A DNA stretch of 64,000 bases from Caviibacterium pharyngocola (lineage in GTDB: Bacteria > Pseudomonadota > Gammaproteobacteria > Enterobacterales > Pasteurellaceae), in NCBI RefSeq assembly GCF_002795405.1, contig NZ_PHGZ01000006.1, positions 1-64,000 of the forward strand, written 5' to 3'. Shown here piece by piece: positions 1 through 64,000 of this stretch. A program made the translations under genes and the position numbers. The notes below the pieces were generated by a model, which saw only the letters and a list, made by a program, of their open reading frames with translations, did no database searches and had not been told where the DNA came from. Numbering within the stretch: the first letter of the stretch is position 1; each line of letters opens with the position of its first letter.

Positions 1-26
1 TGTGAGAGTAGGGCACCGCTGGGTTT
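1..26 (+). rRNA. rrf: 5S ribosomal RNA, 3' end only
   Basis: The first bases, reading TGTGAGAGTAGGGCACCGC, match the conserved 3' end of bacterial 5S rRNA (loop E/helix I side; E. coli has TGCGAGAGTAGGGAACTGCC). Only this tail lies in the window, so an rRNA operon ends here and runs in from the left. The exact 3' end is uncertain by a few bases because the closing helix partner lies outside the window. Confidence 0.85.
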
Positions 27-49
27 TATTAGTTTAATAAAACATTTAG

Positions 50-84
50 AAAAACCGTGAGTTGAAAGACTAACGGTTTTTTTA
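50..84 (+). terminator. rRNA operon intrinsic terminator
   Basis: AAAAACCGT (50-58) pairs with ACGGTTTTT (73-81) around a 14-base loop, and the T-run continues to about 84. It lies just after the 5S end, as expected for the terminator of an rrn operon. Confidence 0.8.
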
Positions 85-138
85 TTGTATTTTTTTAGTA
101 TAATTTTAGAGAACAATGTTTGAAAATAAGGATAGATA

Positions 139-1233
139 ATGACTCCTCCTGAAGATCTGATTAATTCATCTACTCAGCAAGTTATACAAAATAAATATAA
201 TTTCTTAGATATGGTTTTCTTAATTATGTGTGCAATATTTTCAGGCGCACAGAATTGCATTGATATTCATCGCTTTGGCAAAATTCACCTGAACCAGTTG
301 CGGAAATACAGTCCGTTTGAACGAGGCATTCCTTCTGATTCAATTATAGCTGACTTTATTTATCGAATTGAACCTGTACAACTTAATGATATTTTTCTGA
401 ATTTCGTTAATGAAATACGTCAAAAGAAAGGCAAAAAGCTGATTGAGGTTGACAACGTACTTCTACGCAGTGCATTCACTTCGGAAACTCAAGAATCTTT
501 ACATAGCATTAACGTTTATCACAACAAACAGGAACTAACCTTATCGCAACAGAAGCGACTCGGTAAGAAAAATGAAAAAGCCGGCGTGTTGGAAATTTTA
601 GATTGCTTAACTTTGAAAAATACCGTGATTTATATCTATACAATGAATACACAAAAGAAAATAGTAGAAAATATAATCAGTAAAGAAGCAAATTATGTAC
701 TGTCAGTCATTGGTTATCAAAGTAAATTTCTTGATGAACTCAATGCTTATTTTCATAAAGTTGAACGAGATTCATCTTTGAAAATCGAACAGTTTGACGA
801 GATTTATTCTCTCTACGGTAGAAATGAACGACAAAGTTATCGGAGACTACCTACAACCGACTGGTTGCGAGAAGCGCGTTCTTGGAAAGGGATTAAATCA
901 GTTATTGAAGCTACTCGCCAACGAGACTATAAAGAAAAAATTCAGGAAGAAAAAGCCTTTTATATTAGTAGTTTAGATAGTGATGTGAAAACGCTGATAA
1001 AAGGAATCCGTACACATTGGGCAATAGACCACAAGCCACTTTGGCGACTGGATATTGTATATGAAAAAAATGATTCAGCTAATAAAACTAGCATAGCGGA
1101 AAAGATTACTCATTTAAAAGAGTTTGCACAAAACTTTTCTAATCTATATTTAGATGAATCGGATATAACAACTTACCATATTGACTCATTGGATTGTTTC
1201 AAGGAAGTTTTACTATTTAAAGAAACCAACTAA
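139..1233 (+). CDS. ISAs1-family transposase, probably catalytically dead
   Basis: Encodes 364 residues, close to the usual ISAs1/H-repeat transposase length (about 370-380), so the frame is complete. The N-terminal part (residues 20-90) has the family pattern ending in RKYSPFERGIPS. Active family members carry a DDE triad in DGKxLRGS, TIDAMGxQ and HWxIEN contexts. Here the first Asp survives (D105) but the following GK is lost. The second motif reads IYTMNTQ, with Tyr167 where Asp is expected, and the third reads HWAIDH, with Asp297 in place of Glu. I therefore infer loss of transposition activity although no stop or frameshift is seen. Base composition is clearly more AT-rich than the neighbours, and the gene sits directly behind an rRNA operon. 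I saw no terminal inverted repeats, so this is a remnant or a retained, domesticated copy. Confidence 0.8.
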   Translation: MTPPEDLINSSTQQVIQNKYNFLDMVFLIMCAIFSGAQNCIDIHRFGKIHLNQLRKYSPFERGIPSDSIIADFIYRIEPVQLNDIFLNFVNEIRQKKGKKLIEVDNVLLRSAFTSETQESLHSINVYHNKQELTLSQQKRLGKKNEKAGVLEILDCLTLKNTVIYIYTMNTQKKIVENIISKEANYVLSVIGYQSKFLDELNAYFHKVERDSSLKIEQFDEIYSLYGRNERQSYRRLPTTDWLREARSWKGIKSVIEATRQRDYKEKIQEEKAFYISSLDSDVKTLIKGIRTHWAIDHKPLWRLDIVYEKNDSANKTSIAEKITHLKEFAQNFSNLYLDESDITTYHIDSLDCFKEVLLFKETN

Positions 1234-1240
1234 TAACCCC

Positions 1241-1292
1241 AAAAAAAGTGCAAGGTTTAAATCATTGTGAATTATCCCTTACACTTATTTTT
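1241..1292. terminator. bidirectional terminator-like hairpin
   Basis: AAGTGCAAGG (1246-1255) pairs with CCTTACACTT (1277-1286) with one mismatch. It has an A-run on the left and a T-rich tract on the right, so it can end transcripts from both sides. It lies between the convergent transposase and dusA genes. Confidence 0.6.
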
Positions 1293-1293
1293 C

Positions 1294-2289
1294 TTATTCC
1301 TCAACAAATCCGAGCGCTGTTTCTACTACTTCAATACCAGCATTAGGTTTGTGGGCGTTTTCGCTTAAGTGGCGGCGCCATTGGCGGGCGCCTTTGCAGT
1401 TTTGGAATGCGCCGAGCATATGGCGGGTGATATGGTTAAGATACACGCCGTCGGAGAGTTGTTCTTCAATATAAGGCAGCATTTTTTCTATCGCTTGACG
1501 CGGTGTGATGATGCGGCAATTCGGGTTGAATAGCGCTTGATCAATATAACCGAGTAGCGCCGGATTTTGATAAGCTTCGCGTCCGACCATAACCCCGTCA
1601 ACATACTGCAAATTCCGTTGCATATCTTCGATCGTTTTAATGCCGCCGTTGATGCTAATGTACAGCTGCGGGAAGTCGGCTTTGAGGCGGTAAACGCGGT
1701 CGTAATCCAAAGGCGGAATTTCGCGATTTTCTTTCGGGCTTAATCCGGAAAGCCACGCTTTGCGGGCGTGGATGATAAATTCCTGACAGCCGACATTATG
1801 CACTTTTTGGATGAAATCACAGAGAAACTCGTAGCTTTCTAATTCATCAATACCGATTCGAGTTTTAACGGTGACCGGAATTTGCACCGCACTTTGCATT
1901 GCAGCGATACATTCGGCGACTAAATCCGCTTTCGCCATTAAGCAAGCGCCGAACATTCCGTTTTGTACACGATCGGACGGGCAGCCGACGTTTAAGTTAA
2001 TTTCTTGATAGCCGCGCTGTTCGGCAAGACGGGCGCAATGTTGTAATTGTTGCGGATCGCTGCCGCCGAGTTGTAATGCGACCGCACCTTCTCTGCGGTC
2101 AAATGCCAGATGATCATATTTGGCGTGAATAACTGCGCCGGTGGTGACCATTTCGGTGTATAGCAAGGCGTGTCGGCTGAATTGCCGATGAAAATAGCGG
2201 CAATGGCGGGTTGTCCAATCCAACATCGGTGCGACGGAAAAGCGTCCGCGATAAAAGTGCGGTGAATTTGAAGGAGAATTTTGTGTCAT
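1294..2289 (-). CDS. dusA: tRNA-dihydrouridine(20/20a) synthase DusA
   Basis: 331 residues, the same size as E. coli DusA (about 330). DusA is an FMN-dependent TIM-barrel enzyme that reduces uridines in the tRNA D-loop using NADPH. The N-terminal [10 protein letters not shown] (residues 17-26) is the family FMN-binding start. NVGCPSDRV (100-108) holds the active-site Cys103, followed by the barrel motifs VKTRIGID and ISINGGIK. The start ATG overlaps the stop of the upstream clcA gene as ATGA, so the two are likely translationally coupled. An uptake signal (2253-2263) lies inside the N-terminal coding region. The DusA subtype, rather than DusB or DusC, is assigned from the residues around the Cys and the length. 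Confidence 0.95.
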
Positions 2290-3656
2290 TTATGTTCTTC
2301 TTTACTTTCTTCTTGTATGCGTTGGCGGAAACGTCCCGCCGCAAAATGATAAAAGGGTTTCGGGTTGAATTGGCGGGAAATAATCGAAGCGATAAGGCTA
2401 CCGATTAACAGCCAAAATAAAACGGGTTGACAGCCGGTCATTTCCATTACGATGACGCTTGCGGTGACAGGCGATTGCGTTGCGCCGGCTAAAAATGCCG
2501 CCATACAAAGCAATACGAGCAAACGTTGATCGACCACGCCGCCGGTTAAGTTCCAAATTTGCACGCCGATACCGGCGCCGGTGGTCAATGACGGCGTAAA
2601 AATACCGCCGGCGATACCCGTCCAATAGGTTGCTACGGTGGCGAATAATTTACTGATGCCAAGATCCGCTTGCGTCGGTTGTCCGTCTAGGGCGGCGGCA
2701 ACTACGTTATAACCGGTTCCGAAGGTTTGCCCGTTGGTGTAACTGCCTAATGCGGCAAGTAAAATGCCTAACATTGCGGCGGTGTAAATCGGATGGCGGC
2801 GGATCCAACCGCGTATTTTTGCAGGTGACACGCCGGCAACACCTTTTGCCAATAAGCGGGCGAAAATGCCACCTAAGACGCCGCACACCACGCCGCATAA
2901 GGCGACCCATAAAAACATATAAGGCACACTGGTTTCGCCTTTATATTGCGGAAAGTAAGGATTATTTCCTTGAATGGCGACTAAGATGAAACCTGCCGCG
3001 AGCACGCCGAGTAGCACGCGGCGTTCCCAGCGCAAAAGTACGCCTCTGCCGAGTTCTTCAATAGCGAAAACCACACCGGCTAAAGGCGCATTAAAGGCTG
3101 CGGCTAACCCGCCTGCCGCGCCGGTTGCCATTAGTTCGTTAGCGGTTAATCCGTTAAAAGCGACGCCGTGCTTGCGGCATAAATTTCCCCACGCACTCAT
3201 CACTGCCGCGCCGACTTGTACGGATGGTCCTTCGCGCCCGACGGATGCGCCGAGCAACATCGCCAAAAATGTCAGCGGAATTTTCCATAAAGTTTGCCAA
3301 AAAGCGACCAAGCGCAGCTTATTCGCACCGTGCGGTAAATTAATCGACGCGATAACTTGCGGAATACCACTGCCCGCCACATAAGGCGTGTATTTAGGTG
3401 TGAACCAAGCCAACAGCGCCAAGCCGGCAGGCAGAACGATCCATACGGCAAGCGGGTATTTCGCCGACCAATGGGCGTTCCATTCCAAACCTAAATCGGC
3501 AAGTAAAGCAAAGCCGAGAGAAAACAGCGCAACTAAGGCGGCGCCGATAAGCAAACAGGCGAATTCTATACTTTTGCGCGAAATGCGATGTGTTTGACGA
3601 AGTTTTTTATGTAATGCGTAACGTATTCTGCCGCTAAAATTTACTGAATCGGTCAT
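2286..3656 (-). CDS. clcA: ClC-family chloride/proton antiporter
   Basis: 456 residues with about ten hydrophobic helices; inner-membrane ClC exchanger. All selectivity-filter motifs are visible: GSGIP (95-99), GREGP (140-144, gating Glu142) and GGIFTP near residue 350. FAIEEL (197-202) carries the Glu pair that matches E202/E203 of E. coli ClC-ec1, where E203 is the internal proton glutamate. Both key glutamates are therefore present and I infer proton-coupled antiport rather than a passive channel. In enterics such proteins support acid resistance. It is the first gene of a two-gene unit with dusA, overlapping it by four bases. The N-terminus has a basic stretch before the first helix, and the start at 3656 fits the family length. 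Confidence 0.9.
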
Positions 3657-3807
3657 AATGTTTAATGACGTAATTATTTTGGCGGAATTATATCAGTTTT
3701 GCCGTCGAATTGCATAACAACGGATAAGTCGCGCGGCAATGGCAATCGGCTGAAATACTAAAAGTGCGGTTAAAAAAGGCAAGGTTTTTATTCTTAAATC
3801 CAGCGCA

Positions 3808-3838
3808 AAGAAATTCAGGGCGAAAATTCGCCCCGAAT
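3808..3838 (-). terminator. terminator of the deoBD unit
   Basis: GGGCGAA (3818-3824) pairs with TTCGCCC (3827-3833). On the minus strand this hairpin lies just downstream of the deoD stop and is followed by a short T-rich stretch (ATTTCTTTG). The U-tract is weak. Confidence 0.5.
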
Positions 3839-3844
3839 GTCGAT

Positions 3845-4555
3845 TTAGTCCGCAAGCAATACGCTTTCCAAGGCAATTTCAATCATTTCGTTGAAGGTTA
3901 ATTGGCGTTCTTCCGCGGTGGTTTGTTCGTGCGTGCGAATGTGATCGGAGACGGTGCAAATGGCAAGGGCTTTGGCGCCGTATTCCGCCGCCACGGCATA
4001 AATGCCCGCCGCTTCCATTTCCACGCCTAAAATACCGTATTTTTCCATTACATCGAACATTTCCACATCCGGCGTATAAAATAAATCGGCGGAGAACAAA
4101 TTGCCGACTTTTACCGCCACGCCTTTATTTTTCGCCGCTTGGACCGCCGCTTGGGTCATTTCGAAATCTGCGATTGCGGCGAAATCATTGTCTTTAAAGC
4201 GAATCCGGTTGACTTTGGAATCCGTACAGGCGCCCAAGCCGATCACGACATCGCGCAGTTTGACATCCGCGCGCACGGCGCCGCAAGAGCCGACGCGAAT
4301 AATTTTTTTCACGCCGTATTCGGTAATGAGTTCTTTGGCGTAAATGGAACAAGACGGAATGCCCATTCCGTGCCCCATTACCGAGACGCGGCGACCTTTA
4401 TATGTTCCCGTATAGCCGAACATATTGCGCACATCGGTCACTTGTTCGGCATTTTCTAAAAAGGTTTCGGCGATATATTTGGCGCGCAGCGGATCGCCCG
4501 GCATTAACACGACATCGGCAAATGCGCCGGCGGGGGCGTTAATATGTGGAGTCAT
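3845..4555 (-). CDS. deoD: purine nucleoside phosphorylase, DeoD type
   Basis: 236 residues, the standard size of the hexameric high-molecular-weight PNP (E. coli 239). It cleaves purine (deoxy)ribonucleosides with phosphate to free base and (deoxy)ribose-1-phosphate in the cytosol. Motifs seen: MPGDPLRA and RVGSCGA for phosphate, [10 protein letters not shown] for the nucleoside, and VSDH with the catalytic Asp. It starts two bases after the deoB stop, with AGAGGA as ribosome-binding site inside the end of deoB. The two genes form one unit: the sugar-1-phosphate made by DeoD is the substrate of DeoB. An uptake signal (3761-3770) lies downstream. Confidence 0.97.
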
Positions 4556-4557
4556 AA

Positions 4558-5799
4558 CTAAAAATCCTCTTGGTTGAATTGAATGATTGCTGTTCCGTAG
4601 TCCATTGATGATAACCCGAAATAAGCGGCGATGGTTTGTCCGATATCGGCGAACGTGTTGCGCTTACCTAAAAATTGCTTCGGAATATGCGCGCCGTAAA
4701 TTAATACCGGAATATATTCCCGCGTGTGATCCGAACCTTGCCAAGTAGGATCGCAGCCGTGATCGGCGGTGAAAATAATCATATCCTCATCGGTGACCAA
4801 TTCCAATAATTCCGGCAAGCGCCGATCGAAATATTCCAGTGCGCCGGCATAGCCCGCCACATCGCGACGATGACCGAAATCCGAGTCGAAATTCACAAAA
4901 TTGGTGAAAACTATCGTATTTTCACCCGCTCTTTTCATTTCAACAAGGGTTTTGTCGAACAATTCCGCCAAACCTGTGGCTTTCACCTTTTTAGTGATAC
5001 CGGTGTGGGCGTAAATATCGGCGATTTTCCCGATGGAAACTACTTCGCCTTGTTTTTCTTCGGTTAATTTTTGCAAAACGGTTTTTGCCGGCGGCTCTAC
5101 GGCGTAATCTTTACGATTTCCCGTGCGGCTGAATTCGCCTGCTTTGGCGCCGACAAACGGGCGTGCAATGACGCGACCAATGTTGTAGTCGGCAAGTTCC
5201 TCGCGCACGATTTGGCAGAGCTCGTATAATTTTTCTAAGCCGTAAGTTTCTTCGTGGCAAGCGATTTGGAAAACAGAATCTGCCGAGGTGTAGAAAATCG
5301 GTTTACCGGTTTTCATATGTTCTTCGCCGAGCTGATCCAAAATCACCGTGCCGGAAGAATGACAATTTCCCAAATAACCCGGAGTTGCTGCCTTTTCCAC
5401 AATGCGATCGAGCAAGTCTTGCGGGAAGCTGTTTTGCCGTTCGGGAAAATAACCCCAATCGAATAACACCGGTACGCCGGCGATTTCCCAATGGCCGGAC
5501 GGCGTATCTTTGCCCGATGAAATTTCTTGCGCATAGGCATAACCGCCGAGAAGTTTCGGTGTCGGATTTAATCCCGCCGGTAGCGTGCCGGCGGCTTGTT
5601 CGGCGGCAAGTCCCAGACCTAATTTTTCTAAATTCGGAATGTGCAACGCACCTTGACGTTCCGCCGTATCCGCTTTGCCTTCCGCACAATATTGCGCAAT
5701 GTGACCCAAGGTATTTGCGCCTTGATCGCCGAATTTTTCGGCATCTTGGGCGGCGCCGATTCCGAAGGAATCTAACATCATTATAAATACACGTTTCAT
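4558..5799 (-). CDS. deoB: phosphopentomutase
   Basis: 413 residues (E. coli 407). DeoB interconverts (deoxy)ribose-1-phosphate and 5-phosphate and belongs to the alkaline phosphatase superfamily with two Mn ions. Metal and active-site motifs are visible: MLDSFGIG at residues 8-15, [11 protein letters not shown] near 95 and [18 protein letters not shown] near 345. It precedes deoD by two bases and follows nupC on the same strand, so uptake, phosphorolysis and mutase steps of nucleoside salvage are grouped. The start ATG has AGAGG as ribosome-binding site. A PurR/LacI-family-like operator lies 16-31 bases upstream of the start, suggesting its own regulation separate from nupC. Confidence 0.97.
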
Positions 5800-5814
5800 T
5801 TTTATTTACCTCTT

Positions 5815-5830
5815 TCGCAAACGTTTACTT
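5815..5830 (-). promoter_or_regulatory. PurR/LacI-family-like operator before deoB
   Basis: TCGCAAACGTTTACTT matches the PurR box (ACGCAAACGTTTNCNT) except at the outer base and next to the core; the central GCAAACGTTT is exact. It sits immediately upstream of deoB. Which LacI-family repressor binds (PurR or a CytR-like protein) cannot be told from the sequence. Confidence 0.5.
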
Positions 5831-5845
5831 AGCGCCAATGTGACA

Positions 5846-5869
5846 ACACCACGAACAATGTCGTGGTGT
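5846..5869 (-). other. nupC-deoB intergenic hairpin
   Basis: ACACCACGA (5846-5854) and TCGTGGTGT (5861-5869) form a perfect 9-bp stem with a 6-base loop between nupC and deoB. No T-run follows on either strand, so it is more likely an RNA processing or stability element than a terminator. Confidence 0.5.
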
Positions 5870-5906
5870 CGTATAAATAAAACTCGCTTAAATCATACCG
5901 CACTTT

Positions 5907-7151
5907 TTACAGCGCCGCACCACTTAATCCGATAAATAATCCGGCGATTGTCGCGCTCATTAAGTTCGCCAAGGAACCGGCGATCACTGCCTTGATCCCT
6001 AAACGAGCGATATCGCCGCGGCGATTCGGCGCCATTCCGCCCAAGCCACCGATCAAAATGGCGATGGAACTGAAGTTGGCAAAGCCGCAAAGGGCGAAGG
6101 TGATAATCGCTTTGGTTTTATCCGCTAATTGCACGGCGGCGTCCGGCGCCAAATACGGCGTAAATTCCAAATAGCCGACAAATTCGTTAATGGCTAATTT
6201 CGTGCCGATCATTCGTCCCGCGATTTCTGCTTCTTCCCAAGGTACGCCGATAATCCAAGCCAATGGTTTGAAAATCCACCCAAAGATCATTCCAAGGGAT
6301 AACTCCGGCAAATCGAACCAGCCGCCGACACCGCTTAAAATACCGTTAATTAACGCGATTAATGCCACGAAAGCGATTAACATTGCGCCGACATTTAAGG
6401 CTAATTGCATACCGGAAGATGCGCCGCCCGCTGCGGCATCCAAAATATTCGCCGGTTTTTCCAATTCGACGTTTTCAATGTTATCGTTAAATTTTTCCGT
6501 TTGCGGCAACATAATTTTGGCGAACAACAATCCCGCCGGCGCCGCCATAAAGGAGGCTGCGATTAAATAAGTAAGCGGCACGCCCATTCCGGCATAACCC
6601 GCCATTACGGAGCCTGCGATAGACGCCAAGCCGCCGCACATTACCGCAAATAATTCCGATTCGGTCATTTTGCCGATATAAGGTTTCACCACCAACGGTG
6701 CTTCCGTTTGACCGACGAAAATGTTTGCTGCCGCCGACATTGATTCCGCTTTCGAAGTGCCGAGCGCTTTTTGCAATGCACCGCCGATCACTTTAATAAT
6801 CCATTGCATTATGCCGACGTAATACAGCAATGAAATTAATGCGGAGAAAAAGACAATGCTCGGTAGCACTTTCACTGCGAAGACAAAACCGACATTGTTC
6901 GTATCGGCAAGTCCGCCGAATACGAAAGCAATCCCTTCGTTGCCGTATGAAATCACTTTTGCCACGCCGTCCGCCATTGCCTGCAGAATATGACGACCCG
7001 CCGGCACATAAAGAATTAATGCGCCCATTGCGATTTGAATCACAAGCGCGCCGACGACCGTGCGCAAGTTAATCCGTTTGCGGTTATTGGAAAGCAACAC
7101 CGCGATGCCTAATAAAACAAAGATACCGATCACGCTGATTAAGGTATTCAT
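5907..7151 (-). CDS. nupC: NupC-family concentrative nucleoside transporter
   Basis: Read from ATG 7151 the protein has 414 residues. The open frame extends 42 codons further up, but that segment does not look like the family, while [11 protein letters not shown] is a typical NupC N-terminus and has AGGAAA about eight bases before it. This inner-membrane proton- or sodium-nucleoside symporter has around ten hydrophobic segments. Conserved family stretches are seen, such as [12 protein letters not shown] near residue 150 (nucleoside-binding re-entrant loop) and the C-terminal [13 protein letters not shown]. It lies upstream of deoB and deoD on the same strand. An inverse uptake signal (5897-5906) abuts the stop. 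Confidence 0.93.
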
Positions 7152-7380
7152 ATAAGCGTTTCCTTTTAGAAAGAACGAGTTTAAATAACGCGTTAATTCT
7201 ACAATCTTTTGTAGGCAAAATCTTGTAAAAAACCGAGAAATGTGAAAGCAAGCGATTGCGTCATGGCGCGCAGGCAAAGGAATGTGTGATTTTTTAAACG
7301 ATTCGGCTATATCTTATTCCGATTATCTTGTTGGGATAAATGCGTTTTTCCATTATGATGAACAGGATAAGAAAAATGAT

Positions 7381-8052
7381 ATGAAGAATATGAAGCATAA
7401 ATTTCGGGTTTTACCTAAAACAAGTTGGACGGCGGGATCGTTTTGGTCGTTTGAATTCAAACCGCTTGCCGTATTACTTTTTGCGCTGACCATAATGGGA
7501 TTCGGTGAAGGACTACTATTATTATCGAATTTCGGCTCCGCGCCTTGGACGGTATTATCGCAAGGCGTGGCGCTGCAAGGTCATTTTAGCGTCGGCTGGG
7601 CGTCGTTGATTATTAGCTGCTTGGTGATGTTGATGTGGTTTCCGTTGAAATTGCGCGTGGGTATCGGCACGCTGTTGAATATCGTTGTCATCGCGTTATT
7701 GCTCGGCGCCACAACCGCTTATATGCCGCAGCCGGAGACGTTGGGCGAACGGCTTATTTATGCGCTGATCGGCATTTTATTATTCGGCGTCGGCTCCGCT
7801 TTTTATTTAACTGCACACCAAGGCGCCGGCCCGCGCGACGGATTAATGGTCGGACTGTGTTATCGTTTTCGGTTGAAAATCGGCACAGTGCGAACCGTCT
7901 TGGAAGTCGGTGTGTGCGCGCTGGGATTTTTGTTGGGCGGTACGGTCGGCATCGGCACTTTGTTTTTCGCTTTCTCAATCGGTTGGATTATGCAATTAAC
8001 CCTTTCCGCCATTGTTTTTTTACACCGGTTCGTCGCACCGCCGCAGGCATAA
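7381..8052 (+). CDS. YczE/YitT-like integral membrane protein
   Basis: About 223 residues if translation starts at ATG 7381 (or 7390). The frame is open from 7282, but the first 33 codons are not family-like. The protein has five or more hydrophobic segments. Gly-rich turns SNFGSAPWT and AHQGAGPRDGLM are typical of the YczE family of bacterial membrane proteins. The family is conserved, but its substrate is not established, so I give no function. A weak AGGAT precedes the start. It is transcribed divergently from nupC, with 230 bases between them, and an uptake signal overlaps its end (8051-8060). Confidence 0.75.
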   Translation: MKNMKHKFRVLPKTSWTAGSFWSFEFKPLAVLLFALTIMGFGEGLLLLSNFGSAPWTVLSQGVALQGHFSVGWASLIISCLVMLMWFPLKLRVGIGTLLNIVVIALLLGATTAYMPQPETLGERLIYALIGILLFGVGSAFYLTAHQGAGPRDGLMVGLCYRFRLKIGTVRTVLEVGVCALGFLLGGTVGIGTLFFAFSIGWIMQLTLSAIVFLHRFVAPPQA

Positions 8053-8135
8053 AGTGCGGTGATTTTTTCGTGACTTTCTTCCGCTCGGCGAATCGGTTAA
8101 AATACACGCCGATATCATCGAAATAAGGAATCTCT

Positions 8136-8897
8136 ATGCCGACCATTAGCGTTGCAATGATTGTAAAAAACGAACAGCAAGATCTCGCCGCCTGTCTTGA
8201 TACGGTCAAGGATTGGGTGAATGAAATCGTGATTTTGGATTCGGGCAGTTCGGATAATACGCAAGAAATCGCCTTGCAATACGGCGCAAAATTTTATGTC
8301 AATACCGATTGGCAAGGTTTTGGCAAACAACGCCGATTGGCGCAACAATACGTGACCGGCGATTATGTTTTATGGTTGGATGCCGATGAACGCGTGAGCG
8401 ATACGTTGCGCCAATCCATATTAAGTGCGGTGGAAAAAGATGCCGAAAATACGGTTTATCAACTGCCTCGGCTAAGCGAAGTGTTCGGGCGCCAAATCAA
8501 ACATTCCGGCTGGTATCCGGATTATGTGGTGCGATTATATCGACGCGATTTTGCCCGATACGGCGAGGAATTGGTGCACGAAAGAGTACATTATCCCGCC
8601 GATGCTACGGTACAAAAATTAAGCGGCGATTTATACCATTATACCTATAAAGATATTCATCATTATTTGGTCAAATCCGCCGGCTATGCCAAAGCTTGGG
8701 CGGAACAAAAAGCGCAGGCGGGCAAAAAAGGCAGCTTATGGCAAGGCGTTACCCACGCCCTCGGTTGTTTCTTAAAAATGTATTTTCTCAAAGCCGGATT
8801 TTTAGACGGCAAACAAGGCTTTTTGCTTGCGTTGTTATCCACTCATTCCACCTTCGTGAAATACGCCGATCTTTGGCTAAGAACGAAAGATAAATAA
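8136..8897 (+). CDS. family 2 glycosyltransferase for lipooligosaccharide (LgtF/WaaE-like)
   Basis: 253 residues of a GT-A fold glycosyltransferase. The N-terminus VAMIVKNE (residues 6-13) and [10 protein letters not shown] (32-41) bind the nucleotide sugar, and LWLDADER (about 79-86) carries the DxD metal motif. [14 protein letters not shown] near residue 125 and the C-terminal [12 protein letters not shown] region are characteristic of the WaaE/KdtX/LgtF group, which adds the first glucose to heptose I of the lipid A core. H. influenzae carries such a gene (lgtF), so glucose transfer to the inner core is the best guess. AAGGAAT precedes the ATG. It converges on another LPS glycosyltransferase through a shared uptake-signal terminator. 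Confidence 0.85.
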
Positions 8898-8900
8898 CAT

Positions 8901-8928
8901 AAAAGTGCGGTAAAAATACCGCACTTTT
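8901..8928. terminator. bidirectional terminator made of an inverted uptake-signal pair
   Basis: AAAAGTGCGGT (8901-8911) and ACCGCACTTTT (8918-8928) form an 11-bp stem with a 6-base loop. The A/T ends provide U-tracts on both strands. It separates two convergent glycosyltransferase genes. Confidence 0.85.
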
Positions 8929-9959
8929 TACCATTGGGCGCGAATAAACGGAATAATTTCCTGTAATGCTTGATCAATATTAATCACGGTCAAATCCATT
9001 TGCACAGCTTTGTCGCGCGGCGGACAAAATGCGATATGGCGGTTCGGCTCATTAATCGGTTGCCAACGCAACGGCAGCGCCGAACGTCGGCTCGGATAAA
9101 ATCCCACGGTGGCAATATTCAACGCGCCGCTGAGGTGCAGCGGGCCGGTGGAGCCGGCGATAAACAAATCGGCGCAAGCTAAAGAATGTGCGAAATCCAC
9201 TAAGCCGTCGTTTTTATCATAAATCACCACATTCGGATGATTGACTTGTCCGGCTAATCGCTGCGCTTTTTCGCTTTCATTCGGGCCGGCGGTTAACACC
9301 ACATAGGCATCGAATTCCGCCAGTAAACCTTGAATCAACTGCGTATATTGGTCTAACGACAGATTATTCGCAGATCCGCCGGAACCGCTATGTACGAAAA
9401 TCCATTTTTTGTCCGCAGAAATATTCAGTAAACGGCTTAACATTTCTTGCTGATTTTGCACCGCACTTTGGTCAAAGGACAAATAAGGCGGTTCGGGCGA
9501 TTGCGCGGTGATATGGTGATCCTGCAAAAAACGATAGGCTAAATCCATATTGTAGGCAAATTCCGGTTTTGCCGATTGCGAGCGGCGCTGGGTCAGGCGG
9601 CGGTTATATAAAAATTGAAATAATTTCGTCGCCGGCGCCAAACGGTATGGAATCGCGCTTTTCCACGTTAGTTTGGCATTATACCAATCGGACACAAAAC
9701 TGATGACTGCATCGAATCGTTGCGCTTTGATTTCGTTAAGCACGCGATTGAATTCCGCGCGATCTTTTTTATCTTTCGCGTCGATTATCACCTGATCAAT
9801 ATAAGGACAAATTTCCGCCAACGGCGCGGTATATTGCGGAACAAGTGCGGTGATTTCGAGCATCGGATCGGATTTTTTCAACAGCGCCAAGGCAGGAAAG
9901 GAAAGCACGAAATCGCCCAATTTATCGTTACGGATTACAAGTAGTTTTCGCATAGTCAT
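8928..9959 (-). CDS. family 9 glycosyltransferase (ADP-heptose LPS heptosyltransferase-like)
   Basis: About 343 residues from the Met at 9959. Starts at 9953 (MRKLLVIRND) or 9983 are also possible, and none has a strong ribosome-binding site. The family 9 hallmark VIRNDKLGDFVLS opens the protein. The second Rossmann domain has HSGSGGSANNLSLDQY (around 190-205) and FIAGSTGPLHLSGAL (about 270-285) for the ADP-heptose donor. Such enzymes add heptose to the LPS inner core on the cytoplasmic side. Which heptose (I, II or III) is added cannot be read from the sequence. Uptake signals occur at 9460 and 9843 inside the gene and at 10000 just upstream. Confidence 0.85.
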   Translation of the reverse strand: MTMRKLLVIRNDKLGDFVLSFPALALLKKSDPMLEITALVPQYTAPLAEICPYIDQVIIDAKDKKDRAEFNRVLNEIKAQRFDAVISFVSDWYNAKLTWKSAIPYRLAPATKLFQFLYNRRLTQRRSQSAKPEFAYNMDLAYRFLQDHHITAQSPEPPYLSFDQSAVQNQQEMLSRLLNISADKKWIFVHSGSGGSANNLSLDQYTQLIQGLLAEFDAYVVLTAGPNESEKAQRLAGQVNHPNVVIYDKNDGLVDFAHSLACADLFIAGSTGPLHLSGALNIATVGFYPSRRSALPLRWQPINEPNRHIAFCPPRDKAVQMDLTVINIDQALQEIIPFIRAQW

Positions 9960-10045
9960 TTTAGTCAAAGAGAAAAATGACATTATTCTAACAAATTTAA
10001 CCGCACTTTACAGCGCAGCTTGCGGCGCCTCGGTGATTTTTTACC

Positions 10046-10073
10046 TTGCTTTTTTCATAAAAAAGAGTATAAT
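10046..10073 (+). promoter_or_regulatory. sigma-70 promoter of the rpsP operon
   Basis: A perfect TATAAT (10068-10073) lies 16 bases after TTGCTT (10046-10051). Transcription would begin near 10080, leaving a leader of about 90 bases before rpsP that contains a terminator-like hairpin. Confidence 0.7.
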
Positions 10074-10117
10074 CCACAGGCTTTTTGTCTATATACACAG
10101 AGAAAAAAGTAAGCATT

Positions 10118-10146
10118 CCCACGCCTTCGATGTGGGTTTTCTTTTC
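10118..10146 (+). terminator. leader attenuator candidate before rpsP
   Basis: CCCACG (10118-10123) pairs with TGTGGG (10131-10136), with one G-U pair, and is followed by TTTTCTTTT. The hairpin lies between the promoter and rpsP, so it would end most transcripts before the operon unless read through. Confidence 0.6.
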
Positions 10147-10169
10147 GTTTAAACATTTAGAGGAAGGTT

Positions 10170-10418
10170 ATGGTAACCATTCGTTTAACTCGTGGCGGAG
10201 CTAAAAAACGCCCATTTTATCAAATCGTTGTAGCTGACAGCCGTAGCCCGCGCGACGGTCGTTTTATCGAGCGTGTCGGTTTCTTCAACCCATTGGCGAC
10301 CGGTAATGCGGAACGCGTACGCATCAACTTAGATCGCGTAAATCACTGGGTCGGTCAAGGCGCATCTTTATCCGATCGCGTTGCAACATTGGTAAAAGAA
10401 GCTCAAAAAGCCGCATAA
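10170..10418 (+). CDS. rpsP: 30S ribosomal protein S16
   Basis: 82 residues, the same as E. coli S16. The N-terminal [20 protein letters not shown] and the [12 protein letters not shown] segment are diagnostic. S16 binds 16S rRNA early in assembly of the 30S body. AGAGGAAGG precedes the ATG as an excellent ribosome-binding site. First gene of rpsP-rimM-trmD-rplS, the standard gammaproteobacterial order linking ribosomal proteins with a 30S maturation factor and a tRNA methyltransferase. Confidence 0.99.
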
Positions 10419-10450
10419 GCGGATTTTGAACGGTTTTACAGGTGAATAAA

Positions 10451-10978
10451 ATGGAACAACAAAGAATCGAAGTCGTTGGCAAATTAGGTTCGACATACGG
10501 TATTCGCGGTTGGTTGCGTGTTTATTCATCAACGGAACAAGCCGAAAGTATCTTTGACTATCAACCTTGGTTTTTAAGAATCAAAGGGCAATGGCAACCG
10601 GCAGAATTAGAAAGCTGGAAACATCATAATCACGAATTAATCGTGAAATTAAAAAACGTGAACGAACGCGAAACCGCGCAGACATTGACTAATGTCGAAA
10701 TCGGCGTGGATTTATCCGCATTCCCGCAATTAGATGACGGCGATTACTATTGGCACGATTTAATCGGCTGCCGAGTAGTGAATTTGCAAGGTTATGAAAT
10801 GGGAACCGTGCGCGAAATGATGGAAACCGGTTCTAACGACGTATTGGTTGTACGCGCGTCGATGAAAGATGCTTTCGGAAAACAAGAACGGTTAATTCCG
10901 TTTTTGTACGAACAAGTAGTTAAAAGAGTCGATCTCACCACAAAGACTATTGAAGTGGATTGGGATGCCGGTTTCTAA
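10451..10978 (+). CDS. rimM: ribosome maturation factor RimM
   Basis: 175 residues from ATG 10451, which has AGGTGA just upstream. A GTG at 10442 is possible but lacks such a site. RimM is a cytosolic assembly factor that binds S19 and helps mature the 16S rRNA 3' domain. The N-terminal [19 protein letters not shown] is the family signature. The C-terminal half from about residue 95 ([15 protein letters not shown] onwards) is the PRC-barrel domain, with the conserved YYWHDL motif. It lies between rpsP and trmD in the conserved operon. Confidence 0.98.
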
Positions 10979-11033
10979 CCTCAGGTATGTCGTGCGGCTT
11001 TTGCAGTAACATTTTGACACAAAGGTAATAAAA

Positions 11034-11780
11034 ATGTGGATTGGGATTATTAGTCTTTTCCCGGAAATGTTCAAAGCTGTCACGGAATTCGGGGTAACGG
11101 GACGAGCCGTTAAACAAAATCTTCTGCAAGTTCAATGTTGGAATCCGCGCGATTTCACCTTTGACAAACATAAAACCGTGGACGACCGTCCTTATGGCGG
11201 CGGACCGGGAATGTTAATGATGGTGCAGCCTTTGCGCGACGCCATCCGTGCGGCGAAAGCCGCGGCGGGAGAAGGTGTGAAAGTCATTTATCTTTCACCG
11301 CAAGGACGTAAATTGGAACAAGCCGGCGTAACGGAACTCGCACAAAATCAAAAAATGATTTTAGTCTGCGGACGTTATGAAGGCATTGACGAACGATTGA
11401 TTCAAACTGAAATCGATGAAGAATGGTCAATCGGCGATTACGTTCTCACCGGCGGGGAATTGCCGGCAATGACATTAATTGATGCCGTTGCACGATTTAT
11501 TCCCGGCGTATTGGGTAAACAAGCCTCCGCGCAAGAGGATTCTTTTGCGGAAGGATTATTGGATTGTCCGCATTATACGCGACCGGAAAGTTTAGACGGT
11601 TTAATCGTACCGCCCGTGCTGATGTCGGGAAATCACGAAGAAATTCGCAAATGGCGCTTGAAAAAATCGCTGGAACGAACGTGGTTACGACGCCCTGAGC
11701 TATTGGAAAGCCTAGCTCTGACTGACGAACAAAAGAAACTGTTAAGGTTAATTCAAACCGAACACAGTGTAATCAGTTAA
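11034..11780 (+). CDS. trmD: tRNA (guanine-N1-)-methyltransferase
   Basis: 248 residues (E. coli 255). TrmD methylates G37 of tRNAs with a G at position 36, which prevents +1 frameshifting. The SPOUT trefoil-knot motifs are visible: [13 protein letters not shown] (about 112-124) and [19 protein letters not shown] (about 133-151). The N-terminal [11 protein letters not shown] binds S-adenosylmethionine and tRNA. It follows rimM by 55 bases and precedes rplS by 29. The TAAAAATG start region has AAGGTAAT as ribosome-binding site. Confidence 0.99.
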
Positions 11781-11809
11781 CTCTAGGATTAATTTAAAAG
11801 GTTATTATT

Positions 11810-12160
11810 ATGAGTAACATCATTAAACAAATCGAACAAGAACAGTTAAAACAAAACGTACCTAGCTTCCGCCCGGGTGATACTTTAGAAGTTAAAGTAT
11901 GGGTAGTTGAAGGTAGCAAACGTCGTCTGCAAGCATTCGAAGGCGTGGTTATCGCAATTCGTAACCGCGGCTTGCACAGTGCTTTCACATTGCGTAAAGT
12001 ATCTAACGGTGTAGGCGTTGAGCGTGTATTCCAAACTCACTCACCGGCAGTTGACAGCATTGCGGTTAAACGTAAAGGTGCGGTACGTAAAGCGAAACTT
12101 TACTACTTACGTGAGCGTAGCGGTAAATCTGCACGTATCAAAGAACGTCTTGGCGAATAA
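11810..12160 (+). CDS. rplS: 50S ribosomal protein L19
   Basis: 116 residues, as in E. coli (115). L19 sits at the 30S-50S interface near the bridge with 16S rRNA. The start [14 protein letters not shown], the [15 protein letters not shown] segment and [12 protein letters not shown] are conserved. Last gene of the rpsP operon; an intrinsic terminator begins 15 bases after the stop. Confidence 0.99.
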
Positions 12161-12174
12161 TTTATCGCAAATCG

Positions 12175-12202
12175 AAAAGGCTTGGGTATCTAAGCCTTTT
12201 TT
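12175..12202 (+). terminator. rpsP-rplS operon terminator
   Basis: AAAAGGCTT (12175-12183) pairs with AAGCCTTTT starting at 12192, followed by TT, a classic intrinsic terminator directly after rplS. Confidence 0.85.
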
Positions 12203-12225
12203 ATGACGAAATTTTCATAAAAAAT

Positions 12226-12257
12226 ACCGCACTTTTTAAAAGTGCGGTGGTTTTTTT
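12226..12257. terminator. inverted uptake-signal pair, terminator between rplS and pnuC
   Basis: ACCGCACTTTT (12226-12236) and AAAAGTGCGGT (12238-12248) form an 11-bp palindrome with T-runs on both sides. On the minus strand it lies downstream of the pnuC stop and ends that transcript; on the plus strand it backs up the rplS terminator. Confidence 0.8.
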
Positions 12258-12264
12258 AAGAAAT

Positions 12265-12951
12265 TTATACGGTGGTTTTCGCCAGTTTCGACCAGTTGTA
12301 ATAACCGTAAAGGGAGTTGAGCAAATATGCGCCGTACATTAAATACATTGCCGGTGTTTCCGCCCAAAGCACGATGGATAAAACGTTGATTACAATCCAA
12401 AGAATCCATTGTTCGCTATAACGCAAGATCATTAATAATTGCGCAGCGATAACTAACACCGTCGTCACACCGTCCAAGCCGATAGAATTACCGTCGGTGG
12501 TTTTTAAAATGCTGATAAAGGCAAAGGAACCGATGACCACGGCGGCAATCAGAACCGCCCAACCTTTTACCGAAAGGAATTTCGCAATTACGGTTTCGTT
12601 TTCGCTATTTGCATTGCGCATATTTTCTTTCCATAAGAAATAGCCGATAAATTGCGCCGGAATATACACATATAAAGTGGTGGTCATTTCGCCATAAAAT
12701 TTATTGTCTAACGAAACGTAAAAATAGCTGTAAGCGAAGATTAAGCCGAAGAAATAGTTACTGATTTTCCCTTTGCCCACAAACACCACGCATAAAATTC
12801 CCGAAATACCGGCAATAACTTCTAAAACGGAAACCGGATCTTGCACATAGGCAAAAATTTGCGCCGCGAGGAAAATAAACAACCAAATCACTTCGAAAGG
12901 TTTCCAGCCGCCGAAGAATTCGTTTTTGAGTTGGGTTAAACTGAGGTTCAT
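12265..12951 (-). CDS. pnuC: nicotinamide riboside transporter PnuC
   Basis: 228 residues with about seven hydrophobic helices, the size of PnuC (H. influenzae and E. coli about 225-240). PnuC carries nicotinamide riboside across the inner membrane for NAD synthesis. Conserved segments: FEVIWLFIF near the start, GVLCVV-like residues near 53, and NKFYGEMTTTLYVYIPAQFIGY around 80-100. Near the C-terminus the pattern WIVINVLSIVLWAETPAMYLMYGAYL is typical. AAGGACGG precedes the ATG. In V-factor-dependent Pasteurellaceae this transporter is central to scavenging NAD precursors; whether this organism needs V factor cannot be judged here. Divergent from rapA. Confidence 0.93.
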   Translation of the reverse strand: MNLSLTQLKNEFFGGWKPFEVIWLFIFLAAQIFAYVQDPVSVLEVIAGISGILCVVFVGKGKISNYFFGLIFAYSYFYVSLDNKFYGEMTTTLYVYIPAQFIGYFLWKENMRNANSENETVIAKFLSVKGWAVLIAAVVIGSFAFISILKTTDGNSIGLDGVTTVLVIAAQLLMILRYSEQWILWIVINVLSIVLWAETPAMYLMYGAYLLNSLYGYYNWSKLAKTTV

Positions 12952-13048
12952 AATACCGTCCTTAATTTAAAAATAAAATCGAGCCGATTTTTGCACCGCA
13001 CTTTTAAAAAGTCAAGTAAAAGCTACATTTTTGGCTTATTTCTTTATT

Positions 13049-13076
13049 TTGACGGTAAAATTGTAGTATATATTTT
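13049..13076 (+). promoter_or_regulatory. candidate promoter of rapA
   Basis: TTGACG (13049-13054) and TATTTT (13071-13076) are separated by 16 bases in an AT-rich stretch, 75 bases before the rapA start. An overlapping TATATT (13069-13074) gives a shorter spacer. Confidence 0.4.
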
Positions 13077-13150
13077 CATATCTTTTTTAGCCCAAGATCG
13101 TTAAAATAGCCGCCCGTTTTATTGTTAATGAAGTAAAGAAAAGAGAAGTT

Positions 13151-16054
13151 ATGTCGTTTGCAGTCGGTCAACGTTGGATCAGTGAAAGTGAAAATAATCT
13201 GGGTTTGGGTATTATTACTGCGCGGGATAACCGCACGGTGACGATCACCTTTCCCGCTTCGGAAGAAGTGCGTATTTACGCGCTTGCCGGTGCGCCTTTG
13301 ATACGCGTGGCGTTTCAAATCGGCGATCAGATTACCCATCAAACCGGCTGGCAAGGACAAGTGCTCGATGTAACGGAAAAAAACGAGCTGCTTTTTTATT
13401 GGGTTCGCCGTAACGATAACGCCGAAGAATGTCTTGTGCGTGAAATCGAGCTTAACGCGCAAATCACCTTCAGTAAACCACAAGAACGCTTATTTAGCGC
13501 GCAGCTTGATCGTAATGATCACTTTGCCTTGCGTTATCAAACCTTGTGTCATCAACAGGCGCAATTTCAATCGTCGTTACGCGGCTTGCGCGGCACGCGG
13601 GCGAGTTTAATTCCGCATCAACTTTATATCGCGCAAGAAGTCGGGAATCGCGTGGCGCCGCGCGTGCTGCTTGCCGATGAAGTCGGTTTGGGCAAAACTA
13701 TTGAAGCGGGAATGATTTTGCAGCAACAGCTTTTTTCCGAACGGGTGGAACGCGCACTGATTTTGGTACCGGAAAATTTACAACATCAATGGCTGGTGGA
13801 AATGTTGCGGCGATTTAATTTGCCCTTCGCCTTATTTGATGAAGAACGCTGCGCGGATTTCGACCAAACGGAAAACCGATCGGCGGAAAATCCGTTCCAT
13901 TCCGAATCCTTGATTCTTTGTTCGATAGATTGGCTGCTTGCACAACCGCATCGCGCCGCGCAGTTGGATGAAGCGGAATTTGATTTATTGATCGTCGATG
14001 AAGCGCATCACTTGGAATGGTCGCCGACGGGCGCAAGCGACGCCTATCGACTGGTCGAACGCCTAAGTCGCCGTATCGCCGCCGTGTTATTGCTCACCGC
14101 CACGCCGGAACAACTCAGCGAAGAAAGCCATTTCGCACGTTTAAGCCTGTTGGATCCTGCGCGGTTTTATGATTACGACGCTTTTGTGCAGGAACAGCGG
14201 CAATATCGTCCGGTTGCCGAAGCGGTGCAAAGTTTACTGGCGGACAAGCCGCTAAGTCGAGAAGAACAAAATCATTTAACGGAATTATTATCGGAACAGG
14301 ATATCGAACCGAGCTTAAAGGTGATTCAATCGCAAGCGGATGACGCGCTTCGTCGGCAAGCGCGGCAAAGTTTAATCGGCGATTTAATCGATCGCCACGG
14401 CACGGGACGTTTATTGTTCCGCAACACAAGACAAAGTGTCAAAGGCTTTCCGCAGCGCGTTTATCATCAAATTAATCTGCCGTTGCCGGCACAATATGCC
14501 AATGCGTTGAATGTGTTGGCACGTTTCGGTGAATTGGAAACGGCGGAACAGTTTTATCCGGAACAGCTGTTTCAGCGCTTAAATCCGCAAGCAAATTGGT
14601 GGGATTTCGATCCGCGCATTACTTGGTTGCTGGATTTTTTACTCCGCTATGCTGATGAAAAAATTCTGCTGATTTGTCATCAAGCGGAAACGGTGGTTCA
14701 ACTGGAACGTATTTTGCGCGAAAAAGACGCGGTGCGTTGCGCGGTGTTTCACGAACGAATGTCGATTGTCGAACGCGATCGGGCGGCGGCGTATTTTGCT
14801 CAACAAGAAGGCGGTGCGCAGGTTTTATTGAGTTCAAGTATCGGTTCGGAAGGACGAAATTTCCAATTCGCTTGCCGTTTAGTGCTGTTTAATTTGCCGG
14901 ATAATCCCGATTTGTTGGAACAATGTATCGGGCGGCTGGATCGTATCGGGCAGCAGCGCGATATTCAAATTTATGCGCCTTGTTTCACCGACACGCCTGC
15001 CGCGCGCTTGGCGCAATGGTATCACGACGGCTTAAACGCTTTTGAAGAAACTTGTCCGATGGGCGCGACCTTGTTTGCAAAGTGCGGTGAAAAATTGCAG
15101 TATTTTTTACAAAATCCCACCGCACTTGAAGAATTCGATGTCTTTATTCGTCGCACGCGCGAGGAGCGTCAAGGTTTAAAAACCTTATTGGAATCCGGTC
15201 GTGATCGTTTGTTGGAACTAAATTCCAACGGCGGCGAGCGGGCGGAAAGCTTAGCGCAGCGTATCGCCGAAACGGACTGTGAATCACAACTGATTGATTT
15301 TGCGTTGAATTTATTCGATATTATCGGTTTCGAACAAGAAGATTCGGGCGAGAAAACCATTGTGCTACATCCGACGGGAACAATGTTGATCCCGAATTTT
15401 CCGGGCGTGAAAGAGGAGGGCGTTACCGTCACCTTCGATCGCCGCTTGGCGCTTGCCAGAGAAGACATCGAGTTTCTTACTTGGGATCACCCGATGATTC
15501 GTCACGGCATCGATTTGATCGCATCGGGCGAGTTGGGCAAAAGTGCGGTGGCTTTTTTACTGAATAATGCCTTGCCGGCGGGAACATTGTTGCTGGAAAC
15601 GATTTTTATTGTAGAAACGCAAGCGCCGAAAGGATTACAATTAAACCGATTTTTACCGCCGACGCCGATTCGCTTGCTGTTGGATGCCAAAGGCAACGAT
15701 TTGGCGCCGCAAGTGTCTTTCGCCAAGCTGCAAAAACAACTCAAACCTATGGGTAAAAGCACCGGCAATCAAGTGGTGAAAATGTTACGTCCGCAAATCG
15801 AAAGTTTGATTCGCACGGCGGAACAAAAAGCGAAAAAGGCGTCGAATACGGTGATCAAACAAGCGCAGCGGGTGGCGGACGAAGCCTTAACGGCAGAATG
15901 GAACCGGCTGACGGCGTTGCGCGCGGTGAATCCGGCGATTCGTCCGGATGAAATCGAAATGCTGGCAACGCAACGCGAACAAGCTTTAACAGCGATCCGG
16001 CAGGCGACGTGGCGATTGGATTGCTTACGCGTGATCGTCAGCAATAAATCCTAA
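13151..16054 (+). CDS. rapA: RNA polymerase-associated protein RapA
   Basis: 967 residues (E. coli 968). RapA is a SWI2/SNF2-family ATPase that binds RNA polymerase and helps recycle it after termination. N-terminal Tudor-like domains occupy about residues 1-110. Helicase motif I is [10 protein letters not shown] (about 174-183), motif II is VDEAHH, motif III is LLTATPEQ, and motif VI is [15 protein letters not shown]. The C-terminal third is the RapA-specific spacer and long helix. It is followed 25 bases later by rluA, an order also found in enterics. Four uptake signals are near or in this gene (15079, 15119, 15539 inside; 12995 upstream). Confidence 0.98.
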
Positions 16055-16078
16055 CAATTTGATAAAAAAGAGAAAATA

Positions 16079-16738
16079 ATGGCGTTAATCGAATATAATC
16101 CGCCGACGGAACCTTGGCTGGATATTATTTATCGCGATGATCATATCTTGTTGGTCAATAAACCGAGCGGTTTGCTTTCCGTACCCGGCAACCAGCCGCA
16201 ATATTATGACAGCGCAATGTCGCGGGTGAAGGAAAAATACGGTTTTTGCGAACCGGCACACCGACTGGATATGGCGACCAGCGGCATTTTGTTGTTCGCG
16301 ATGAGTAAATTGGCGGATAAAGAATTAAAACGTCAATTCCGCGAACGCGAACCGAAAAAAAGCTATCAAGCGTTGGTTTGGGGGCATTTGGAGCAGGATT
16401 GCGGCACGGTGGATTTACCGTTGATTTGCGATTGGGAAAATCGCCCGCGGCAGAAAATTTGTTTCGAAACGGGTAAAAGTGCGGTGACAAATTATGAAGT
16501 TTTGCAACGCTTGCCGAATAACACCACGCGCGTGAATTTAATGCCGATTACCGGACGTTCGCACCAGTTGCGATTGCATATGTTAGCCTTGGGACACCCG
16601 ATTTTAGGCGATAAATTTTATGCGTCGCCATTGGCAAAAAGTTTGTCGCCGCGCTTGTGTTTACACGCCCAAAGCTTGCAAATCGCCCATCCGCAAAGCG
16701 GTGAAATTTTACATTTCGAGTGTGCACCGGAATTCTAG
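16079..16738 (+). CDS. rluA: dual-specificity pseudouridine synthase RluA
   Basis: 219 residues (E. coli 219). RluA makes pseudouridine 746 in 23S rRNA and 32 in several tRNAs. HRLDMATSG (about 61-69) contains the catalytic Asp of the RluA/RsuA family. INKPSGLLSVPG-like residues at 22-34 and PITGRSHQLRLHM near 158-170 are further family motifs. It lacks an S4 domain, unlike RluD (which is also present at the right end of the window), which supports the RluA call. An uptake signal lies at 16475. Confidence 0.96.
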   Translation: MALIEYNPPTEPWLDIIYRDDHILLVNKPSGLLSVPGNQPQYYDSAMSRVKEKYGFCEPAHRLDMATSGILLFAMSKLADKELKRQFREREPKKSYQALVWGHLEQDCGTVDLPLICDWENRPRQKICFETGKSAVTNYEVLQRLPNNTTRVNLMPITGRSHQLRLHMLALGHPILGDKFYASPLAKSLSPRLCLHAQSLQIAHPQSGEILHFECAPEF

Positions 16739-16834
16739 GCGCTGACACAAACGAGAAAAATCGCGTAATAATAGTGAGAATTGTCCGTCGGAATGTTACA
16801 ATTCCGCACAAATTAAACACAAAGAGATAACATT

Positions 16835-17404
16835 ATGGCACGTCAAAAGAAAACCCGCCGAATCACCGATATTATGCCCGCTCGCAAGGCGGATAAGCGC
16901 GCCGAGCCGCCGAAAAGCCGCAACGGGCGCAAACCGACGCGTTACGAATTGGACGAAAAAGCGCGTGAAGAAAAAAGAAAGAAAAAACACAAAGGTTTAG
17001 CTTCCGGATCGCGTCACAGCGCAGTGGATAATCAGCAAAACGCCGTGCAAAAAACGGTGAAAGATCCGCGAATCGGTAGCCGTAAAAAAGTGCCGTTGGT
17101 GGTGGAATTTGTCAACAAACCGGAAAAAGGTTTGACCATTCCGCCGGTGCAGCCGCAAGAAAACGTGAAAGCGCGCGATCCGATGTTGGAATTGGAACAA
17201 TTAGAAAACAACGAATGTTTGAATCAATTATTGGACGAATTGGATGCCGGTAAAAAACTCAGCGCGGAAGATCAACGATTCGTGGACGATTGTCTGGCGC
17301 GTATCGCCGAACTAATGGACGAACTCGGTATTAAAGACGACGAAGAAAACGAGGAAGATTTATACCGCACTTTTGAAACAATCGATATTAATCAATTCAG
17401 ATAA
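16835..17404 (+). CDS. yihI: Der GTPase-activating protein YihI
   Basis: 189 residues. YihI stimulates GTP hydrolysis by the ribosome-assembly GTPase Der (EngA). The N-terminal half is very basic and low-complexity ([18 protein letters not shown], then [13 protein letters not shown]), as in the family. The C-terminal part from about residue 110 is acidic and helical, with [18 protein letters not shown], the region known to contact Der. It is followed three bases later by the DUF2489 gene and then hemN, a grouping seen in other gammaproteobacteria. AAAGAGATA precedes the ATG. Confidence 0.92.
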
Positions 17405-17407
17405 ATT

Positions 17408-17839
17408 ATGTGGACCACCGTATTATTGCTCCTCGGCGCGGGCATTATCGCCGCATTAGCCGGCTATGCCGTATATTTGTTGCTTGCGTTGCAAAAGCAG
17501 AAACTGGCGTTTCGTCAACTGCGCGCCGCGCGTGAAAAACGCCTCAAAGAGAGTATTGTGATTATCGCCAAAGCAATGCAAAATGGCGATTGCAATCATT
17601 CCGAAGGCGTATTGCGTTTAAAAATGTTGTTGGATCCGTTGGGTAAATCCTTGAAAAACTATACCTCAATGTTTGAATTATACGGCGTGGTGGCGGATAT
17701 GCCGACCCACGAAGCGCATCGAAATTTGAAAAATAACGAGCGTATGCGCTTGGATTTACAACGGGAAAGCGCGGAAGCCGAGTTAGAAGAAAAAATAATG
17801 TCGGAAGTACGTCAATTATTAGTGGATATGGAAAAGTAG
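17408..17839 (+). CDS. DUF2489 family membrane-anchored protein
   Basis: 143 residues. One N-terminal hydrophobic helix (residues 3-28) is followed by a charged helical domain containing RLKESIVIIAKAMQNGDCNHSEG, the recognisable DUF2489 pattern. It is probably anchored in the inner membrane with the domain in the cytosol. No biochemical role is established for the family. It lies three bases after yihI and ten before hemN, so it is in one operon with both. Its conservation next to yihI hints at a link with ribosome assembly or haem synthesis, but this is only context. Confidence 0.85.
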   Translation: MWTTVLLLLGAGIIAALAGYAVYLLLALQKQKLAFRQLRAAREKRLKESIVIIAKAMQNGDCNHSEGVLRLKMLLDPLGKSLKNYTSMFELYGVVADMPTHEAHRNLKNNERMRLDLQRESAEAELEEKIMSEVRQLLVDMEK

Positions 17840-17849
17840 GGGGAAGGTA

Positions 17850-19217
17850 ATGTCGGAAATAATGTGGGATTTGGCATTAATTCAAAAATATAATCAATCC
17901 GGGCCGCGTTACACCTCATACCCGACCGCGCTGGAATTCAATTCGGATTATACGGACGAGGATTTTAAACACGCGGCGGCGCGCTATCCTGAACGTCCGT
18001 TATCGCTTTATGTGCATATTCCGTTTTGTCATAAACTCTGTTATTTCTGCGCCTGCAACAAAACTATCACCCGGCACCGCCATAAAGCGGATATTTATTT
18101 GGATTATTTGGAAAAAGAAATCCAAACTCGCGCGGCGTTATTTCGCCAACGCACAGTAACGCAAATTCACTGGGGCGGCGGCACGCCCACTTATTTAAGC
18201 GAGCAACAATCCGCGCGTTTAATGGCAATGTTGCGCGCGAATTTTACCATTGCGCCGCAAGCGGAAATCAGTATCGAAATGGATCCGCGCGAAATCGAAT
18301 TATCAATGTTGGAACATTTGCATCGTATCGGGTTTAACCGCATTAGTATGGGCGTGCAAGATTTTAACAAAGACGTGCAAAAAGCGGTGAACCGCGAGCA
18401 AGACGAAGATTTTATTCAGGCCTTACTTGTGCGTGCGCGCGAACTGGGTTTTAAATCCACCAATTTGGATTTGATTTACGGCTTGCCGCTGCAAACGGTC
18501 GAAAGTTTTATGTTCACTTTGCAAAAAGTGATCGAACTCAATCCCGATCGTCTCAGCGTGTTCAACTACGCGCATTTGCCGAGCCGTTTTGCCGGTCAGG
18601 CAAAAATTAAAGATCACCAACTTCCGGCGCCGGAAACCAAACTGACGATTTTGCAAAAAACTATCGAAACGCTAAATGGCGCCGGTTATCGTTTCATCGG
18701 AATGGATCACTTCGCTAAACCGGACGATGAACTGGCGATTGCGCAGCAAAACGGCGTGTTACACCGCAATTTCCAAGGTTACACCACACAAGAAGAATGC
18801 GATTTGTTAGGCTTGGGCGTATCGGCAATCAGTTTGTTGGGCGATACTTACGCGCAAAATCAAAAAGAATTGAAACATTATTATGCCGCGGTGGAAGAAA
18901 CCGGTATCGCGCTGCATAAAGGCTTGGTGATGACGCAGGAAGATTGTTTGCGTCGCGATGTGATCAAACAATTAATCTGTAATTTTAAATTGGATTATCA
19001 GCCGATCGAACGGCAATATCATATTGATTTCAAAAGCCATTTTGCCGAAGATCTGGAACTGCTACAACCGCTGGCGCAAGACGGATTGATTGCGATTGCA
19101 CCGAACGGCTTGCAAGTTTCCGCCAAAGGGCGTTTGTTAATCCGCAATATTTGTTTATGTTTCGACACTTATTCCAGACAACAAGCGCGACGCCAACAAT
19201 TCTCGCGTATCATCTAA
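17850..19217 (+). CDS. hemN: oxygen-independent coproporphyrinogen III dehydrogenase
   Basis: 455 residues (E. coli 457). HemN is a radical-SAM enzyme that decarboxylates coproporphyrinogen III to protoporphyrinogen IX without oxygen. The radical-SAM cluster motif is FCHKLCYFCAC: Cys60, Cys64, Cys67, with the extra HemN Cys69. Y54 and the HWGGGTPTYL segment (about 109-118) are also typical. The true HemN length and N-terminal SGPRYTSYPTALEF (residues 17-30) separate it from HemW paralogues. GGGGAAGG precedes the ATG. An anaerobic haem route fits the nitrate-respiration genes elsewhere in the window. Confidence 0.97.
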   Translation: MSEIMWDLALIQKYNQSGPRYTSYPTALEFNSDYTDEDFKHAAARYPERPLSLYVHIPFCHKLCYFCACNKTITRHRHKADIYLDYLEKEIQTRAALFRQRTVTQIHWGGGTPTYLSEQQSARLMAMLRANFTIAPQAEISIEMDPREIELSMLEHLHRIGFNRISMGVQDFNKDVQKAVNREQDEDFIQALLVRARELGFKSTNLDLIYGLPLQTVESFMFTLQKVIELNPDRLSVFNYAHLPSRFAGQAKIKDHQLPAPETKLTILQKTIETLNGAGYRFIGMDHFAKPDDELAIAQQNGVLHRNFQGYTTQEECDLLGLGVSAISLLGDTYAQNQKELKHYYAAVEETGIALHKGLVMTQEDCLRRDVIKQLICNFKLDYQPIERQYHIDFKSHFAEDLELLQPLAQDGLIAIAPNGLQVSAKGRLLIRNICLCFDTYSRQQARRQQFSRII

Positions 19218-19265
19218 ACAAAAAGTGCGGTTAAAATCTTGGAAATTTTTAACCGCGCTTTTGTT
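19217..19265. terminator. long hairpin terminator between hemN and yjgR
   Basis: AACAAAAAGTGCGGTTAAAA (19217-19236) pairs along its length with TTTTTAACCGCGCTTTTGTT (19246-19265). The left arm contains an uptake signal; the right arm is a one-base variant of it. It serves both convergent genes. Confidence 0.8.
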
Positions 19266-19285
19266 CAAACTCACACTAAGCCGTT

Positions 19286-20785
19286 TTATTTTTTCAACGC
19301 GCCCAAAATGCCGCGCATAATTTGTTTGGTGATTTGGTTACGAATATTCCGCCCGACGGATTTTGCCACGCTGCTGACCACTTGTTCGGTGACGGTCAGT
19401 TGTTCGCCTTTTTTCTTGGTGCCGAAAATCATTCGGCTTAAGCTGCCCATAATGCCGTTGTCATTTTCCTCTTGCGCTTGTTGCACTTGTTTTTGTGCAA
19501 CGGCGGCGAGATCCGCTTGTTGGTTCAACACTTCGAAAGCGGATTCGTTATCCACATAAGCATTATAATAAGCGAACAGATCATCCGCGTTCACTTGCGC
19601 TTGGCGTTCCTCAGCGCCGAGCGGTTTGAGTCGGCTTTTCGGCGGATAAATATAAGCGATTTCAACGGGCGTCGGCATACCTTTTTCATCTAAAAACGAC
19701 ACCAAAGCTTGACCTACACCCAACGTGGAAATAGTTTCCACCACATTCACCTTCGGATTAGAACGGAAGGTTTCCGCCGCGGATTTCACTGCTTTTTGAT
19801 CGCGCGGCGTAAAGGCGCGCAAGGCGTGTTGCACGCGATTACCAAGCTGCCCTAACACGGTATCCGGCAAGTCCAGCGGATTTTGCGTGACGAAATAAAT
19901 ACCGACGCCTTTCGAACGGATTAAGCGCACCACTTGTTCGACTTTATCCACCAATACGCTCGGCGCGCCGTCGAATAATAAATGGGCTTCATCGAAGAAC
20001 ATCACGAATTTCGGTTTGTCCGGATCGCCCACTTCCGGCAGATTTTCAAACAATTCCGCCATTAACCATAACAAAAACGCGCTGTACATTCGCGGTGAAT
20101 TGATCAGTTTTTCCGAATTCAACACATTAATTACGCCGCGTCCGTCGCGGGTTTGTAGCCAATCTTCCAAATTTAACGCCGGTTCGCCGAATAAATTGGT
20201 TGCACCTTCGTTTTCTAAGGTCAACAACGCGCGTTGAATGGCGCCGACGCTGGCGGCGGAAACGTTGCCGTATTCCACTTGGAACGTTTTGGCGTTTTCC
20301 GCCACATATTTCAACATTGCGCGTAAATCTTTCAAATCGATCAACAGTAAACCTTTGTCATCGGCGACGCGGAATACCAAGTTGAGCAAACCTTCTTGCG
20401 TGGCGTTGAGGTTTAACAATCGGGAAAGTAACAGCGGGCCCATTTCTGAAATGGTGGTGCGCAGCGGAATGCCGGTTTCGCCGAAAACATCCCAAAAGGA
20501 AACGGGATAACCGCTTAAATAATCTTGCCCGCCGAGCTGAAATTGTTCGATCCGTTCGGCGATTTTGCCTTGTAATTCACCGGCATTAACCAAACCCGAT
20601 AAGTCACCTTTTACGTCAACTAAAAAAACCGGTACGCCGTCATCGCTGAAGGCTTCCGCCATTTTGCGTAAAGTCACGGTTTTGCCCGTGCCGGTTGCGC
20701 CGGCGATTAAGCCGTGGCGATTCGCCATTTTTGCCGTGATACCTGAAATTTGACCTTGTTCGGTTTGAGCCAATGAATATTGCAT
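19286..20785 (-). CDS. yjgR: HerA-like ATPase of the YjgR/DUF853 family
   Basis: 499 residues (E. coli YjgR 500). It has Walker A GATGTGKT (29-36) and a Walker B in KFVMFFDEAH (about 245-254), the hexameric HerA/FtsK-like ATPase pattern. A C-terminal helix-rich tail carries LGNRVQHALRAFTPRDQKAV near 315, a stretch strongly conserved in the family. YjgR's cellular job is not known; HerA relatives move along DNA in repair or defence. No nuclease partner gene lies next to it here, so a housekeeping role is more likely. It converges on hemN. Confidence 0.9.
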   Translation of the reverse strand: MQYSLAQTEQGQISGITAKMANRHGLIAGATGTGKTVTLRKMAEAFSDDGVPVFLVDVKGDLSGLVNAGELQGKIAERIEQFQLGGQDYLSGYPVSFWDVFGETGIPLRTTISEMGPLLLSRLLNLNATQEGLLNLVFRVADDKGLLLIDLKDLRAMLKYVAENAKTFQVEYGNVSAASVGAIQRALLTLENEGATNLFGEPALNLEDWLQTRDGRGVINVLNSEKLINSPRMYSAFLLWLMAELFENLPEVGDPDKPKFVMFFDEAHLLFDGAPSVLVDKVEQVVRLIRSKGVGIYFVTQNPLDLPDTVLGQLGNRVQHALRAFTPRDQKAVKSAAETFRSNPKVNVVETISTLGVGQALVSFLDEKGMPTPVEIAYIYPPKSRLKPLGAEERQAQVNADDLFAYYNAYVDNESAFEVLNQQADLAAVAQKQVQQAQEENDNGIMGSLSRMIFGTKKKGEQLTVTEQVVSSVAKSVGRNIRNQITKQIMRGILGALKK

Positions 20786-20899
20786 AATGTTGTCCTTAGG
20801 TGATGAAGAATCTCCGTTGCATAATAAGGAAAAAATAAAGTGCGGTCAAAAATTTCCGTGTTTTATGTTATGCTTGAACGACTAAAAAGGATGAGGAAA

Positions 20900-21391
20900 A
20901 TGTCAGAAATTTCACCAAAAACCACCGCACTTTGCCCTTGTCAATCGGGGGCGGATTATGCAAGCTGTTGTGGCGCCTTGCATTGCGGACGCAAGCAAGC
21001 AGATAATGCCGAACAATTAATGCGCTCGCGTTATGCGGCGTTTGTGCTGAAACAGATTGATTATATCGTGCAAACCACCGTGCCGTCGCAGCAGGCGTTA
21101 TTGGAGCGCGAGGCGTTGCAACAATGGGCGGATAATACGATTTGGCAAGGATTGAAGATTTTGTCGCACCGACCGGCGTTGGGTAAAACGCATAGTGCGG
21201 TGGAATTCGAGGCGTTTTTTGCCACGGAAAACGGCGTACAAACCCATCACGAAAATTCTTTATTCGTAAAAATTGCCGATCGTTGGTTTTTTGTGGATCC
21301 GACCGTGCCGTTGCCTAAGCAAAAACAGCCTTGCTTGTGTGGTTCGGGGAAGAAATTCAAACATTGTTGCGGGGAATTATTATGCCTATAA
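20900..21391 (+). CDS. ychJ: YchJ family SEC-C motif protein
   Basis: 163 residues from ATG 20900, chosen because AAGG lies nine bases upstream and the protein then starts [14 protein letters not shown]. Upstream frame residues are not family-like. Two SEC-C zinc motifs frame the protein: [14 protein letters not shown] near the start and [14 protein letters not shown] at the end. Between them is an NTF2-like domain ([14 protein letters not shown]). The function of this family is unknown. The end overlaps the start of yihY by ten bases. Uptake signals flank the start (20837, 20924). Confidence 0.92.
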
Positions 21392-22248
21392 CATTCGGAA
21401 AGATAAGTGTTTTTTTGAAAGTATTTTGGTATCGGTTTAATCAAAATAAATTGACCCAAGCCGCCGGTTATTTAACTTATAGCACAATGTTGGCGTTGGT
21501 GCCGTTGATTATGGTGATTTTCTCGGTGTTTTCCGCTTTTCCGGTATTTAATGAAGTGACCGGCGAATTAAAACAGTTTATTTTCACCAATTTTGCACCT
21601 TCCGCCAGTGATACGGTGGGGGAATATATCGATCAATTCGTGAATAATTCCAAGCAAATGAGCGCGGTCGGTATCGTCAGTTTAATTGTGGTGGCGCTGA
21701 TGTTGATTAATTCCATTGATCGCACCTTAAACTCCATTTGGCAGGACACCGGCGTGCGCCCGACGGTTTTTTCTTTCGCTATTTATTGGCTGATTTTAAC
21801 TTTAGGGCCGGTGATTATGGCGACCAGTATAGGGATTAGCACCTATGTAACCGGTTTGGCGAAAGATATTTTGGCGACGGATTTATCTTTGCCTTTCGGC
21901 TTGAAGTTATTAAGTCTCGTGCCGTTTGTGTTGACGTGGTTTATTTTCACGCTGATTTATACCGTGGTGCCGACGAAAAAAGTCAGCATTAAACATTCCG
22001 CCGTAGGTGCTTTGGTCGCAGCAGTATTTTTCACCTTGGGCAAACAGGCGTTTGCGTGGTATATCACCAATTTCCCGTCCTATCAGTTAATTTACGGCGC
22101 AATGGCGACTTTGCCGATAATGTTATTGTGGCTCCAACTGAGCTGGATTGCCGTGCTCCTCGGCGCGCAGTTGGCGGCGGTGTTGGCGGATATGCGTTTG
22201 TTAAAACAGGGCGAATTGGCATTAGAACAAATTAAGGATAAAAAATGA
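21382..22248 (+). CDS. yihY: YihY/BrkB family inner-membrane protein
   Basis: 288 residues from ATG 21382, preceded by GCGGGGA. The longer open frame adds residues overlapping ychJ that do not fit the family. Six transmembrane helices are visible, with the conserved start [17 protein letters not shown] (about 27-43) and the [11 protein letters not shown] loop near 110. The family was once annotated as ribonuclease BN, which has been shown to be wrong; its role is still open. The start overlaps ychJ by ten bases and the stop overlaps dtd as ATGA, so all three are probably co-translated. Confidence 0.92.
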
Positions 22249-22679
22249 TTGCGTTAATTCAACGGGTGACTCAGGCGAATGTGAAAGTGAATCAAGAAAT
22301 TGTCGGCGAAATCGGCGGTGGATTATTGGTATTGCTTGGGGTGGAACAGGGCGACGATAAACAAAAAGCCGATCGTTTGGCGGAAAAGGTGCTGAATTAT
22401 CGTGTATTTTCCGATAAAGACGGCAAAATGAACTTAAACGTGCAACAAGCCGGCGGAGAATTGTTAGTGGTTTCGCAATTCACTTTAGCGGCGGATACGC
22501 AAAAAGGCTTGCGCCCGAGTTTTTCTAAAGGCGCCGCGCCGGCATTGGCGGAGGAACTTTATCAATATTTTATCCAAAAGTGCGGTGAAAAAATTGCCGT
22601 TTCTAGCGGAATTTTCGCCGCCGATATGCAAGTCGGTTTGATAAATGATGGACCTGTGACCTTTTGGTTAAGCGTTTGA
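22245..22679 (+). CDS. dtd: D-aminoacyl-tRNA deacylase
   Basis: 144 residues (E. coli 145). Dtd removes D-amino acids and misacylated glycine from tRNA. Motifs: [10 protein letters not shown] (about 75-84) with the SQFT core and [12 protein letters not shown] (about 88-99), plus the cross-subunit Gly-Pro motif NDGPVTFWL near the C-terminus. Starts inside the yihY stop (ATGA). The gene order ychJ-yihY-dtd suggests co-transcription only; no functional link is known. Confidence 0.97.
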
Positions 22680-22746
22680 TCCGAGCGAAAAAGTCGGTTT
22701 TTCTGGAAAAATTCGCGTTTTTTTGCTAAATTAATGCCCTTTCGTG

Positions 22747-22837
22747 AGTTAATAAGTGAAGATTATTAACTTTCCTTCTGTGTTTTCTGCTCGAAAACAC
22801 TCATAACAATCCTAGTATTTGATTAATACGAATTAGG
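22747..22837 (+). other. three consecutive hairpins in the gltS leader
   Basis: Three inverted repeats lie in a row: AGTTAATAA/TTATTAACT (22747-22771, 9 bp), GTGTTTTC/GAAAACAC (22780-22800, 8 bp) and CCTA-GTATT with AATAC-TAGG (22811-22837, 9 bp with a four-base bulge). They lie between dtd and gltS and none has a strong T-run. Confidence 0.55.
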
Positions 22838-22860
22838 AAAACAATCAAAAAAGAGGATGT

Positions 22861-24069
22861 ATGATTTTTGATACATATGAAACCGTAGCGCTGGCTTGTT
22901 TGGTGCTGTTGGTCGGTTATTTTTTAGTAAAGCGCATTCGCTTTCTTAATTATTATAATATTCCTGAGCCGGTGGTCGGCGGCTTTCTGGTTGCGATAAT
23001 TTTAACGGTGGTTCATCAAATTTGGGGGCTAAGTTTTAGTTTCGACACCGATTTGCAACGCACAATGATGTTGGTATTTTTTAGCTCTATCGGTTTAAGC
23101 GCCAATTTTGCCCGTTTGGTGAAAGGCGGAAAACCCTTGGTAATTTTCTTATTTGCCGCCGCCGGATTAATTGCCTTGCAAAATACGGTGGGTATTTTCG
23201 GTTCGATATTATTGGGATTGGATCCGGCATACGGTTTAATCGCCGGTTCGGTGACATTAACCGGCGGACACGGTACCGGTGCAGCGTGGGCGGAAGATTT
23301 AACAGCGCGATTCGGCATTCAAGGCGCAATGGAATTGGCAATGGCTTGTGCCACGTTCGGCTTGGTGCTGGGCGGAATTATCGGCGGTCCGGTAGCGAGC
23401 TTTTTGTTAAAACGCTTGCATAAAGACGAAGTGCCGGAAGACGAAAATGTGGACGACGTGGAAGAAGCGTTCGAAAAACCGGTTTATCGTCGTAAGATCA
23501 ACACGCGCTCGGTGATCGAAACCATTACGATGATGTCCCTTTGTTTGTTTGTCGGACAGCATTTGGATATGTGGACAAAAGGCACCGCACTTCAGCTACC
23601 GACATTCGTCTGGTGTTTGTTTACCGGCGTGATTATTCGTAATTCTCTTTCGTTATTATTTAAGTTTAAAGTAGCGGATGAAGCCATTGATGTATTGGGA
23701 ACAGTGGGCTTATCCATTTTCTTGGCGATTGCTTTAATGTCTCTCAAATTGTGGGAACTTGCCGGTTTAGCGCTGCCGATTTTTGTGATTTTGATCGTTC
23801 AAGTGGCGGTGATGGCGGTGTATGCCGTGTTTGTGACTTATCGCGCGATGGGTAAAGATTACGACGCTATCGTATTAAGCGCGGGTCATTGCGGTTTTGG
23901 GCTCGGGGCGACGCCAACAGCGGTAGCGAATATGCAAGCAGTAACGTCTCATTACGGTCCGTCTCACAAAGCGTTTTTAATCGTGCCGATGGTCGGAGCA
24001 TTTTTCATTGATTTATTAAATGCCAGCTTGTTAAAAGTGTTCGTCGAAGTGGCGGCATTTTTCCATTAA
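22861..24069 (+). CDS. gltS: sodium/glutamate symporter
   Basis: 402 residues (E. coli 401). GltS imports glutamate with sodium across the inner membrane. Two five-helix repeats are visible, each with a re-entrant loop motif: LTGGHGTGAAW (about 138-148) and SAGHCGFGLGATPTAVANM (about 340-358). A charged cytoplasmic loop (KDEVPEDENVDDVEEA) lies between the halves, as in the family. AAGAGGATGT precedes the ATG. The leader has three hairpins, and the gene ends at an uptake-signal terminator. Confidence 0.96.
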   Translation: MIFDTYETVALACLVLLVGYFLVKRIRFLNYYNIPEPVVGGFLVAIILTVVHQIWGLSFSFDTDLQRTMMLVFFSSIGLSANFARLVKGGKPLVIFLFAAAGLIALQNTVGIFGSILLGLDPAYGLIAGSVTLTGGHGTGAAWAEDLTARFGIQGAMELAMACATFGLVLGGIIGGPVASFLLKRLHKDEVPEDENVDDVEEAFEKPVYRRKINTRSVIETITMMSLCLFVGQHLDMWTKGTALQLPTFVWCLFTGVIIRNSLSLLFKFKVADEAIDVLGTVGLSIFLAIALMSLKLWELAGLALPIFVILIVQVAVMAVYAVFVTYRAMGKDYDAIVLSAGHCGFGLGATPTAVANMQAVTSHYGPSHKAFLIVPMVGAFFIDLLNASLLKVFVEVAAFFH

Positions 24070-24127
24070 TCAGGACAAAAATTTGCGGCTAAAACAATTT
24101 AGCCGTAGATTTTTCTAAACAAACGAT

Positions 24128-24160
24128 AAAAGTGCGGTCGATTTTGACCGCATTTTTTAT
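24128..24160 (+). terminator. gltS terminator built on an uptake signal
   Basis: AAAAGTGCGGTC (24128-24139) pairs with GACCGCATTTT beginning at 24146, followed by more T. One base differs from a perfect pair. Confidence 0.8.
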
Positions 24161-24196
24161 TTTCGTTCAAAAAATCGATTTTCTTAGTAAAAAATA

Positions 24197-24226
24197 TTGA
24201 CCACAGGTTAAATGCTGTTTTATCTT
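24197..24226 (+). promoter_or_regulatory. candidate promoter of the dpp operon
   Basis: TTGACC (24197-24202) and TATCTT (24221-24226) with an 18-base spacer, about 105 bases before dppA. The leader then contains GGCGA/TCGCC (24240-24255) and ACCGCC/GGCGGT (24266-24299) inverted repeats. Confidence 0.45.
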
Positions 24227-24301
24227 GAAGATATTGTTCGGCGAAATTTATCGCCGCAAACGATCACCGCCGGATATTTCTTTTCTTAAAACGGGCGGTA
24301 A

Positions 24302-24311
24302 AACACAATAT
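24302..24311 (+). promoter_or_regulatory. GcvB-like sRNA target in the dppA leader
   Basis: AACACAATAT lies 22 bases before the dppA start, next to the ribosome-binding site. It differs by one base from AACACAACAT, the CA-rich target type of the Pasteurellaceae/enteric GcvB small RNA, which is known to repress dppA. The gcvB gene itself is not in this window. Confidence 0.4.
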
Positions 24312-24333
24312 CAACCACTGCTAAGAGGCTTTT

Positions 24334-25935
24334 ATGAAACGTTCTGCAAAACTCTCATTAACTGCGCTTGCCTTATTGACTTCTTCAATGGCATTCGGCG
24401 CACCGAAAACCTTGGTTTATTGTTCCGAGGCGTCACCTTCTTATTTAAACCCGCAATTAGTTTCCGACGGTGCAAGTATCGACGCCGGCGGGCAGCAAAT
24501 TTTTAACCGTTTGACCAATTTTGAAAACGGCGGCACCAAGGTAATTCCGTCTCTTGCGGAAAGTTGGGAAATTTCCGATGACGGCAAAGTTTATACTTTC
24601 CATTTGCGTAAAGGGGTGAAATTCCACAGCAATAAAGCCTTCAAACCGAGCCGCGATTTAAATGCCGACGATGTACTGTTTTCCATTAATCGCCAGTTGG
24701 ATACCAATCATCCGTACCATAAGGTCTCCGGCGGTAACTATGAATATTTTATCGGTATGGATATGCCGAATATTATCGATAAAGTAGAGAAAACGGACGA
24801 TTATACGGTGAAATTTACCTTAAAAGTGCCGAACGCGCCGTTTTTGGCGAATTTAGCGATGGATTTCGCTTCCATTTTCTCGGCGGAATACGCGGAACAA
24901 ATGTTAAAAGCGGGTACGCCGGATAAAGTGGATAACGAGCCGATCGGTACCGGGCCGTTTGAATTCGTTTCTTACCAAAAAGATTCTACTTTGCGCTATA
25001 AAGCCTTCGAAGATTATTGGGAAGGTAAAGCGCCGATTGATCGTTTAGTGTTCTCCATTACGCCGGATGCTTCCGTGCGCTATGCGAAATTGCAAAAAGG
25101 CGAATGTCACGTAATGCCGTATCCGAATCCGGCGGATATTGAGAAAATGAAAGCGGACGATTCGGTGAACTTGTTAAACGAAGCGGGATTGAATATCGGT
25201 TATTTAAACTTTAACGTGCAGAAAAAACCGTTCGATAACGTGAAAGTACGCCAAGCGTTGAGCTATGCGGTGAATAAAGAAGCGATTCTCGCCGCGGTTT
25301 ATCAAGGTGCCGGTCAAGTGGCGAAAAACCCGATTCCACCGACAATGTGGAGCTATAACAATGCGATTCAAGATTATGAATACAATCCGGAAAAAGCCAA
25401 AGCCTTGTTGAAAGAAGCCGGTTTTGAAAACGGTTTCGAAACGGATATTTGGGCGATGCCGGTGTCACGTCCGTATAACCCGAATGCGCGTCGTATGGCG
25501 GAATTGATTCAAGCGGACTGGGAAAAAGTCGGCGTGAAAAGCAAAATCGTCAGCTATGAATGGGGCGAATATTTAAAACGGATGCGTAACGGCGATCATC
25601 AAACCGGTTTGATGGGCTGGACGGGCGATAACGGGGATCCGGATAACTTCTTGAATACCTTGTTAAGCTGTGCGTCCGTGGTGCAAGGTTCCAACTATGC
25701 GAAATTCTGTAATGCGGACTTCGATAAATTAGTGGTGACCGCTTCGCAAATTTCCGATCAAGCGGAACGCACCAAACTTTACGAACAAGCGCAACAAGTG
25801 TTTAAAGAGCAAGCACCGTGGATTACGATTGCGCACTCGACCACTTATATTCCGGTTCGTAAGGAAGTGAAAAACTATGTCATTAACCCGTTCGGTTTGC
25901 ATCCGTTCTATGGTATTGATTTAGAAAGCAAATAA
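24334..25935 (+). CDS. dppA: dipeptide ABC transporter periplasmic binding protein
   Basis: 533 residues (E. coli 535). A Sec signal peptide covers about residues 1-22, ending SSMAFG-A; there is no lipobox Cys, so it is a free periplasmic protein rather than an HbpA-type lipoprotein. The family 5 solute-binding signature is seen in AESWEISDDGKVYTFHLRKG near residue 75, then EPIGTGPFEF near 210 and NIGYLNFNVQKKPFDN near 285. It binds dipeptides, and in enterics and Haemophilus related proteins also carry haem or its precursors. It is followed by a terminator-like hairpin and dppBCDF. AAGAGGC precedes the ATG. Confidence 0.95.
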   Translation: MKRSAKLSLTALALLTSSMAFGAPKTLVYCSEASPSYLNPQLVSDGASIDAGGQQIFNRLTNFENGGTKVIPSLAESWEISDDGKVYTFHLRKGVKFHSNKAFKPSRDLNADDVLFSINRQLDTNHPYHKVSGGNYEYFIGMDMPNIIDKVEKTDDYTVKFTLKVPNAPFLANLAMDFASIFSAEYAEQMLKAGTPDKVDNEPIGTGPFEFVSYQKDSTLRYKAFEDYWEGKAPIDRLVFSITPDASVRYAKLQKGECHVMPYPNPADIEKMKADDSVNLLNEAGLNIGYLNFNVQKKPFDNVKVRQALSYAVNKEAILAAVYQGAGQVAKNPIPPTMWSYNNAIQDYEYNPEKAKALLKEAGFENGFETDIWAMPVSRPYNPNARRMAELIQADWEKVGVKSKIVSYEWGEYLKRMRNGDHQTGLMGWTGDNGDPDNFLNTLLSCASVVQGSNYAKFCNADFDKLVVTASQISDQAERTKLYEQAQQVFKEQAPWITIAHSTTYIPVRKEVKNYVINPFGLHPFYGIDLESK

Positions 25936-25949
25936 TTCATATTAAGCGC

Positions 25950-25980
25950 AAACGCGGGTGTTTGCCCGCGTTTCTTCTTT
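25950..25980 (+). terminator. attenuating terminator between dppA and dppB
   Basis: AAACGCGGG (25950-25958) and CCCGCGTTT (25965-25973) form a strong 9-bp stem followed by CTTCTTTT. It would let dppA be made in excess over the membrane components. An uptake signal follows at 25984. Confidence 0.75.
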
Positions 25981-26090
25981 TCTAAAAGTGCGGTGATTTT
26001 TTTCGTTTTTTTAGTTTTAATTTATTTGGGGGAATTTTTATCTTCGGCGAATGCGAAAGATAAACAAACCTAATTCTTAAGAGAAAATCT

Positions 26091-27101
26091 ATGTTTCAAT
26101 TTCTTCTCAAGCGTATTGCGATGATTATTCCGACGTTTCTCGGCATTACGCTTTTGACCTTTGCTTTGATCCACTTGATTCCCGGCGATCCGATTGAGAT
26201 TCGGATGGGAGAGCGCGGTTTAAATCCGGAAATGCACGAGCAAATGAAAAAACAACTGGGCTTGGATCAACCCTTGTATATTCAATACGGCGACTATGTC
26301 AAAGGCATTGCGCAAGGTAATTTGGGCAATTCCTTTAAAAATAACGAGCCGGTGGTCGATGAATTTTTATCGCTGTTTCCCGCGACGATCGAATTATCCA
26401 TATTCGCCGTTTTATTTGCGGTGATTATCGGGATCCCCGCCGGTATTCTGGCGGCGGTGAAACGCGGATCGGTATTTGATCATACGGTAATGGCAGTGTC
26501 GCTGACGGGCTATTCGATGCCGATTTTCTGGTGGGGCTTGTTATTAATGTTGGTGATGTCCGTGCAGCTGGATATTACGCCGGTTTCCGGACGAATCGGC
26601 GCGGAATTTTGGATTGATAACGTCACCGGCTTTATGTTAATCGACAGCTGGCTGTCAGGCGAGCCGGGTGCGTTTAAATCCGCCGTATCCCATTTAATTT
26701 TACCGTCCGTGGTGTTGGGGACGATTCCCTTGGCGGTGATTTCGCGGATGACGCGTTCTTCAATGTTGGAAGTGTTAGGCGAAGATTATATTCGTACCGC
26801 GCGCGCCAAAGGATTAACGCCGATGCGCGTGATTATCGTACACGCCTTGCGTAATGCGCTTATTCCGGTGGTCACGGTGATCGGTTTGATTATCGGACAA
26901 TTATTATCCGGCGCAATTTTAACCGAAACTATTTTTGCTTGGCCGGGCATCGGTAAATGGGTGATCGAGGCGATTCGCGCTAGAGATTATCCGGTGGTGC
27001 AGGGGGCTATTTTAATTATCGCCACGATTATTATTTTGGTGAATTTATTGGTCGATTTAATGTATGGCGTGTTGAACCCGCGCATTCGCCATAAAAAATA
27101 A
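26091..27101 (+). CDS. dppB: dipeptide ABC transporter permease DppB
   Basis: 336 residues (E. coli 339), six transmembrane helices. N-terminal FLLKRIAMIIPTFLGIT and IHLIPGDPIEI are typical of DppB/OppB permeases. The coupling-helix EAA motif lies near RTARAKGLTPMRVIIVHALRN (about 238-258 region), which contacts the ATPases DppD and DppF. Forms a heterodimeric channel with DppC. Begins about 155 bases after dppA, downstream of the attenuator hairpin, and is 12 bases from dppC. Confidence 0.96.
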   Translation: MFQFLLKRIAMIIPTFLGITLLTFALIHLIPGDPIEIRMGERGLNPEMHEQMKKQLGLDQPLYIQYGDYVKGIAQGNLGNSFKNNEPVVDEFLSLFPATIELSIFAVLFAVIIGIPAGILAAVKRGSVFDHTVMAVSLTGYSMPIFWWGLLLMLVMSVQLDITPVSGRIGAEFWIDNVTGFMLIDSWLSGEPGAFKSAVSHLILPSVVLGTIPLAVISRMTRSSMLEVLGEDYIRTARAKGLTPMRVIIVHALRNALIPVVTVIGLIIGQLLSGAILTETIFAWPGIGKWVIEAIRARDYPVVQGAILIIATIIILVNLLVDLMYGVLNPRIRHKK

Positions 27102-27113
27102 CGGGAAAATTTT

Positions 27114-28013
27114 ATGTCAGAATCTGTGATAACTTCAATACAAGCGCCGGCCCCGCAAACGCCGTTGCGCGAATTTTGGACGAATTTTACGCGCAATAAA
27201 GGTGCGTTGATCGGGTTGATTTATATCGCCGCCGTTTTATTTATCAGTCTGTTTGCCGAGTGGGTAGCTCCGCATAATCCGATCGAACAGGCGCGCGATG
27301 CCTTATTAATGCCGCCGGCGTGGTTGGAAGGCGGAAGTTGGAATTATATGTTAGGTACCGACGATGTGGGGCGGGATATTTTGTCGCGCTTAATTCACGG
27401 CGCACGCTTATCTTTATTTATCGGCTTATTAGTCGTGTCGCTTTCTTTCGTATTGGGCGTGTCTTTAGGGCTTATCGCCGGTTATGTCGGCGGAGTGGTC
27501 GATATCGCGATTATGCGCGTGATTGATATTATGATGGCAATGCCGAGTTTGTTATTGGCGATTGCTATTGTCGCGGTGCTCGGTCCTTCGCTGCTCAACG
27601 CTTCGTTCGCCATAGCCTTAGTTTCTTTGCCGAGTTATGTGCGTTTAACCCGTGCGTCGGTGTTAAACGAAATCAACCGAGATTATGTCACCGCCTCGCG
27701 TGTTGCCGGTGCGGGCGCGTGGCGTTTAATGCTGATCGTGATTTTACCGAACTGTGTTGCACCGTTGATTGTGCAAACCACATTAGGTTTTTCCAATGCG
27801 ATTTTAGATATGGCGGCATTAGGCTTCCTCGGTATCGGTGCGCAACCGCCGACGCCGGAATGGGGCGCAATGTTGGCGGATGCCTTGCAATTCGTACAGC
27901 GTGCGTGGTGGGTGGTCACTTTCCCGGGATTAGCGATTTTGTTGACCGTTTTAGCCTTCAACTTAATGGGCGACGGTTTACGCGACGCTCTTGATCCGAA
28001 ATTAAAACAATAG
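27114..28013 (+). CDS. dppC: dipeptide ABC transporter permease DppC
   Basis: 299 residues (E. coli 300). An N-terminal cytoplasmic tail is followed by six helices. LGTDDVGRDILSRLIHGARLSL (near residue 80-100) is the characteristic OppC/DppC sequence, and the EAA loop contains TASRVAGAGAWRLM. C-terminal PEWGAMLADA and NLMGDGLRDALDP are also family-specific. Starts 12 bases after dppB and ends nine before dppD. Confidence 0.96.
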   Translation: MSESVITSIQAPAPQTPLREFWTNFTRNKGALIGLIYIAAVLFISLFAEWVAPHNPIEQARDALLMPPAWLEGGSWNYMLGTDDVGRDILSRLIHGARLSLFIGLLVVSLSFVLGVSLGLIAGYVGGVVDIAIMRVIDIMMAMPSLLLAIAIVAVLGPSLLNASFAIALVSLPSYVRLTRASVLNEINRDYVTASRVAGAGAWRLMLIVILPNCVAPLIVQTTLGFSNAILDMAALGFLGIGAQPPTPEWGAMLADALQFVQRAWWVVTFPGLAILLTVLAFNLMGDGLRDALDPKLKQ

Positions 28014-28022
28014 GGAGGCGCA

Positions 28023-29012
28023 ATGTCATTACTTAAAATAGAACGCCTTTCCGTCCATTTCGGCGAGGAAAATGCGCCGTTTAAAGCGGTGGATCGCATC
28101 AGTTATCAAATCGACAAAGGCGAAGTGCTCGGTATTGTGGGCGAATCGGGATCGGGTAAATCGGTTAGTTCCCTTGCCGTAATGGGATTAATCGATTATC
28201 CGGGACGGGTCAGTGCCGATACCTTGACCTTCGAAGGTAACGATTTGTTAACCCTTGGAGCGAAAGAAAAACAAAAATTAGTCGGTGCGGAAGTGTCGAT
28301 GATTTTCCAAGATCCGATGACCAGTTTGAATCCGGCTTATACGGTTGGCTTTCAAATTATGGAAGCGTTGAAAGTTCATCAAGGCGGCAGCAAGGCGGAA
28401 CGCCGTAAAAGAGCGGTCGAATTATTGCAAATGGTGGGGATTCCCGATGCCGAATCCCGATTGGCGGTGTATCCGCATCAATTATCCGGCGGAATGAGCC
28501 AGCGGGTGATGATTGCAATGGCGATTGCTTGCAAGCCGAAATTATTGATCGCCGACGAACCGACCACCGCTTTGGACGTGACGATTCAAGCGCAAATCGT
28601 AGATCTCTTGCTGGACTTGCAAAAGAAAGAAAATATGGCGCTGATTTTGATTACTCACGATTTAGCCTTGGTTGCCGAAGCGGCGCACCGTATCATCGTG
28701 ATGTATGCCGGACAAATCGTTGAGGAAGGTTTGGCGGAAGAAATCTTTAATGCGCCGAAACATCCTTATACGCAGGCATTATTGCAATCTTTGCCTGAGT
28801 TTGCCGAAGGAAAATCGCATTTGAAATCCTTGCCGGGCGTCGTACCCGGAAAATATGATCGTTCCGCCGGTTGTTTATTAAATCCGCGCTGTCCTTATGC
28901 CACCGAACATTGCCGCCAAGTCGAACCGCAACTGCGCGCTTTGGACGGGCGCCAAGTGAAATGTCATACCCCGCTTAACGCGCAAGGAGAACCCCTATGT
29001 CCGAGCAATTAA
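28023..29012 (+). CDS. dppD: dipeptide ABC transporter ATPase DppD
   Basis: 329 residues (E. coli 327). Walker A GESGSGKS (about 40-47), Q-loop [11 protein letters not shown], signature LSGGMSQRV (about 155-163), Walker [13 protein letters not shown] and H-loop ITHDLAL. The C-terminal oligopeptide-transport domain has the Cys-rich [17 protein letters not shown], which in DppD relatives binds a 4Fe-4S cluster. GGGAGGC precedes the start. It overlaps dppF by 16 bases, so translation is coupled and DppD-DppF stoichiometry is likely fixed. Confidence 0.96.
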
Positions 29013-29977
29013 AGCCCGCACCGCTGTTAAGTGCGGTCAATTTAAAAAAACATTATCCGGTTAAAAAAGGCTTGTTTTCGCCGACGAAAACGGTAAAAGC
29101 CTTAGACGGCGTGTCTTTTTGCTTGGAAAAAGGTAAAACCTTAGCCGTGGTGGGCGAATCCGGTTGCGGTAAATCCACGCTCGGACGTTTGCTTACAATG
29201 ATTGAAACGCCGACGGACGGCGAACTGTTTTATAACGGACAAAACTTTTTAGAAAACGATCACCAGACGCGAAAATTACGCCGGCAAAAAATTCAAATCG
29301 TGTTCCAAAACCCCTACGCTTCGCTTAATCCGCGTAAAAAAATCGGCACGATTTTGGAAGAACCTTTGCTGATTAACACCGCACTTTCCGCCTCGGAACG
29401 TAAAGAACGCGTGCTGGCGATGATGGAAAAAGTCGGTTTGCGTGCCGAATTTTATGATCGCTACCCTCATATGTTTTCCGGCGGTCAACGTCAACGGATC
29501 GCGATTGCACGCGGGTTAATGCTTAATCCGGATATTGTCGTCGCCGACGAACCGGTTTCTGCCTTAGACGTTTCGGTTCGCGCGCAAGTGTTGAATTTGA
29601 TGATGGACTTGCAACAAGAATTAGGGTTGTCTTATATCTTTATTTCGCACGATTTATCCGTGGTGGAGCATATTTCCGACGAGGTAATGGTGATGTATTT
29701 GGGACGTTGCGTCGAACAGGGCAATACCGAACAAATATTCAACAATCCGCGTCATCCTTATACCCAAGCGCTCCTTTCCGCCACACCGCGACTTTCACCG
29801 CATTTGCGTCGCGAGCGAATTAAGCTGGAAGGCGAATTACCGAGCCCGTTAAACCCGCCGAAAGGCTGTGCTTTTCACGCCCGTTGCCGATTCGCTACGG
29901 CGCGCTGTTCGCAAGAGCAACCGGAGTTAAAAACCTATCCCGACGGCACGAAAATCGCTTGTTTTATGGTGGAATAA
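28997..29977 (+). CDS. dppF: dipeptide ABC transporter ATPase DppF
   Basis: 326 residues (E. coli 334). Walker A GESGCGKS (about 54-61), Q-loop [12 protein letters not shown], signature [15 protein letters not shown], Walker [13 protein letters not shown] and H-loop ISHDLSV. The C-terminal [15 protein letters not shown] repeats the Cys-rich element of DppD. Starts within the end of dppD; AAGGAG serves as ribosome-binding site. Last gene of dppABCDF. Uptake signals occur at 29029 and 29378. Confidence 0.96.
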
Positions 29978-30025
29978 AGAAAACCGACGAAGGTTTGGCG
30001 ATTATGCTTCAGTTTGTATCCCACT

Positions 30026-30055
30026 TTTCCCTCTCCCACAAGGGGAGAAGGGAAA
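30026..30055. repeat. palindromic element between dppF and mcrC
   Basis: TTTCCCTCTCCC (30026-30037) faces GGGGAGAAGGGAAA (30042-30055), a near-perfect stem of about 12 bp with a 4-base loop. There is no T-run. The CCCTCTCCC/GGGGAG core resembles small intergenic palindromes found repeatedly in gammaproteobacterial genomes, but copy number cannot be seen here. Confidence 0.5.
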
Positions 30056-30137
30056 TGATGATAAACAGCCATATAGGTTTGTCATCGGTCTTAAACATAT
30101 TGAGATATACGCTTTTTGCCGTCATATTTTTATTCGG

Positions 30138-31457
30138 TTAATCCGCTTGAATATAGGATCGAACGCTGTTTTGCAGAAATCGCTCGCTTTCTTTTATTTT
30201 TTCCACGAAGGTGAAATAATCGGAGGCGTTTTGCGGAATTGAAAAGGCGATTTTAAAAATATTGCCGCCATATCCGTTCAATTTGCCTTGTGAAAAACAT
30301 TCGGAATCGGTTTTTGTCGGATAAATCACTGCGCCGATATCTGCTTTTTGAATATACATATAGCTGATAAGTTGGTGAATATCTTCCCGATGAATTTCGT
30401 TTTGTCGCTCTAAGCGCTTGTATTTCGCATCAAGAATAATATTTTTATACCAGAAATCAGGAAAGCGTTTATAATTTTTCGAATGTTCAAATAAATATAA
30501 CGCATTTTTGCCGGTTTTATTTTTCGGATGATTAAATCCAAGCGATTGTAATAGGGTATTTAAATACTCTTCCCAAAGCCAGGCGCCGTCAAATAATATT
30601 CCGTAGATTTTATCTTTTTCTTTTCCATATTTTATTTCTTCGTAATTTAATATTTGTTTACATAATTTTTGTAACGGAACATAATCCGAAAAATAAGTGT
30701 GAGAAATGGGTTGATTATTTTTATTTAAAACGGATCTTTTTTCATTCTTACAATAAGTCGGTGTGACGGATTCGATTTTTCGAACCGCTTCGATAATCTC
30801 TCTATTTGCAGTCAAAAGCTGTCTGCCGATAGCCTGACGTTTAATTTGTTCGATAGTATGCCGAATAAGTTGAGTGACATTATTATCGTAACAATATTCT
30901 TTTAATGAATAAGCGATTTTGCCTTGAAAAGGGATATTGCGTTTAATATGCGTCGAAAGATCAATTTTTCCTTTGAGTTGATTATTATTGTAATTTCGGT
31001 ATTGATATTGTTTAAATAAACCTTGTTTTAAGGCTTTAATTAACATTGCGGGAAAGAGATAAAGTAAGAAATCAAAAATATTTTCCTTATTCGAATCGAA
31101 TTTAAGATCCAGCATATTAATGCAGAATACTTTTTGTAACATATAATGCAAAAAATAATCTTCTTGATCCGAAGGCGTAAAACGCGAATGAATACTTAAT
31201 AAGCTTTGATTAACGCCGATAAATCCCATTACATTATATGTCGTTAATTTATAGTGAGAAGATTGGTGCGCAAGATCAAATATGATTTGCTGATGAATAT
31301 CATCATTATGTCGGTTTAATACTTCGGGAAAAATCAATAAATTCGGGTTATTTTCGATTAATTGCTCGATAGGCAAGGTGAGCCGTTGAAGAGCGGCATA
31401 ATAGCGTTCTTCACAAATTAAATTGCCTTGATTATTATCCGTGGTTATTAACATCAT
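30138..31457 (-). CDS. mcrC: McrC-like subunit of a type IV restriction system
   Basis: 439 residues. McrC binds the McrB ring and supplies the nuclease that cuts modified DNA. The McrC hallmark GKIDLSTHIKRNIPFQG is at about 163-179. The C-terminal PD-(D/E)xK core is visible: Glu296/297, PD at 333-334 and LDAKYK with Asp343 and Lys345. All nuclease residues are present, so it is likely active. The start shares one base with the mcrB stop (TAATG), so it is translationally coupled. The gene is strikingly AT-rich compared with dppF and tkt, indicating horizontal origin. It converges on dppF. Confidence 0.88.
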   Translation of the reverse strand: MMLITTDNNQGNLICEERYYAALQRLTLPIEQLIENNPNLLIFPEVLNRHNDDIHQQIIFDLAHQSSHYKLTTYNVMGFIGVNQSLLSIHSRFTPSDQEDYFLHYMLQKVFCINMLDLKFDSNKENIFDFLLYLFPAMLIKALKQGLFKQYQYRNYNNNQLKGKIDLSTHIKRNIPFQGKIAYSLKEYCYDNNVTQLIRHTIEQIKRQAIGRQLLTANREIIEAVRKIESVTPTYCKNEKRSVLNKNNQPISHTYFSDYVPLQKLCKQILNYEEIKYGKEKDKIYGILFDGAWLWEEYLNTLLQSLGFNHPKNKTGKNALYLFEHSKNYKRFPDFWYKNIILDAKYKRLERQNEIHREDIHQLISYMYIQKADIGAVIYPTKTDSECFSQGKLNGYGGNIFKIAFSIPQNASDYFTFVEKIKESERFLQNSVRSYIQAD

Positions 31458-32923
31458 TAACTAAAATATATATTTTCCAGTTCGGTTAAACGTTCTTCCG
31501 TATCCGGATAGCCTCGTAAATATTCGAATAAAATACCGCGAATATGATTTGCCCAAAGTTTTTGAAAATCGCCTTGATATTGTTCTAATTTTAAAAAATA
31601 TGCCGGCCCGATATGATAAGAGGAATTCAGCCCCGGAAGATTTTCGATTTCTCGGTTAAGTGCGGTCATTTTCTTCTCCGCTTCTTCTTTCCACGGATCA
31701 ATATGACCGTTCCACATTGAAATTTGATCTTCCGCTTTGATTTCTTTCCACGCAAAGCGACGGCGCATTGCAAAATCAATATTTTCGACGCTGCGATCAA
31801 TGTCATTCATCGTGCCGATAATATAGACGTTTTCCGGAATATAAAACCAGCCCGCCCCCAAGGTTTCGTCAAAAACCGTATCTTTATTTTGAATTGATGC
31901 ATATTGGGTTTTCACTTTTCCCGTTTTACCGCGATAACCGGGATCAATGGAATAAAACAATTCGCCGAATATTTTGGAAATTTCACCTCGGTTAATTTCA
32001 TCAATGACAAAAATATAGGGATAATTCTCAGCTTTTTGGGAAATCGCTTTTTTACAAAATTCCTTAAATATACCATTTTTTAAGCTAAAGCCGACTTGTC
32101 CGTTTATTTCTTCCGCTCTTAATCCTTCGATAAAATCGGTGTAATCGTAAGAAGGATGAAATTGTACGAAAGTATAATGTTGGTCGAATATCGCTTTTTC
32201 TTCTTCGCTTAATGTATTTTCGTCCGTTTTGTTAAAGAATAAGTTAATAGCGATTTGTTTTGCTAAAAAAGTTTTTCCGGTTCCCGGTGCGCCGGTTAAA
32301 ATAAGGTTTTTATTTTGTTTTAGTAATTCGGTATATTCCACAATATTTTCTCCTAATGCCGAAAGGCTATTTTTCTCTGTAATCACGGCGCAATATAATT
32401 GAAAGAGTTCTTGACGAAAATATGCGATCATTTCGGTATATTCCAGTTCGTCAATGTGATTGTTAATAACATCAATTACTTTTCCGAATAAATAAAAATC
32501 ATCATATTTTAATTCGTGTAGATCTTTTTCATCTTTGTCATATAAAAAATGGAATCCTTTTTGTTTCAGAACGGTTGCAATCGGGTCATTTTTAATTCGT
32601 AGGTAAGCATTTACAAAAGGGCGAATATATTCGACGGGCGACTTATCATTTTTAAAGGGAACATATTGTGCACTAAAAGCAAGACCGTATCTTATTTTAT
32701 CTTCATCTAAATAAATATGATATTGTATTTCCGTTCCGCCGCCTTCATTAATTGCCCAATTTCGATCTTCGTTATTATATTTAAATAATATATTTTGAGC
32801 AGGAGCTCGTTTTAGGTTGAGTAATTCTTTTCGTGCATAGCGGAAGGTATCAATAAAATCCGCTAAATCGGAATTAATTTTATCAATGAGCGATTTTAAA
32901 TTCGTAATAGGAATAGTTGGCAT
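31457..32923 (-). CDS. mcrB: McrB-like AAA+ GTPase of a type IV restriction system
   Basis: 488 residues. The AAA+ core has Walker A GAPGTGKT (211-218), Walker B in VIDEINRGE (306-314), the McrB motif TMNDIDRS (371-378; E. coli MNTADRS, needed for GTP use) and FAMRRRF (384-390) with the arginine finger. Residues 1-190 form an N-terminal domain that should recognise modified DNA. It is not recognisably the E. coli McrB DNA-binding domain, so the target modification is unknown. Downstream mcrC overlaps by one base. The sequence is AT-rich, yet an uptake signal (31658) lies in the coding sequence, suggesting exchange among Pasteurellaceae by natural transformation. No methyltransferase is adjacent, as expected for type IV. 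Confidence 0.9.
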   Translation of the reverse strand: MPTIPITNLKSLIDKINSDLADFIDTFRYARKELLNLKRAPAQNILFKYNNEDRNWAINEGGGTEIQYHIYLDEDKIRYGLAFSAQYVPFKNDKSPVEYIRPFVNAYLRIKNDPIATVLKQKGFHFLYDKDEKDLHELKYDDFYLFGKVIDVINNHIDELEYTEMIAYFRQELFQLYCAVITEKNSLSALGENIVEYTELLKQNKNLILTGAPGTGKTFLAKQIAINLFFNKTDENTLSEEEKAIFDQHYTFVQFHPSYDYTDFIEGLRAEEINGQVGFSLKNGIFKEFCKKAISQKAENYPYIFVIDEINRGEISKIFGELFYSIDPGYRGKTGKVKTQYASIQNKDTVFDETLGAGWFYIPENVYIIGTMNDIDRSVENIDFAMRRRFAWKEIKAEDQISMWNGHIDPWKEEAEKKMTALNREIENLPGLNSSYHIGPAYFLKLEQYQGDFQKLWANHIRGILFEYLRGYPDTEERLTELENIYFS

Positions 32924-32989
32924 AGCATATCTTTTTTAGTGGAATCTTATCGTTACTATAGCGTTAACGTAATGCGAGTACAATATGCG

Positions 32990-33023
32990 ATAAAATAAAA
33001 AAGCACGCCGTTTCAGCGTGCTT
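32990..33023 (-). terminator. tkt terminator
   Basis: AAGCACGC (33001-33008) and GCGTGCTT (33016-33023) form an 8-bp stem with a 7-base loop. On the minus strand it is followed by TTTTATTTT. An uptake signal (33029-33039) lies between it and the tkt stop. Confidence 0.85.
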
Positions 33024-33045
33024 TCGTTAAAAGTGCGGTAGAAAT

Positions 33046-35052
33046 TTAGAGAATTTCTTTCGCTTTGGCAACGACGTTTTCAACGGTGAAGCCGAATAGT
33101 TTGAATAGCTGATCCGCCGGTGCGGATTCGCCGAAGGTGTTCATTGCAACGATACGACCTTGAGTACCGACGTATTTGTACCAGAAATCCGCGATGCCCG
33201 CTTCAATGGCGACGCGTTTGGTGACGTTGCTCGGTAACACACTTTCGCGATAAGCGGCGTCTTGTTTATCAAACACGTTGGTGCTCGGCATTGATACGAC
33301 GCGAACTTTGGTGCCTTGTGCATCCAATTCTTCCGCAGCTTTCATCGCTAATTCCACTTCGGAACCGCTGGCGATAAGGATAAGATCCGGACAATCGCCT
33401 TTTTCGCAACAATCGCGCAAAATATATCCGCCGCGTGCCGCATTAGCAAGTTGCTCGGAAGTGCGGTTCATTTGTGCGAGATTTTGACGCGTGAAGATTA
33501 ATGCGCTTGGACCGTCTTTACGTTCCACCGCCGCTTTCCACGCAATCGCGGATTCCACTTGGTCGCAAGGACGCCAAGTTTCTAAGTTTGGAATTAAACG
33601 CAAGGCGGAAGTTTGTTCGACCGGTTGGTGGGTCGGACCGTCCTCGCCCAAGCCGATAGAATCGTGGGTATAAACGAACAAGCTGCGTTGTTTCATTAAC
33701 GCCGCCATACGCACTGCGTTGTGGGCATATTCGTAGAACATTAAGAAAGTGGCGCCGTAAGGAATAAAGCCGCCGTGCAAGGCGATACCGTTCATAATGG
33801 CGGACATTCCGAATTCGCGCACGCCGTAGTTAATATAGTTACCGTCGGTGTTGGTGGTGGCACGAATCGGTTTGGAACCTGACCATAAAGTGAGGTTGGA
33901 ACCGGCTAAGTCGGCGGAACCGCCCAAAAATTCCGGTAAAAGATGTGCGTAGGCTTCGATAGCGTTTTGTGACGCTTTACGGCTGGCAATATTTGCCGGA
34001 TTCGCTTGTAATTTTTCAATGAAAGCTTGGCTTTCTTGCGCCCAGTTTGCCGGCAATTCGCCGTTTAAACGACGAACCAATTCGGCGCTTAATTCCGGAT
34101 AAGCTTTGGCGTAGGCGGCGAATTTATCGTTCCAATTTTGTTCTTCCGCTTGACCTTTTTCTTTTGCGCTCCATTGGGCATAAATGTCCGCCGGAATTTC
34201 AAAGGGTGCGTAATCCCAGTTCAGCGCTTTGCGGGTTAAGGCGATTTCTTCGTCACCGAGCGGTGCGCCGTGGCAATCGTGAGAATTGGATTTGTTCGGC
34301 GAACCGAAACCGATAATGGTTTTGCAAATAATTAAGGTCGGTTTATCTTTTTCCGCTTGCGCTTGTTTTACCGCTTGTTCGATTTGTTCCGGATTGTGTC
34401 CGTCGATTGCCGGAATTACTTGCCAACCGTAAGCTTCGAAGCGTTTTTGCGTATCGTCGGTGAACCAGCCGTCAACGTGACCATCGATAGAAATATTGTT
34501 GTCGTCATAAAATGCGATTAATTTACCTAAACCGAGCGTACCTGCTAATGAACAAGCCTCGTGCGAAACGCCTTCCATTAAGCAACCGTCGCCTAAAAAG
34601 ACATAAGTGTGGTGGTCGATAATCTCGTGACCTTCACGGTTAAATTGCGCCGCAAGCGTTTTTTCCGCAATCGCCATCCCCACCGCATTGGTGATACCTT
34701 GACCTAACGGGCCGGTGGTAGTTTCTACGCCCGGTGCATAGCCGTATTCAGGGTGTCCCGGTGTTTTGGAATGAAGTTGACGGAATTGTTTAAGATCGTC
34801 GATAGAAAGATCGTAACCGGTTAAATGGAGTAGGCTGTAAATGAGCATTGAGCCGTGACCGTTAGAAAGAATGAATCTGTCGCGGTTCGCCCATTTCGGG
34901 TTATTCGGGTTATGTTTTAAAAAGTCACGCCATAACACTTCCGCAATATCCGCCATTCCCATAGGTGCGCCCGGGTGACCGGATTTCGCTTTTTGTACTG
35001 CATCCATACTTAAAAAACGGATCGCGTTAGCAAGTTCTCTACGAGTTGCCAT
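33046..35052 (-). CDS. tkt: transketolase
   Basis: 668 residues (E. coli TktA 663). Transketolase is thiamine-diphosphate dependent and moves two-carbon units in the non-oxidative pentose phosphate pathway. [13 protein letters not shown] (about 26-38) and the ThDP/Mg motif GDGCLMEG (about 154-161) are in the N-terminal domain. The pyrimidine domain has [14 protein letters not shown] and the C-terminal domain completes the fold. It is transcribed alone, ending in a strong terminator. The 200-base leader on the 35053-35270 side contains GGGAGA/TCTCCC inverted repeats and no recognisable TPP riboswitch. It provides sugar-phosphate links to deoB-derived ribose-5-phosphate. Confidence 0.98.
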
Positions 35053-35270
35053 TTTATTCTCCTGCTTATCAAATGTTTCAACACACAGCGCTTCACAAGG
35101 GCTAGGTTCTATGTGTTACTCCGAATCGGGAGAGTTTATACTTCTCCCAATAAAATCGTAAAAATAGTTCGGTTGACTATTCTACCTTATTTTTCTTGAA
35201 GAAAACCGAATTAATTCGATTAGTTTTTTCTTATTGGCGCTAAATGTGATGTAGTTCACTAAATCGGATA

Positions 35271-35303
35271 TAAAAAAAGATCGAATGAGAATTCGATCTT
35301 TTC
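35271..35303 (-). terminator. rpoH terminator
   Basis: AGATCGAAT (35278-35286) and ATTCGATCT (35291-35299) form a 9-bp stem with a 4-base loop; on the minus strand it ends in a run of seven T. Confidence 0.85.
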
Positions 35304-35319
35304 TTCAATGAAAAATCAG

Positions 35320-36165
35320 TTAAAAACTGACCGCACTTTTTAATTTTTTCAATGCGCTGGTTTCAAGCTGACGCACGCGTTCCGCCGAGATATTGTATTT
35401 CGCGGCAAGATCTTGCAAGGTCGCTTTCTTTTCGTCCAACCAACGGGCTTTGATAATATCTTGGCTGCGAGCGTCAAGATTTTCCAATGCCACGGCGATT
35501 TGATCGGCGGCTTGGGTTTCGTAATTTTCGTTTTCCAGCTCGGCGGCAAAGTTAGAATGTTTATCTTCCAAATACAATGCCGGTGCATAAGCGTCATCAT
35601 CGTCATCGTTCGATAAATCGAACCCGACGTCCGCGCCGCTCATTCGGCTTTCCATTTCCAACACGTCTTCTCTCGACACACCGAGCTCGTCGGCGACCAT
35701 ATCCACTTCGTTGTCATTAAACCAACCTAAACGCTGTTTCGTCTTACGCAAATTAAAGAATAATTTACGTTGCGCTTTGGTGGTGGCGACTTTTACGATG
35801 CGCCAGTTGCGTAACACATATTCGTGAATTTCCGCTTTGATCCAATGCACCGCAAAGGAAACCAAGCGCACGCCCACTTCCGGATTAAAGCGTTTGACCG
35901 CTTTCATTAAGCCGATATTGCCTTCCTGAATTAAATCCGCTTGCGGTAAACCGTAACCGGAATAACCGCGCGCGACGTGAATGACAAAACGAAGGTGAGA
36001 CAAAATCAATTTTTTTGCCGCCTCAAGATCTTCGTGATAATACAAACGTGTTGCCAATTCCTTTTCTTCCTCCGCCGTTAGCATCGGATATTCGCTCGCC
36101 GCTCGGATATAACCTTCTAAGCTGCCTTGAGGAACCAGCATCATTGTTTGTGTTTCTTTATTCAT
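35320..36165 (-). CDS. rpoH: RNA polymerase heat-shock sigma factor RpoH
   Basis: 281 residues (E. coli sigma-32, 284). It directs transcription of chaperone and protease genes on heat shock. Region 2 has [28 protein letters not shown] (about 55-82). The RpoH-box QRKLFFNLR (about 132-140) is diagnostic and separates it from RpoD (present elsewhere in the window). Region 4 ends with [18 protein letters not shown]. An acidic run ([10 protein letters not shown]) lies between regions 3 and 4. It follows the DUF2322 gene by 131 bases, where a perfect 21-bp palindrome is found. An uptake signal overlaps the stop (35330-35340). Confidence 0.97.
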
Positions 36166-36276
36166 TCTATTCCTTCTTAGTAATCACCTTTTGGGTTTAG
36201 TTATAACATAATTAACGAGAATATCAATCGTTATAAGCGATGAATCTCACGATTTATGATAGATTAGACCATAAAT

Positions 36277-36297
36277 ATCTTAAGAAGTTCTTAAGAT
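36277..36297. promoter_or_regulatory. perfect 21-bp palindrome upstream of rpoH
   Basis: ATCTTAAGAA, one central base, then TTCTTAAGAT. On the minus strand it begins at the DUF2322 stop codon and ends about 110 bases before rpoH. No T-run follows, so a protein-binding operator or an RNA processing hairpin is more likely than a terminator. Confidence 0.5.
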
Positions 36298-36611
36298 TAA
36301 CGGTGAATCGGTACAAGTTGATATTCTAAACCTTGCTCGATAACTTGCAACAATAAATCGATATTCGGGTGCTTCGCCGGATTTTCGCGCGCGTCTTGGG
36401 TATGCTCGGCGAATAGTTGCAAGCCTCTTTCCGCACGAGTGCGGTCGAATTTTCCGTTAAATTCCTGCGCCAGCGCATTGTAAACGCGCAAGGATCCTAA
36501 TTTGCCTTGAATCGCCGGAATGTGATGAATGATTTTATCACCTTTGATGACGTTTAAGCCGCTTAAATGATCGATCGTCGGTAAGGTTTCTAAAATCGTT
36601 TTGAAATCCAT
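36297..36611 (-). CDS. DUF2322 family protein
   Basis: 104 residues with no signal peptide or membrane helix, so probably cytosolic. Recognisable DUF2322 features are IDHLSGLNVI near residue 13, IPAIQGKLGSLRVYNAL (about 32-48) and FAEHTQDARENPAKHPNIDLL near the C-terminus. No function is known for the family. It lies 29 bases after murB and before rpoH on the same strand, so it is probably co-transcribed with murB and perhaps narQ. The GKLGSLRVYNAL block is well conserved, hinting at a binding surface, but I do not assign a role. Confidence 0.8.
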   Translation of the reverse strand: MDFKTILETLPTIDHLSGLNVIKGDKIIHHIPAIQGKLGSLRVYNALAQEFNGKFDRTRAERGLQLFAEHTQDARENPAKHPNIDLLLQVIEQGLEYQLVPIHR

Positions 36612-36640
36612 ATGTTGCTCACTATGTGTTGGTTTTAAAT

Positions 36641-37666
36641 TTAAGAAATATAATCTTCACTATCCACTTCACCCTTTGCGCCGATAAAACGCACTTCGGG
36701 CTGTAAGTAAACGTCGAATTTTAACGCGACGGTTCGGCGGATGTGGTGGGCTAGTTCCGCCACGTCGGAGCTTGTCGCGCGATCTTTATTGATAATCACC
36801 AATGCTTGTTGTTGATGCACCGCTGCGCCGCCGATTTGATAACCTTTTAAGCCGCATTGATCGATCAACCAGCCGGCGGCTAATTTTACCGAACCGTCCG
36901 CTTGTGGAAAATGCGGGATGGCGGGATAGTCTTGTTGTAAGGAAATAAATTTTTGCGCGCTAATCACCGGATTTTTGAAGAAACTGCCGGCGTTGCCGAA
37001 TATTGCCGGATCGGGCAATTTGCTTTGGCGGATTCGGCAAATTTCGTCGAAAACTTGCTTTGCATTTACCGCACTTTTATCAAAATCCGCCAAGGAACCG
37101 TATTTTAATACCGGTTGCCAATTTTTTGCTAATTTCAAGCCGACCACCGTAATCACATAACCTTGTGCGTATTCGTGTTTAAATATGCTTTCGCGATAGC
37201 CGAAACGGCATTGTTCATTGGACAAACGGAAGGATTCGCCGCGGGTTAAATCCAACACATCCACATAATCGCAGACGTCTTTAAATTCCACGCCGTAAGC
37301 GCCGATATTTTGAATCGGTGCGGAACCGGCGCAGCCCGGAATTAAGGCGAGATTTTCCAAGCCGTTAATGCCGTTTTCTAAGCTCCATTGCACCAAGTTG
37401 TGCCAATTTTCGCCGCCTTGCACGCGCAGATAATGAAAATCGGCGTCCTCCGAATGTTCGATACCTTGCAGGCGGTTGACTAACACCACGCCGTTAAAAT
37501 CTTCGACAAACAGCACATTGCTACCTTGGCCTAAGAAAAGCACCGGCAGATTATCCTGTTTCGCTGCCGCCCATTCTTGTTTTAATTGATCAAGTGCGGT
37601 GATTTTTACGATTTTTTTTGCATTCGCGTTGATCCCGAAGGTATGAAAGGCGTTGAGATTTTCCAT
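36641..37666 (-). CDS. murB: UDP-N-acetylenolpyruvoylglucosamine reductase
   Basis: 341 residues (E. coli 342), type I MurB. It reduces UDP-GlcNAc-enolpyruvate to UDP-MurNAc with NADPH and FAD in the cytosol. Visible: the FAD segment [18 protein letters not shown] (about 45-62), [10 protein letters not shown] near 135, [11 protein letters not shown] near 158 with the Tyr loop typical of type I, and NAGSFFKNP near 227 with the catalytic Ser. C-terminal EVRFIGAKG has the second catalytic Glu. Starts 15 bases after narQ; the H. influenzae order narQ-murB-rpoH is the same apart from DUF2322. Uptake signals at 37068 and 37592. Confidence 0.97.
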
Positions 37667-37681
37667 TTGTTGTCCTTAATC

Positions 37682-39385
37682 TTATCTTGTATTCGGTAAT
37701 GTAATTTTTACTTCGGTGCCGCCGCTCGGTAGATTGCGAATAGTTAATTTCGCATTCAGTTGCGCGCTGCGTTCGTGCATAATATTTAAGCCGTAATGCC
37801 CGACGGGTTCGTCCAAGCTCGGAATGCCGACGCCGTTATCGCGCACGACCAATTCGTATTCGCCGTCCTCGTCGGTTTGCGCGGAAATTTCGATGCGCGA
37901 GCCTTGCGAATGTTTAATCGCGTTTAAAGTTGCCTCTCGCACGATTTGCAACGCGTGCACTAATTGTTGTGCGTTTAATGCTTGCGACGGCAAGGCGCAG
38001 TTGACCGTCATTTGCATTTCGGTTTGATTGCGCAGCGAATCGATCACTTGTTCGAGCGCTAATTGTAAATTAGCTTCTTGGATCGTCAAGCGGAAAGTCG
38101 CGAGTAATTCGCGTAATTGCACATAACCGTCGTTCAACGCCTGTTCGAAATCTTGAATAATCGCCAAACTTTTTTCCGTCGCTTTATCGTCGTTTTTGTG
38201 CAAATTGTGCTTTAACAACGTCAGTTGAATTTGTAAATAGGATAACACTTGGGCGAGGGAATCGTGCAATTCTCTGGCGATAATCGACCGCTCTTCCATT
38301 AACAGCAGTTGTTGCTGTTGTCGTTGCGCTTGATGAAAATACAGCGAACGGCTTAACATTTGCGCCACGTTTTGCATTGAACGCAAATCCGGACAAGGCA
38401 AACCCGCCTGCCAATAAAGCACGCCGAGTTTATCGCCTTCTACGCTTAATTCCGTTTGTTGACAATGTCGCCGCGCATCTTTTTCGCCGAAGCAAATGTG
38501 CCAATGTTCCGCGCCGTGCACAGCTAATTCGATATAATGCAAATGTTCGTTAAACATAATGTGCTTTAACACTTGTTGCAGAATATCGGGCGTAATGGCG
38601 TTGGTGGTGACCAGCTGCGAACAATGATATAACATTGTTAAGGAACGATTGGCTTGGCTGAGTTTTTGGGTCTTCTCGTTCACTTTTTCTTCTAATTGCG
38701 CATAAAGTTTTTGCAGCTCGCTCGCCATTTGGGTGAACACGGCGGATAAACGTCCGATTTCATTGTTTTTTTGCGTGTCCAACGGAATGTGATTGAATTG
38801 CCCGATTTGCACCTGCGTACTCGCCAACGCCAGTTTTTCCAAGGGATTAACCACTTGTTTTTTACTAAACCAAATCACATAAGACACCGTGCCGATGATA
38901 AACAGAAAGGCGCCTAAAATGGAAAAAACGGTTATATACAGTTTTCGCTCGGCAAAATATTGCAGCGTGTTCACGAAGCGATCCACTTGATCCACATAAT
39001 TTTCCACTTCGGCGCGATAGGCTTCGTAGTTTTTGCCGCGCGCGTAGGATTCCATCGTTTCCCAACGTTTGATCAGATTTTGATAAGCCTGTTTTACTTC
39101 TTCCGGCACAAAGAACTGATGATTAATTTCGGTTAGCGCGGCGGAATGTAGGCTTAAACGATATTGACGCAAATTCAGTTCGACTTTTTGCGGTTCGTGT
39201 TCGATTTCATATAACAAACGATAAGTTTGCATCCGTAAAGAACCGGAAACGTTAATCAATTTTGCGTCGGATTTATTGCTCAGCATTATGCCCAAGCTTA
39301 ATACGCTGATGATTGCCGCAAAAATAATGATCAACAATAAATAATGGGCGATTTTAGTTGAAACCGAACTTTTTCTGTCGTCCAC
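37682..39385 (-). CDS. narQ: nitrate/nitrite sensor histidine kinase NarQ
   Basis: 567 residues (E. coli NarQ 566). Inner-membrane sensor that phosphorylates NarP in response to nitrate or nitrite. Two transmembrane helices flank a periplasmic helical domain. The ligand P-box is INVSGSLRMQTYRL (about 40-53). HAMP follows helix 2 (near 150-230), then a GAF-like region. The HisKA_3 motif EERSIIARELHDSLAQ (about 357-372) has the phosphorylated His, and ATPase boxes include VRDNGVGIPS and GHYGLNIMHERS. It is transcribed divergently from the napF operon, which NarP normally controls. narP is not in the window. Confidence 0.95.
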   Translation of the reverse strand: MDDRKSSVSTKIAHYLLLIIIFAAIISVLSLGIMLSNKSDAKLINVSGSLRMQTYRLLYEIEHEPQKVELNLRQYRLSLHSAALTEINHQFFVPEEVKQAYQNLIKRWETMESYARGKNYEAYRAEVENYVDQVDRFVNTLQYFAERKLYITVFSILGAFLFIIGTVSYVIWFSKKQVVNPLEKLALASTQVQIGQFNHIPLDTQKNNEIGRLSAVFTQMASELQKLYAQLEEKVNEKTQKLSQANRSLTMLYHCSQLVTTNAITPDILQQVLKHIMFNEHLHYIELAVHGAEHWHICFGEKDARRHCQQTELSVEGDKLGVLYWQAGLPCPDLRSMQNVAQMLSRSLYFHQAQRQQQQLLLMEERSIIARELHDSLAQVLSYLQIQLTLLKHNLHKNDDKATEKSLAIIQDFEQALNDGYVQLRELLATFRLTIQEANLQLALEQVIDSLRNQTEMQMTVNCALPSQALNAQQLVHALQIVREATLNAIKHSQGSRIEISAQTDEDGEYELVVRDNGVGIPSLDEPVGHYGLNIMHERSAQLNAKLTIRNLPSGGTEVKITLPNTR

Positions 39386-39464
39386 GATAGGCTCCCGCCG
39401 AAGTAAAGAAAAGATGACGCCATTTTAGCAAAAAAAACGCATTCCGTTTATAGGGAAATAAACT

Positions 39465-39478
39465 TTGATCTAACGCAA
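39465..39478 (+). promoter_or_regulatory. FNR-like box before napF
   Basis: TTGATCTAACGCAA resembles the FNR consensus TTGATNNNNATCAA (left half exact, right half 3 of 5). AT-rich CTTAAT (39505-39510) lies about 27 bases downstream, a plausible -10 for FNR-activated transcription of napF. Confidence 0.4.
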
Positions 39479-39594
39479 GAAAAATGCCATTTTTCACGGA
39501 AATACTTAATTCTGGTAATTAAAAACGTGCGCTAAGAACAAGAAAATATAAAAATTGGGGGAGAGGATTTCGCGGAGCGTATTTTGTTAATCTT

Positions 39595-40119
39595 ATGACG
39601 GATGAAAATTTACCGCGCCGGCGTTTTTTACGCGGAGAATTTCTTCGCACGCTGCAATCCGAACGCACGGCATTACAAGGTTTTCAAGGCGTTCGACCGC
39701 CTTGGGCGAAAGCGAATCAAACATTTATCGATGCTTGTACGCGCTGCGGCGATTGTGTGGCAGCGTGCGAAACGCATATTTTAATTCAAGGCGAAGGCGG
39801 CTTTCCGGAAATCGATTTTCAGCGCGGCGAATGTACGTTTTGCGAAAAATGCGTGAGTGCTTGCAGCGCATCGGTTTTTCGCCCGACCAATGAAATGCCT
39901 TGGCAACATAAAGCGGACATCGGCGAGAATTGTTTAACCCGACAAAATGTTGCCTGCCGCAGCTGCCAAGATTGCTGCGAATCGCGCGCCATTCGTTTTA
40001 CCTTGGCGCTAGGGCGCGTTGCCGCACCGACGATTGATGAAAGCGCTTGTAACGGTTGCGGCGCTTGTATCCGCAGCTGTCCGGTGGCAGCGATTAAATT
40101 GAGTTATCCTGAGGAATAA
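39595..40119 (+). CDS. napF: ferredoxin-type protein NapF
   Basis: 174 residues (E. coli 164). Cytoplasmic iron-sulfur protein that aids assembly or maturation of NapA. Three or four 4Fe-4S motifs are visible: CTRCGDCVAAC, CTFCEKCVSAC, an altered CRSCQDCCE and CNGCGACIRSC. N-terminal PRRRFLRGEF and GVRPPWA are typical. The ribosome-binding site is poor: GGAG lies about 20 bases upstream. First gene of napFDAGHBC, with napD starting three bases after the stop. Divergent from narQ, 209 bases apart. Confidence 0.95.
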   Translation: MTDENLPRRRFLRGEFLRTLQSERTALQGFQGVRPPWAKANQTFIDACTRCGDCVAACETHILIQGEGGFPEIDFQRGECTFCEKCVSACSASVFRPTNEMPWQHKADIGENCLTRQNVACRSCQDCCESRAIRFTLALGRVAAPTIDESACNGCGACIRSCPVAAIKLSYPEE

Positions 40120-40121
40120 CA

Positions 40122-40412
40122 ATGTCACAAAACAACACAACGATTTCAATGGATGAAGCGAAAGATTGGCACGTTTGCGGCTTGGTCGTTCAAGTGAATC
40201 CGCAAAAAATCGCGCAAATTCGCACCGCACTTTCGGCGATTCCGCACACGGAAATTTCTGCCGAAGACGCGGAAAAAGGAAAAATGGTCGTGGTGATGCA
40301 ATCGCACGATCAACACGTCTTATTCGAGAATATGGAAAACGCGCGTCAAATCGACGGCGTGATTACGCTTTCCTTGGTTTATCATCAACAAGATGAAACC
40401 GCCGAAAACTAA
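40122..40412 (+). CDS. napD: NapA chaperone NapD
   Basis: 96 residues (E. coli 87). NapD binds the twin-arginine signal peptide of NapA and holds it back until the molybdenum cofactor is inserted. The ferredoxin-like fold motif WHVCGLVVQVNPQ (about 14-26) and the C-terminal DGVITLSLVYHQ are family-specific. Two bases from napF, with GAGGAA before the ATG; 45 bases before napA. An uptake signal is at 40224. Confidence 0.95.
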   Translation: MSQNNTTISMDEAKDWHVCGLVVQVNPQKIAQIRTALSAIPHTEISAEDAEKGKMVVVMQSHDQHVLFENMENARQIDGVITLSLVYHQQDETAEN

Positions 40413-40457
40413 TCGAACGGACGAACGAATAATGCAATAAATAGTGGGGGAAACGCT

Positions 40458-42941
40458 ATGAATTTAAGTCGCAGAGACTTTATGAAAACCAATGCGGCGG
40501 TCGCCGCGGCGGCGGTTGCCGGACTCAGTATTCCGGTGAAAAACGTGCAAGCGGCGGACACGTCGATTAAATGGGATAAAGGCGTTTGTCGCTTTTGCGG
40601 AACCGGTTGTGGGGTATTAATCGGGACGAAAGACGGTCGCGTCGTCGCTTCGCAAGGGGATCCGGATGCCGAAGTTAACCGCGGATTAAACTGTATTAAA
40701 GGCTATTTCTTGCCGAAAATTATGTACGGAAAAGACCGTTTAACCCAACCGATGTTGCGGATGAAAGACGGAAAATTCGACAAAAACGGCGAATTCACAC
40801 CGGTGAGCTGGGAAACGGCATTTTCCACAATGGCGGAAAAATTCAAAGCGGCAATGGCGAAAAACGGCAAAAACGCCGTAGGGATGTTCAGTTCCGGTCA
40901 ATCGACGATTTTCGAAGGCTACGCTAAATCGAAATTATGGAAAGCGGGTTTCCGTTCCAATAATATCGACCCGAACGCGCGTCATTGTATGGCGTCCGCT
41001 GCAGTCGCCTTTATGCGCACCTTCGGAATGGATGAGCCGATGGGCTGTTATAACGACATCGAACAAGCCGAAGCCTTTGTGCTTTGGGGCTCCAATATGG
41101 CGGAAATGCACCCGATTTTATGGTCGCGTATTTCCGATCGTCGCTTGGCGAATCCGGATTCCGTCACAGTTAACGTGCTTTCCACGTTTGAACACCGTTC
41201 TTTCGAGCTTGCGGATTTAGGCATTATTTTCAAACCGCAAAGCGACTTGGCGATTTTAAACTACATTGCCAATTATCTGATTCAAAACAACGCTATCGAT
41301 CAAGATTTTATCGCCAAACACACCAAATTCAAACGCGGCGAAACCGACATCGGTTACGGCTTACGTCCGGAAGAACCGCGAGAACAAGCGGCGAAAAACG
41401 TTAAAACCGCCGGTAAAATGCACGATAGCGATTTCGAAGAATTTAAACGTTTGGTTGCGCCTTATACTTTGGAAAAAGCACACGAAATTTCCGGCGTACC
41501 GAAAGATCAACTGGAATCCTTGGCAAAAATTTATGCGGATCCGAAGAAAAAAGTGGTGTCTTTCTGGACAATGGGCTTTAACCAACACACCCGTGGCGTG
41601 TGGGCTAACCATTTGATTTATAACATTCACTTATTAACCGGCAAAATTTCTTTACCGGGCTGCGGGCCGTTCTCCTTAACCGGTCAGCCTTCCGCTTGTG
41701 GAACGGCGCGCGAAGTGGGTACTTTTATTCACCGTTTACCGGCGGATTTGGTCGTCACTAATCCGGAACACCGCAAAATTGCTGAAAAAATCTGGAAATT
41801 ACCGGAAGGGCTGATTCCGGATCAATTAGGTTTCCACGCCGTGGCGCAAAGTCGTGCGTTGAAAGACGGCAAGATGAACGTATTGTGGCAAATGTGTACC
41901 AACAATATGCAAGGCGGGCCGAATATTAATGAAGAAACCTATCCGGGCTGGCGCAATCCGGACAACTTTATCGTGGTGTCCGATCCTTATCCGACGGTTT
42001 CCGCGTTGGCGGCGGATTTAATGTTGCCGACCGCAATGTGGGTGGAAAAAGAAGGCGCTTACGGTAATGCGGAACGCCGCACCCAATTCTGGCGTCAACA
42101 AGTGCAAGCGCCGGGCGAGGCGAAATCGGATTTATGGCAATTAGTGGAATTTTCCAAATATTTCACCACCGATGAAATGTGGCCGGCGGAAATTTTAGCG
42201 GCAAATCCGCAATACAAAGGCAAAACTTTGTATGAAGTGTTGTATCAAAACGATCAAGTCAACAAATTTCCAGTGAGCGAATTGAATGATCGCTTGAATG
42301 ACGAATCCTATCATTTCGGCTTCTATTTACAAAAAGGCTTATTTGAAGAATATGCCACCTTCGGGCGCGGTCACGGGCACGATTTAAGCGATTTCGACAC
42401 TTACCACAAAGCGCGCGGTTTGCGCTGGCCGGTGGTGGACGGAAAAGAAACCTTATGGCGTTATCGCGAAGGTTATGATCCTTACATTAAAGCGGGCGAA
42501 GGCGTGAAATTCTACGGTTATCCGGACGGCCGCGCGGTCATTTTAGCCGTGCCTTATGAGGAACCGGCGGAATCGCCTGATGCGGAATACGATTTATGGC
42601 TTTGTACCGGACGCGTGCTGGAACATTGGCACACCGGTACAATGACTCGTCGCGTACCGGAATTGCACCGTTCCTTCCCGAATAACTTGGTTTGGATGCA
42701 CCCGACCGACGCGAAAAAACGCGGTTTGCGTCACGGCGATAAGATCAAAGTGATTTCCCGTCGCGGCGAAATGATTTCCTTCTTGGATACGCGCGGACGG
42801 AATAAAGTGCCGGAAGGCTTGATTTATACCACCTTCTTTGATGCCGGTCAGTTGGCGAATAAATTAACTTTAGACGCAACGGATCCGATTTCCAAAGAAA
42901 CCGACTTCAAAAAATGTGCGGTAAAAGTGGAAAAAGTCTAA
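40458..42941 (+). CDS. napA: periplasmic nitrate reductase catalytic subunit NapA
   Basis: 827 residues (E. coli 828). NapA reduces nitrate to nitrite in the periplasm using bis-MGD molybdenum and one 4Fe-4S cluster. The twin-arginine signal [10 protein letters not shown] is at residues 4-13, ending near VQAADT (about 30-36). The 4Fe-4S cluster is bound by [13 protein letters not shown] (about 45-57) plus a later Cys. The molybdenum Cys lies in NARHCMASA near residue 175. The rest matches the DMSO reductase family to the C-terminal MoCo-dinucleotide-binding domain. A hairpin follows that covers the napG ribosome-binding site. Confidence 0.98.
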
Positions 42942-42949
42942 GAAAAGAG

Positions 42950-42976
42950 ACCGCACTTTTGCATAAAAAGTGCGGT
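42950..42976 (+). other. inverted uptake-signal hairpin covering the napG ribosome-binding site
   Basis: ACCGCACTTTT (42950-42960) and AAAAGTGCGGT (42966-42976) form an 11-bp stem with a 5-base loop between napA and napG. GGTGA (42974-42978), the napG ribosome-binding site, lies partly in the right arm. No T-run follows on the plus strand. Confidence 0.7.
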
Positions 42977-42984
42977 GAAAATCG

Positions 42985-43737
42985 ATGAAGAATCCAATGA
43001 TGACGCCTGAAAGACGCAAATTTCTCAAAGATGCCGCTCGCACGACCGGTGGTTTAGCCGGACTTGGCTTGCTGTTAGGTTTACAGCAACGGCAAAGCTT
43101 AGCGCGCGAAGGCGTGGCGCTGCGTCCGCCGTTCGCTCTTGAGAATGCGCAACAATTTGCCGCCGCGTGCGTGCGTTGCGGGCAATGTGTACAAGCTTGC
43201 CCTTACGATATGTTGCATTTGGCGTCGTTGCTGTCGCCTTTGGAAGCGGGAACGCCATATTTTGTGGCGCGCGATAAACCGTGCGAAATGTGCGAAGATA
43301 TTCCTTGCGCCAAGGCTTGTCCGAGCGGCGCATTGAATGCCCAAGCGGAAAACATTAACGACGCGCGAATGGGCTTGGCGGTGTTGTTGGATCACGAAAC
43401 CTGCTTAAACTGGCAAGGCTTGCGTTGCGACGTGTGTTATCGCGTTTGTCCGTTAATCGACAAAGCCATCACCTTGGAAATGCACCGTAATGAGCGTACC
43501 GGCAAGCACGCGGTATTTATTCCGACCGTACATTCCGATGCCTGCACCGGCTGCGGAAAATGCGAGGAGGCTTGCGTGCTGGAAGAAGCGGCGATCAAGG
43601 TGTTACCGATGACCTTAGCCAAAGGAATGATCGGTCAGCATTATCGTTTAGGCTGGGAAGAAAAAGCCAAAGCGGGACATTCGCTTGCACCGGACGACAT
43701 CATCACCTTGCCTGTGCGCAAACCGGAGGAACCTTAA
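42985..43737 (+). CDS. napG: ferredoxin-type protein NapG
   Basis: 250 residues (E. coli 231). Exported iron-sulfur protein that passes electrons, with NapH, from the quinol pool to NapC or NapA. N-terminal ERRKFLKDA is a twin-arginine-like signal followed by a hydrophobic stretch ([12 protein letters not shown]). Four 4Fe-4S motifs: [35 protein letters not shown] and [11 protein letters not shown]. The start ATG lies nine bases after a stable uptake-signal hairpin. The stop shares a base with the napH start (TAATG). Confidence 0.95.
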
Positions 43738-44600
43738 TGGCAAATTCACCGAAAGCGGCGGGAAAAGAAGCGCGCGAAAAATTAGGTTTTTGGCACGCCA
43801 ACCGTTTCTTGTTTTGGCGACGCCTCGTTCAATTCGGCATTTTGGCAATGTTTTTGAGCGGGCCATGGTGGGGCGTTTGGATCTTAAAAGGCAATTACAG
43901 TGCCAGTTTGTTGTTGGATACGATCCCGATGAGCGATCCGCTGGTGACGGCGGAAAGTTTGGCAAGCGGCTATTTGCCGGATGCCACGGTGTTACTCGGC
44001 GCATTGATTGTCATCGCGTTTTACGCACTGCTCGGCAGCAAGATTTTTTGCGGTTGGGTTTGTCCGCTAAATATTGTCACGGACAGCGCGGCGTGGTTGC
44101 GGCGTAAATTAGGTATTCGCCAAAGTGCGAAAATTCCGCGCGGTTTACGTTACGGTATTTTGCTGATGATCCTTGCGGGCAGCGCCTTGAGCGGAATGTT
44201 ATTATGGGAATGGATCAATCCTGTGGCGGCGTTGGGGCGCGGCTTAATCTACGGATTCGGCGCAACGGGTTGGTTGATTTTAGCGATTTTCTTATTCGAT
44301 TTATTTATCGTCGAGCACGGCTGGTGCGGACATCTCTGCCCGATCGGCGCCGGTTACGGCATTATCGGCGCGAAAAGTCTGATTCGCATCAAAGTGATTG
44401 ATCGTAGTCGCTGCGATAATTGTATGGATTGCTATAATCTGTGTCCGGAACCGCAAGTGCTGCGCTCGCCGTTGCACGGAAAAAATAATGAAAGCCTTTT
44501 GGTGCTTTCCAAAGATTGTATTAGCTGCGGGCGCTGCATTGACGCCTGCCCTGAAAATGTATTCACCTTTACCACTAGATTTAATCATTCGGGGGAATAA
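43737..44600 (+). CDS. napH: quinol dehydrogenase membrane component NapH
   Basis: 287 residues from ATG 43737, which overlaps the napG stop as TAATG. The open frame begins upstream, but that part overlaps napG out of frame. Four transmembrane helices are seen, with GWVCPLNIVTD and HLCPIGAGYG, the cytoplasmic CxxxCP loops of the family. C-terminal ferredoxin motifs are CDNCMDCYNLCP and CISCGRCIDACP. NapH anchors NapG at the membrane and draws electrons from the quinol pool. napB follows one base after the stop. Confidence 0.95.
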   Translation: MANSPKAAGKEAREKLGFWHANRFLFWRRLVQFGILAMFLSGPWWGVWILKGNYSASLLLDTIPMSDPLVTAESLASGYLPDATVLLGALIVIAFYALLGSKIFCGWVCPLNIVTDSAAWLRRKLGIRQSAKIPRGLRYGILLMILAGSALSGMLLWEWINPVAALGRGLIYGFGATGWLILAIFLFDLFIVEHGWCGHLCPIGAGYGIIGAKSLIRIKVIDRSRCDNCMDCYNLCPEPQVLRSPLHGKNNESLLVLSKDCISCGRCIDACPENVFTFTTRFNHSGE

Positions 44601-44601
44601 A

Positions 44602-45030
44602 ATGATTAAAAAAACCGTATTAATTTTAACCGCACTTTTGGCGGCAACAGCGGGCGCCGAACAACAAATCGACAGCCAGTTGCAAAATTCGGCGGAAAAC
44701 GTCGCGCCGGCATTTCATAACGAAGTGAAAGAACGCGCCTTGCCTGCGCTGAATTATGTGAATCAACCGCCGATGGTGCCGCATAGCGTAAAAAATTATC
44801 AAGTGACGAAAAATACCAATCAATGTTTGAATTGTCACAGCGTGGAAGCATCGCGCGTTACCGGCGCAACGCGTATCAGCCCGACGCATTTTATGGATCG
44901 CGAGGGGAATTTTGTCGGCGGCACCGCTTCACCGCGTCGTTATTTCTGTTTACAATGTCACGTTTCTCAATCGGACGTTGATCCTATCGTGCCGAATGAA
45001 TTTAAACCAATGAAAGGCTACGGCGAATAA
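44602..45030 (+). CDS. napB: diheme cytochrome subunit NapB
   Basis: 142 residues from ATG 44602 (E. coli 149); the frame is open further up but that part overlaps napH. A Sec signal peptide (MIKKTVLILTALLAATAGA) is followed by two CxxCH haem sites, CLNCHS near residue 73 and CLQCHV near 115. It passes electrons from NapC to NapA in the periplasm. The GGGGGAA at the end of napH serves as ribosome-binding site. An uptake signal (44629-44639) is embedded in the signal-peptide coding region. Confidence 0.95.
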   Translation: MIKKTVLILTALLAATAGAEQQIDSQLQNSAENVAPAFHNEVKERALPALNYVNQPPMVPHSVKNYQVTKNTNQCLNCHSVEASRVTGATRISPTHFMDREGNFVGGTASPRRYFCLQCHVSQSDVDPIVPNEFKPMKGYGE

Positions 45031-45042
45031 TCGGAGGATATT

Positions 45043-45630
45043 ATGTTAAAACTGGTTAAAAAATTCTGGCATTGGTTTAGCACGCCGAGCCGTATTGCCG
45101 TCGGCGTGTTGATTACGTTGTCGTTTATCGCCGGTATCGTGTTTTGGGGCGGCTTTAATACGGCGTTGGAACACACCAATACGGAAGAATTTTGCTCCGA
45201 TTGCCATATGAATGACGTCGTGCCGGAATATCGCCATTCCGTGCATTATATGAATCGCAGCGGTGTGAAAGCGATTTGTGCCGATTGCCATTTACCGCAC
45301 GAATTTATTCCGAAATGGACGCGCAAAATTAAAGCGGCGGGCGAAGTGTATTCGCATATAATGGGACACGTCGATACCAAAGAAAAATTCGAAGCGGCGC
45401 GCTTGGAAATGGCGGAACGCGAATGGGCGCGAATGAAAGCCAACGATTCGCAAGAATGTCGGAATTGCCATAATTTCAATGATATGGATTTCAGCCAACA
45501 AAAAACCGTGGCGGAAAGAATGCATACTTTGGCGATCAAAGAAGGCAAAACCTGTATCGATTGTCACAAAGGTATCGCGCACCAACTTCCTGATATGAAG
45601 AATGTAAAATCCGGCTTTACCGAGAATTAA
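45043..45630 (+). CDS. napC: tetraheme quinol dehydrogenase NapC
   Basis: 195 residues (E. coli 200). Membrane-anchored NapC/NirT cytochrome that oxidises quinol and feeds NapB. One N-terminal helix (about 20-40: VLITLSFIAGIVFWGG) is followed by four CxxCH sites: CSDCHM, CADCHL, CRNCHN and CIDCHK. Last gene of the operon, 12 bases after napB with GGAGG before the ATG. A terminator follows. Confidence 0.97.
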   Translation: MLKLVKKFWHWFSTPSRIAVGVLITLSFIAGIVFWGGFNTALEHTNTEEFCSDCHMNDVVPEYRHSVHYMNRSGVKAICADCHLPHEFIPKWTRKIKAAGEVYSHIMGHVDTKEKFEAARLEMAEREWARMKANDSQECRNCHNFNDMDFSQQKTVAERMHTLAIKEGKTCIDCHKGIAHQLPDMKNVKSGFTEN

Positions 45631-45662
45631 ACGCCCGTTGATTTTAATAGTATCAATAAATG

Positions 45663-45697
45663 CAAAAGCCCTGTATAATAATGGGGCTTTGATTTTC
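45663..45697 (+). terminator. nap operon terminator
   Basis: CAAAAGCCC (45663-45671) pairs with GGGCTTTG (45684-45691), followed by ATTTTC, 33 bases after napC. Confidence 0.75.
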
Positions 45698-45825
45698 TTG
45701 TCGGCGTGCGGCTATCAAAAGTAATTTTGCCGAATAAAATCACCTAAAGAAAGCGCAAAAGTGCGGTGGATTTTAAGATTATTTTTGCTAGTCGCAATGA
45801 GAAAACCGAGCAATCAAATAACATC

Positions 45826-45870
45826 GGTGGGATATTCCCGCCTTATTTTTTCAATAACGGAATTTTCCGT
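45826..45870 (+). other. pnp leader with two hairpins
   Basis: GGTGGGA/TCCCGCC (45826-45842) forms a 7-bp stem followed by TTATTTTTT, a terminator-like attenuator. Then ACGGAATTTTCCGT (45857-45870) is a second palindrome just before the pnp ribosome-binding site. PNPase is known in enterics to control its own leader after RNase III cleavage. Confidence 0.55.
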
Positions 45871-45891
45871 GATAGGTAAAGGAAAAACATT

Positions 45892-48015
45892 GTGAATCCA
45901 GTTGTAAAACAGTTTAAATACGGTCAGTATACCGTAACTTTAGAAACCGGCGCCATCGCGCGTCAAGCGACCGCTGCGGTAATGGCAAGTATGGACGATA
46001 CCACGGTATTCGTCACTGTAGTTGCGAAAAAAGACGTGAAAGAAGGTCAAGATTTCTTCCCGTTAACCGTTAATTATCAAGAACGTACTTATGCGGCTGG
46101 TCGTATTCCGGGCGGATTCTTTAAACGTGAAGGACGCCCGTCCGAAGGCGAAACCTTAATCGCGCGTTTAATCGACCGTCCGATTCGCCCGCTTTTCCCG
46201 GAAGGATTTTTTAACGAAATTCAAGTGGTGGCGACAGTAGTTTCCGTCAATCCGCAAATCAGCCCTGACTTGGTGGCGATGATCGGTGCGTCCGCGGCAC
46301 TTTCATTATCCGGCGTGCCGTTTAACGGCCCGATCGGTGCGGCTCGCGTCGGCTTTATCAACGATCAATTCGTGTTGAACCCGACAATGAACGAACAAAA
46401 ACAAAGCCGTTTGGATTTAGTGGTCGCCGGTACGGATAAAGCGGTATTAATGGTGGAGTCCGAAGCGGATATTTTAACCGAAGAACAAATGTTGGCTGCG
46501 GTCGTGTTCGGTCATCAACAACAACAAGTGGTGGTGGAAGCGATCAAAGAATTCGCTCAAGAAGCGGGCAAACCGCGTTGGGATTGGGTCGCACCGGAAC
46601 CGAATACCGCGTTAATCAATAAAGTGAAAGCTTTAGCTGAAACTCGTATCGGCGATGCATACCGTATCACTGAGAAACAAGCGCGTTACGAACAAATTGA
46701 CGCGATCAAAACGGACGTTATCGCGCAATTAACCGCGGAAGACGAAGAACTTAGCGAAGGCAAAATTATCGATATTATCACCGCACTTGAAAGTCAAATC
46801 GTGCGCAGCCGTATTTTAAACGGCGAACCGCGTATTGACGGTCGTACTGTGGATACCGTTCGCGCCTTGGATATTTGCACCGGCGTTTTACCACGTACTC
46901 ACGGTTCGGCGATTTTCACCCGCGGTGAAACCCAAGCCTTGGCAGTGGCAACATTAGGTACCGAGCGCGATGCGCAAATTATTGACGAATTGACCGGCGA
47001 ACGTTCCGATCACTTCTTATTCCATTACAACTTCCCTCCGTATTCCGTCGGTGAAACCGGAATGATCGGCTCGCCGAAACGCCGCGAAATCGGTCACGGT
47101 CGTTTGGCAAAACGCGGTGTTGCTGCAGTAATGCCGACGTTAGCGGAATTCCCGTATGTGGTGCGTGTTGTATCCGAAATCACCGAATCCAACGGTTCTT
47201 CTTCAATGGCGTCCGTGTGCGGCGCGTCCCTTGCATTAATGGATGCGGGCGTACCGATTAAATCCGCCGTAGCGGGTATCGCGATGGGCTTGGTGAAAGA
47301 AGAAGATAAATTCGTCGTGCTTTCCGATATTCTCGGTGACGAAGATCACTTAGGCGATATGGACTTTAAAGTGGCGGGAACGCGCGAAGGTGTGACCGCA
47401 CTTCAAATGGACATTAAAATCGAAGGTATCACCGCGGAAATTATGCAAATCGCCTTGAATCAAGCGAAAGGCGCAAGATTGCACATTTTAGGCGTAATGG
47501 AACAAGCGATTCCGGCGCCGCGTGCGGAAATTTCCGATTTCGCACCGCGTATTCACACAATGAAAATCGATCCGAAGAAAATCAAAGACGTCATCGGTAA
47601 AGGCGGCGCGGTAATTCGTGCATTGACCGAAGAAACCGGTACATCGATCGACATCGACGACGACGGTACGGTGAAAATCGCAGCGGTGGATAACAACGCC
47701 GTGAAAGAAGTAATGGCGCGTATCGAAGACATTACCGCCGAAGTGGAAGCGGGCTTGACTTACAAAGGTAAAGTCACCCGTTTAGCGGATTTCGGTGCGT
47801 TCGTCGCAATCGTAGGTAATAAAGAAGGCTTGGTGCATATTTCGCAAATCGCGGAAGAACGCGTTGAAAAAGTCAGCGATTATTTAGCGGTCGGTCAAGA
47901 AGTAACGGTAAAAGTCGTTGAAATCGATCGTCAAGGTCGTATTCGTTTAACGATGAAAGATCTTGCGCCGAAACGTGAAGAAACCGTTGTTGAAGACGAG
48001 ATCGAACAAGCGTAA
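45892..48015 (+). CDS. pnp: polyribonucleotide nucleotidyltransferase (PNPase)
   Basis: 707 residues (E. coli 711). 3'-to-5' phosphorolytic RNA exonuclease of the degradosome. Two RNase PH domains (about 1-230 and 310-540), KH domain (about 550-610, with [14 protein letters not shown]) and S1 domain (about 620-690). Start is GTG 45892 with AAGGAAAA upstream. rpsO, usually before pnp in enterics, is not adjacent. pnp-nlpI-deaD follow one another, as in E. coli. An 11-base uptake signal at 45757 lies upstream and cores are at 46780 and 47395. Confidence 0.98.
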
Positions 48016-48033
48016 TCGGACTTAACTCTCGGT

Positions 48034-48061
48034 ACGCCGTGCGGAAAGATTCGCGCGGCGT
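48034..48061 (+). other. stable hairpin between pnp and nlpI
   Basis: ACGCCGTGCG (48034-48043) pairs with CGCGCGGCGT (48052-48061), 10 bp with one T-G pair and an 8-base loop. With no T-run it probably protects or processes the pnp 3' end rather than ending transcription. Confidence 0.5.
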
Positions 48062-48125
48062 CCGACGGTTCTATTTGATTCAATAGAAATAACAAGCAAT
48101 ATCGGTGCTTTAAGGCTTATCTGAG

Positions 48126-49028
48126 ATGATCAAACGCTCACGGTTGTTAACATTCGCGTGGTGTTTACCTAATTTATTCGTTATTTTGTTTCTTGCCGGT
48201 TGTGTAAATTCAAATTCGACTTTCGTGTCGCGGAATAAAGTTGTCTTAGCGGAACAAAACCCGAATGTTCACTTTGAACAAGAAGTGATGATTGTGCGGA
48301 TAAGTCAGGTTTTGCTTGTCGGACGAATGAGTAACGAAGAACGCGCAAGCCTGCATTTTGAACGCGGCGTGCTATATGACAGCCTCGGCTTATGGGCGTT
48401 GGCGCGTTATGACTTTACTCAATCGTTGGCGCTGCAGCCGAAAATGGCGGCGGTGTATAATTATTTAGGATTGTATTTATTACTCGATGAGGATTATGAC
48501 GGCGCATTGGAGGCTTTCAATGCGGTGTTGGATTTGGATCCGACGTATGAATATACTTTCTTAAATCGAGGGCTGAATTTTTATTACGTCGGACGGAATA
48601 ATTTAGCCGAAGAAGATTTCATTAAATTTTATCGGGCGGATAAAACAGATCCTTATCGCGTATTGTGGTTATATTTGAACGAATTGAAATATAAACCGAA
48701 TGACGCTCGACAAAATTTAGCGAATCGCGCGGGCGGGTTGTCCAAGGATTACTGGGGAACCTATATCGTGCAATATTATTTAGGTGAATTGACGCTGGCG
48801 GATTTATTCCGCAAAGCACAGCAATTCGCTGATCCGGCATCGCCGCAGTATGCCGAAATTTTAACCGAAACTTATTTTTATCTGGCAAAACAAAAACTCA
48901 ATGCGGGTCAAACGGAAGAAGCGGAAACGCTCTTTAAATTGGCCGTGGCGAATCAGGTGTATAACTTTGTTGAGTATCGTTTTGCAGTGCTTGAGTTAGC
49001 GAAATTAAAACGCGCTCAAGCGGAATAA
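48126..49028 (+). CDS. nlpI: lipoprotein NlpI
   Basis: 300 residues (E. coli 294). NlpI is an outer-membrane lipoprotein adaptor that scaffolds peptidoglycan hydrolases and promotes their degradation. A signal peptide ends at the lipobox LFLAGC near residue 25. TPR repeats start near residue 75 (EERASLHFERGVLYDSLG and two following units). Order pnp-nlpI-deaD is conserved with enterics. An ACGGCG/CGCCGT inverted repeat follows the stop (49031-49051). Confidence 0.93.
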   Translation: MIKRSRLLTFAWCLPNLFVILFLAGCVNSNSTFVSRNKVVLAEQNPNVHFEQEVMIVRISQVLLVGRMSNEERASLHFERGVLYDSLGLWALARYDFTQSLALQPKMAAVYNYLGLYLLLDEDYDGALEAFNAVLDLDPTYEYTFLNRGLNFYYVGRNNLAEEDFIKFYRADKTDPYRVLWLYLNELKYKPNDARQNLANRAGGLSKDYWGTYIVQYYLGELTLADLFRKAQQFADPASPQYAEILTETYFYLAKQKLNAGQTEEAETLFKLAVANQVYNFVEYRFAVLELAKLKRAQAE

Positions 49029-49178
49029 AAACGGCGCGAATTTCTCGCCGTAAACTTGGTATTGTGAAACGTATCGACTTTTCAACAATGTTAAACACAA
49101 AGTAGCCGATTGAGTGTATCAATTCCGCCGTGCGCGGACTTCTTTACTCTTTCTATGACACCTATGCTTTGTCAAACC

Positions 49179-49206
49179 GAAAGCGCGTTGCGCTTTCCTT
49201 TTATTT
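49179..49206 (+). terminator. terminator-like hairpin just before deaD
   Basis: GAAAGCGC (49179-49186) and GCGCTTTC (49190-49197) form a perfect 8-bp stem with a 3-base loop, followed by CTTTTATTT. It ends 21 bases before the deaD ATG, so it either ends nlpI transcripts or regulates deaD. Confidence 0.65.
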
Positions 49207-49217
49207 GAGTATTTTTA

Positions 49218-51053
49218 ATGACTGAAACTACAATGACTTTTAATGATTTGGGCTTGCCCGAATTTATTCTTAACGCCGTGTCCGATTTAGGATTCAGCAT
49301 GCCTTCTCCGATTCAACAAACCTGTATTCCGCATTTATTGGCGGGACAAGACGTGCTTGGTATGGCACAAACCGGCAGCGGCAAAACCGCCGCGTTCTCT
49401 TTGCCGTTATTGGCACAAATCGACACGGAACAAAAACATCCGCAAATGTTGGTGATGGCGCCGACACGCGAATTGGCGATTCAAGTTGCCGATGCCTGTG
49501 AACAATTCGTGAAATATGCTAAAGGTATTCGCATTGTGACCCTTTACGGCGGACAACGTTACGACATTCAATTACGCGCGTTAAAACAAGGCGCGCAAGT
49601 GGTGGTCGGTACGCCGGGACGTATTCTTGATCATATTCGTCGCAATACCTTGGATCTGTCCGAATTGCGCTTTATCGTGTTGGACGAAGCGGACGAAATG
49701 TTACGAATGGGCTTTATCGATGACGTGGAAACCGTGATGGCGGAACTTCCCGAACAACATCAGACCGCACTTTTCTCCGCCACGATGCCGGAGCCGATTC
49801 GACGTATCACCAAACGTTTTATGAATGATCCGCAAGAGATCAAAATTCAATCCACCCAGCGTACCGCGCCGGATATTACCCAAAGTTGTTGGTATGTGCA
49901 CGGATTCCGCAAAAACGAAGCCCTTCTTCGCTTTTTGGAAGTGGAAGATTTTGACGCCGCGATCATTTTCACCCGCACCAAAACCGGCACTTTAGACGTG
50001 ACCGAATTATTGGAAAAACACGGTTTCCGTGCAGCTGCTTTAAACGGCGATATGACTCAGCAACTACGCGAACAAACCTTGGATCGTTTACGCAACGGCA
50101 GTTTGGATATTCTAGTGGCGACGGACGTTGCCGCGCGCGGATTGGATGTGGAACGCATTAGCTTAGTGGTCAACTACGATATTCCGTTGGATGCGGAAAG
50201 TTATGTTCACCGTATCGGTCGAACCGGACGTGCCGGACGTGCCGGGCGCGCATTGTTATTCGTCGAACCGAGAGAAAATCGCTTGCTGAAAAATATCGAA
50301 CGATTAACCAAAAAACCGATCGACGAAGTCGAAGTGCCGAATCATAGCGCATTACAAGAATGTCGTCGGAAAAAATTCGTGGCGCAGATTACCAAACAAT
50401 TAGAACACCACGATTTGGATCAATATCGCAGTTTATTGGAAGATTTGTTTACCGCAGATCAAGATCAAGAAGATATTGCCGCCGCAATGTTAATGTTGTT
50501 GCAAGGCAAACAAAAATTGATTTTACCGCCGGATCCGCCAATAGAAAAACGCGGACGTCGCGAGCGCGGCGAACGTCGTGATCGTCGCGAAAATCCGCGT
50601 TCGGCGGAACGTCGCGGATACGGTAATCCGCAACCGATGGATTTATATCGGATCGAAGTCGGTCGCGGCGACGGCGTGGAAGTGCGTCATATCGTCGGCG
50701 CGATTGCCAACGAAGGGGATATTAACAGCCGCTACATCGGACATATTAAATTATATGATGACTATTCCACCATCGAATTGCCGCAAGGTATGCCGAAAGA
50801 ATTGTTGCAAATGTTCGATAAAACTCGCGTGATGAATAAACAAATGCGAATGTCCTTTATCGGCGAAGTGAAAGGCGGCGATTCGCGTGACGAACGCGAA
50901 GGCGGCAGACGACGCAGCGGCGAGGAAAAACGTGGTTTTTCACGTGGCGGCAGAGGTGATGACTTTGCTCGCGGCGAGCGCAGATTTAAAGAAAAAAATT
51001 ACCGCACTTTTGACGATAAACCGCGCAGAGAACGCCGTGATCGCAGAAAATAG
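49218..51053 (+). CDS. deaD: ATP-dependent RNA helicase DeaD (CsdA)
   Basis: 611 residues (E. coli 629). DEAD-box helicase for ribosome assembly and mRNA decay at low temperature. Q motif [10 protein letters not shown] (about 25-34), motif I AQTGSGKT, motif II DEAD in VLDEADEML, motif III SAT, motif [14 protein letters not shown] DbpA-type RNA-binding fold lies near 475-555, and the tail is rich in Arg and Gly ([20 protein letters not shown]). Uptake signals are at 49764 and 51001. The hairpin directly upstream may attenuate it. Confidence 0.97.
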
Positions 51054-51070
51054 GTGATTTTATCAAGATT

Positions 51071-51100
51071 AAGAAAGGTGCTTCGGCGCCTTTCTTTTTG
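51071..51100 (+). terminator. deaD terminator with UUCG loop
   Basis: AAGAAAGGTGC (51071-51081), TTCG loop, GCGCCTTTCTT (51086-51096), then TTT. The 11-bp stem with a TTCG tetraloop is very stable. Confidence 0.85.
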
Positions 51101-51175
51101 ACTGAAATAAATTTTGCTTGTGGACGGAAATTATTGAATAATAAGCATAAATCCAACCTCGTTGAGGAGAACACC

Positions 51176-51880
51176 GTGCTTTTTAAAAAATTATTCGGGA
51201 TCAATAACTTTACGTTATATAAAAGCTTTTCGACCTTGTATGATCAATACGCCACATTGGGGTTTGAAAAACAGCTCGTTTTTGCCGAAAAAGTGGAGAA
51301 TAAAGATTGGAATATCGATTTGAATGCCGGCACTATTACCTTTAATAACGAGCTGAGTTATCCCGTGCAGTTATTGGGCTCCTTTTCCTTTGCGGAGAAG
51401 ATGTGGGTGTGGAGCTGGGCGAATCAGGCGACGAAAATTCCAAGAAAATTATTGGAGACCGCAAAAGAATTTCGCGCTTACGGCAAGAAACGCAAAATCG
51501 GTGAATTAACCAGAGGCAGTTTGAAATTGGCGATGACGGATATACACAGTTTCGGCTTGGTGGCGCTGGGAATGTTCGGCGGGGACGGCTATTATGTAGG
51601 TAATTTCGGCGAAGGCGCCTTGTTAGTAACGATTCGCGAGCCGAAATCGCCCGCTGCGCTCTCCGAGGAAGAAGAACATTTGCGTATTCTGTCCGTTTAT
51701 CCGCAATTTATCGCAATGTTCGAGATCAAAGCGCAACAAAAAGTGTTAAAAAATTATTTGAGTGCGAAAAAATACAAATTCACGGAAGAAACGGACACGC
51801 ATTTGATTGCGCGTAAAAATGGCAGAGAAATCATCGGTATTTTCGACGAAAAAGGCGTGCTGTTGCAGCTAAAAGGTTAA
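51176..51880 (+). CDS. DUF6882-like conserved protein
   Basis: 234 residues from GTG 51176, which has GAGGAG seven bases upstream. The open frame begins 26 codons earlier, in the terminator of deaD, which is unlikely to be coding. No signal peptide or membrane helix. The middle part, with GSFSFAEKMWVWSWAN (about 67-82), LETAKEFRAYGKKRKIGEL and YVGNFGEGALLVTI, fits the DUF6882 type of bacterial protein of unknown function. It stands alone between deaD and the convergent tdk, and its composition resembles its neighbours. No function proposed. Confidence 0.75.
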   Translation: MLFKKLFGINNFTLYKSFSTLYDQYATLGFEKQLVFAEKVENKDWNIDLNAGTITFNNELSYPVQLLGSFSFAEKMWVWSWANQATKIPRKLLETAKEFRAYGKKRKIGELTRGSLKLAMTDIHSFGLVALGMFGGDGYYVGNFGEGALLVTIREPKSPAALSEEEEHLRILSVYPQFIAMFEIKAQQKVLKNYLSAKKYKFTEETDTHLIARKNGREIIGIFDEKGVLLQLKG

Positions 51881-51925
51881 AATTTTATTTGACGGCGACT
51901 TTGGAGCGTCTTGAGTATGCGGCGG

Positions 51926-51954
51926 AAAAATCGGTGATTTTTCACCGCACTTTA
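51926..51954 (-). terminator. tdk terminator
   Basis: CGGTGA (51933-51938) and TCACCG (51943-51948) form a short stem; on the minus strand it is followed by ATTTTTCC. An uptake signal (51945-51954) overlaps the hairpin. Confidence 0.65.
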
Positions 51955-52539
51955 TTATAGACTTTGTTCGATTTTTTCTTTGTAATGGCGGCGGCAAACG
52001 GAAACATAGCGGTTATTTCCGCCGATTTGAATTTGTTCGCCGTCTTTTACCACGTTACCTTCCTCGTTTAAGCGCAGAACGAAATTCGCTTTTCTGCCGC
52101 AATAACAAATGGTTTTTAATTCTTCCAGTTGATCCGCCCACGCCAATAAATAACGACTGCCTTCGAATAATTCCGCTTGAAAATCCGTGCGTAATCCGTA
52201 GCACAGCACCGGAATATTTAATTTATCCACCACATTGCTTAATTGATAAACCTGTGTTTTGGTGAGGAATTGCGCTTCGTCCACCAAAATACAATGTAAT
52301 TTTTCCTGTTCTAAATGTTGTGCGATTTCGGCAAATAAATCCGTTTCTTTACCGAATAATTTCGCTTGGCGACTAATGCCGATACGTGAAGTCACTTTAC
52401 CCACACCGAAACGATCATCGATCGCCGCAGTATAAACCAAGGTGTTCATTTTGCGTTCGCGATAGTTATAGTCGGATTGCAGCAAAGTCGTGGATTTGCC
52501 GGCGTTCATCGTCGAGTAATAAAAATACAATTTAGCCAT
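51955..52539 (-). CDS. tdk: thymidine kinase
   Basis: 194 residues (E. coli 205). Phosphorylates thymidine and deoxyuridine with ATP. P-loop MNAGKST (about 11-17), LVDEAQF lid segment near residue 85, and zinc Cys pairs in CYCG near 143 and CRRHY near 182. It follows tsaD by 31 bases on the same strand and probably shares its transcript. It complements the nucleoside uptake genes on the left side of the window. Confidence 0.97.
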
Positions 52540-52570
52540 TATTTACTCTTTAATATCCATTTGCAGATCA

Positions 52571-53605
52571 TTAAGATGAAATTGCGCTAAGTTCGGTCAT
52601 CGGCCAACGCGGTTTGACTTCGATTTCCAACGGCGAATGTTCGCCTTGTTTTAAACGTAAAAAGCCGGTGTAAGCAATCATAGCGCCGTTATCGGTGCAA
52701 AATTGCGGTTGCGGATAAAATACTTCGCCTTTAAGTTGGGTCATCAATTCGGCAAGTGTTCGACGTAATTGCTGATTGGCGCTGACCCCGCCCGCAATAA
52801 CAAGGCGTTTAAGCCCGCTTTCTTGCAAGGCGCGGCGACATTTTATCGCCAAGGTATCCACAACCGCTTGTTGGAAGGCGTGAGCGATGTCCGCTTTGGT
52901 TTGTTCGCTTAATTCGCCTTCTTGTTCGATCGCCTGATGAATGGTATTGGCGGCAAAGGTTTTTAAGCCGGAAAAGCTGAAATCCAAGCCCGGTCTATCG
53001 GTCATCGGACGCGGAAAAGTAAAGCGGTTCGGTTGTCCTTGCTGTGCCAAACGCGAAAGCGCCGCGCCGCCGGGATAATCCAAACCGAGCAATTTGGCGG
53101 TTTTGTCGAAAGCTTCGCCCGCGGCATCATCAATGCTTTCGCCCAATACGCGGTATTGCCCGACGCCGTCCACGCGCACTAATTGCGTGTGTCCGCCGGA
53201 AACCAACAGCGCAATAAACGGAAAGTGCGGTGCGTTTTCTTCCAACATTGGTGCTAATAAATGCCCTTCCATATGATGAATACCGACTGCCGGCACATTC
53301 CACGCATAAGCCAAGGCGCGGGCGATCGTAGATCCGACCAACAAAGCACCGACCAAACCCGGCCCGCAGGTGTAAGCGATACCGTCAATATCGGCGGCGG
53401 TTAAACCGGCTTCCCGCAAGGCAGCTTGAATCAACGGCGCGGTTTTTCGAATGTGATCGCGCGATGCCAATTCCGGCACAACGCCGCCGTAGTCCGCGTG
53501 TAGCGCAATTTGAGTGTAAAGTTGATTGGCGATCAAACCGCGATCTTCATCATAAATCGCCACGCCGGTTTCGTCACAAGATGTTTCAATGCCTAAAATT
53601 CGCAT
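52571..53605 (-). CDS. tsaD: tRNA threonylcarbamoyladenosine biosynthesis protein TsaD
   Basis: 344 residues from ATG 53605 (E. coli 337), starting [14 protein letters not shown]. The frame is open for 63 more codons upstream but these lie in the divergent promoter region with rpsU. TsaD transfers the threonylcarbamoyl group to A37 of ANN-decoding tRNAs, with TsaB, TsaC and TsaE. Iron-binding [10 protein letters not shown] (about 110-119), SGGHTQLV near 137 and [10 protein letters not shown] near 270 are conserved. Divergent from rpsU across 218 bases, as in E. coli. An uptake signal is at 53222. Confidence 0.97.
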
Positions 53606-53823
53606 TTTTTCTCTCTGGTAGAAATTAAAATTGTTGCCGATTTTACCCTGTTTGGCTACGTTTCTCCAGCCGGAAGAAGGATTTTGCGAGAAAAGATCAA
53701 TCTTTCCTTTACTTTTGTTATGGATTTGGATTAAAATTGCGAGCCTTATTAGTCTGAATAAGCCGTTTATCAAAACGGTCACTAAATTTTGCAAAATATT
53801 AATCCATATTGAGGTGATGGCTT

Positions 53824-54039
53824 ATGCCTGTAATTAAAGTACGTGAAAACGAATCCTTCGACGTTGCATTACGTCGTTTTAAACGCTCTTGTGAAAAAGC
53901 GGGTATCTTAGCAGAAGTTCGCAGCCGCGAATTCTACGAAAAACCAACGACAATTCGCAAACGTGAAAACGCAACTCGTGCAAAACGTCACGCAAAACGC
54001 GTAGCTCGTGAGAACGCACGCAATACACGTTTATACTAA
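53824..54039 (+). CDS. rpsU: 30S ribosomal protein S21
   Basis: 71 residues, as in E. coli. The start [20 protein letters not shown] and the basic C-terminus [18 protein letters not shown] are invariant features. S21 promotes initiation by base-pairing of 16S rRNA with mRNA leaders. First gene of the macromolecular synthesis operon rpsU-dnaG-rpoD; a terminator follows it. GAGGTGATG precedes the ATG. Confidence 0.99.
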
Positions 54040-54074
54040 TTAAAATTTTTTAATTAAAAACTCGAGTTAAGCAG

Positions 54075-54106
54075 ACCGTGAAACCGTATTGGAATCACGG
54101 TTTTGT
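54075..54106 (+). terminator. internal terminator between rpsU and dnaG
   Basis: ACCGTGA (54075-54081) pairs with TCACGGT (54095-54101), followed by TTTGTTTT. A terminator in this place is a known feature of the enteric macromolecular synthesis operon and keeps DnaG scarce relative to S21. Confidence 0.75.
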
Positions 54107-54174
54107 TTTCTATAAATGGGTCTTATAATCTTACATATTTTCTCTGTTAATCATTAATAATAGGAGGGAATGGA

Positions 54175-55929
54175 ATGGCCGGGATGATTCCGCGTTCGTT
54201 TATTGATGATATTTTGGCGCGAACCGATATTGTCGAATTGATTAATGCGAGAGTAAAACTGAAAAAAGCCGGACGGGATTATCAGGCTTGTTGCCCTTTT
54301 CACCACGAAAAAACGCCGTCTTTCACGGTGAGTCAAAAAAAACAATTTTATCATTGCTTCGGTTGCCACGCCCACGGTAACGCCATTTCATTTTTAATGG
54401 AATACGATAAATTGGAATTTGTCGAAGCGATCGAAGAATTGGCCGTGTTGCACGGGCTTGAAGTTCCGCGCGAAAAATCACCGCACTTTGACGGCAAACC
54501 GCAGACCGATTATCGTACCAAACGTAATTTATACGAATTAATGCACGATATCGCGCAATTCTATCGACAACAGTTGCCGTTGAATATTCCCGCGCAAAGT
54601 TATTTGCAGCAGCGCGGTTTATCGCCGGAAGTGATCGAACGCTTTCAAATCGGTTTTTCGCCGAATCAGTTCGGCGGATTGTTGGCACATTTCGGCAAAA
54701 CTCAAGAAGATCTGAAAAAGCTGTTTGATCTCGGAATGTTGTCGCGTAACGATAACCGTGACGCTTATGATCGTTTTCGCAATCGCATTATGTTTCCGAT
54801 TCGCGATCGGCGAGGTAGAACAATCGCTTTCGGCGGGCGGGTGATTAGCGATGAAAAACCGAAATATTTAAACTCGCCGGAAAGCGTGACCTACCACAAA
54901 GGGAACGAATTATACGGCTTGTTCGAAGCCTTGCAGGCGAATGAAAGTCCGGAAATGCTGTTGGTGGTGGAAGGATATATGGACGTAGTGGCGCTGGCGC
55001 AATTCGGCGTGGATTACGCTGTGGCGGCGCTCGGTACGGCGACGACACCGGAGCAAATTCAACTGGCGTTTCGTTCGACGGAACAAGTGGTGTGCTGTTA
55101 TGATGCGGATCGTGCCGGACGCGCCGCTGCGTGGCGAGCGTTGGAAAATGCATTGCCTTATTTGGAGGACGGGCGCCAGCTGAAATTTATCTTTTTGCCC
55201 GACGGCGAAGATCCCGACAGTTTTATTCGTCGTTACGGAAAAGCCGGTTTTGAGGATTACCTTAATAACGCTCAATCTTTGAGCGATTTCCTCTTTTCCA
55301 ATTTAAGCGCGCAGGTGGATTTTTCGTCCAAAGAAGGAAAAACCAAGTTGGCAGCATTGGTAGCACCGCTGATCAAGCAAATTCCCGGGGAAATCTTGCG
55401 CTTGTCTTTACGACAAATGTTAGCGCAAAAATTAGGCATTTTTGATCAATCGCAATTAGAAAATTTGATCCCGACCCAAACGGAGAATACGGGAAAAACC
55501 TATAAAGCGCCGACGGTGAAACGCACGCCGATGCGCATATTGATTGCATTATTGCTGCAAAATCCCGAATTGGTCGCCAATGTGCCGGATTTATCGGCGT
55601 TGCGCGTTTTAAACGAGCCGGGTTTGGATTTGTTCGAAAAATTGACCGCACTTTGTCGCGAACGAGTCGGCATTACCACCGGACAAATTTTGGAATATTG
55701 GCGAGATACGGAAACTGCTCGCCCCCTTGAAATTTTGGCAACTTGGGATCATTTAATCGATGATGAAAAAATCGAAACGACTTTCCGTGAAACCTTAAAA
55801 TATTTTTATCTTCAATTAGTGGATAAAAATATCGATAGATTGATTGCCAAAGAACGCACGGAAGGGCTGACGCTGAGTGAAAAGCAGGACTTGGCGCAGT
55901 TATTACTGAAAAAGCAACAAAATAAATAG
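54175..55929 (+). CDS. dnaG: DNA primase
   Basis: 584 residues (E. coli 581). Zinc finger CCPFHHEKTPSF and CFGCHAHGNA (about 40-67), the RNA polymerase domain, TOPRIM VVEGYMDVVAL (about 263-273) with YDADRAG, and a C-terminal DnaB-binding domain. Start ATG 54175 has the strong AGGAGG six bases before. Between rpsU and rpoD, and near-contiguous with both. Two uptake signals (54480, 55645) are inside. Confidence 0.98.
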   Translation: MAGMIPRSFIDDILARTDIVELINARVKLKKAGRDYQACCPFHHEKTPSFTVSQKKQFYHCFGCHAHGNAISFLMEYDKLEFVEAIEELAVLHGLEVPREKSPHFDGKPQTDYRTKRNLYELMHDIAQFYRQQLPLNIPAQSYLQQRGLSPEVIERFQIGFSPNQFGGLLAHFGKTQEDLKKLFDLGMLSRNDNRDAYDRFRNRIMFPIRDRRGRTIAFGGRVISDEKPKYLNSPESVTYHKGNELYGLFEALQANESPEMLLVVEGYMDVVALAQFGVDYAVAALGTATTPEQIQLAFRSTEQVVCCYDADRAGRAAAWRALENALPYLEDGRQLKFIFLPDGEDPDSFIRRYGKAGFEDYLNNAQSLSDFLFSNLSAQVDFSSKEGKTKLAALVAPLIKQIPGEILRLSLRQMLAQKLGIFDQSQLENLIPTQTENTGKTYKAPTVKRTPMRILIALLLQNPELVANVPDLSALRVLNEPGLDLFEKLTALCRERVGITTGQILEYWRDTETARPLEILATWDHLIDDEKIETTFRETLKYFYLQLVDKNIDRLIAKERTEGLTLSEKQDLAQLLLKKQQNK

Positions 55930-56003
55930 TGAATAGATCGTAACAATGATAAAATCAGTCGTATTTTATCTTCCATAATTATTAATCGAGGCGAATATCT
56001 AAT

Positions 56004-57872
56004 ATGGAGCAAAACCCACAATCTCAGTTGAAATTGTTAATTGCACAGGGCAAGGAGCAAGGCTATTTAACGTATGCCGAAGTCAATGATCATCTGCCGG
56101 AAGAACTTGTCGATGCGGATCAGATCGAAGACATTATTCAGATGATTAATGATATGGGTATTCAGGTTCTGGAAACGGCGCCCGATGCCGATGATTTAAT
56201 GCTGAACGAAAACATCGCCGATGAAGATGCCGTTGAAGAAGCGACGCAAGTATTATCCAGCGTGGAAGCAGAGCTAGGACGTACGACGGATCCGGTGCGG
56301 ATGTATATGCGTGAAATGGGGAGCGTAGAGTTATTGACCCGTGAAGGCGAGATCGACATCGCAAAACGTATCGAAGAAGGCATTAACGAAGTACAAAGTG
56401 CGGTGGCGGCATATCCGGAATCCATTACTTATTTGCTTGAGCAATATGCACTGGTCGAAGAAGGCGGTATGCGTTTGGCGGATTTGATTACCGGCTTTGT
56501 CGATCCGAATGCCGTGGAGGAAGCGGATATTCCGGAAATTGACGCCTCTTTGTCGGATGAGGATGAAGAAAGCACCGAAGTCAGCGATGCCGAATTGGAT
56601 GAAGAAGACGAAGAAGAAAGCGAAGAAGAAAGCGGCGGCGATGACAGCGATTCCGATAATACTATCGATCCCGAAGTCGCGCGCGAAAAATTCGCCGAAT
56701 TGAAATTACAGCATCAAAAAACCTTGGACGCGATCTTAAAACACGGTCGTAGCAAAAAACAAGCGAAAGACCAAATCCAACTGTTAGCGGATATTTTCAC
56801 CCAATTCCGTTTGGTACCGAAACAATTCGATACTTTGGTTATCTCAATGCGTGAAATGATGAAACGCGTGCGTCAACAAGAACGCCATATCCAAAAAATG
56901 GTAGTGGATAACGCCAAAATGCCGAAAGCGGCGTTCCAAAAAGATTTTATCGGTCACGAAACTACGGATGTTTGGTTGGTTAAAGCCTTAACTTCCGGCA
57001 AAGCGTGGGCGGATAAATTGACCCAATACGAAGCACCGATTCGTCAATCTATCGAAAATTTAATTCAAATCGAGCAAGATACCGGTTTATCTGTGCAACA
57101 AATTCGTGATATTTGCGAACGCGTGTCGCAAGGCGAATTGAAAGCGCGTCGCGCGAAGAAAGAAATGGTCGAAGCAAACTTGCGTTTGGTGATCTCCATT
57201 GCGAAAAAATATACTAACCGCGGCTTACAATTCTTAGATCTGATTCAAGAAGGTAATATCGGCTTAATGAAAGCGGTGGATAAATTCGAATATCGTCGCG
57301 GCTATAAGTTCTCGACTTATGCGACGTGGTGGATTCGCCAAGCTATTACGCGCTCCATCGCCGACCAAGCGCGTACCATTCGTATTCCGGTGCATATGAT
57401 TGAAACGATTAACAAACTGAATCGTATTTCACGTCAAATGCTGCAAGAAATGGGACGCGAAGCTTCGCCGGAAGAATTGGCGGAAAGAATGGGTATGCCG
57501 GAAGACAAAATCCGTAAAGTGCTTAAAATCGCCAAAGAACCGATCTCAATGGAAACACCGATCGGTGATGACGATGATTCGCATTTAGGCGATTTTATCG
57601 AAGACAGCACCTTGGAACTTCCGTTAGATTCGGCAACGGCGCAAAGCTTAAAAGCAGCGACGCACGAAGTGCTCGAAGGCTTAACGCCGCGCGAAGCGAA
57701 AGTATTGCGGATGCGTTTCGGTATCGATATGAACACGGATCACACCTTGGAAGAAGTGGGCAAACAATTTGATGTAACGCGCGAACGTATTCGTCAAATC
57801 GAAGCCAAAGCGCTGCGCAAATTACGCCACCCAAGCCGTTCCGAAACTCTAAGAAGTTTCTTGGACGAATAA
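56004..57872 (+). CDS. rpoD: RNA polymerase primary sigma factor RpoD
   Basis: 622 residues (E. coli 613). Region 1.1 is at about 1-85, then an unusually acidic non-conserved part near 180-230 ([12 protein letters not shown]). Region 2 has [29 protein letters not shown] and [11 protein letters not shown]. Region 4 ends with [22 protein letters not shown]. Directs most growth-phase transcription. It follows dnaG by 74 bases, and a terminator follows. An uptake signal is at 56395. Confidence 0.99.
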
Positions 57873-57889
57873 GCCGTATTAACCGAATA

Positions 57890-57920
57890 AATAAGCCTGA
57901 TAAGAAATCGGGCTTATTTG
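57890..57920 (+). terminator. rpoD terminator
   Basis: AATAAGCCTGA (57890-57900) and TCGGGCTTATT (57908-57918) form an 11-bp stem with one T-G pair, 17 bases after the rpoD stop. The T-tract is short. Confidence 0.75.
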
Positions 57921-57951
57921 TTCAAAATTTATTCGGACGGGCTCCTTATCC

Positions 57952-57980
57952 TAGACTTTAAGCCTGTATTTCACTATAAT
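57952..57980 (+). promoter_or_regulatory. promoter of the tRNA gene
   Basis: TAGACT (57952-57957) and a perfect TATAAT (57975-57980) are separated by 17 bases. A start near 57987 gives a short 5' leader to the tRNA at 57995. Confidence 0.65.
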
Positions 57981-57994
57981 TCCGCAATCTTACC

Positions 57995-58071
57995 GCCCCC
58001 ATAGCTCAGTCGGTCAGAGCAGTCGACTCATAATCGATTGGTCACAGGTTCAAGTCCTGTTGGGGGCACCA
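57995..58071 (+). tRNA. tRNA with CAU anticodon, best fit tRNA-Ile2
   Basis: 77 bases folding as a standard tRNA: acceptor GCCCCCA/TGGGGGC, D arm GCTC/GAGC, anticodon stem GTCGA/TCGAT with loop CTCATAA (anticodon 58029-58031), T arm ACAGG/CCTGT, encoded CCA. CAU occurs in elongator Met, initiator Met and Ile2. The anticodon-variable region GACTCATAATCG and TTGGTC resembles enteric ileX. C4-G69 and C5-G68, reported TilS determinants for lysidine formation, are present. It is not the initiator because position 1 pairs normally. I favour Ile2 over elongator Met. Confidence 0.95.
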
Positions 58072-58079
58072 TATAGCTA

Positions 58080-58118
58080 AACAAAGCCTTTCGTAACTAA
58101 ACTGAAGGCTTTGTTTTT
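58080..58118 (+). terminator. tRNA terminator
   Basis: AACAAAGCCTT (58080-58090) pairs with AAGGCTTTGTT (58105-58115), followed by TTT. Strong 11-bp stem directly behind the tRNA. Confidence 0.85.
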
Positions 58119-58239
58119 ATCAGTAAAATCAATGAGTTCTATTCTTTTTCTTAACGTAGCTTAACGCGATATAGCGGCGCTAATCGTATTTTTTTGTAAC
58201 CAATGATGTAACTACAAACAAAGGCTTGTTATTATTTAG

Positions 58240-58383
58240 CTTTTGTGGTTACGTAAATTTTTAGATGCCGAAATCAAAAAACTAAGCCACAAGGAAAAAA
58301 TGTATTCCTTACTGGCAGCAATGGGCTAAGATCAGGTGAATGATTTTTTAGGTGATATCATAAAGCGATGTGTGGAATTATAG
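58240..58383 (+). pseudogene. relic of an unidentified gene in the tRNA islet
   Basis: A reading frame from 58240 gives about 29 helical, charged residues (including KFLDAEIKKLSHKEKMYSLL), then a TAA at 58327-58329, then 17 more residues (DQVNDFLGDIIKRCVEL) to a stop at 58381. The two halves join naturally if the TAA is read through, which suggests a decayed C-terminal gene piece. No start codon is seen. The rest of 58119-58557 is AT-rich and shows only a candidate promoter. I do not recognise the family. Confidence 0.45.
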
Positions 58384-58427
58384 TTAAATAGTTAATGTTA
58401 GGTGTTATCAGTAAATTAAACATTTTA

Positions 58428-58456
58428 TTGATTTTTTATATCGTACCATATACACT
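58428..58456 (+). promoter_or_regulatory. candidate promoter for the tRNA-islet genes
   Basis: TTGATT (58428-58433) and TACACT (58451-58456) have a 17-base spacer, about 100 bases before the small ORF with a strong ribosome-binding site. Confidence 0.4.
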
Positions 58457-58557
58457 AAATCTATAAATACAACTTTAGTAATTATGTAAAAGGTTTAACT
58501 CATATCTAAAACAGTATGAGTTTTGTTGACTATAGGTATAGGAAACGGAGGTGCACT

Positions 58558-58737
58558 ATGACATCAGTAGCATTAAGCCTTACATCAGAAAACCGCCTCT
58601 ACCGAGTGTTAAAAGAAAATAAAGATAATTATACGATCGATTCAAAAGGTCAGGTGAATCTAAAACCCGAATACGCCAATGAAAAATTTAAGTCGGTATT
58701 GATTAAGTTAAAGGATGTAAAAGTTCAAGCTAAATAA
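58558..58737 (+). CDS. small unknown protein in the tRNA islet
   Basis: 59 residues from ATG 58558, which has GGAGGTG five bases upstream, one of the strongest ribosome-binding sites in the window. The frame is open 14 codons further but without such a site. The protein is basic and mixed in charge (NRLYRVLKENKDNY near the middle, LIKLKDVKVQAK at the end), with no membrane helix, signal or Cys. I do not recognise a family. Two bases separate it from the membrane-protein gene downstream, which has no ribosome-binding site of its own, so the two are probably coupled. Strongly AT-rich, unlike bamD and rpoD. Confidence 0.65.
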   Translation: MTSVALSLTSENRLYRVLKENKDNYTIDSKGQVNLKPEYANEKFKSVLIKLKDVKVQAK

Positions 58738-58739
58738 AT

Positions 58740-59532
58740 ATGGAATCTTTAAGTATCTTAGTGATTGCAATTACAGGTTTTTTGTATGTGAATTTAAGCT
58801 TAACTACTCGATATAAATTTAAGCGCTCCGAAGATTGGAGCGCTTATTTATATGTAGCAGGTTGGGGTGTCTGTTTTTTCTTCGTCGCTTGGTGCATTAT
58901 TTCATTATTGAGTAGTTTGGGGTGGCTTAGAGAGATCTATAATTTGTTATCTATGAAAATAAACGTTGATAGGATTGTAATGACTTCTAATAACTTAGAA
59001 GAAAAAAAGAACCTATTAAAGCTCGTAGCTATATGCGTTTTAAGTATAATACTGGCATTTCTTGTTGGTATTGGTAACAGAGTATATTATAAACTCTATG
59101 CTGATGGAAAATTAAAATCTTTATCTAAGCTTATTAGTAATAATCCATTTGAATCACTTGTTTTAGAATCCCATATTAGATCCTTTCCTGTGTTGGTAAC
59201 ATTGTCCTCTAATAAAGTTTATGTAGGGATTGTCCCTTCGGCTCCTCTACTTGAAGATGGGCGATATAGAATATATTTCTTTATTACCATTATTGAGTGG
59301 GTATAGAGAATCCGGTACTTTAGGTGTTATCTTTACGACAAACTACTATAATCACTACAATGAGTTCTTATTTGATAGTGCAGAATCGTTAAGTTTAGAT
59401 GACTTTAATATAACCTTTCCTATTTCTGAAATATTAAGTATTTCTTTATTTGATATGGAAACTTACAACAAGTTTCAAAGTAAAATCAGCTCATATTCTA
59501 TTAAACGTTATTTTAGTAAAACTAAAAAATAA
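58740..59532 (+). pseudogene. membrane protein gene broken by one frameshift
   Basis: The first frame (58740-59306) encodes three hydrophobic helices (about residues 1-20, 33-62 and 92-115) and a soluble part reaching NKVYVGIVPSAPLLEDG. It then runs into a poor tail and stops. A second frame (to 59532) continues with DIEYISLLPLLSGYRESG and about 80 more residues. Removing one G from the GGG at 59259-59261 joins both into one frame of about 263 residues. I infer a frameshifted gene, but programmed frameshifting or a sequence error would look the same. The predicted topology is three membrane segments near the N-terminus, then a cytosolic or periplasmic domain. No family recognised. It follows the small ORF by two bases. 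Confidence 0.65.
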
Positions 59533-59672
59533 CTAGAACGATACTCGAAAATAAAAATTACGCCTTAATAAATATTGATCGTTGGATAAATGGAAACATT
59601 GTTTTTTGATATCAAAGACGTTTATCGGCACAAAACATTATAAAACGTATATAGATAAGAAAAAGTGCGGTC

Positions 59673-59717
59673 AAAAAAAGCACCCTAATCGGCATATTGC
59701 CTTTCGGGTGCTTTTTT
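59673..59717. terminator. bidirectional terminator after bamD
   Basis: AAAAAAAGCACCC (59673-59685) pairs with GGGTGCTTTTTT (59706-59717), giving T-runs on both strands. It ends bamD on the minus strand and may end the islet transcript on the plus strand. An uptake signal (59661-59671) is adjacent. Confidence 0.8.
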
Positions 59718-59728
59718 CAAATCAAGGA

Positions 59729-60517
59729 TTATTTTTGCGGAACGGTTAAATTCGGTTCGGCCGGTTTTTCAACATCGGCAAAGCGTTTGCCTTGGTTGGC
59801 TTGAATTAAACTTTCCGTTTGGTTCGCCAAATGAGTTAAATTCATTTTTTCATAAGCTTCTTTCATTAACGGCAAGGCGTCTAATGTGGCTTGCGTATCC
59901 GAATATTGTTGCAACATTCCGACTACACGGTTCGCCACGGCAACGTGCGCGTCGCGTTTCGCGTAGAATTTTGCGATAGATAATTCGTGGCGCGCCAAAC
60001 TTGCTTTGATGTATGCCATACGCGCAAGAGCGTCTTGTGCATACGCGCTGTTAGGGAAATGTTGCACCAAGGTTTGGAAGTTGGCAAACGCCGCTTTGAT
60101 TGAGGTGCTTTCGCGGGTGGCGCGATCCACACCGAAGAAATCTTGGAAGAAGTTTTCACCTAAGGCAAAGTTGGTCAAACCGGTCATATAAAGCACATAA
60201 TCCAAGTTTTGACTGTTCGGAAATTGCTGAATGAAACGATCCGCCGTGACTAAGGTTTTAGTGTAATCTTGCGATTTATAATAGGCGTAAATCAAATTCA
60301 ACTGTGTTTGTTCGCTGTAGCTCGTGCCCGGAAAACGGTTTTTAACGGCTTCCAAATAACGAATCGCTTGAGAATAATCCCCGTCTTGCAAATAAGTTTG
60401 GCTTTTACCGTAGAGTTCCTGTTCGGTACCGTCCTCGACTTCTTTACCTGAACTTGAACAGCCGGCGACCGCCAATGCGGTGAATGCGATGAGCGTCAAT
60501 GATTTAAATTTACGCAT
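59729..60517 (-). CDS. bamD: outer membrane protein assembly factor BamD
   Basis: 262 residues from ATG 60517 with AAGGA before it; the longer frame adds eight residues without such a site. BamD is an essential lipoprotein of the beta-barrel assembly machine, also called ComL in Haemophilus. The lipobox LAVAGC is at about 15-20. Five TPR repeats follow, for example SQAIRYLEAVKNRFPG and LVTADRFIQQFPNSQN. Divergent from rluD, as in H. influenzae and E. coli. Confidence 0.97.
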   Translation of the reverse strand: MRKFKSLTLIAFTALAVAGCSSSGKEVEDGTEQELYGKSQTYLQDGDYSQAIRYLEAVKNRFPGTSYSEQTQLNLIYAYYKSQDYTKTLVTADRFIQQFPNSQNLDYVLYMTGLTNFALGENFFQDFFGVDRATRESTSIKAAFANFQTLVQHFPNSAYAQDALARMAYIKASLARHELSIAKFYAKRDAHVAVANRVVGMLQQYSDTQATLDALPLMKEAYEKMNLTHLANQTESLIQANQGKRFADVEKPAEPNLTVPQK

Positions 60518-60618
60518 TGATGAATCCTTTTTTACGAGCAATGATAAATGAGTTACAATAATCCGATATTGTATAGAACATTGCTAAATAAGCAAACTAT
60601 TAACGGATTTTTTTATTT

Positions 60619-61593
60619 ATGGCACAAATCACTTTGTCGGCTGAAGTTCAGCCGGAACAAATGGGACAACGTTTAGACCAAACTTTAGCGGAAATGTTCC
60701 CTGATTATTCGCGTTCTCGATTAAAAACGTGGATTGAAGAAGGCTTGGTCTTAGTCAACGGCGAAAAAATTACCGTACCGCGCACGAAAGTGTACGGCGG
60801 CGAATCGGTGGAAATTAGCGTTGAAGTGGAGGATGAAAACCGTTTTGCGCCGGAAAATATTCCGTTAAATATTGTTTATGAAGACGAACATATTTTGGTG
60901 ATCAATAAGCCGAAAGATTTTGTCGTGCATCCGGGCGCGGGTAATCCGAGCGGCACGGTGTTAAATGCCTTGCTTTATCATTATCCGCAGATCGCCGAAG
61001 TGCCGCGTGCCGGCATCGTTCATCGTTTGGATAAAGATACCACGGGTTTAATGGTGGTGGCGAAAACCATACCGGCACAAACCAAATTGGTGCGCGATTT
61101 GCAGAAGCGAAAAATTACCCGTGAATACGAAGCCGTCGCTTACGGCATTATGACCCAAGGCGGTACGGTGGATCAGCCGATGGCGCGTCACCCGACCAAG
61201 CGCACGCATATGGCGGTACATCCTTTGGGCAAACCGGCGGTGACTCATTATCGAATTATGGAACGTTTTCGTAATTACACCCGTTTGCGTTTACGTCTTG
61301 AAACGGGACGAACTCACCAAATTCGCGTGCATATGGCGCATATCGCGCATCCGTTGCTGGGCGATCAAACTTACGGCGGTCGTCCGCGTCCGCCGAAAAA
61401 TGCCGGCGAAGCCTTTACTACGGTGCTGCGCGAATTTAAACGCCAAGCGTTGCATGCCGTAATGTTACGTTTGGAACATCCGATTACCGGCGAATTAATG
61501 GAATGGTACGCGCCGTTGCCGGAGGATTTCGTCCGATTAATCGAAGCGTTAAAAGCGGATTATCTTGAACATAAAGACGAATTGGATTATTAA
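60619..61593 (+). CDS. rluD: 23S rRNA pseudouridine(1911/1915/1917) synthase RluD
   Basis: 324 residues (E. coli 326). An N-terminal S4 domain (about 14-80, with QRLDQTLAEMFPDYSRSRLKTW-like sequence) precedes the catalytic domain with HRLDKDTTG near residue 135. RluD modifies helix 69 of 23S rRNA, which affects ribosome assembly and termination. pgeF starts one base after the stop. Divergent from bamD. Confidence 0.97.
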   Translation: MAQITLSAEVQPEQMGQRLDQTLAEMFPDYSRSRLKTWIEEGLVLVNGEKITVPRTKVYGGESVEISVEVEDENRFAPENIPLNIVYEDEHILVINKPKDFVVHPGAGNPSGTVLNALLYHYPQIAEVPRAGIVHRLDKDTTGLMVVAKTIPAQTKLVRDLQKRKITREYEAVAYGIMTQGGTVDQPMARHPTKRTHMAVHPLGKPAVTHYRIMERFRNYTRLRLRLETGRTHQIRVHMAHIAHPLLGDQTYGGRPRPPKNAGEAFTTVLREFKRQALHAVMLRLEHPITGELMEWYAPLPEDFVRLIEALKADYLEHKDELDY

Positions 61594-61594
61594 A

Positions 61595-62332
61595 ATGGAT
61601 TCAATCAAACCGAATTGGAACGTCGCCGCGCAGGTGCACGCTTTCACCACCACGCGCCGCGGCGGTGTGAGTGTCGCTCCTTACGACAGTTTTAATTTAG
61701 GCGATCACGTCGGCGATGAAAAAAGTGCGGTGAAAATTAACCGTACTTTATTGGTCGAACGTTTCGGCTTGCCGCAATTTCCGCTATTTTTAACCCAAAC
61801 CCACAGCACGAAAGTAATTCGTTTGCCTTATGCGGGCGACAATGTGGAAGCCGACGCAGTTTATACCAATCAGCCGAATCAAGTGTGTTTAGTGATGACC
61901 GCCGATTGTCTGCCCGTGCTTTTGAGTAATGCTCAAGGCAATGAAGTCGCGGCGGCACACGCCGGTTGGCGCGGTTTGTGCGACGGCATTTTGGAACAAA
62001 CGGTGCAGTGTTTTCACTCGCCGCGTGAGGAAATTGTCGCGTGGTTAGGACCGGCGATCGGGCCGACTTGCTTTCAAGTAGGGCGCGAAGTGGTCGATCA
62101 ATTTATGGCGCAAGATCCGCAAGCGGAAACGGCATTTGTGGCGGATCCGGATTGTGCGGGAAAATATTTGGGTAATTTATATCAACTTGCCACGCAACGC
62201 TTGAATCGTCTCGGCATTCGTCATATTTACGGCGGTGAACATTGTACTTATTCGGAAAAGGAACGTTTTTTTTCTTTCCGGCGGGAAAGCAAAACCGGCA
62301 GAATGGCATCGTTAATTTGGTTTGAAGAATAG
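61595..62332 (+). CDS. pgeF: purine nucleoside-acting laccase-domain protein PgeF (YfiH)
   Basis: 245 residues from ATG 61595, one base after the rluD stop; the frame upstream overlaps rluD. YfiH/PgeF was once called polyphenol oxidase; later work links it to peptidoglycan editing and purine nucleoside chemistry. Conserved metal residues are in LTQTHSTKV (about 65-73), MTADCLPVLL (about 98-107) and AAHAGWRGL (about 118-126). The order rluD-pgeF after bamD is conserved. An uptake signal is at 61721. Confidence 0.95.
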   Translation: MDSIKPNWNVAAQVHAFTTTRRGGVSVAPYDSFNLGDHVGDEKSAVKINRTLLVERFGLPQFPLFLTQTHSTKVIRLPYAGDNVEADAVYTNQPNQVCLVMTADCLPVLLSNAQGNEVAAAHAGWRGLCDGILEQTVQCFHSPREEIVAWLGPAIGPTCFQVGREVVDQFMAQDPQAETAFVADPDCAGKYLGNLYQLATQRLNRLGIRHIYGGEHCTYSEKERFFSFRRESKTGRMASLIWFEE

Positions 62333-62336
62333 CGGG

Positions 62337-62936
62337 TTATTTTTTCTTTAATTTATTCCACACTTTATCTTCTTGCCCGCGCCATAAACGTTGAATATTA
62401 TCGTGATGTCGATAAACCAACAAACAACAAACCAAGGCGACCGGAAAGGTAAATTCCGGTTTGAACCACCACACATAAAACGGCACGGCTAAGGCGGTAA
62501 TCACCGCGCTTAACGAAGAATAACCGCTAATCAGAAAAACCAACAGCCAAGTGCCGATCATCGAACCCGCAACACCCCACGCAATCGGCGCAATCGCACC
62601 GAAGGCGGTGGCGACGCCTTTGCCGCCTTTGAATTGAAAGAAAATCGGGAAAATATGTCCCAAGCAAGCGCCGAGCGCTACCATTCCCAATTCGAACTGG
62701 GTTAAACCTAAATAATAGCCCGCCCAAACCGGCAACATTCCTTTTAAAATATCGAACAATAATACCGCCAATGCCGCCCAACGCCCGCCGATACGCAATA
62801 CATTGGTTGCGCCCGGATTGTGCGAACCGTTTTCGCGCGGATCCGGCAAGCCGAGCAATCGACACAATAAAATGGCGCTCGAAATCGAACCCAATAAATA
62901 GGCGAATAGCAGATAAAAAAGGGCGAAAAGGCTCAT
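62337..62936 (-). CDS. plsY: acyl-phosphate:glycerol-3-phosphate acyltransferase PlsY
   Basis: 199 residues from ATG 62936, with AGGTG upstream. The open frame adds 17 residues that are not hydrophobic and overlap the folB promoter region. Inner-membrane enzyme that makes lysophosphatidic acid from acyl-phosphate and glycerol-3-phosphate. Motifs: GSISSA near the start, [14 protein letters not shown] (about 33-46) and GGKGVAT (about 104-110). Five membrane helices. Four bases separate its stop from the convergent pgeF stop. Confidence 0.95.
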
Positions 62937-63036
62937 TTGCGGACACCTGAATGTATAAAAAGAAAAAATCGTTCGTCTATTGTACATAAAGTTGATAGCA
63001 TACGCCTAATAGTATTTTACTGATCAGAGGTATAAA

Positions 63037-63393
63037 GTGACGGATCGCATTTTTATTGAAGAATTGGTCGTATTCGCGCAAATCGGCGTTTACGATTGGG
63101 AACAACAGATCAAACAAAAATTGGTTTTCGATATCGAAATGGCGTGGGACGCTCGTAGAGCGGCGAAAACGGACGATGTTGCATATTGCTTGAATTATGC
63201 CGAAGTCAGCGAATTTATTCTTGACTATGTGCAATCCAAACCTTTTCTATTAATCGAACGCGTGGCTTACGAAGTCGCCGAGCAATTACGCGCGCGTTTC
63301 GGTATTCCTTGGTTGCGTTTGAAATTGAGTAAACCGAAAGCCGTTGCGCAGGCGCGTAATGTCGGCATTATCATCGAACAAGGCGAATGTTGA
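63037..63393 (+). CDS. folB: dihydroneopterin aldolase
   Basis: 118 residues (E. coli 122), start GTG 63037 with AGAGG six bases upstream. Converts 7,8-dihydroneopterin to 6-hydroxymethyl-dihydropterin for folate synthesis. The N-terminal IFIEELVVFAQIGVYDWEQ includes the conserved Glu and Tyr, and the C-terminal RLKLSKPKAV contains the catalytic Lys. Divergent from plsY, as in enterics. The stop overlaps the next start (TGATG). Confidence 0.95.
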   Translation: MTDRIFIEELVVFAQIGVYDWEQQIKQKLVFDIEMAWDARRAAKTDDVAYCLNYAEVSEFILDYVQSKPFLLIERVAYEVAEQLRARFGIPWLRLKLSKPKAVAQARNVGIIIEQGEC

Positions 63394-64000
63394 TGCAAAA
63401 GTTAGGTTACGGCTATTTTTGTTTGATTATCGCCACGCTGTTTTGGGGCGGAAATTATATGTTCGGCAAAATGCTCAGTCGAGAAATCGCGCCGATAATT
63501 CTCAATTATGCGCGTTGGTTTCCCGCTGCGTTGATTTTATTGCTGCTGTTCGGCAAACGGTTGCCGCAATTTTCTGCGTTGATCGGCAAAAATCTGCCGA
63601 TTTTAACCGCACTTGCCTTGCTCGGCGTGGTGATTTTCCCTGTGTTTTTATATCAAGGTTTGCAAACTACCACGGCACTGAACGCCAGTATTTATTTGGC
63701 GGTAGTGCCGATTGTGGTGCTGTTTTTAAATCGTTTGGTGTTCGGCGATCCGATTCGTCCGCAGGTGCTTATCGGCGCATTGATCAGTTTTATCGGCGTA
63801 TTGTGGCTGTTAAGTCACGGTGAACCGAGCCGCTTGCTGGCGTTTAATGTGAATACGGGAGATTTATGGGCGATCGGCTCGGCGATCAGTTGGGCGATTT
63901 ATTGTTGTATCATTCGTTTCCGTCCCGCCGCATTGCCGAATGCCGTAATGCTGACTTCGCAAGTGGTCATCGCAATGCTGCTGTTTACGCCGGTGTTTGC
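63393..64000 (+). CDS. EamA/DMT-family transporter, 5' part only
   Basis: 202 complete codons are in the window and the frame runs off the right edge. ATG 63393 overlaps the folB stop. At least six hydrophobic helices are visible, starting GYGYFCLIIATLFWGGNYM, which is the EamA N-terminus, with a second repeat beginning near DLWAIGSAISWAIYC (about 156-170). Typically an inner-membrane exporter of metabolites; substrate unknown. Coupling to folB is by overlap only. An uptake signal lies at 63606-63614. Confidence 0.8.
   Translation, partial: MQKLGYGYFCLIIATLFWGGNYMFGKMLSREIAPIILNYARWFPAALILLLLFGKRLPQFSALIGKNLPILTALALLGVVIFPVFLYQGLQTTTALNASIYLAVVPIVVLFLNRLVFGDPIRPQVLIGALISFIGVLWLLSHGEPSRLLAFNVNTGDLWAIGSAISWAIYCCIIRFRPAALPNAVMLTSQVVIAMLLFTPVF

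What the first reader, a model, noticed from the sequence alone, without database searches (positions are those of the whole stretch)
30138..32923. McrBC type IV module with a non-standard recognition domain
A complete McrB-McrC pair is inserted as an AT-rich block between dppF and tkt. The McrB N-terminus (residues 1-190) is not recognisably the known E. coli 5-methylcytosine reader, so the target modification is open. An uptake signal inside mcrB (31658) suggests spread by competence within the family, which fits a defence gene in a naturally transformable host.
Basis: partly seen in the sequence, partly recalled or inferred. Interest (0 to 1): 0.5.

Follow-up and report, generated by a model that had tools for sequence, protein, structure and literature searches.

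The report
Restriction system with an undescribed reader
A bacterium, probably of the Haemophilus family, carries an intact two-gene DNA-cutting defence system of a known type (McrBC), but the part that should recognise foreign DNA belongs to a rare, unnamed protein domain that also occurs on other McrB motors and fused directly to a nuclease-like domain, so what it recognises is open and testable.

Summary
Genes at 30138-32923 (minus strand) encode an intact McrB (488 aa; Walker A, Walker B, NxxD) and McrC (439 aa; D334, D343, K345 kept), overlapping by one base, in a block of 33.6% GC against 46.0% around it. Residues 1-184 of McrB match no Pfam family and show no sequence similarity to the E. 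coli 5-methylcytosine reader (DUF3578) by profile comparison. They belong to a small domain family found here on this McrB motor type, on a distant E. coli-like McrB inside a type I restriction operon, and at the front of about 330-aa proteins with a PD-(D/E)XK-like end. Motor and reader histories disagree, so the domain is most likely swapped as a unit. Predicted structures (pLDDT 90-91) resemble DUF1054 best and the E. coli reader only moderately (Z 5-6), so a very distant shared fold is possible, not shown. The gene is patchy (full-length in 1 of 140 family genomes). The uptake-signal argument is weak: one signal in the block is no more than background. Best reading: a type IV system with an uncharacterised, probably modified-base, reader. 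New variant of a known kind.

The parts
31457..32923 (-). mcrB, 488 aa: N-terminal reader-position domain plus AAA+ GTPase motor
32372..32923 (-). N-terminal domain, McrB residues 1-184, undescribed family; W56, G61, G62, E65, Q67, F143, G147 are among 15 residues invariant in 5 sequences; N17, F47, G61, G62, E65, Q67, G147 stay invariant in 9
31460..32329 (-). AAA+ GTPase motor, McrB residues 199-488
32270..32293 (-). Walker A GAPGTGKT, residues 211-218
31796..31807 (-). NxxD GTPase signature NDID, residues 373-376
   Evidence: motif meaning from PMC11090510
30138..31457 (-). mcrC, 439 aa: McrC with PD-(D/E)XK nuclease
30423..30458 (-). McrC nuclease motif residues 334-345 (D334, D343, K345), invariant in 6 of 6 aligned McrC
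31658..31666 (+). uptake signal sequence AAGTGCGGT inside mcrB; background density
32999..33025 (-). terminator-like hairpin between tkt and mcrB
   Evidence: consensus match only (2 such sites found in the stretch, 4.1 expected from shuffles)

Best explanation
This is a type IV (McrBC) restriction module. McrB would assemble into a GTP-driven AAA+ ring, and its N-terminal domain would bind foreign DNA; McrC would join the ring, stimulate GTP hydrolysis and cut. The recognition step is done by a domain family with no name in the libraries searched, which evolution moves as a unit between McrB motors and a simple nuclease-like end. Most likely it reads a modified base (or another mark on phage DNA), perhaps by base flipping as the E. 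coli reader does. Shown: intact motor and nuclease motifs, overlapping genes, the domain family and its several partners. Inferred: GTPase, translocation and cutting (by homology), DNA binding and the kind of target.
For: Motor and nuclease families and residues. Three McrB relatives share the N-domain: L024 E 4e-60, L025 E 5e-39, L001 E 1e-27; the other 12 of 15 N-regions compared show nothing better than E 0.19 (E-values for that small set). The motor tells another story: by motor identity L024 is 12th and L025 16th of 16, and nine proteins with unrelated N-regions rank above both; L025 groups with E. coli and G103a (support 0.945). The same domain heads three proteins of about 330 aa with a C-terminal D...ExK pattern (PDDEXK_9 E 8e-5, under its cut-off, in one of the three); McrB-type domains against these: profile E 9.4e-12, 0 of 40 column shuffles reach the score. 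L087 carries a similar nuclease-like end behind another front. Defence setting, gene names read from the translations: L025 lies inside a type I restriction operon; a lone copy in L089 lies upstream of hsdM-hsdS. In known McrB proteins the N-domain is the DNA reader (PMC3874153, passages; PMC7680126, passages).
Against: No binding or restriction data. Nothing shows that the target is modified: a related system, LlaJI, binds site-specifically through an N-terminal B3 domain (PMC7680126, passages). The nuclease-like ends of the 330-aa proteins are called from a motif and one sub-threshold hit. L084 looks like the domain with a short other tail, and L088 is the domain alone, so not every copy is joined to a nuclease. 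The window's own place in the motor tree has support of only 0.193, and the case for swapping rests mainly on L025.
Confidence: 0.7

Rival explanations
1. The N-domain is a very diverged member of the E. coli McrB reader fold (DUF3578, also called ADAM) and reads 5-methylcytosine or a close relative by the same base flip.
For: Two predicted models, window and L025, match E. coli McrB-N: Z 5.2, 3.8 A over 112 residues, one entry; eleven entries at Z 5.9-6.3, 3.3-3.7 A over 112-118 residues. Same place in the protein.
Against: No sequence signal: profile probability 0.1-1.6% against DUF3578 sets of 11 and 12 sequences and against E. coli alone, and column shuffles do as well in 2 to 33 of 40 trials, while E. 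coli against the same set gives 96%. Type III secretion chaperones and YbjN score about as high or higher (Z 5-7.5).
Confidence: 0.3
2. The N-domain binds a short unmodified sequence, so this is closer to a site-specific restriction enzyme of the LlaJI sort whose host is protected by a methylase elsewhere.
For: LlaJI precedent in PMC7680126 (passages); the fused form recalls simple restriction enzymes.
Against: No methylase gene was seen among the ORFs listed for 26000-36500 (read by eye, no methylase search was run); the rest of the genome was not searched for one.
Confidence: 0.12
3. The pair is a decaying or silent remnant.
For: AT-rich, foreign composition; rare in relatives.
Against: Both frames open, catalytic motifs kept, one-base overlap kept.
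Confidence: 0.08

Closest known systems
EcoKMcrBC of E. coli K-12
   Same: mcrB-mcrC gene pair, AAA+ GTPase with NxxD, PD-(D/E)XK McrC
   Different: motor 38% identical; N-domain without sequence similarity
McrB of L024 (IMG/VR contig) and L001 (Bacteroidales MAG)
   Same: same N-domain (49% and 37%); in L024 an McrC follows
   Different: other sources; motor 55% and 64% identical
McrB of L025, inside a type I restriction operon
   Same: same N-domain (38%)
   Different: E. coli-like motor, 34% identical
About 330-aa proteins in L019, L020, L022
   Same: same N-domain
   Different: D...ExK nuclease-like end instead of a motor
DUF1054 (YktB), function unknown to me
   Same: best fold match of both models, Z 9.8 and 10.7 (that 2a8e is a DUF1054 protein is recalled, 3mqz at Z 9.1 and 8.6 is titled so)
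   Different: no convincing sequence link: probability 7.6% with 7 rows (0 of 40 shuffles as high), 0.35% with 4 rows (4 of 40)

Membership tests
McrBC type IV restriction | McrB AAA+ GTPase with Walker motifs and Nx(xx)D signature | tested here: met
   GAPGTGKT, FVIDEINR, MNDIDRS
McrBC type IV restriction | McrC with PD-(D/E)XK nuclease, encoded next to mcrB | tested here: met
   PF10117 E 1.5e-52; D334, D343, K345 invariant in 6 of 6; one-base overlap
McrBC type IV restriction | cleavage depends on modified DNA | not testable with these tools
   needs biochemistry
DUF3578 / ADAM 5-methylcytosine reader (PF12102) | sequence profile match | tested here: not met
   no Pfam hit at E<=10 for the domain alone; profile probability 0.1-1.6%, not above shuffles; E. 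coli McrB itself matches PF12102 at 1.1e-6
DUF3578 / ADAM 5-methylcytosine reader (PF12102) | McrB-N fold | tested here: inconclusive
   Z 5.2 and 5.9-6.3, tied with unrelated folds
EVE/YTH, SRA, B3 readers | sequence profile match | tested here: not met
   no Pfam hit at E<=10 for the domain alone
EVE/YTH, SRA, B3 readers | fold | tested here: inconclusive
DUF1054 (PF06335) | fold | tested here: inconclusive
   Z 9.8 over 157 and 10.7 over 156 residues, above all other rows, but Foldseek gave no match at E<=0.001
DUF1054 (PF06335) | sequence profile match | tested here: not met
   no Pfam hit at E<=10; weak profile hint only

The most novel reading that the evidence does not exclude
The N-domain founds a new family of modified-DNA readers, used both by McrBC motors and by single-chain nucleases; together with E. 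coli McrB-N and DUF1054 it forms one ancient superfamily of base-flipping nucleic-acid readers, which would also give the unknown DUF1054 proteins a biochemical role.
Probability: 0.2. Interest if true: 0.6.

Novelty: new variant of a known kind. Interest (0 to 1): 0.42.

Why it matters
Type IV systems are a barrier to phages with modified DNA, and each new reader is a lead to a mark that bacteria find worth attacking and a possible reagent for mapping it. Whether E. coli McrB-N, this domain and DUF1054 share one origin is a question that a single crystal structure could answer.

Tried and rejected
Competence spread from the uptake signal: rejected as evidence, density is background. Target-site repeats at the block ends: no shared word of 10 bases, direct or inverted, between the two 300-base flanks compared. 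Empty-site comparison: not possible. Viral contigs: the protein found none, the five-row N-domain alignment two, a repeat with four rows the same two, the fused-nuclease alignment none. Phages: none of 50,697 records with the N-domain at E<=1 or the fused protein at E<=0.01. Plasmids: 2 of 72,556 records with the N-domain at E<=1, 0 with L025's. E. coli genomes: no near match to window 29000-35200. Solved-structure sequence search with the N-domain alignment: none at E<=10. Fold search in viral models: none at E<=0.001. EVE, SRA, YTH and B3 structures did not appear among the 50 rows shown in each, which excludes nothing. DUF3578 in 185 genomes of the class: none, and no control rang, so it was repeated in another phylum (10 of 149); those ten, one Enterococcus protein and E. 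coli made the comparison set. Papers: searches listed nothing that I could see to describe this domain; an unnamed domain cannot be searched by words, so this says little. Rows dropped before counts: L011 (McrB split in two frames), the second McrB of G103 and that of G056 were left out of the motor comparison; L007 has no N-region in its ORF and was left out of the N-region comparison. One of the five AlphaFold runs for the L025 domain was poor (pLDDT 62; the others 89-91).

Full report
What is there. On the minus strand, mcrB (31457-32923) and mcrC (30138-31457) overlap by one base. McrB matches AAA_5 and solved McrB structures from residue 198 on, with Walker A, Walker B and the NxxD signature that marks the branches holding the E. 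coli system (PMC11090510, section 6 and passages). McrC matches PF10117 and one solved McrC weakly (6ut5_G, E 0.0047); D334, D343 and K345 are invariant in 6 of 6 aligned McrC proteins, E. coli included. A terminator-like hairpin stands between tkt and mcrB, a consensus match that shuffles also give.

Foreign look and distribution. The block has 33.6% GC against a mean of 46.0% for windows of its size outside it. Of 140 family genomes, 4 hold any match to McrB and only the window's own matches over the full length; the other 3 match in the motor only. McrC family PF10117 is in 5 of 140, 4 over the cut-off. The neighbourhood is a variable junction: tkt is not found in the sequence downstream of dppF in 28 relatives with 1 kb or more there. 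So the system is not core, but insertion into a former dppF-tkt junction cannot be shown. One uptake signal in the block, where 2.2 would be expected from the window's density, does not argue for spread by competence.

The N-domain. Residues 1-184 match nothing in Pfam at E<=10. A search with a two-row alignment found, in 369 genomes of the class, only the own genome and G288; five rows gave the same two. In the phylum of L001, 1 of 395, its own source; in the phylum of L006 (a Streptococcus), 1 of 100. So the family is rare in these samples, as far as such small alignments reach. Its settings: McrB proteins in the window, L001 and L024, an E. coli-like McrB set inside a type I system (L025; gene names read from the translation), three proteins of about 330 aa with a D...ExK end (L019, L020, L022), a protein with a short other tail (L084) and a lone copy upstream of hsdM-hsdS (L088 in L089). 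Nine sequences keep N17, F47, G61, G62, E65, Q67 and G147 throughout.

Swapping. By motor identity to the window, L007 (65%), L001 (64%) and L002 (61%) lead; L024 is 12th and L025 16th of 16, though they carry the same N-domain, and L002, L005, L003, L008, L010, the Enterococcus protein, L004, L009 and L006 rank above both with unrelated N-regions. In the tree L025 groups with E. coli and G103a (support 0.945), then with G106 (0.984), while the place of the window itself is poorly supported (0.193). The conclusion of swapping rests on L025 above all.

Is it a known reader? By sequence, no: against 11 DUF3578 sequences, the same with E. coli, and E. coli alone the profile probability is 0.1 to 1.6%, and shuffled columns score as high in 2 to 33 of 40 trials, while the fused-nuclease relatives give 97.4% and no shuffle of 40 reaches the score. 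By fold, perhaps distantly. Models of the window and L025 domains, each from four sequences, have mean pLDDT 91.5 and 90.5. Foldseek gives no match at E<=0.001. The second aligner ranks a DUF1054 protein first for both (Z 9.8 and 10.7; second entry 9.1 and 8.6) and E. coli McrB-N at Z 5.2 (one entry) and 5.9-6.3 (eleven entries), with smaller rmsd (3.3-3.8 A) than most of the secretion chaperones that score alike. Z below 8 may mean only a common arrangement, as the tool warns. The DUF1054 sequence hint (probability 7.6%, 0 of 40 shuffles as high with seven rows; 0.35% and 4 of 40 with four rows; three DUF1054 sequences) is not enough.

Mechanism. For E. coli McrB the N-domain flips the cytosine into a pocket, with Y64 and L68 touching the methyl group (PMC3874153, passages); other McrB N-domains read other things, with a YTH fold for 6mA and a B3 domain for site-specific binding in LlaJI (PMC7680126, passages). 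By position and by its habit of being joined to motors or nuclease-like ends, the domain here is most likely the DNA reader. That its target is a modified base is the likeliest option, not a result. The rest of the machine should work as in E. coli.

Verdict. It is a new variant of a known kind: a McrBC with an undescribed specificity domain. That McrB N-domains vary is known, and a census of nearly 34,000 systems meant to classify them leaves part to a later paper (PMC11090510, section 6), so this kind of novelty is expected even if this member seems unnamed.

Noticed in passing
L089 7831-8409 (G992), same as L088 1501-2079: A lone 192-aa copy of the N-domain, without motor or nuclease, downstream of a RecT-like gene and upstream of hsdM-hsdS of a type I system; could be a partner or a decoy. 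Neighbour names are read from the translations, not from a search.
   Followed up: partly
L025 1511-12124: McrB-McrC set inside a type I restriction operon (hsdM, hsdS, unknown, mcrB, mcrC, hsdR, names read from the translations), with the same reader on an E. coli-like motor.
   Followed up: partly
L087 2314-3558: Phocaeicola plasmid protein with a nuclease-like end similar to that of the fused N-domain proteins (35% identity) behind another front; no Pfam match at E<=0.001, suggesting a modular family of single-chain nucleases.
   Followed up: partly
window 57850-59700: A second AT-rich stretch (the only other 2.8-kb windows under 36% GC), with a tRNA-Met at 57995-58071 and ORFs 58740-59306 and 59230-59532 of unknown kind; may be a small island at a tRNA.
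   Followed up: no
L030 (G103:C1:544023-545003): Another family member's McrC reading frame is reported with one internal TAG, so that system may be inactive.
   Followed up: no
downstream of dppF in L052-L080: What follows dppF differs between most of the relatives looked at, while some close pairs share it (L054 and L055, L079 and L080): a variable chromosomal junction in this family.
   Followed up: partly
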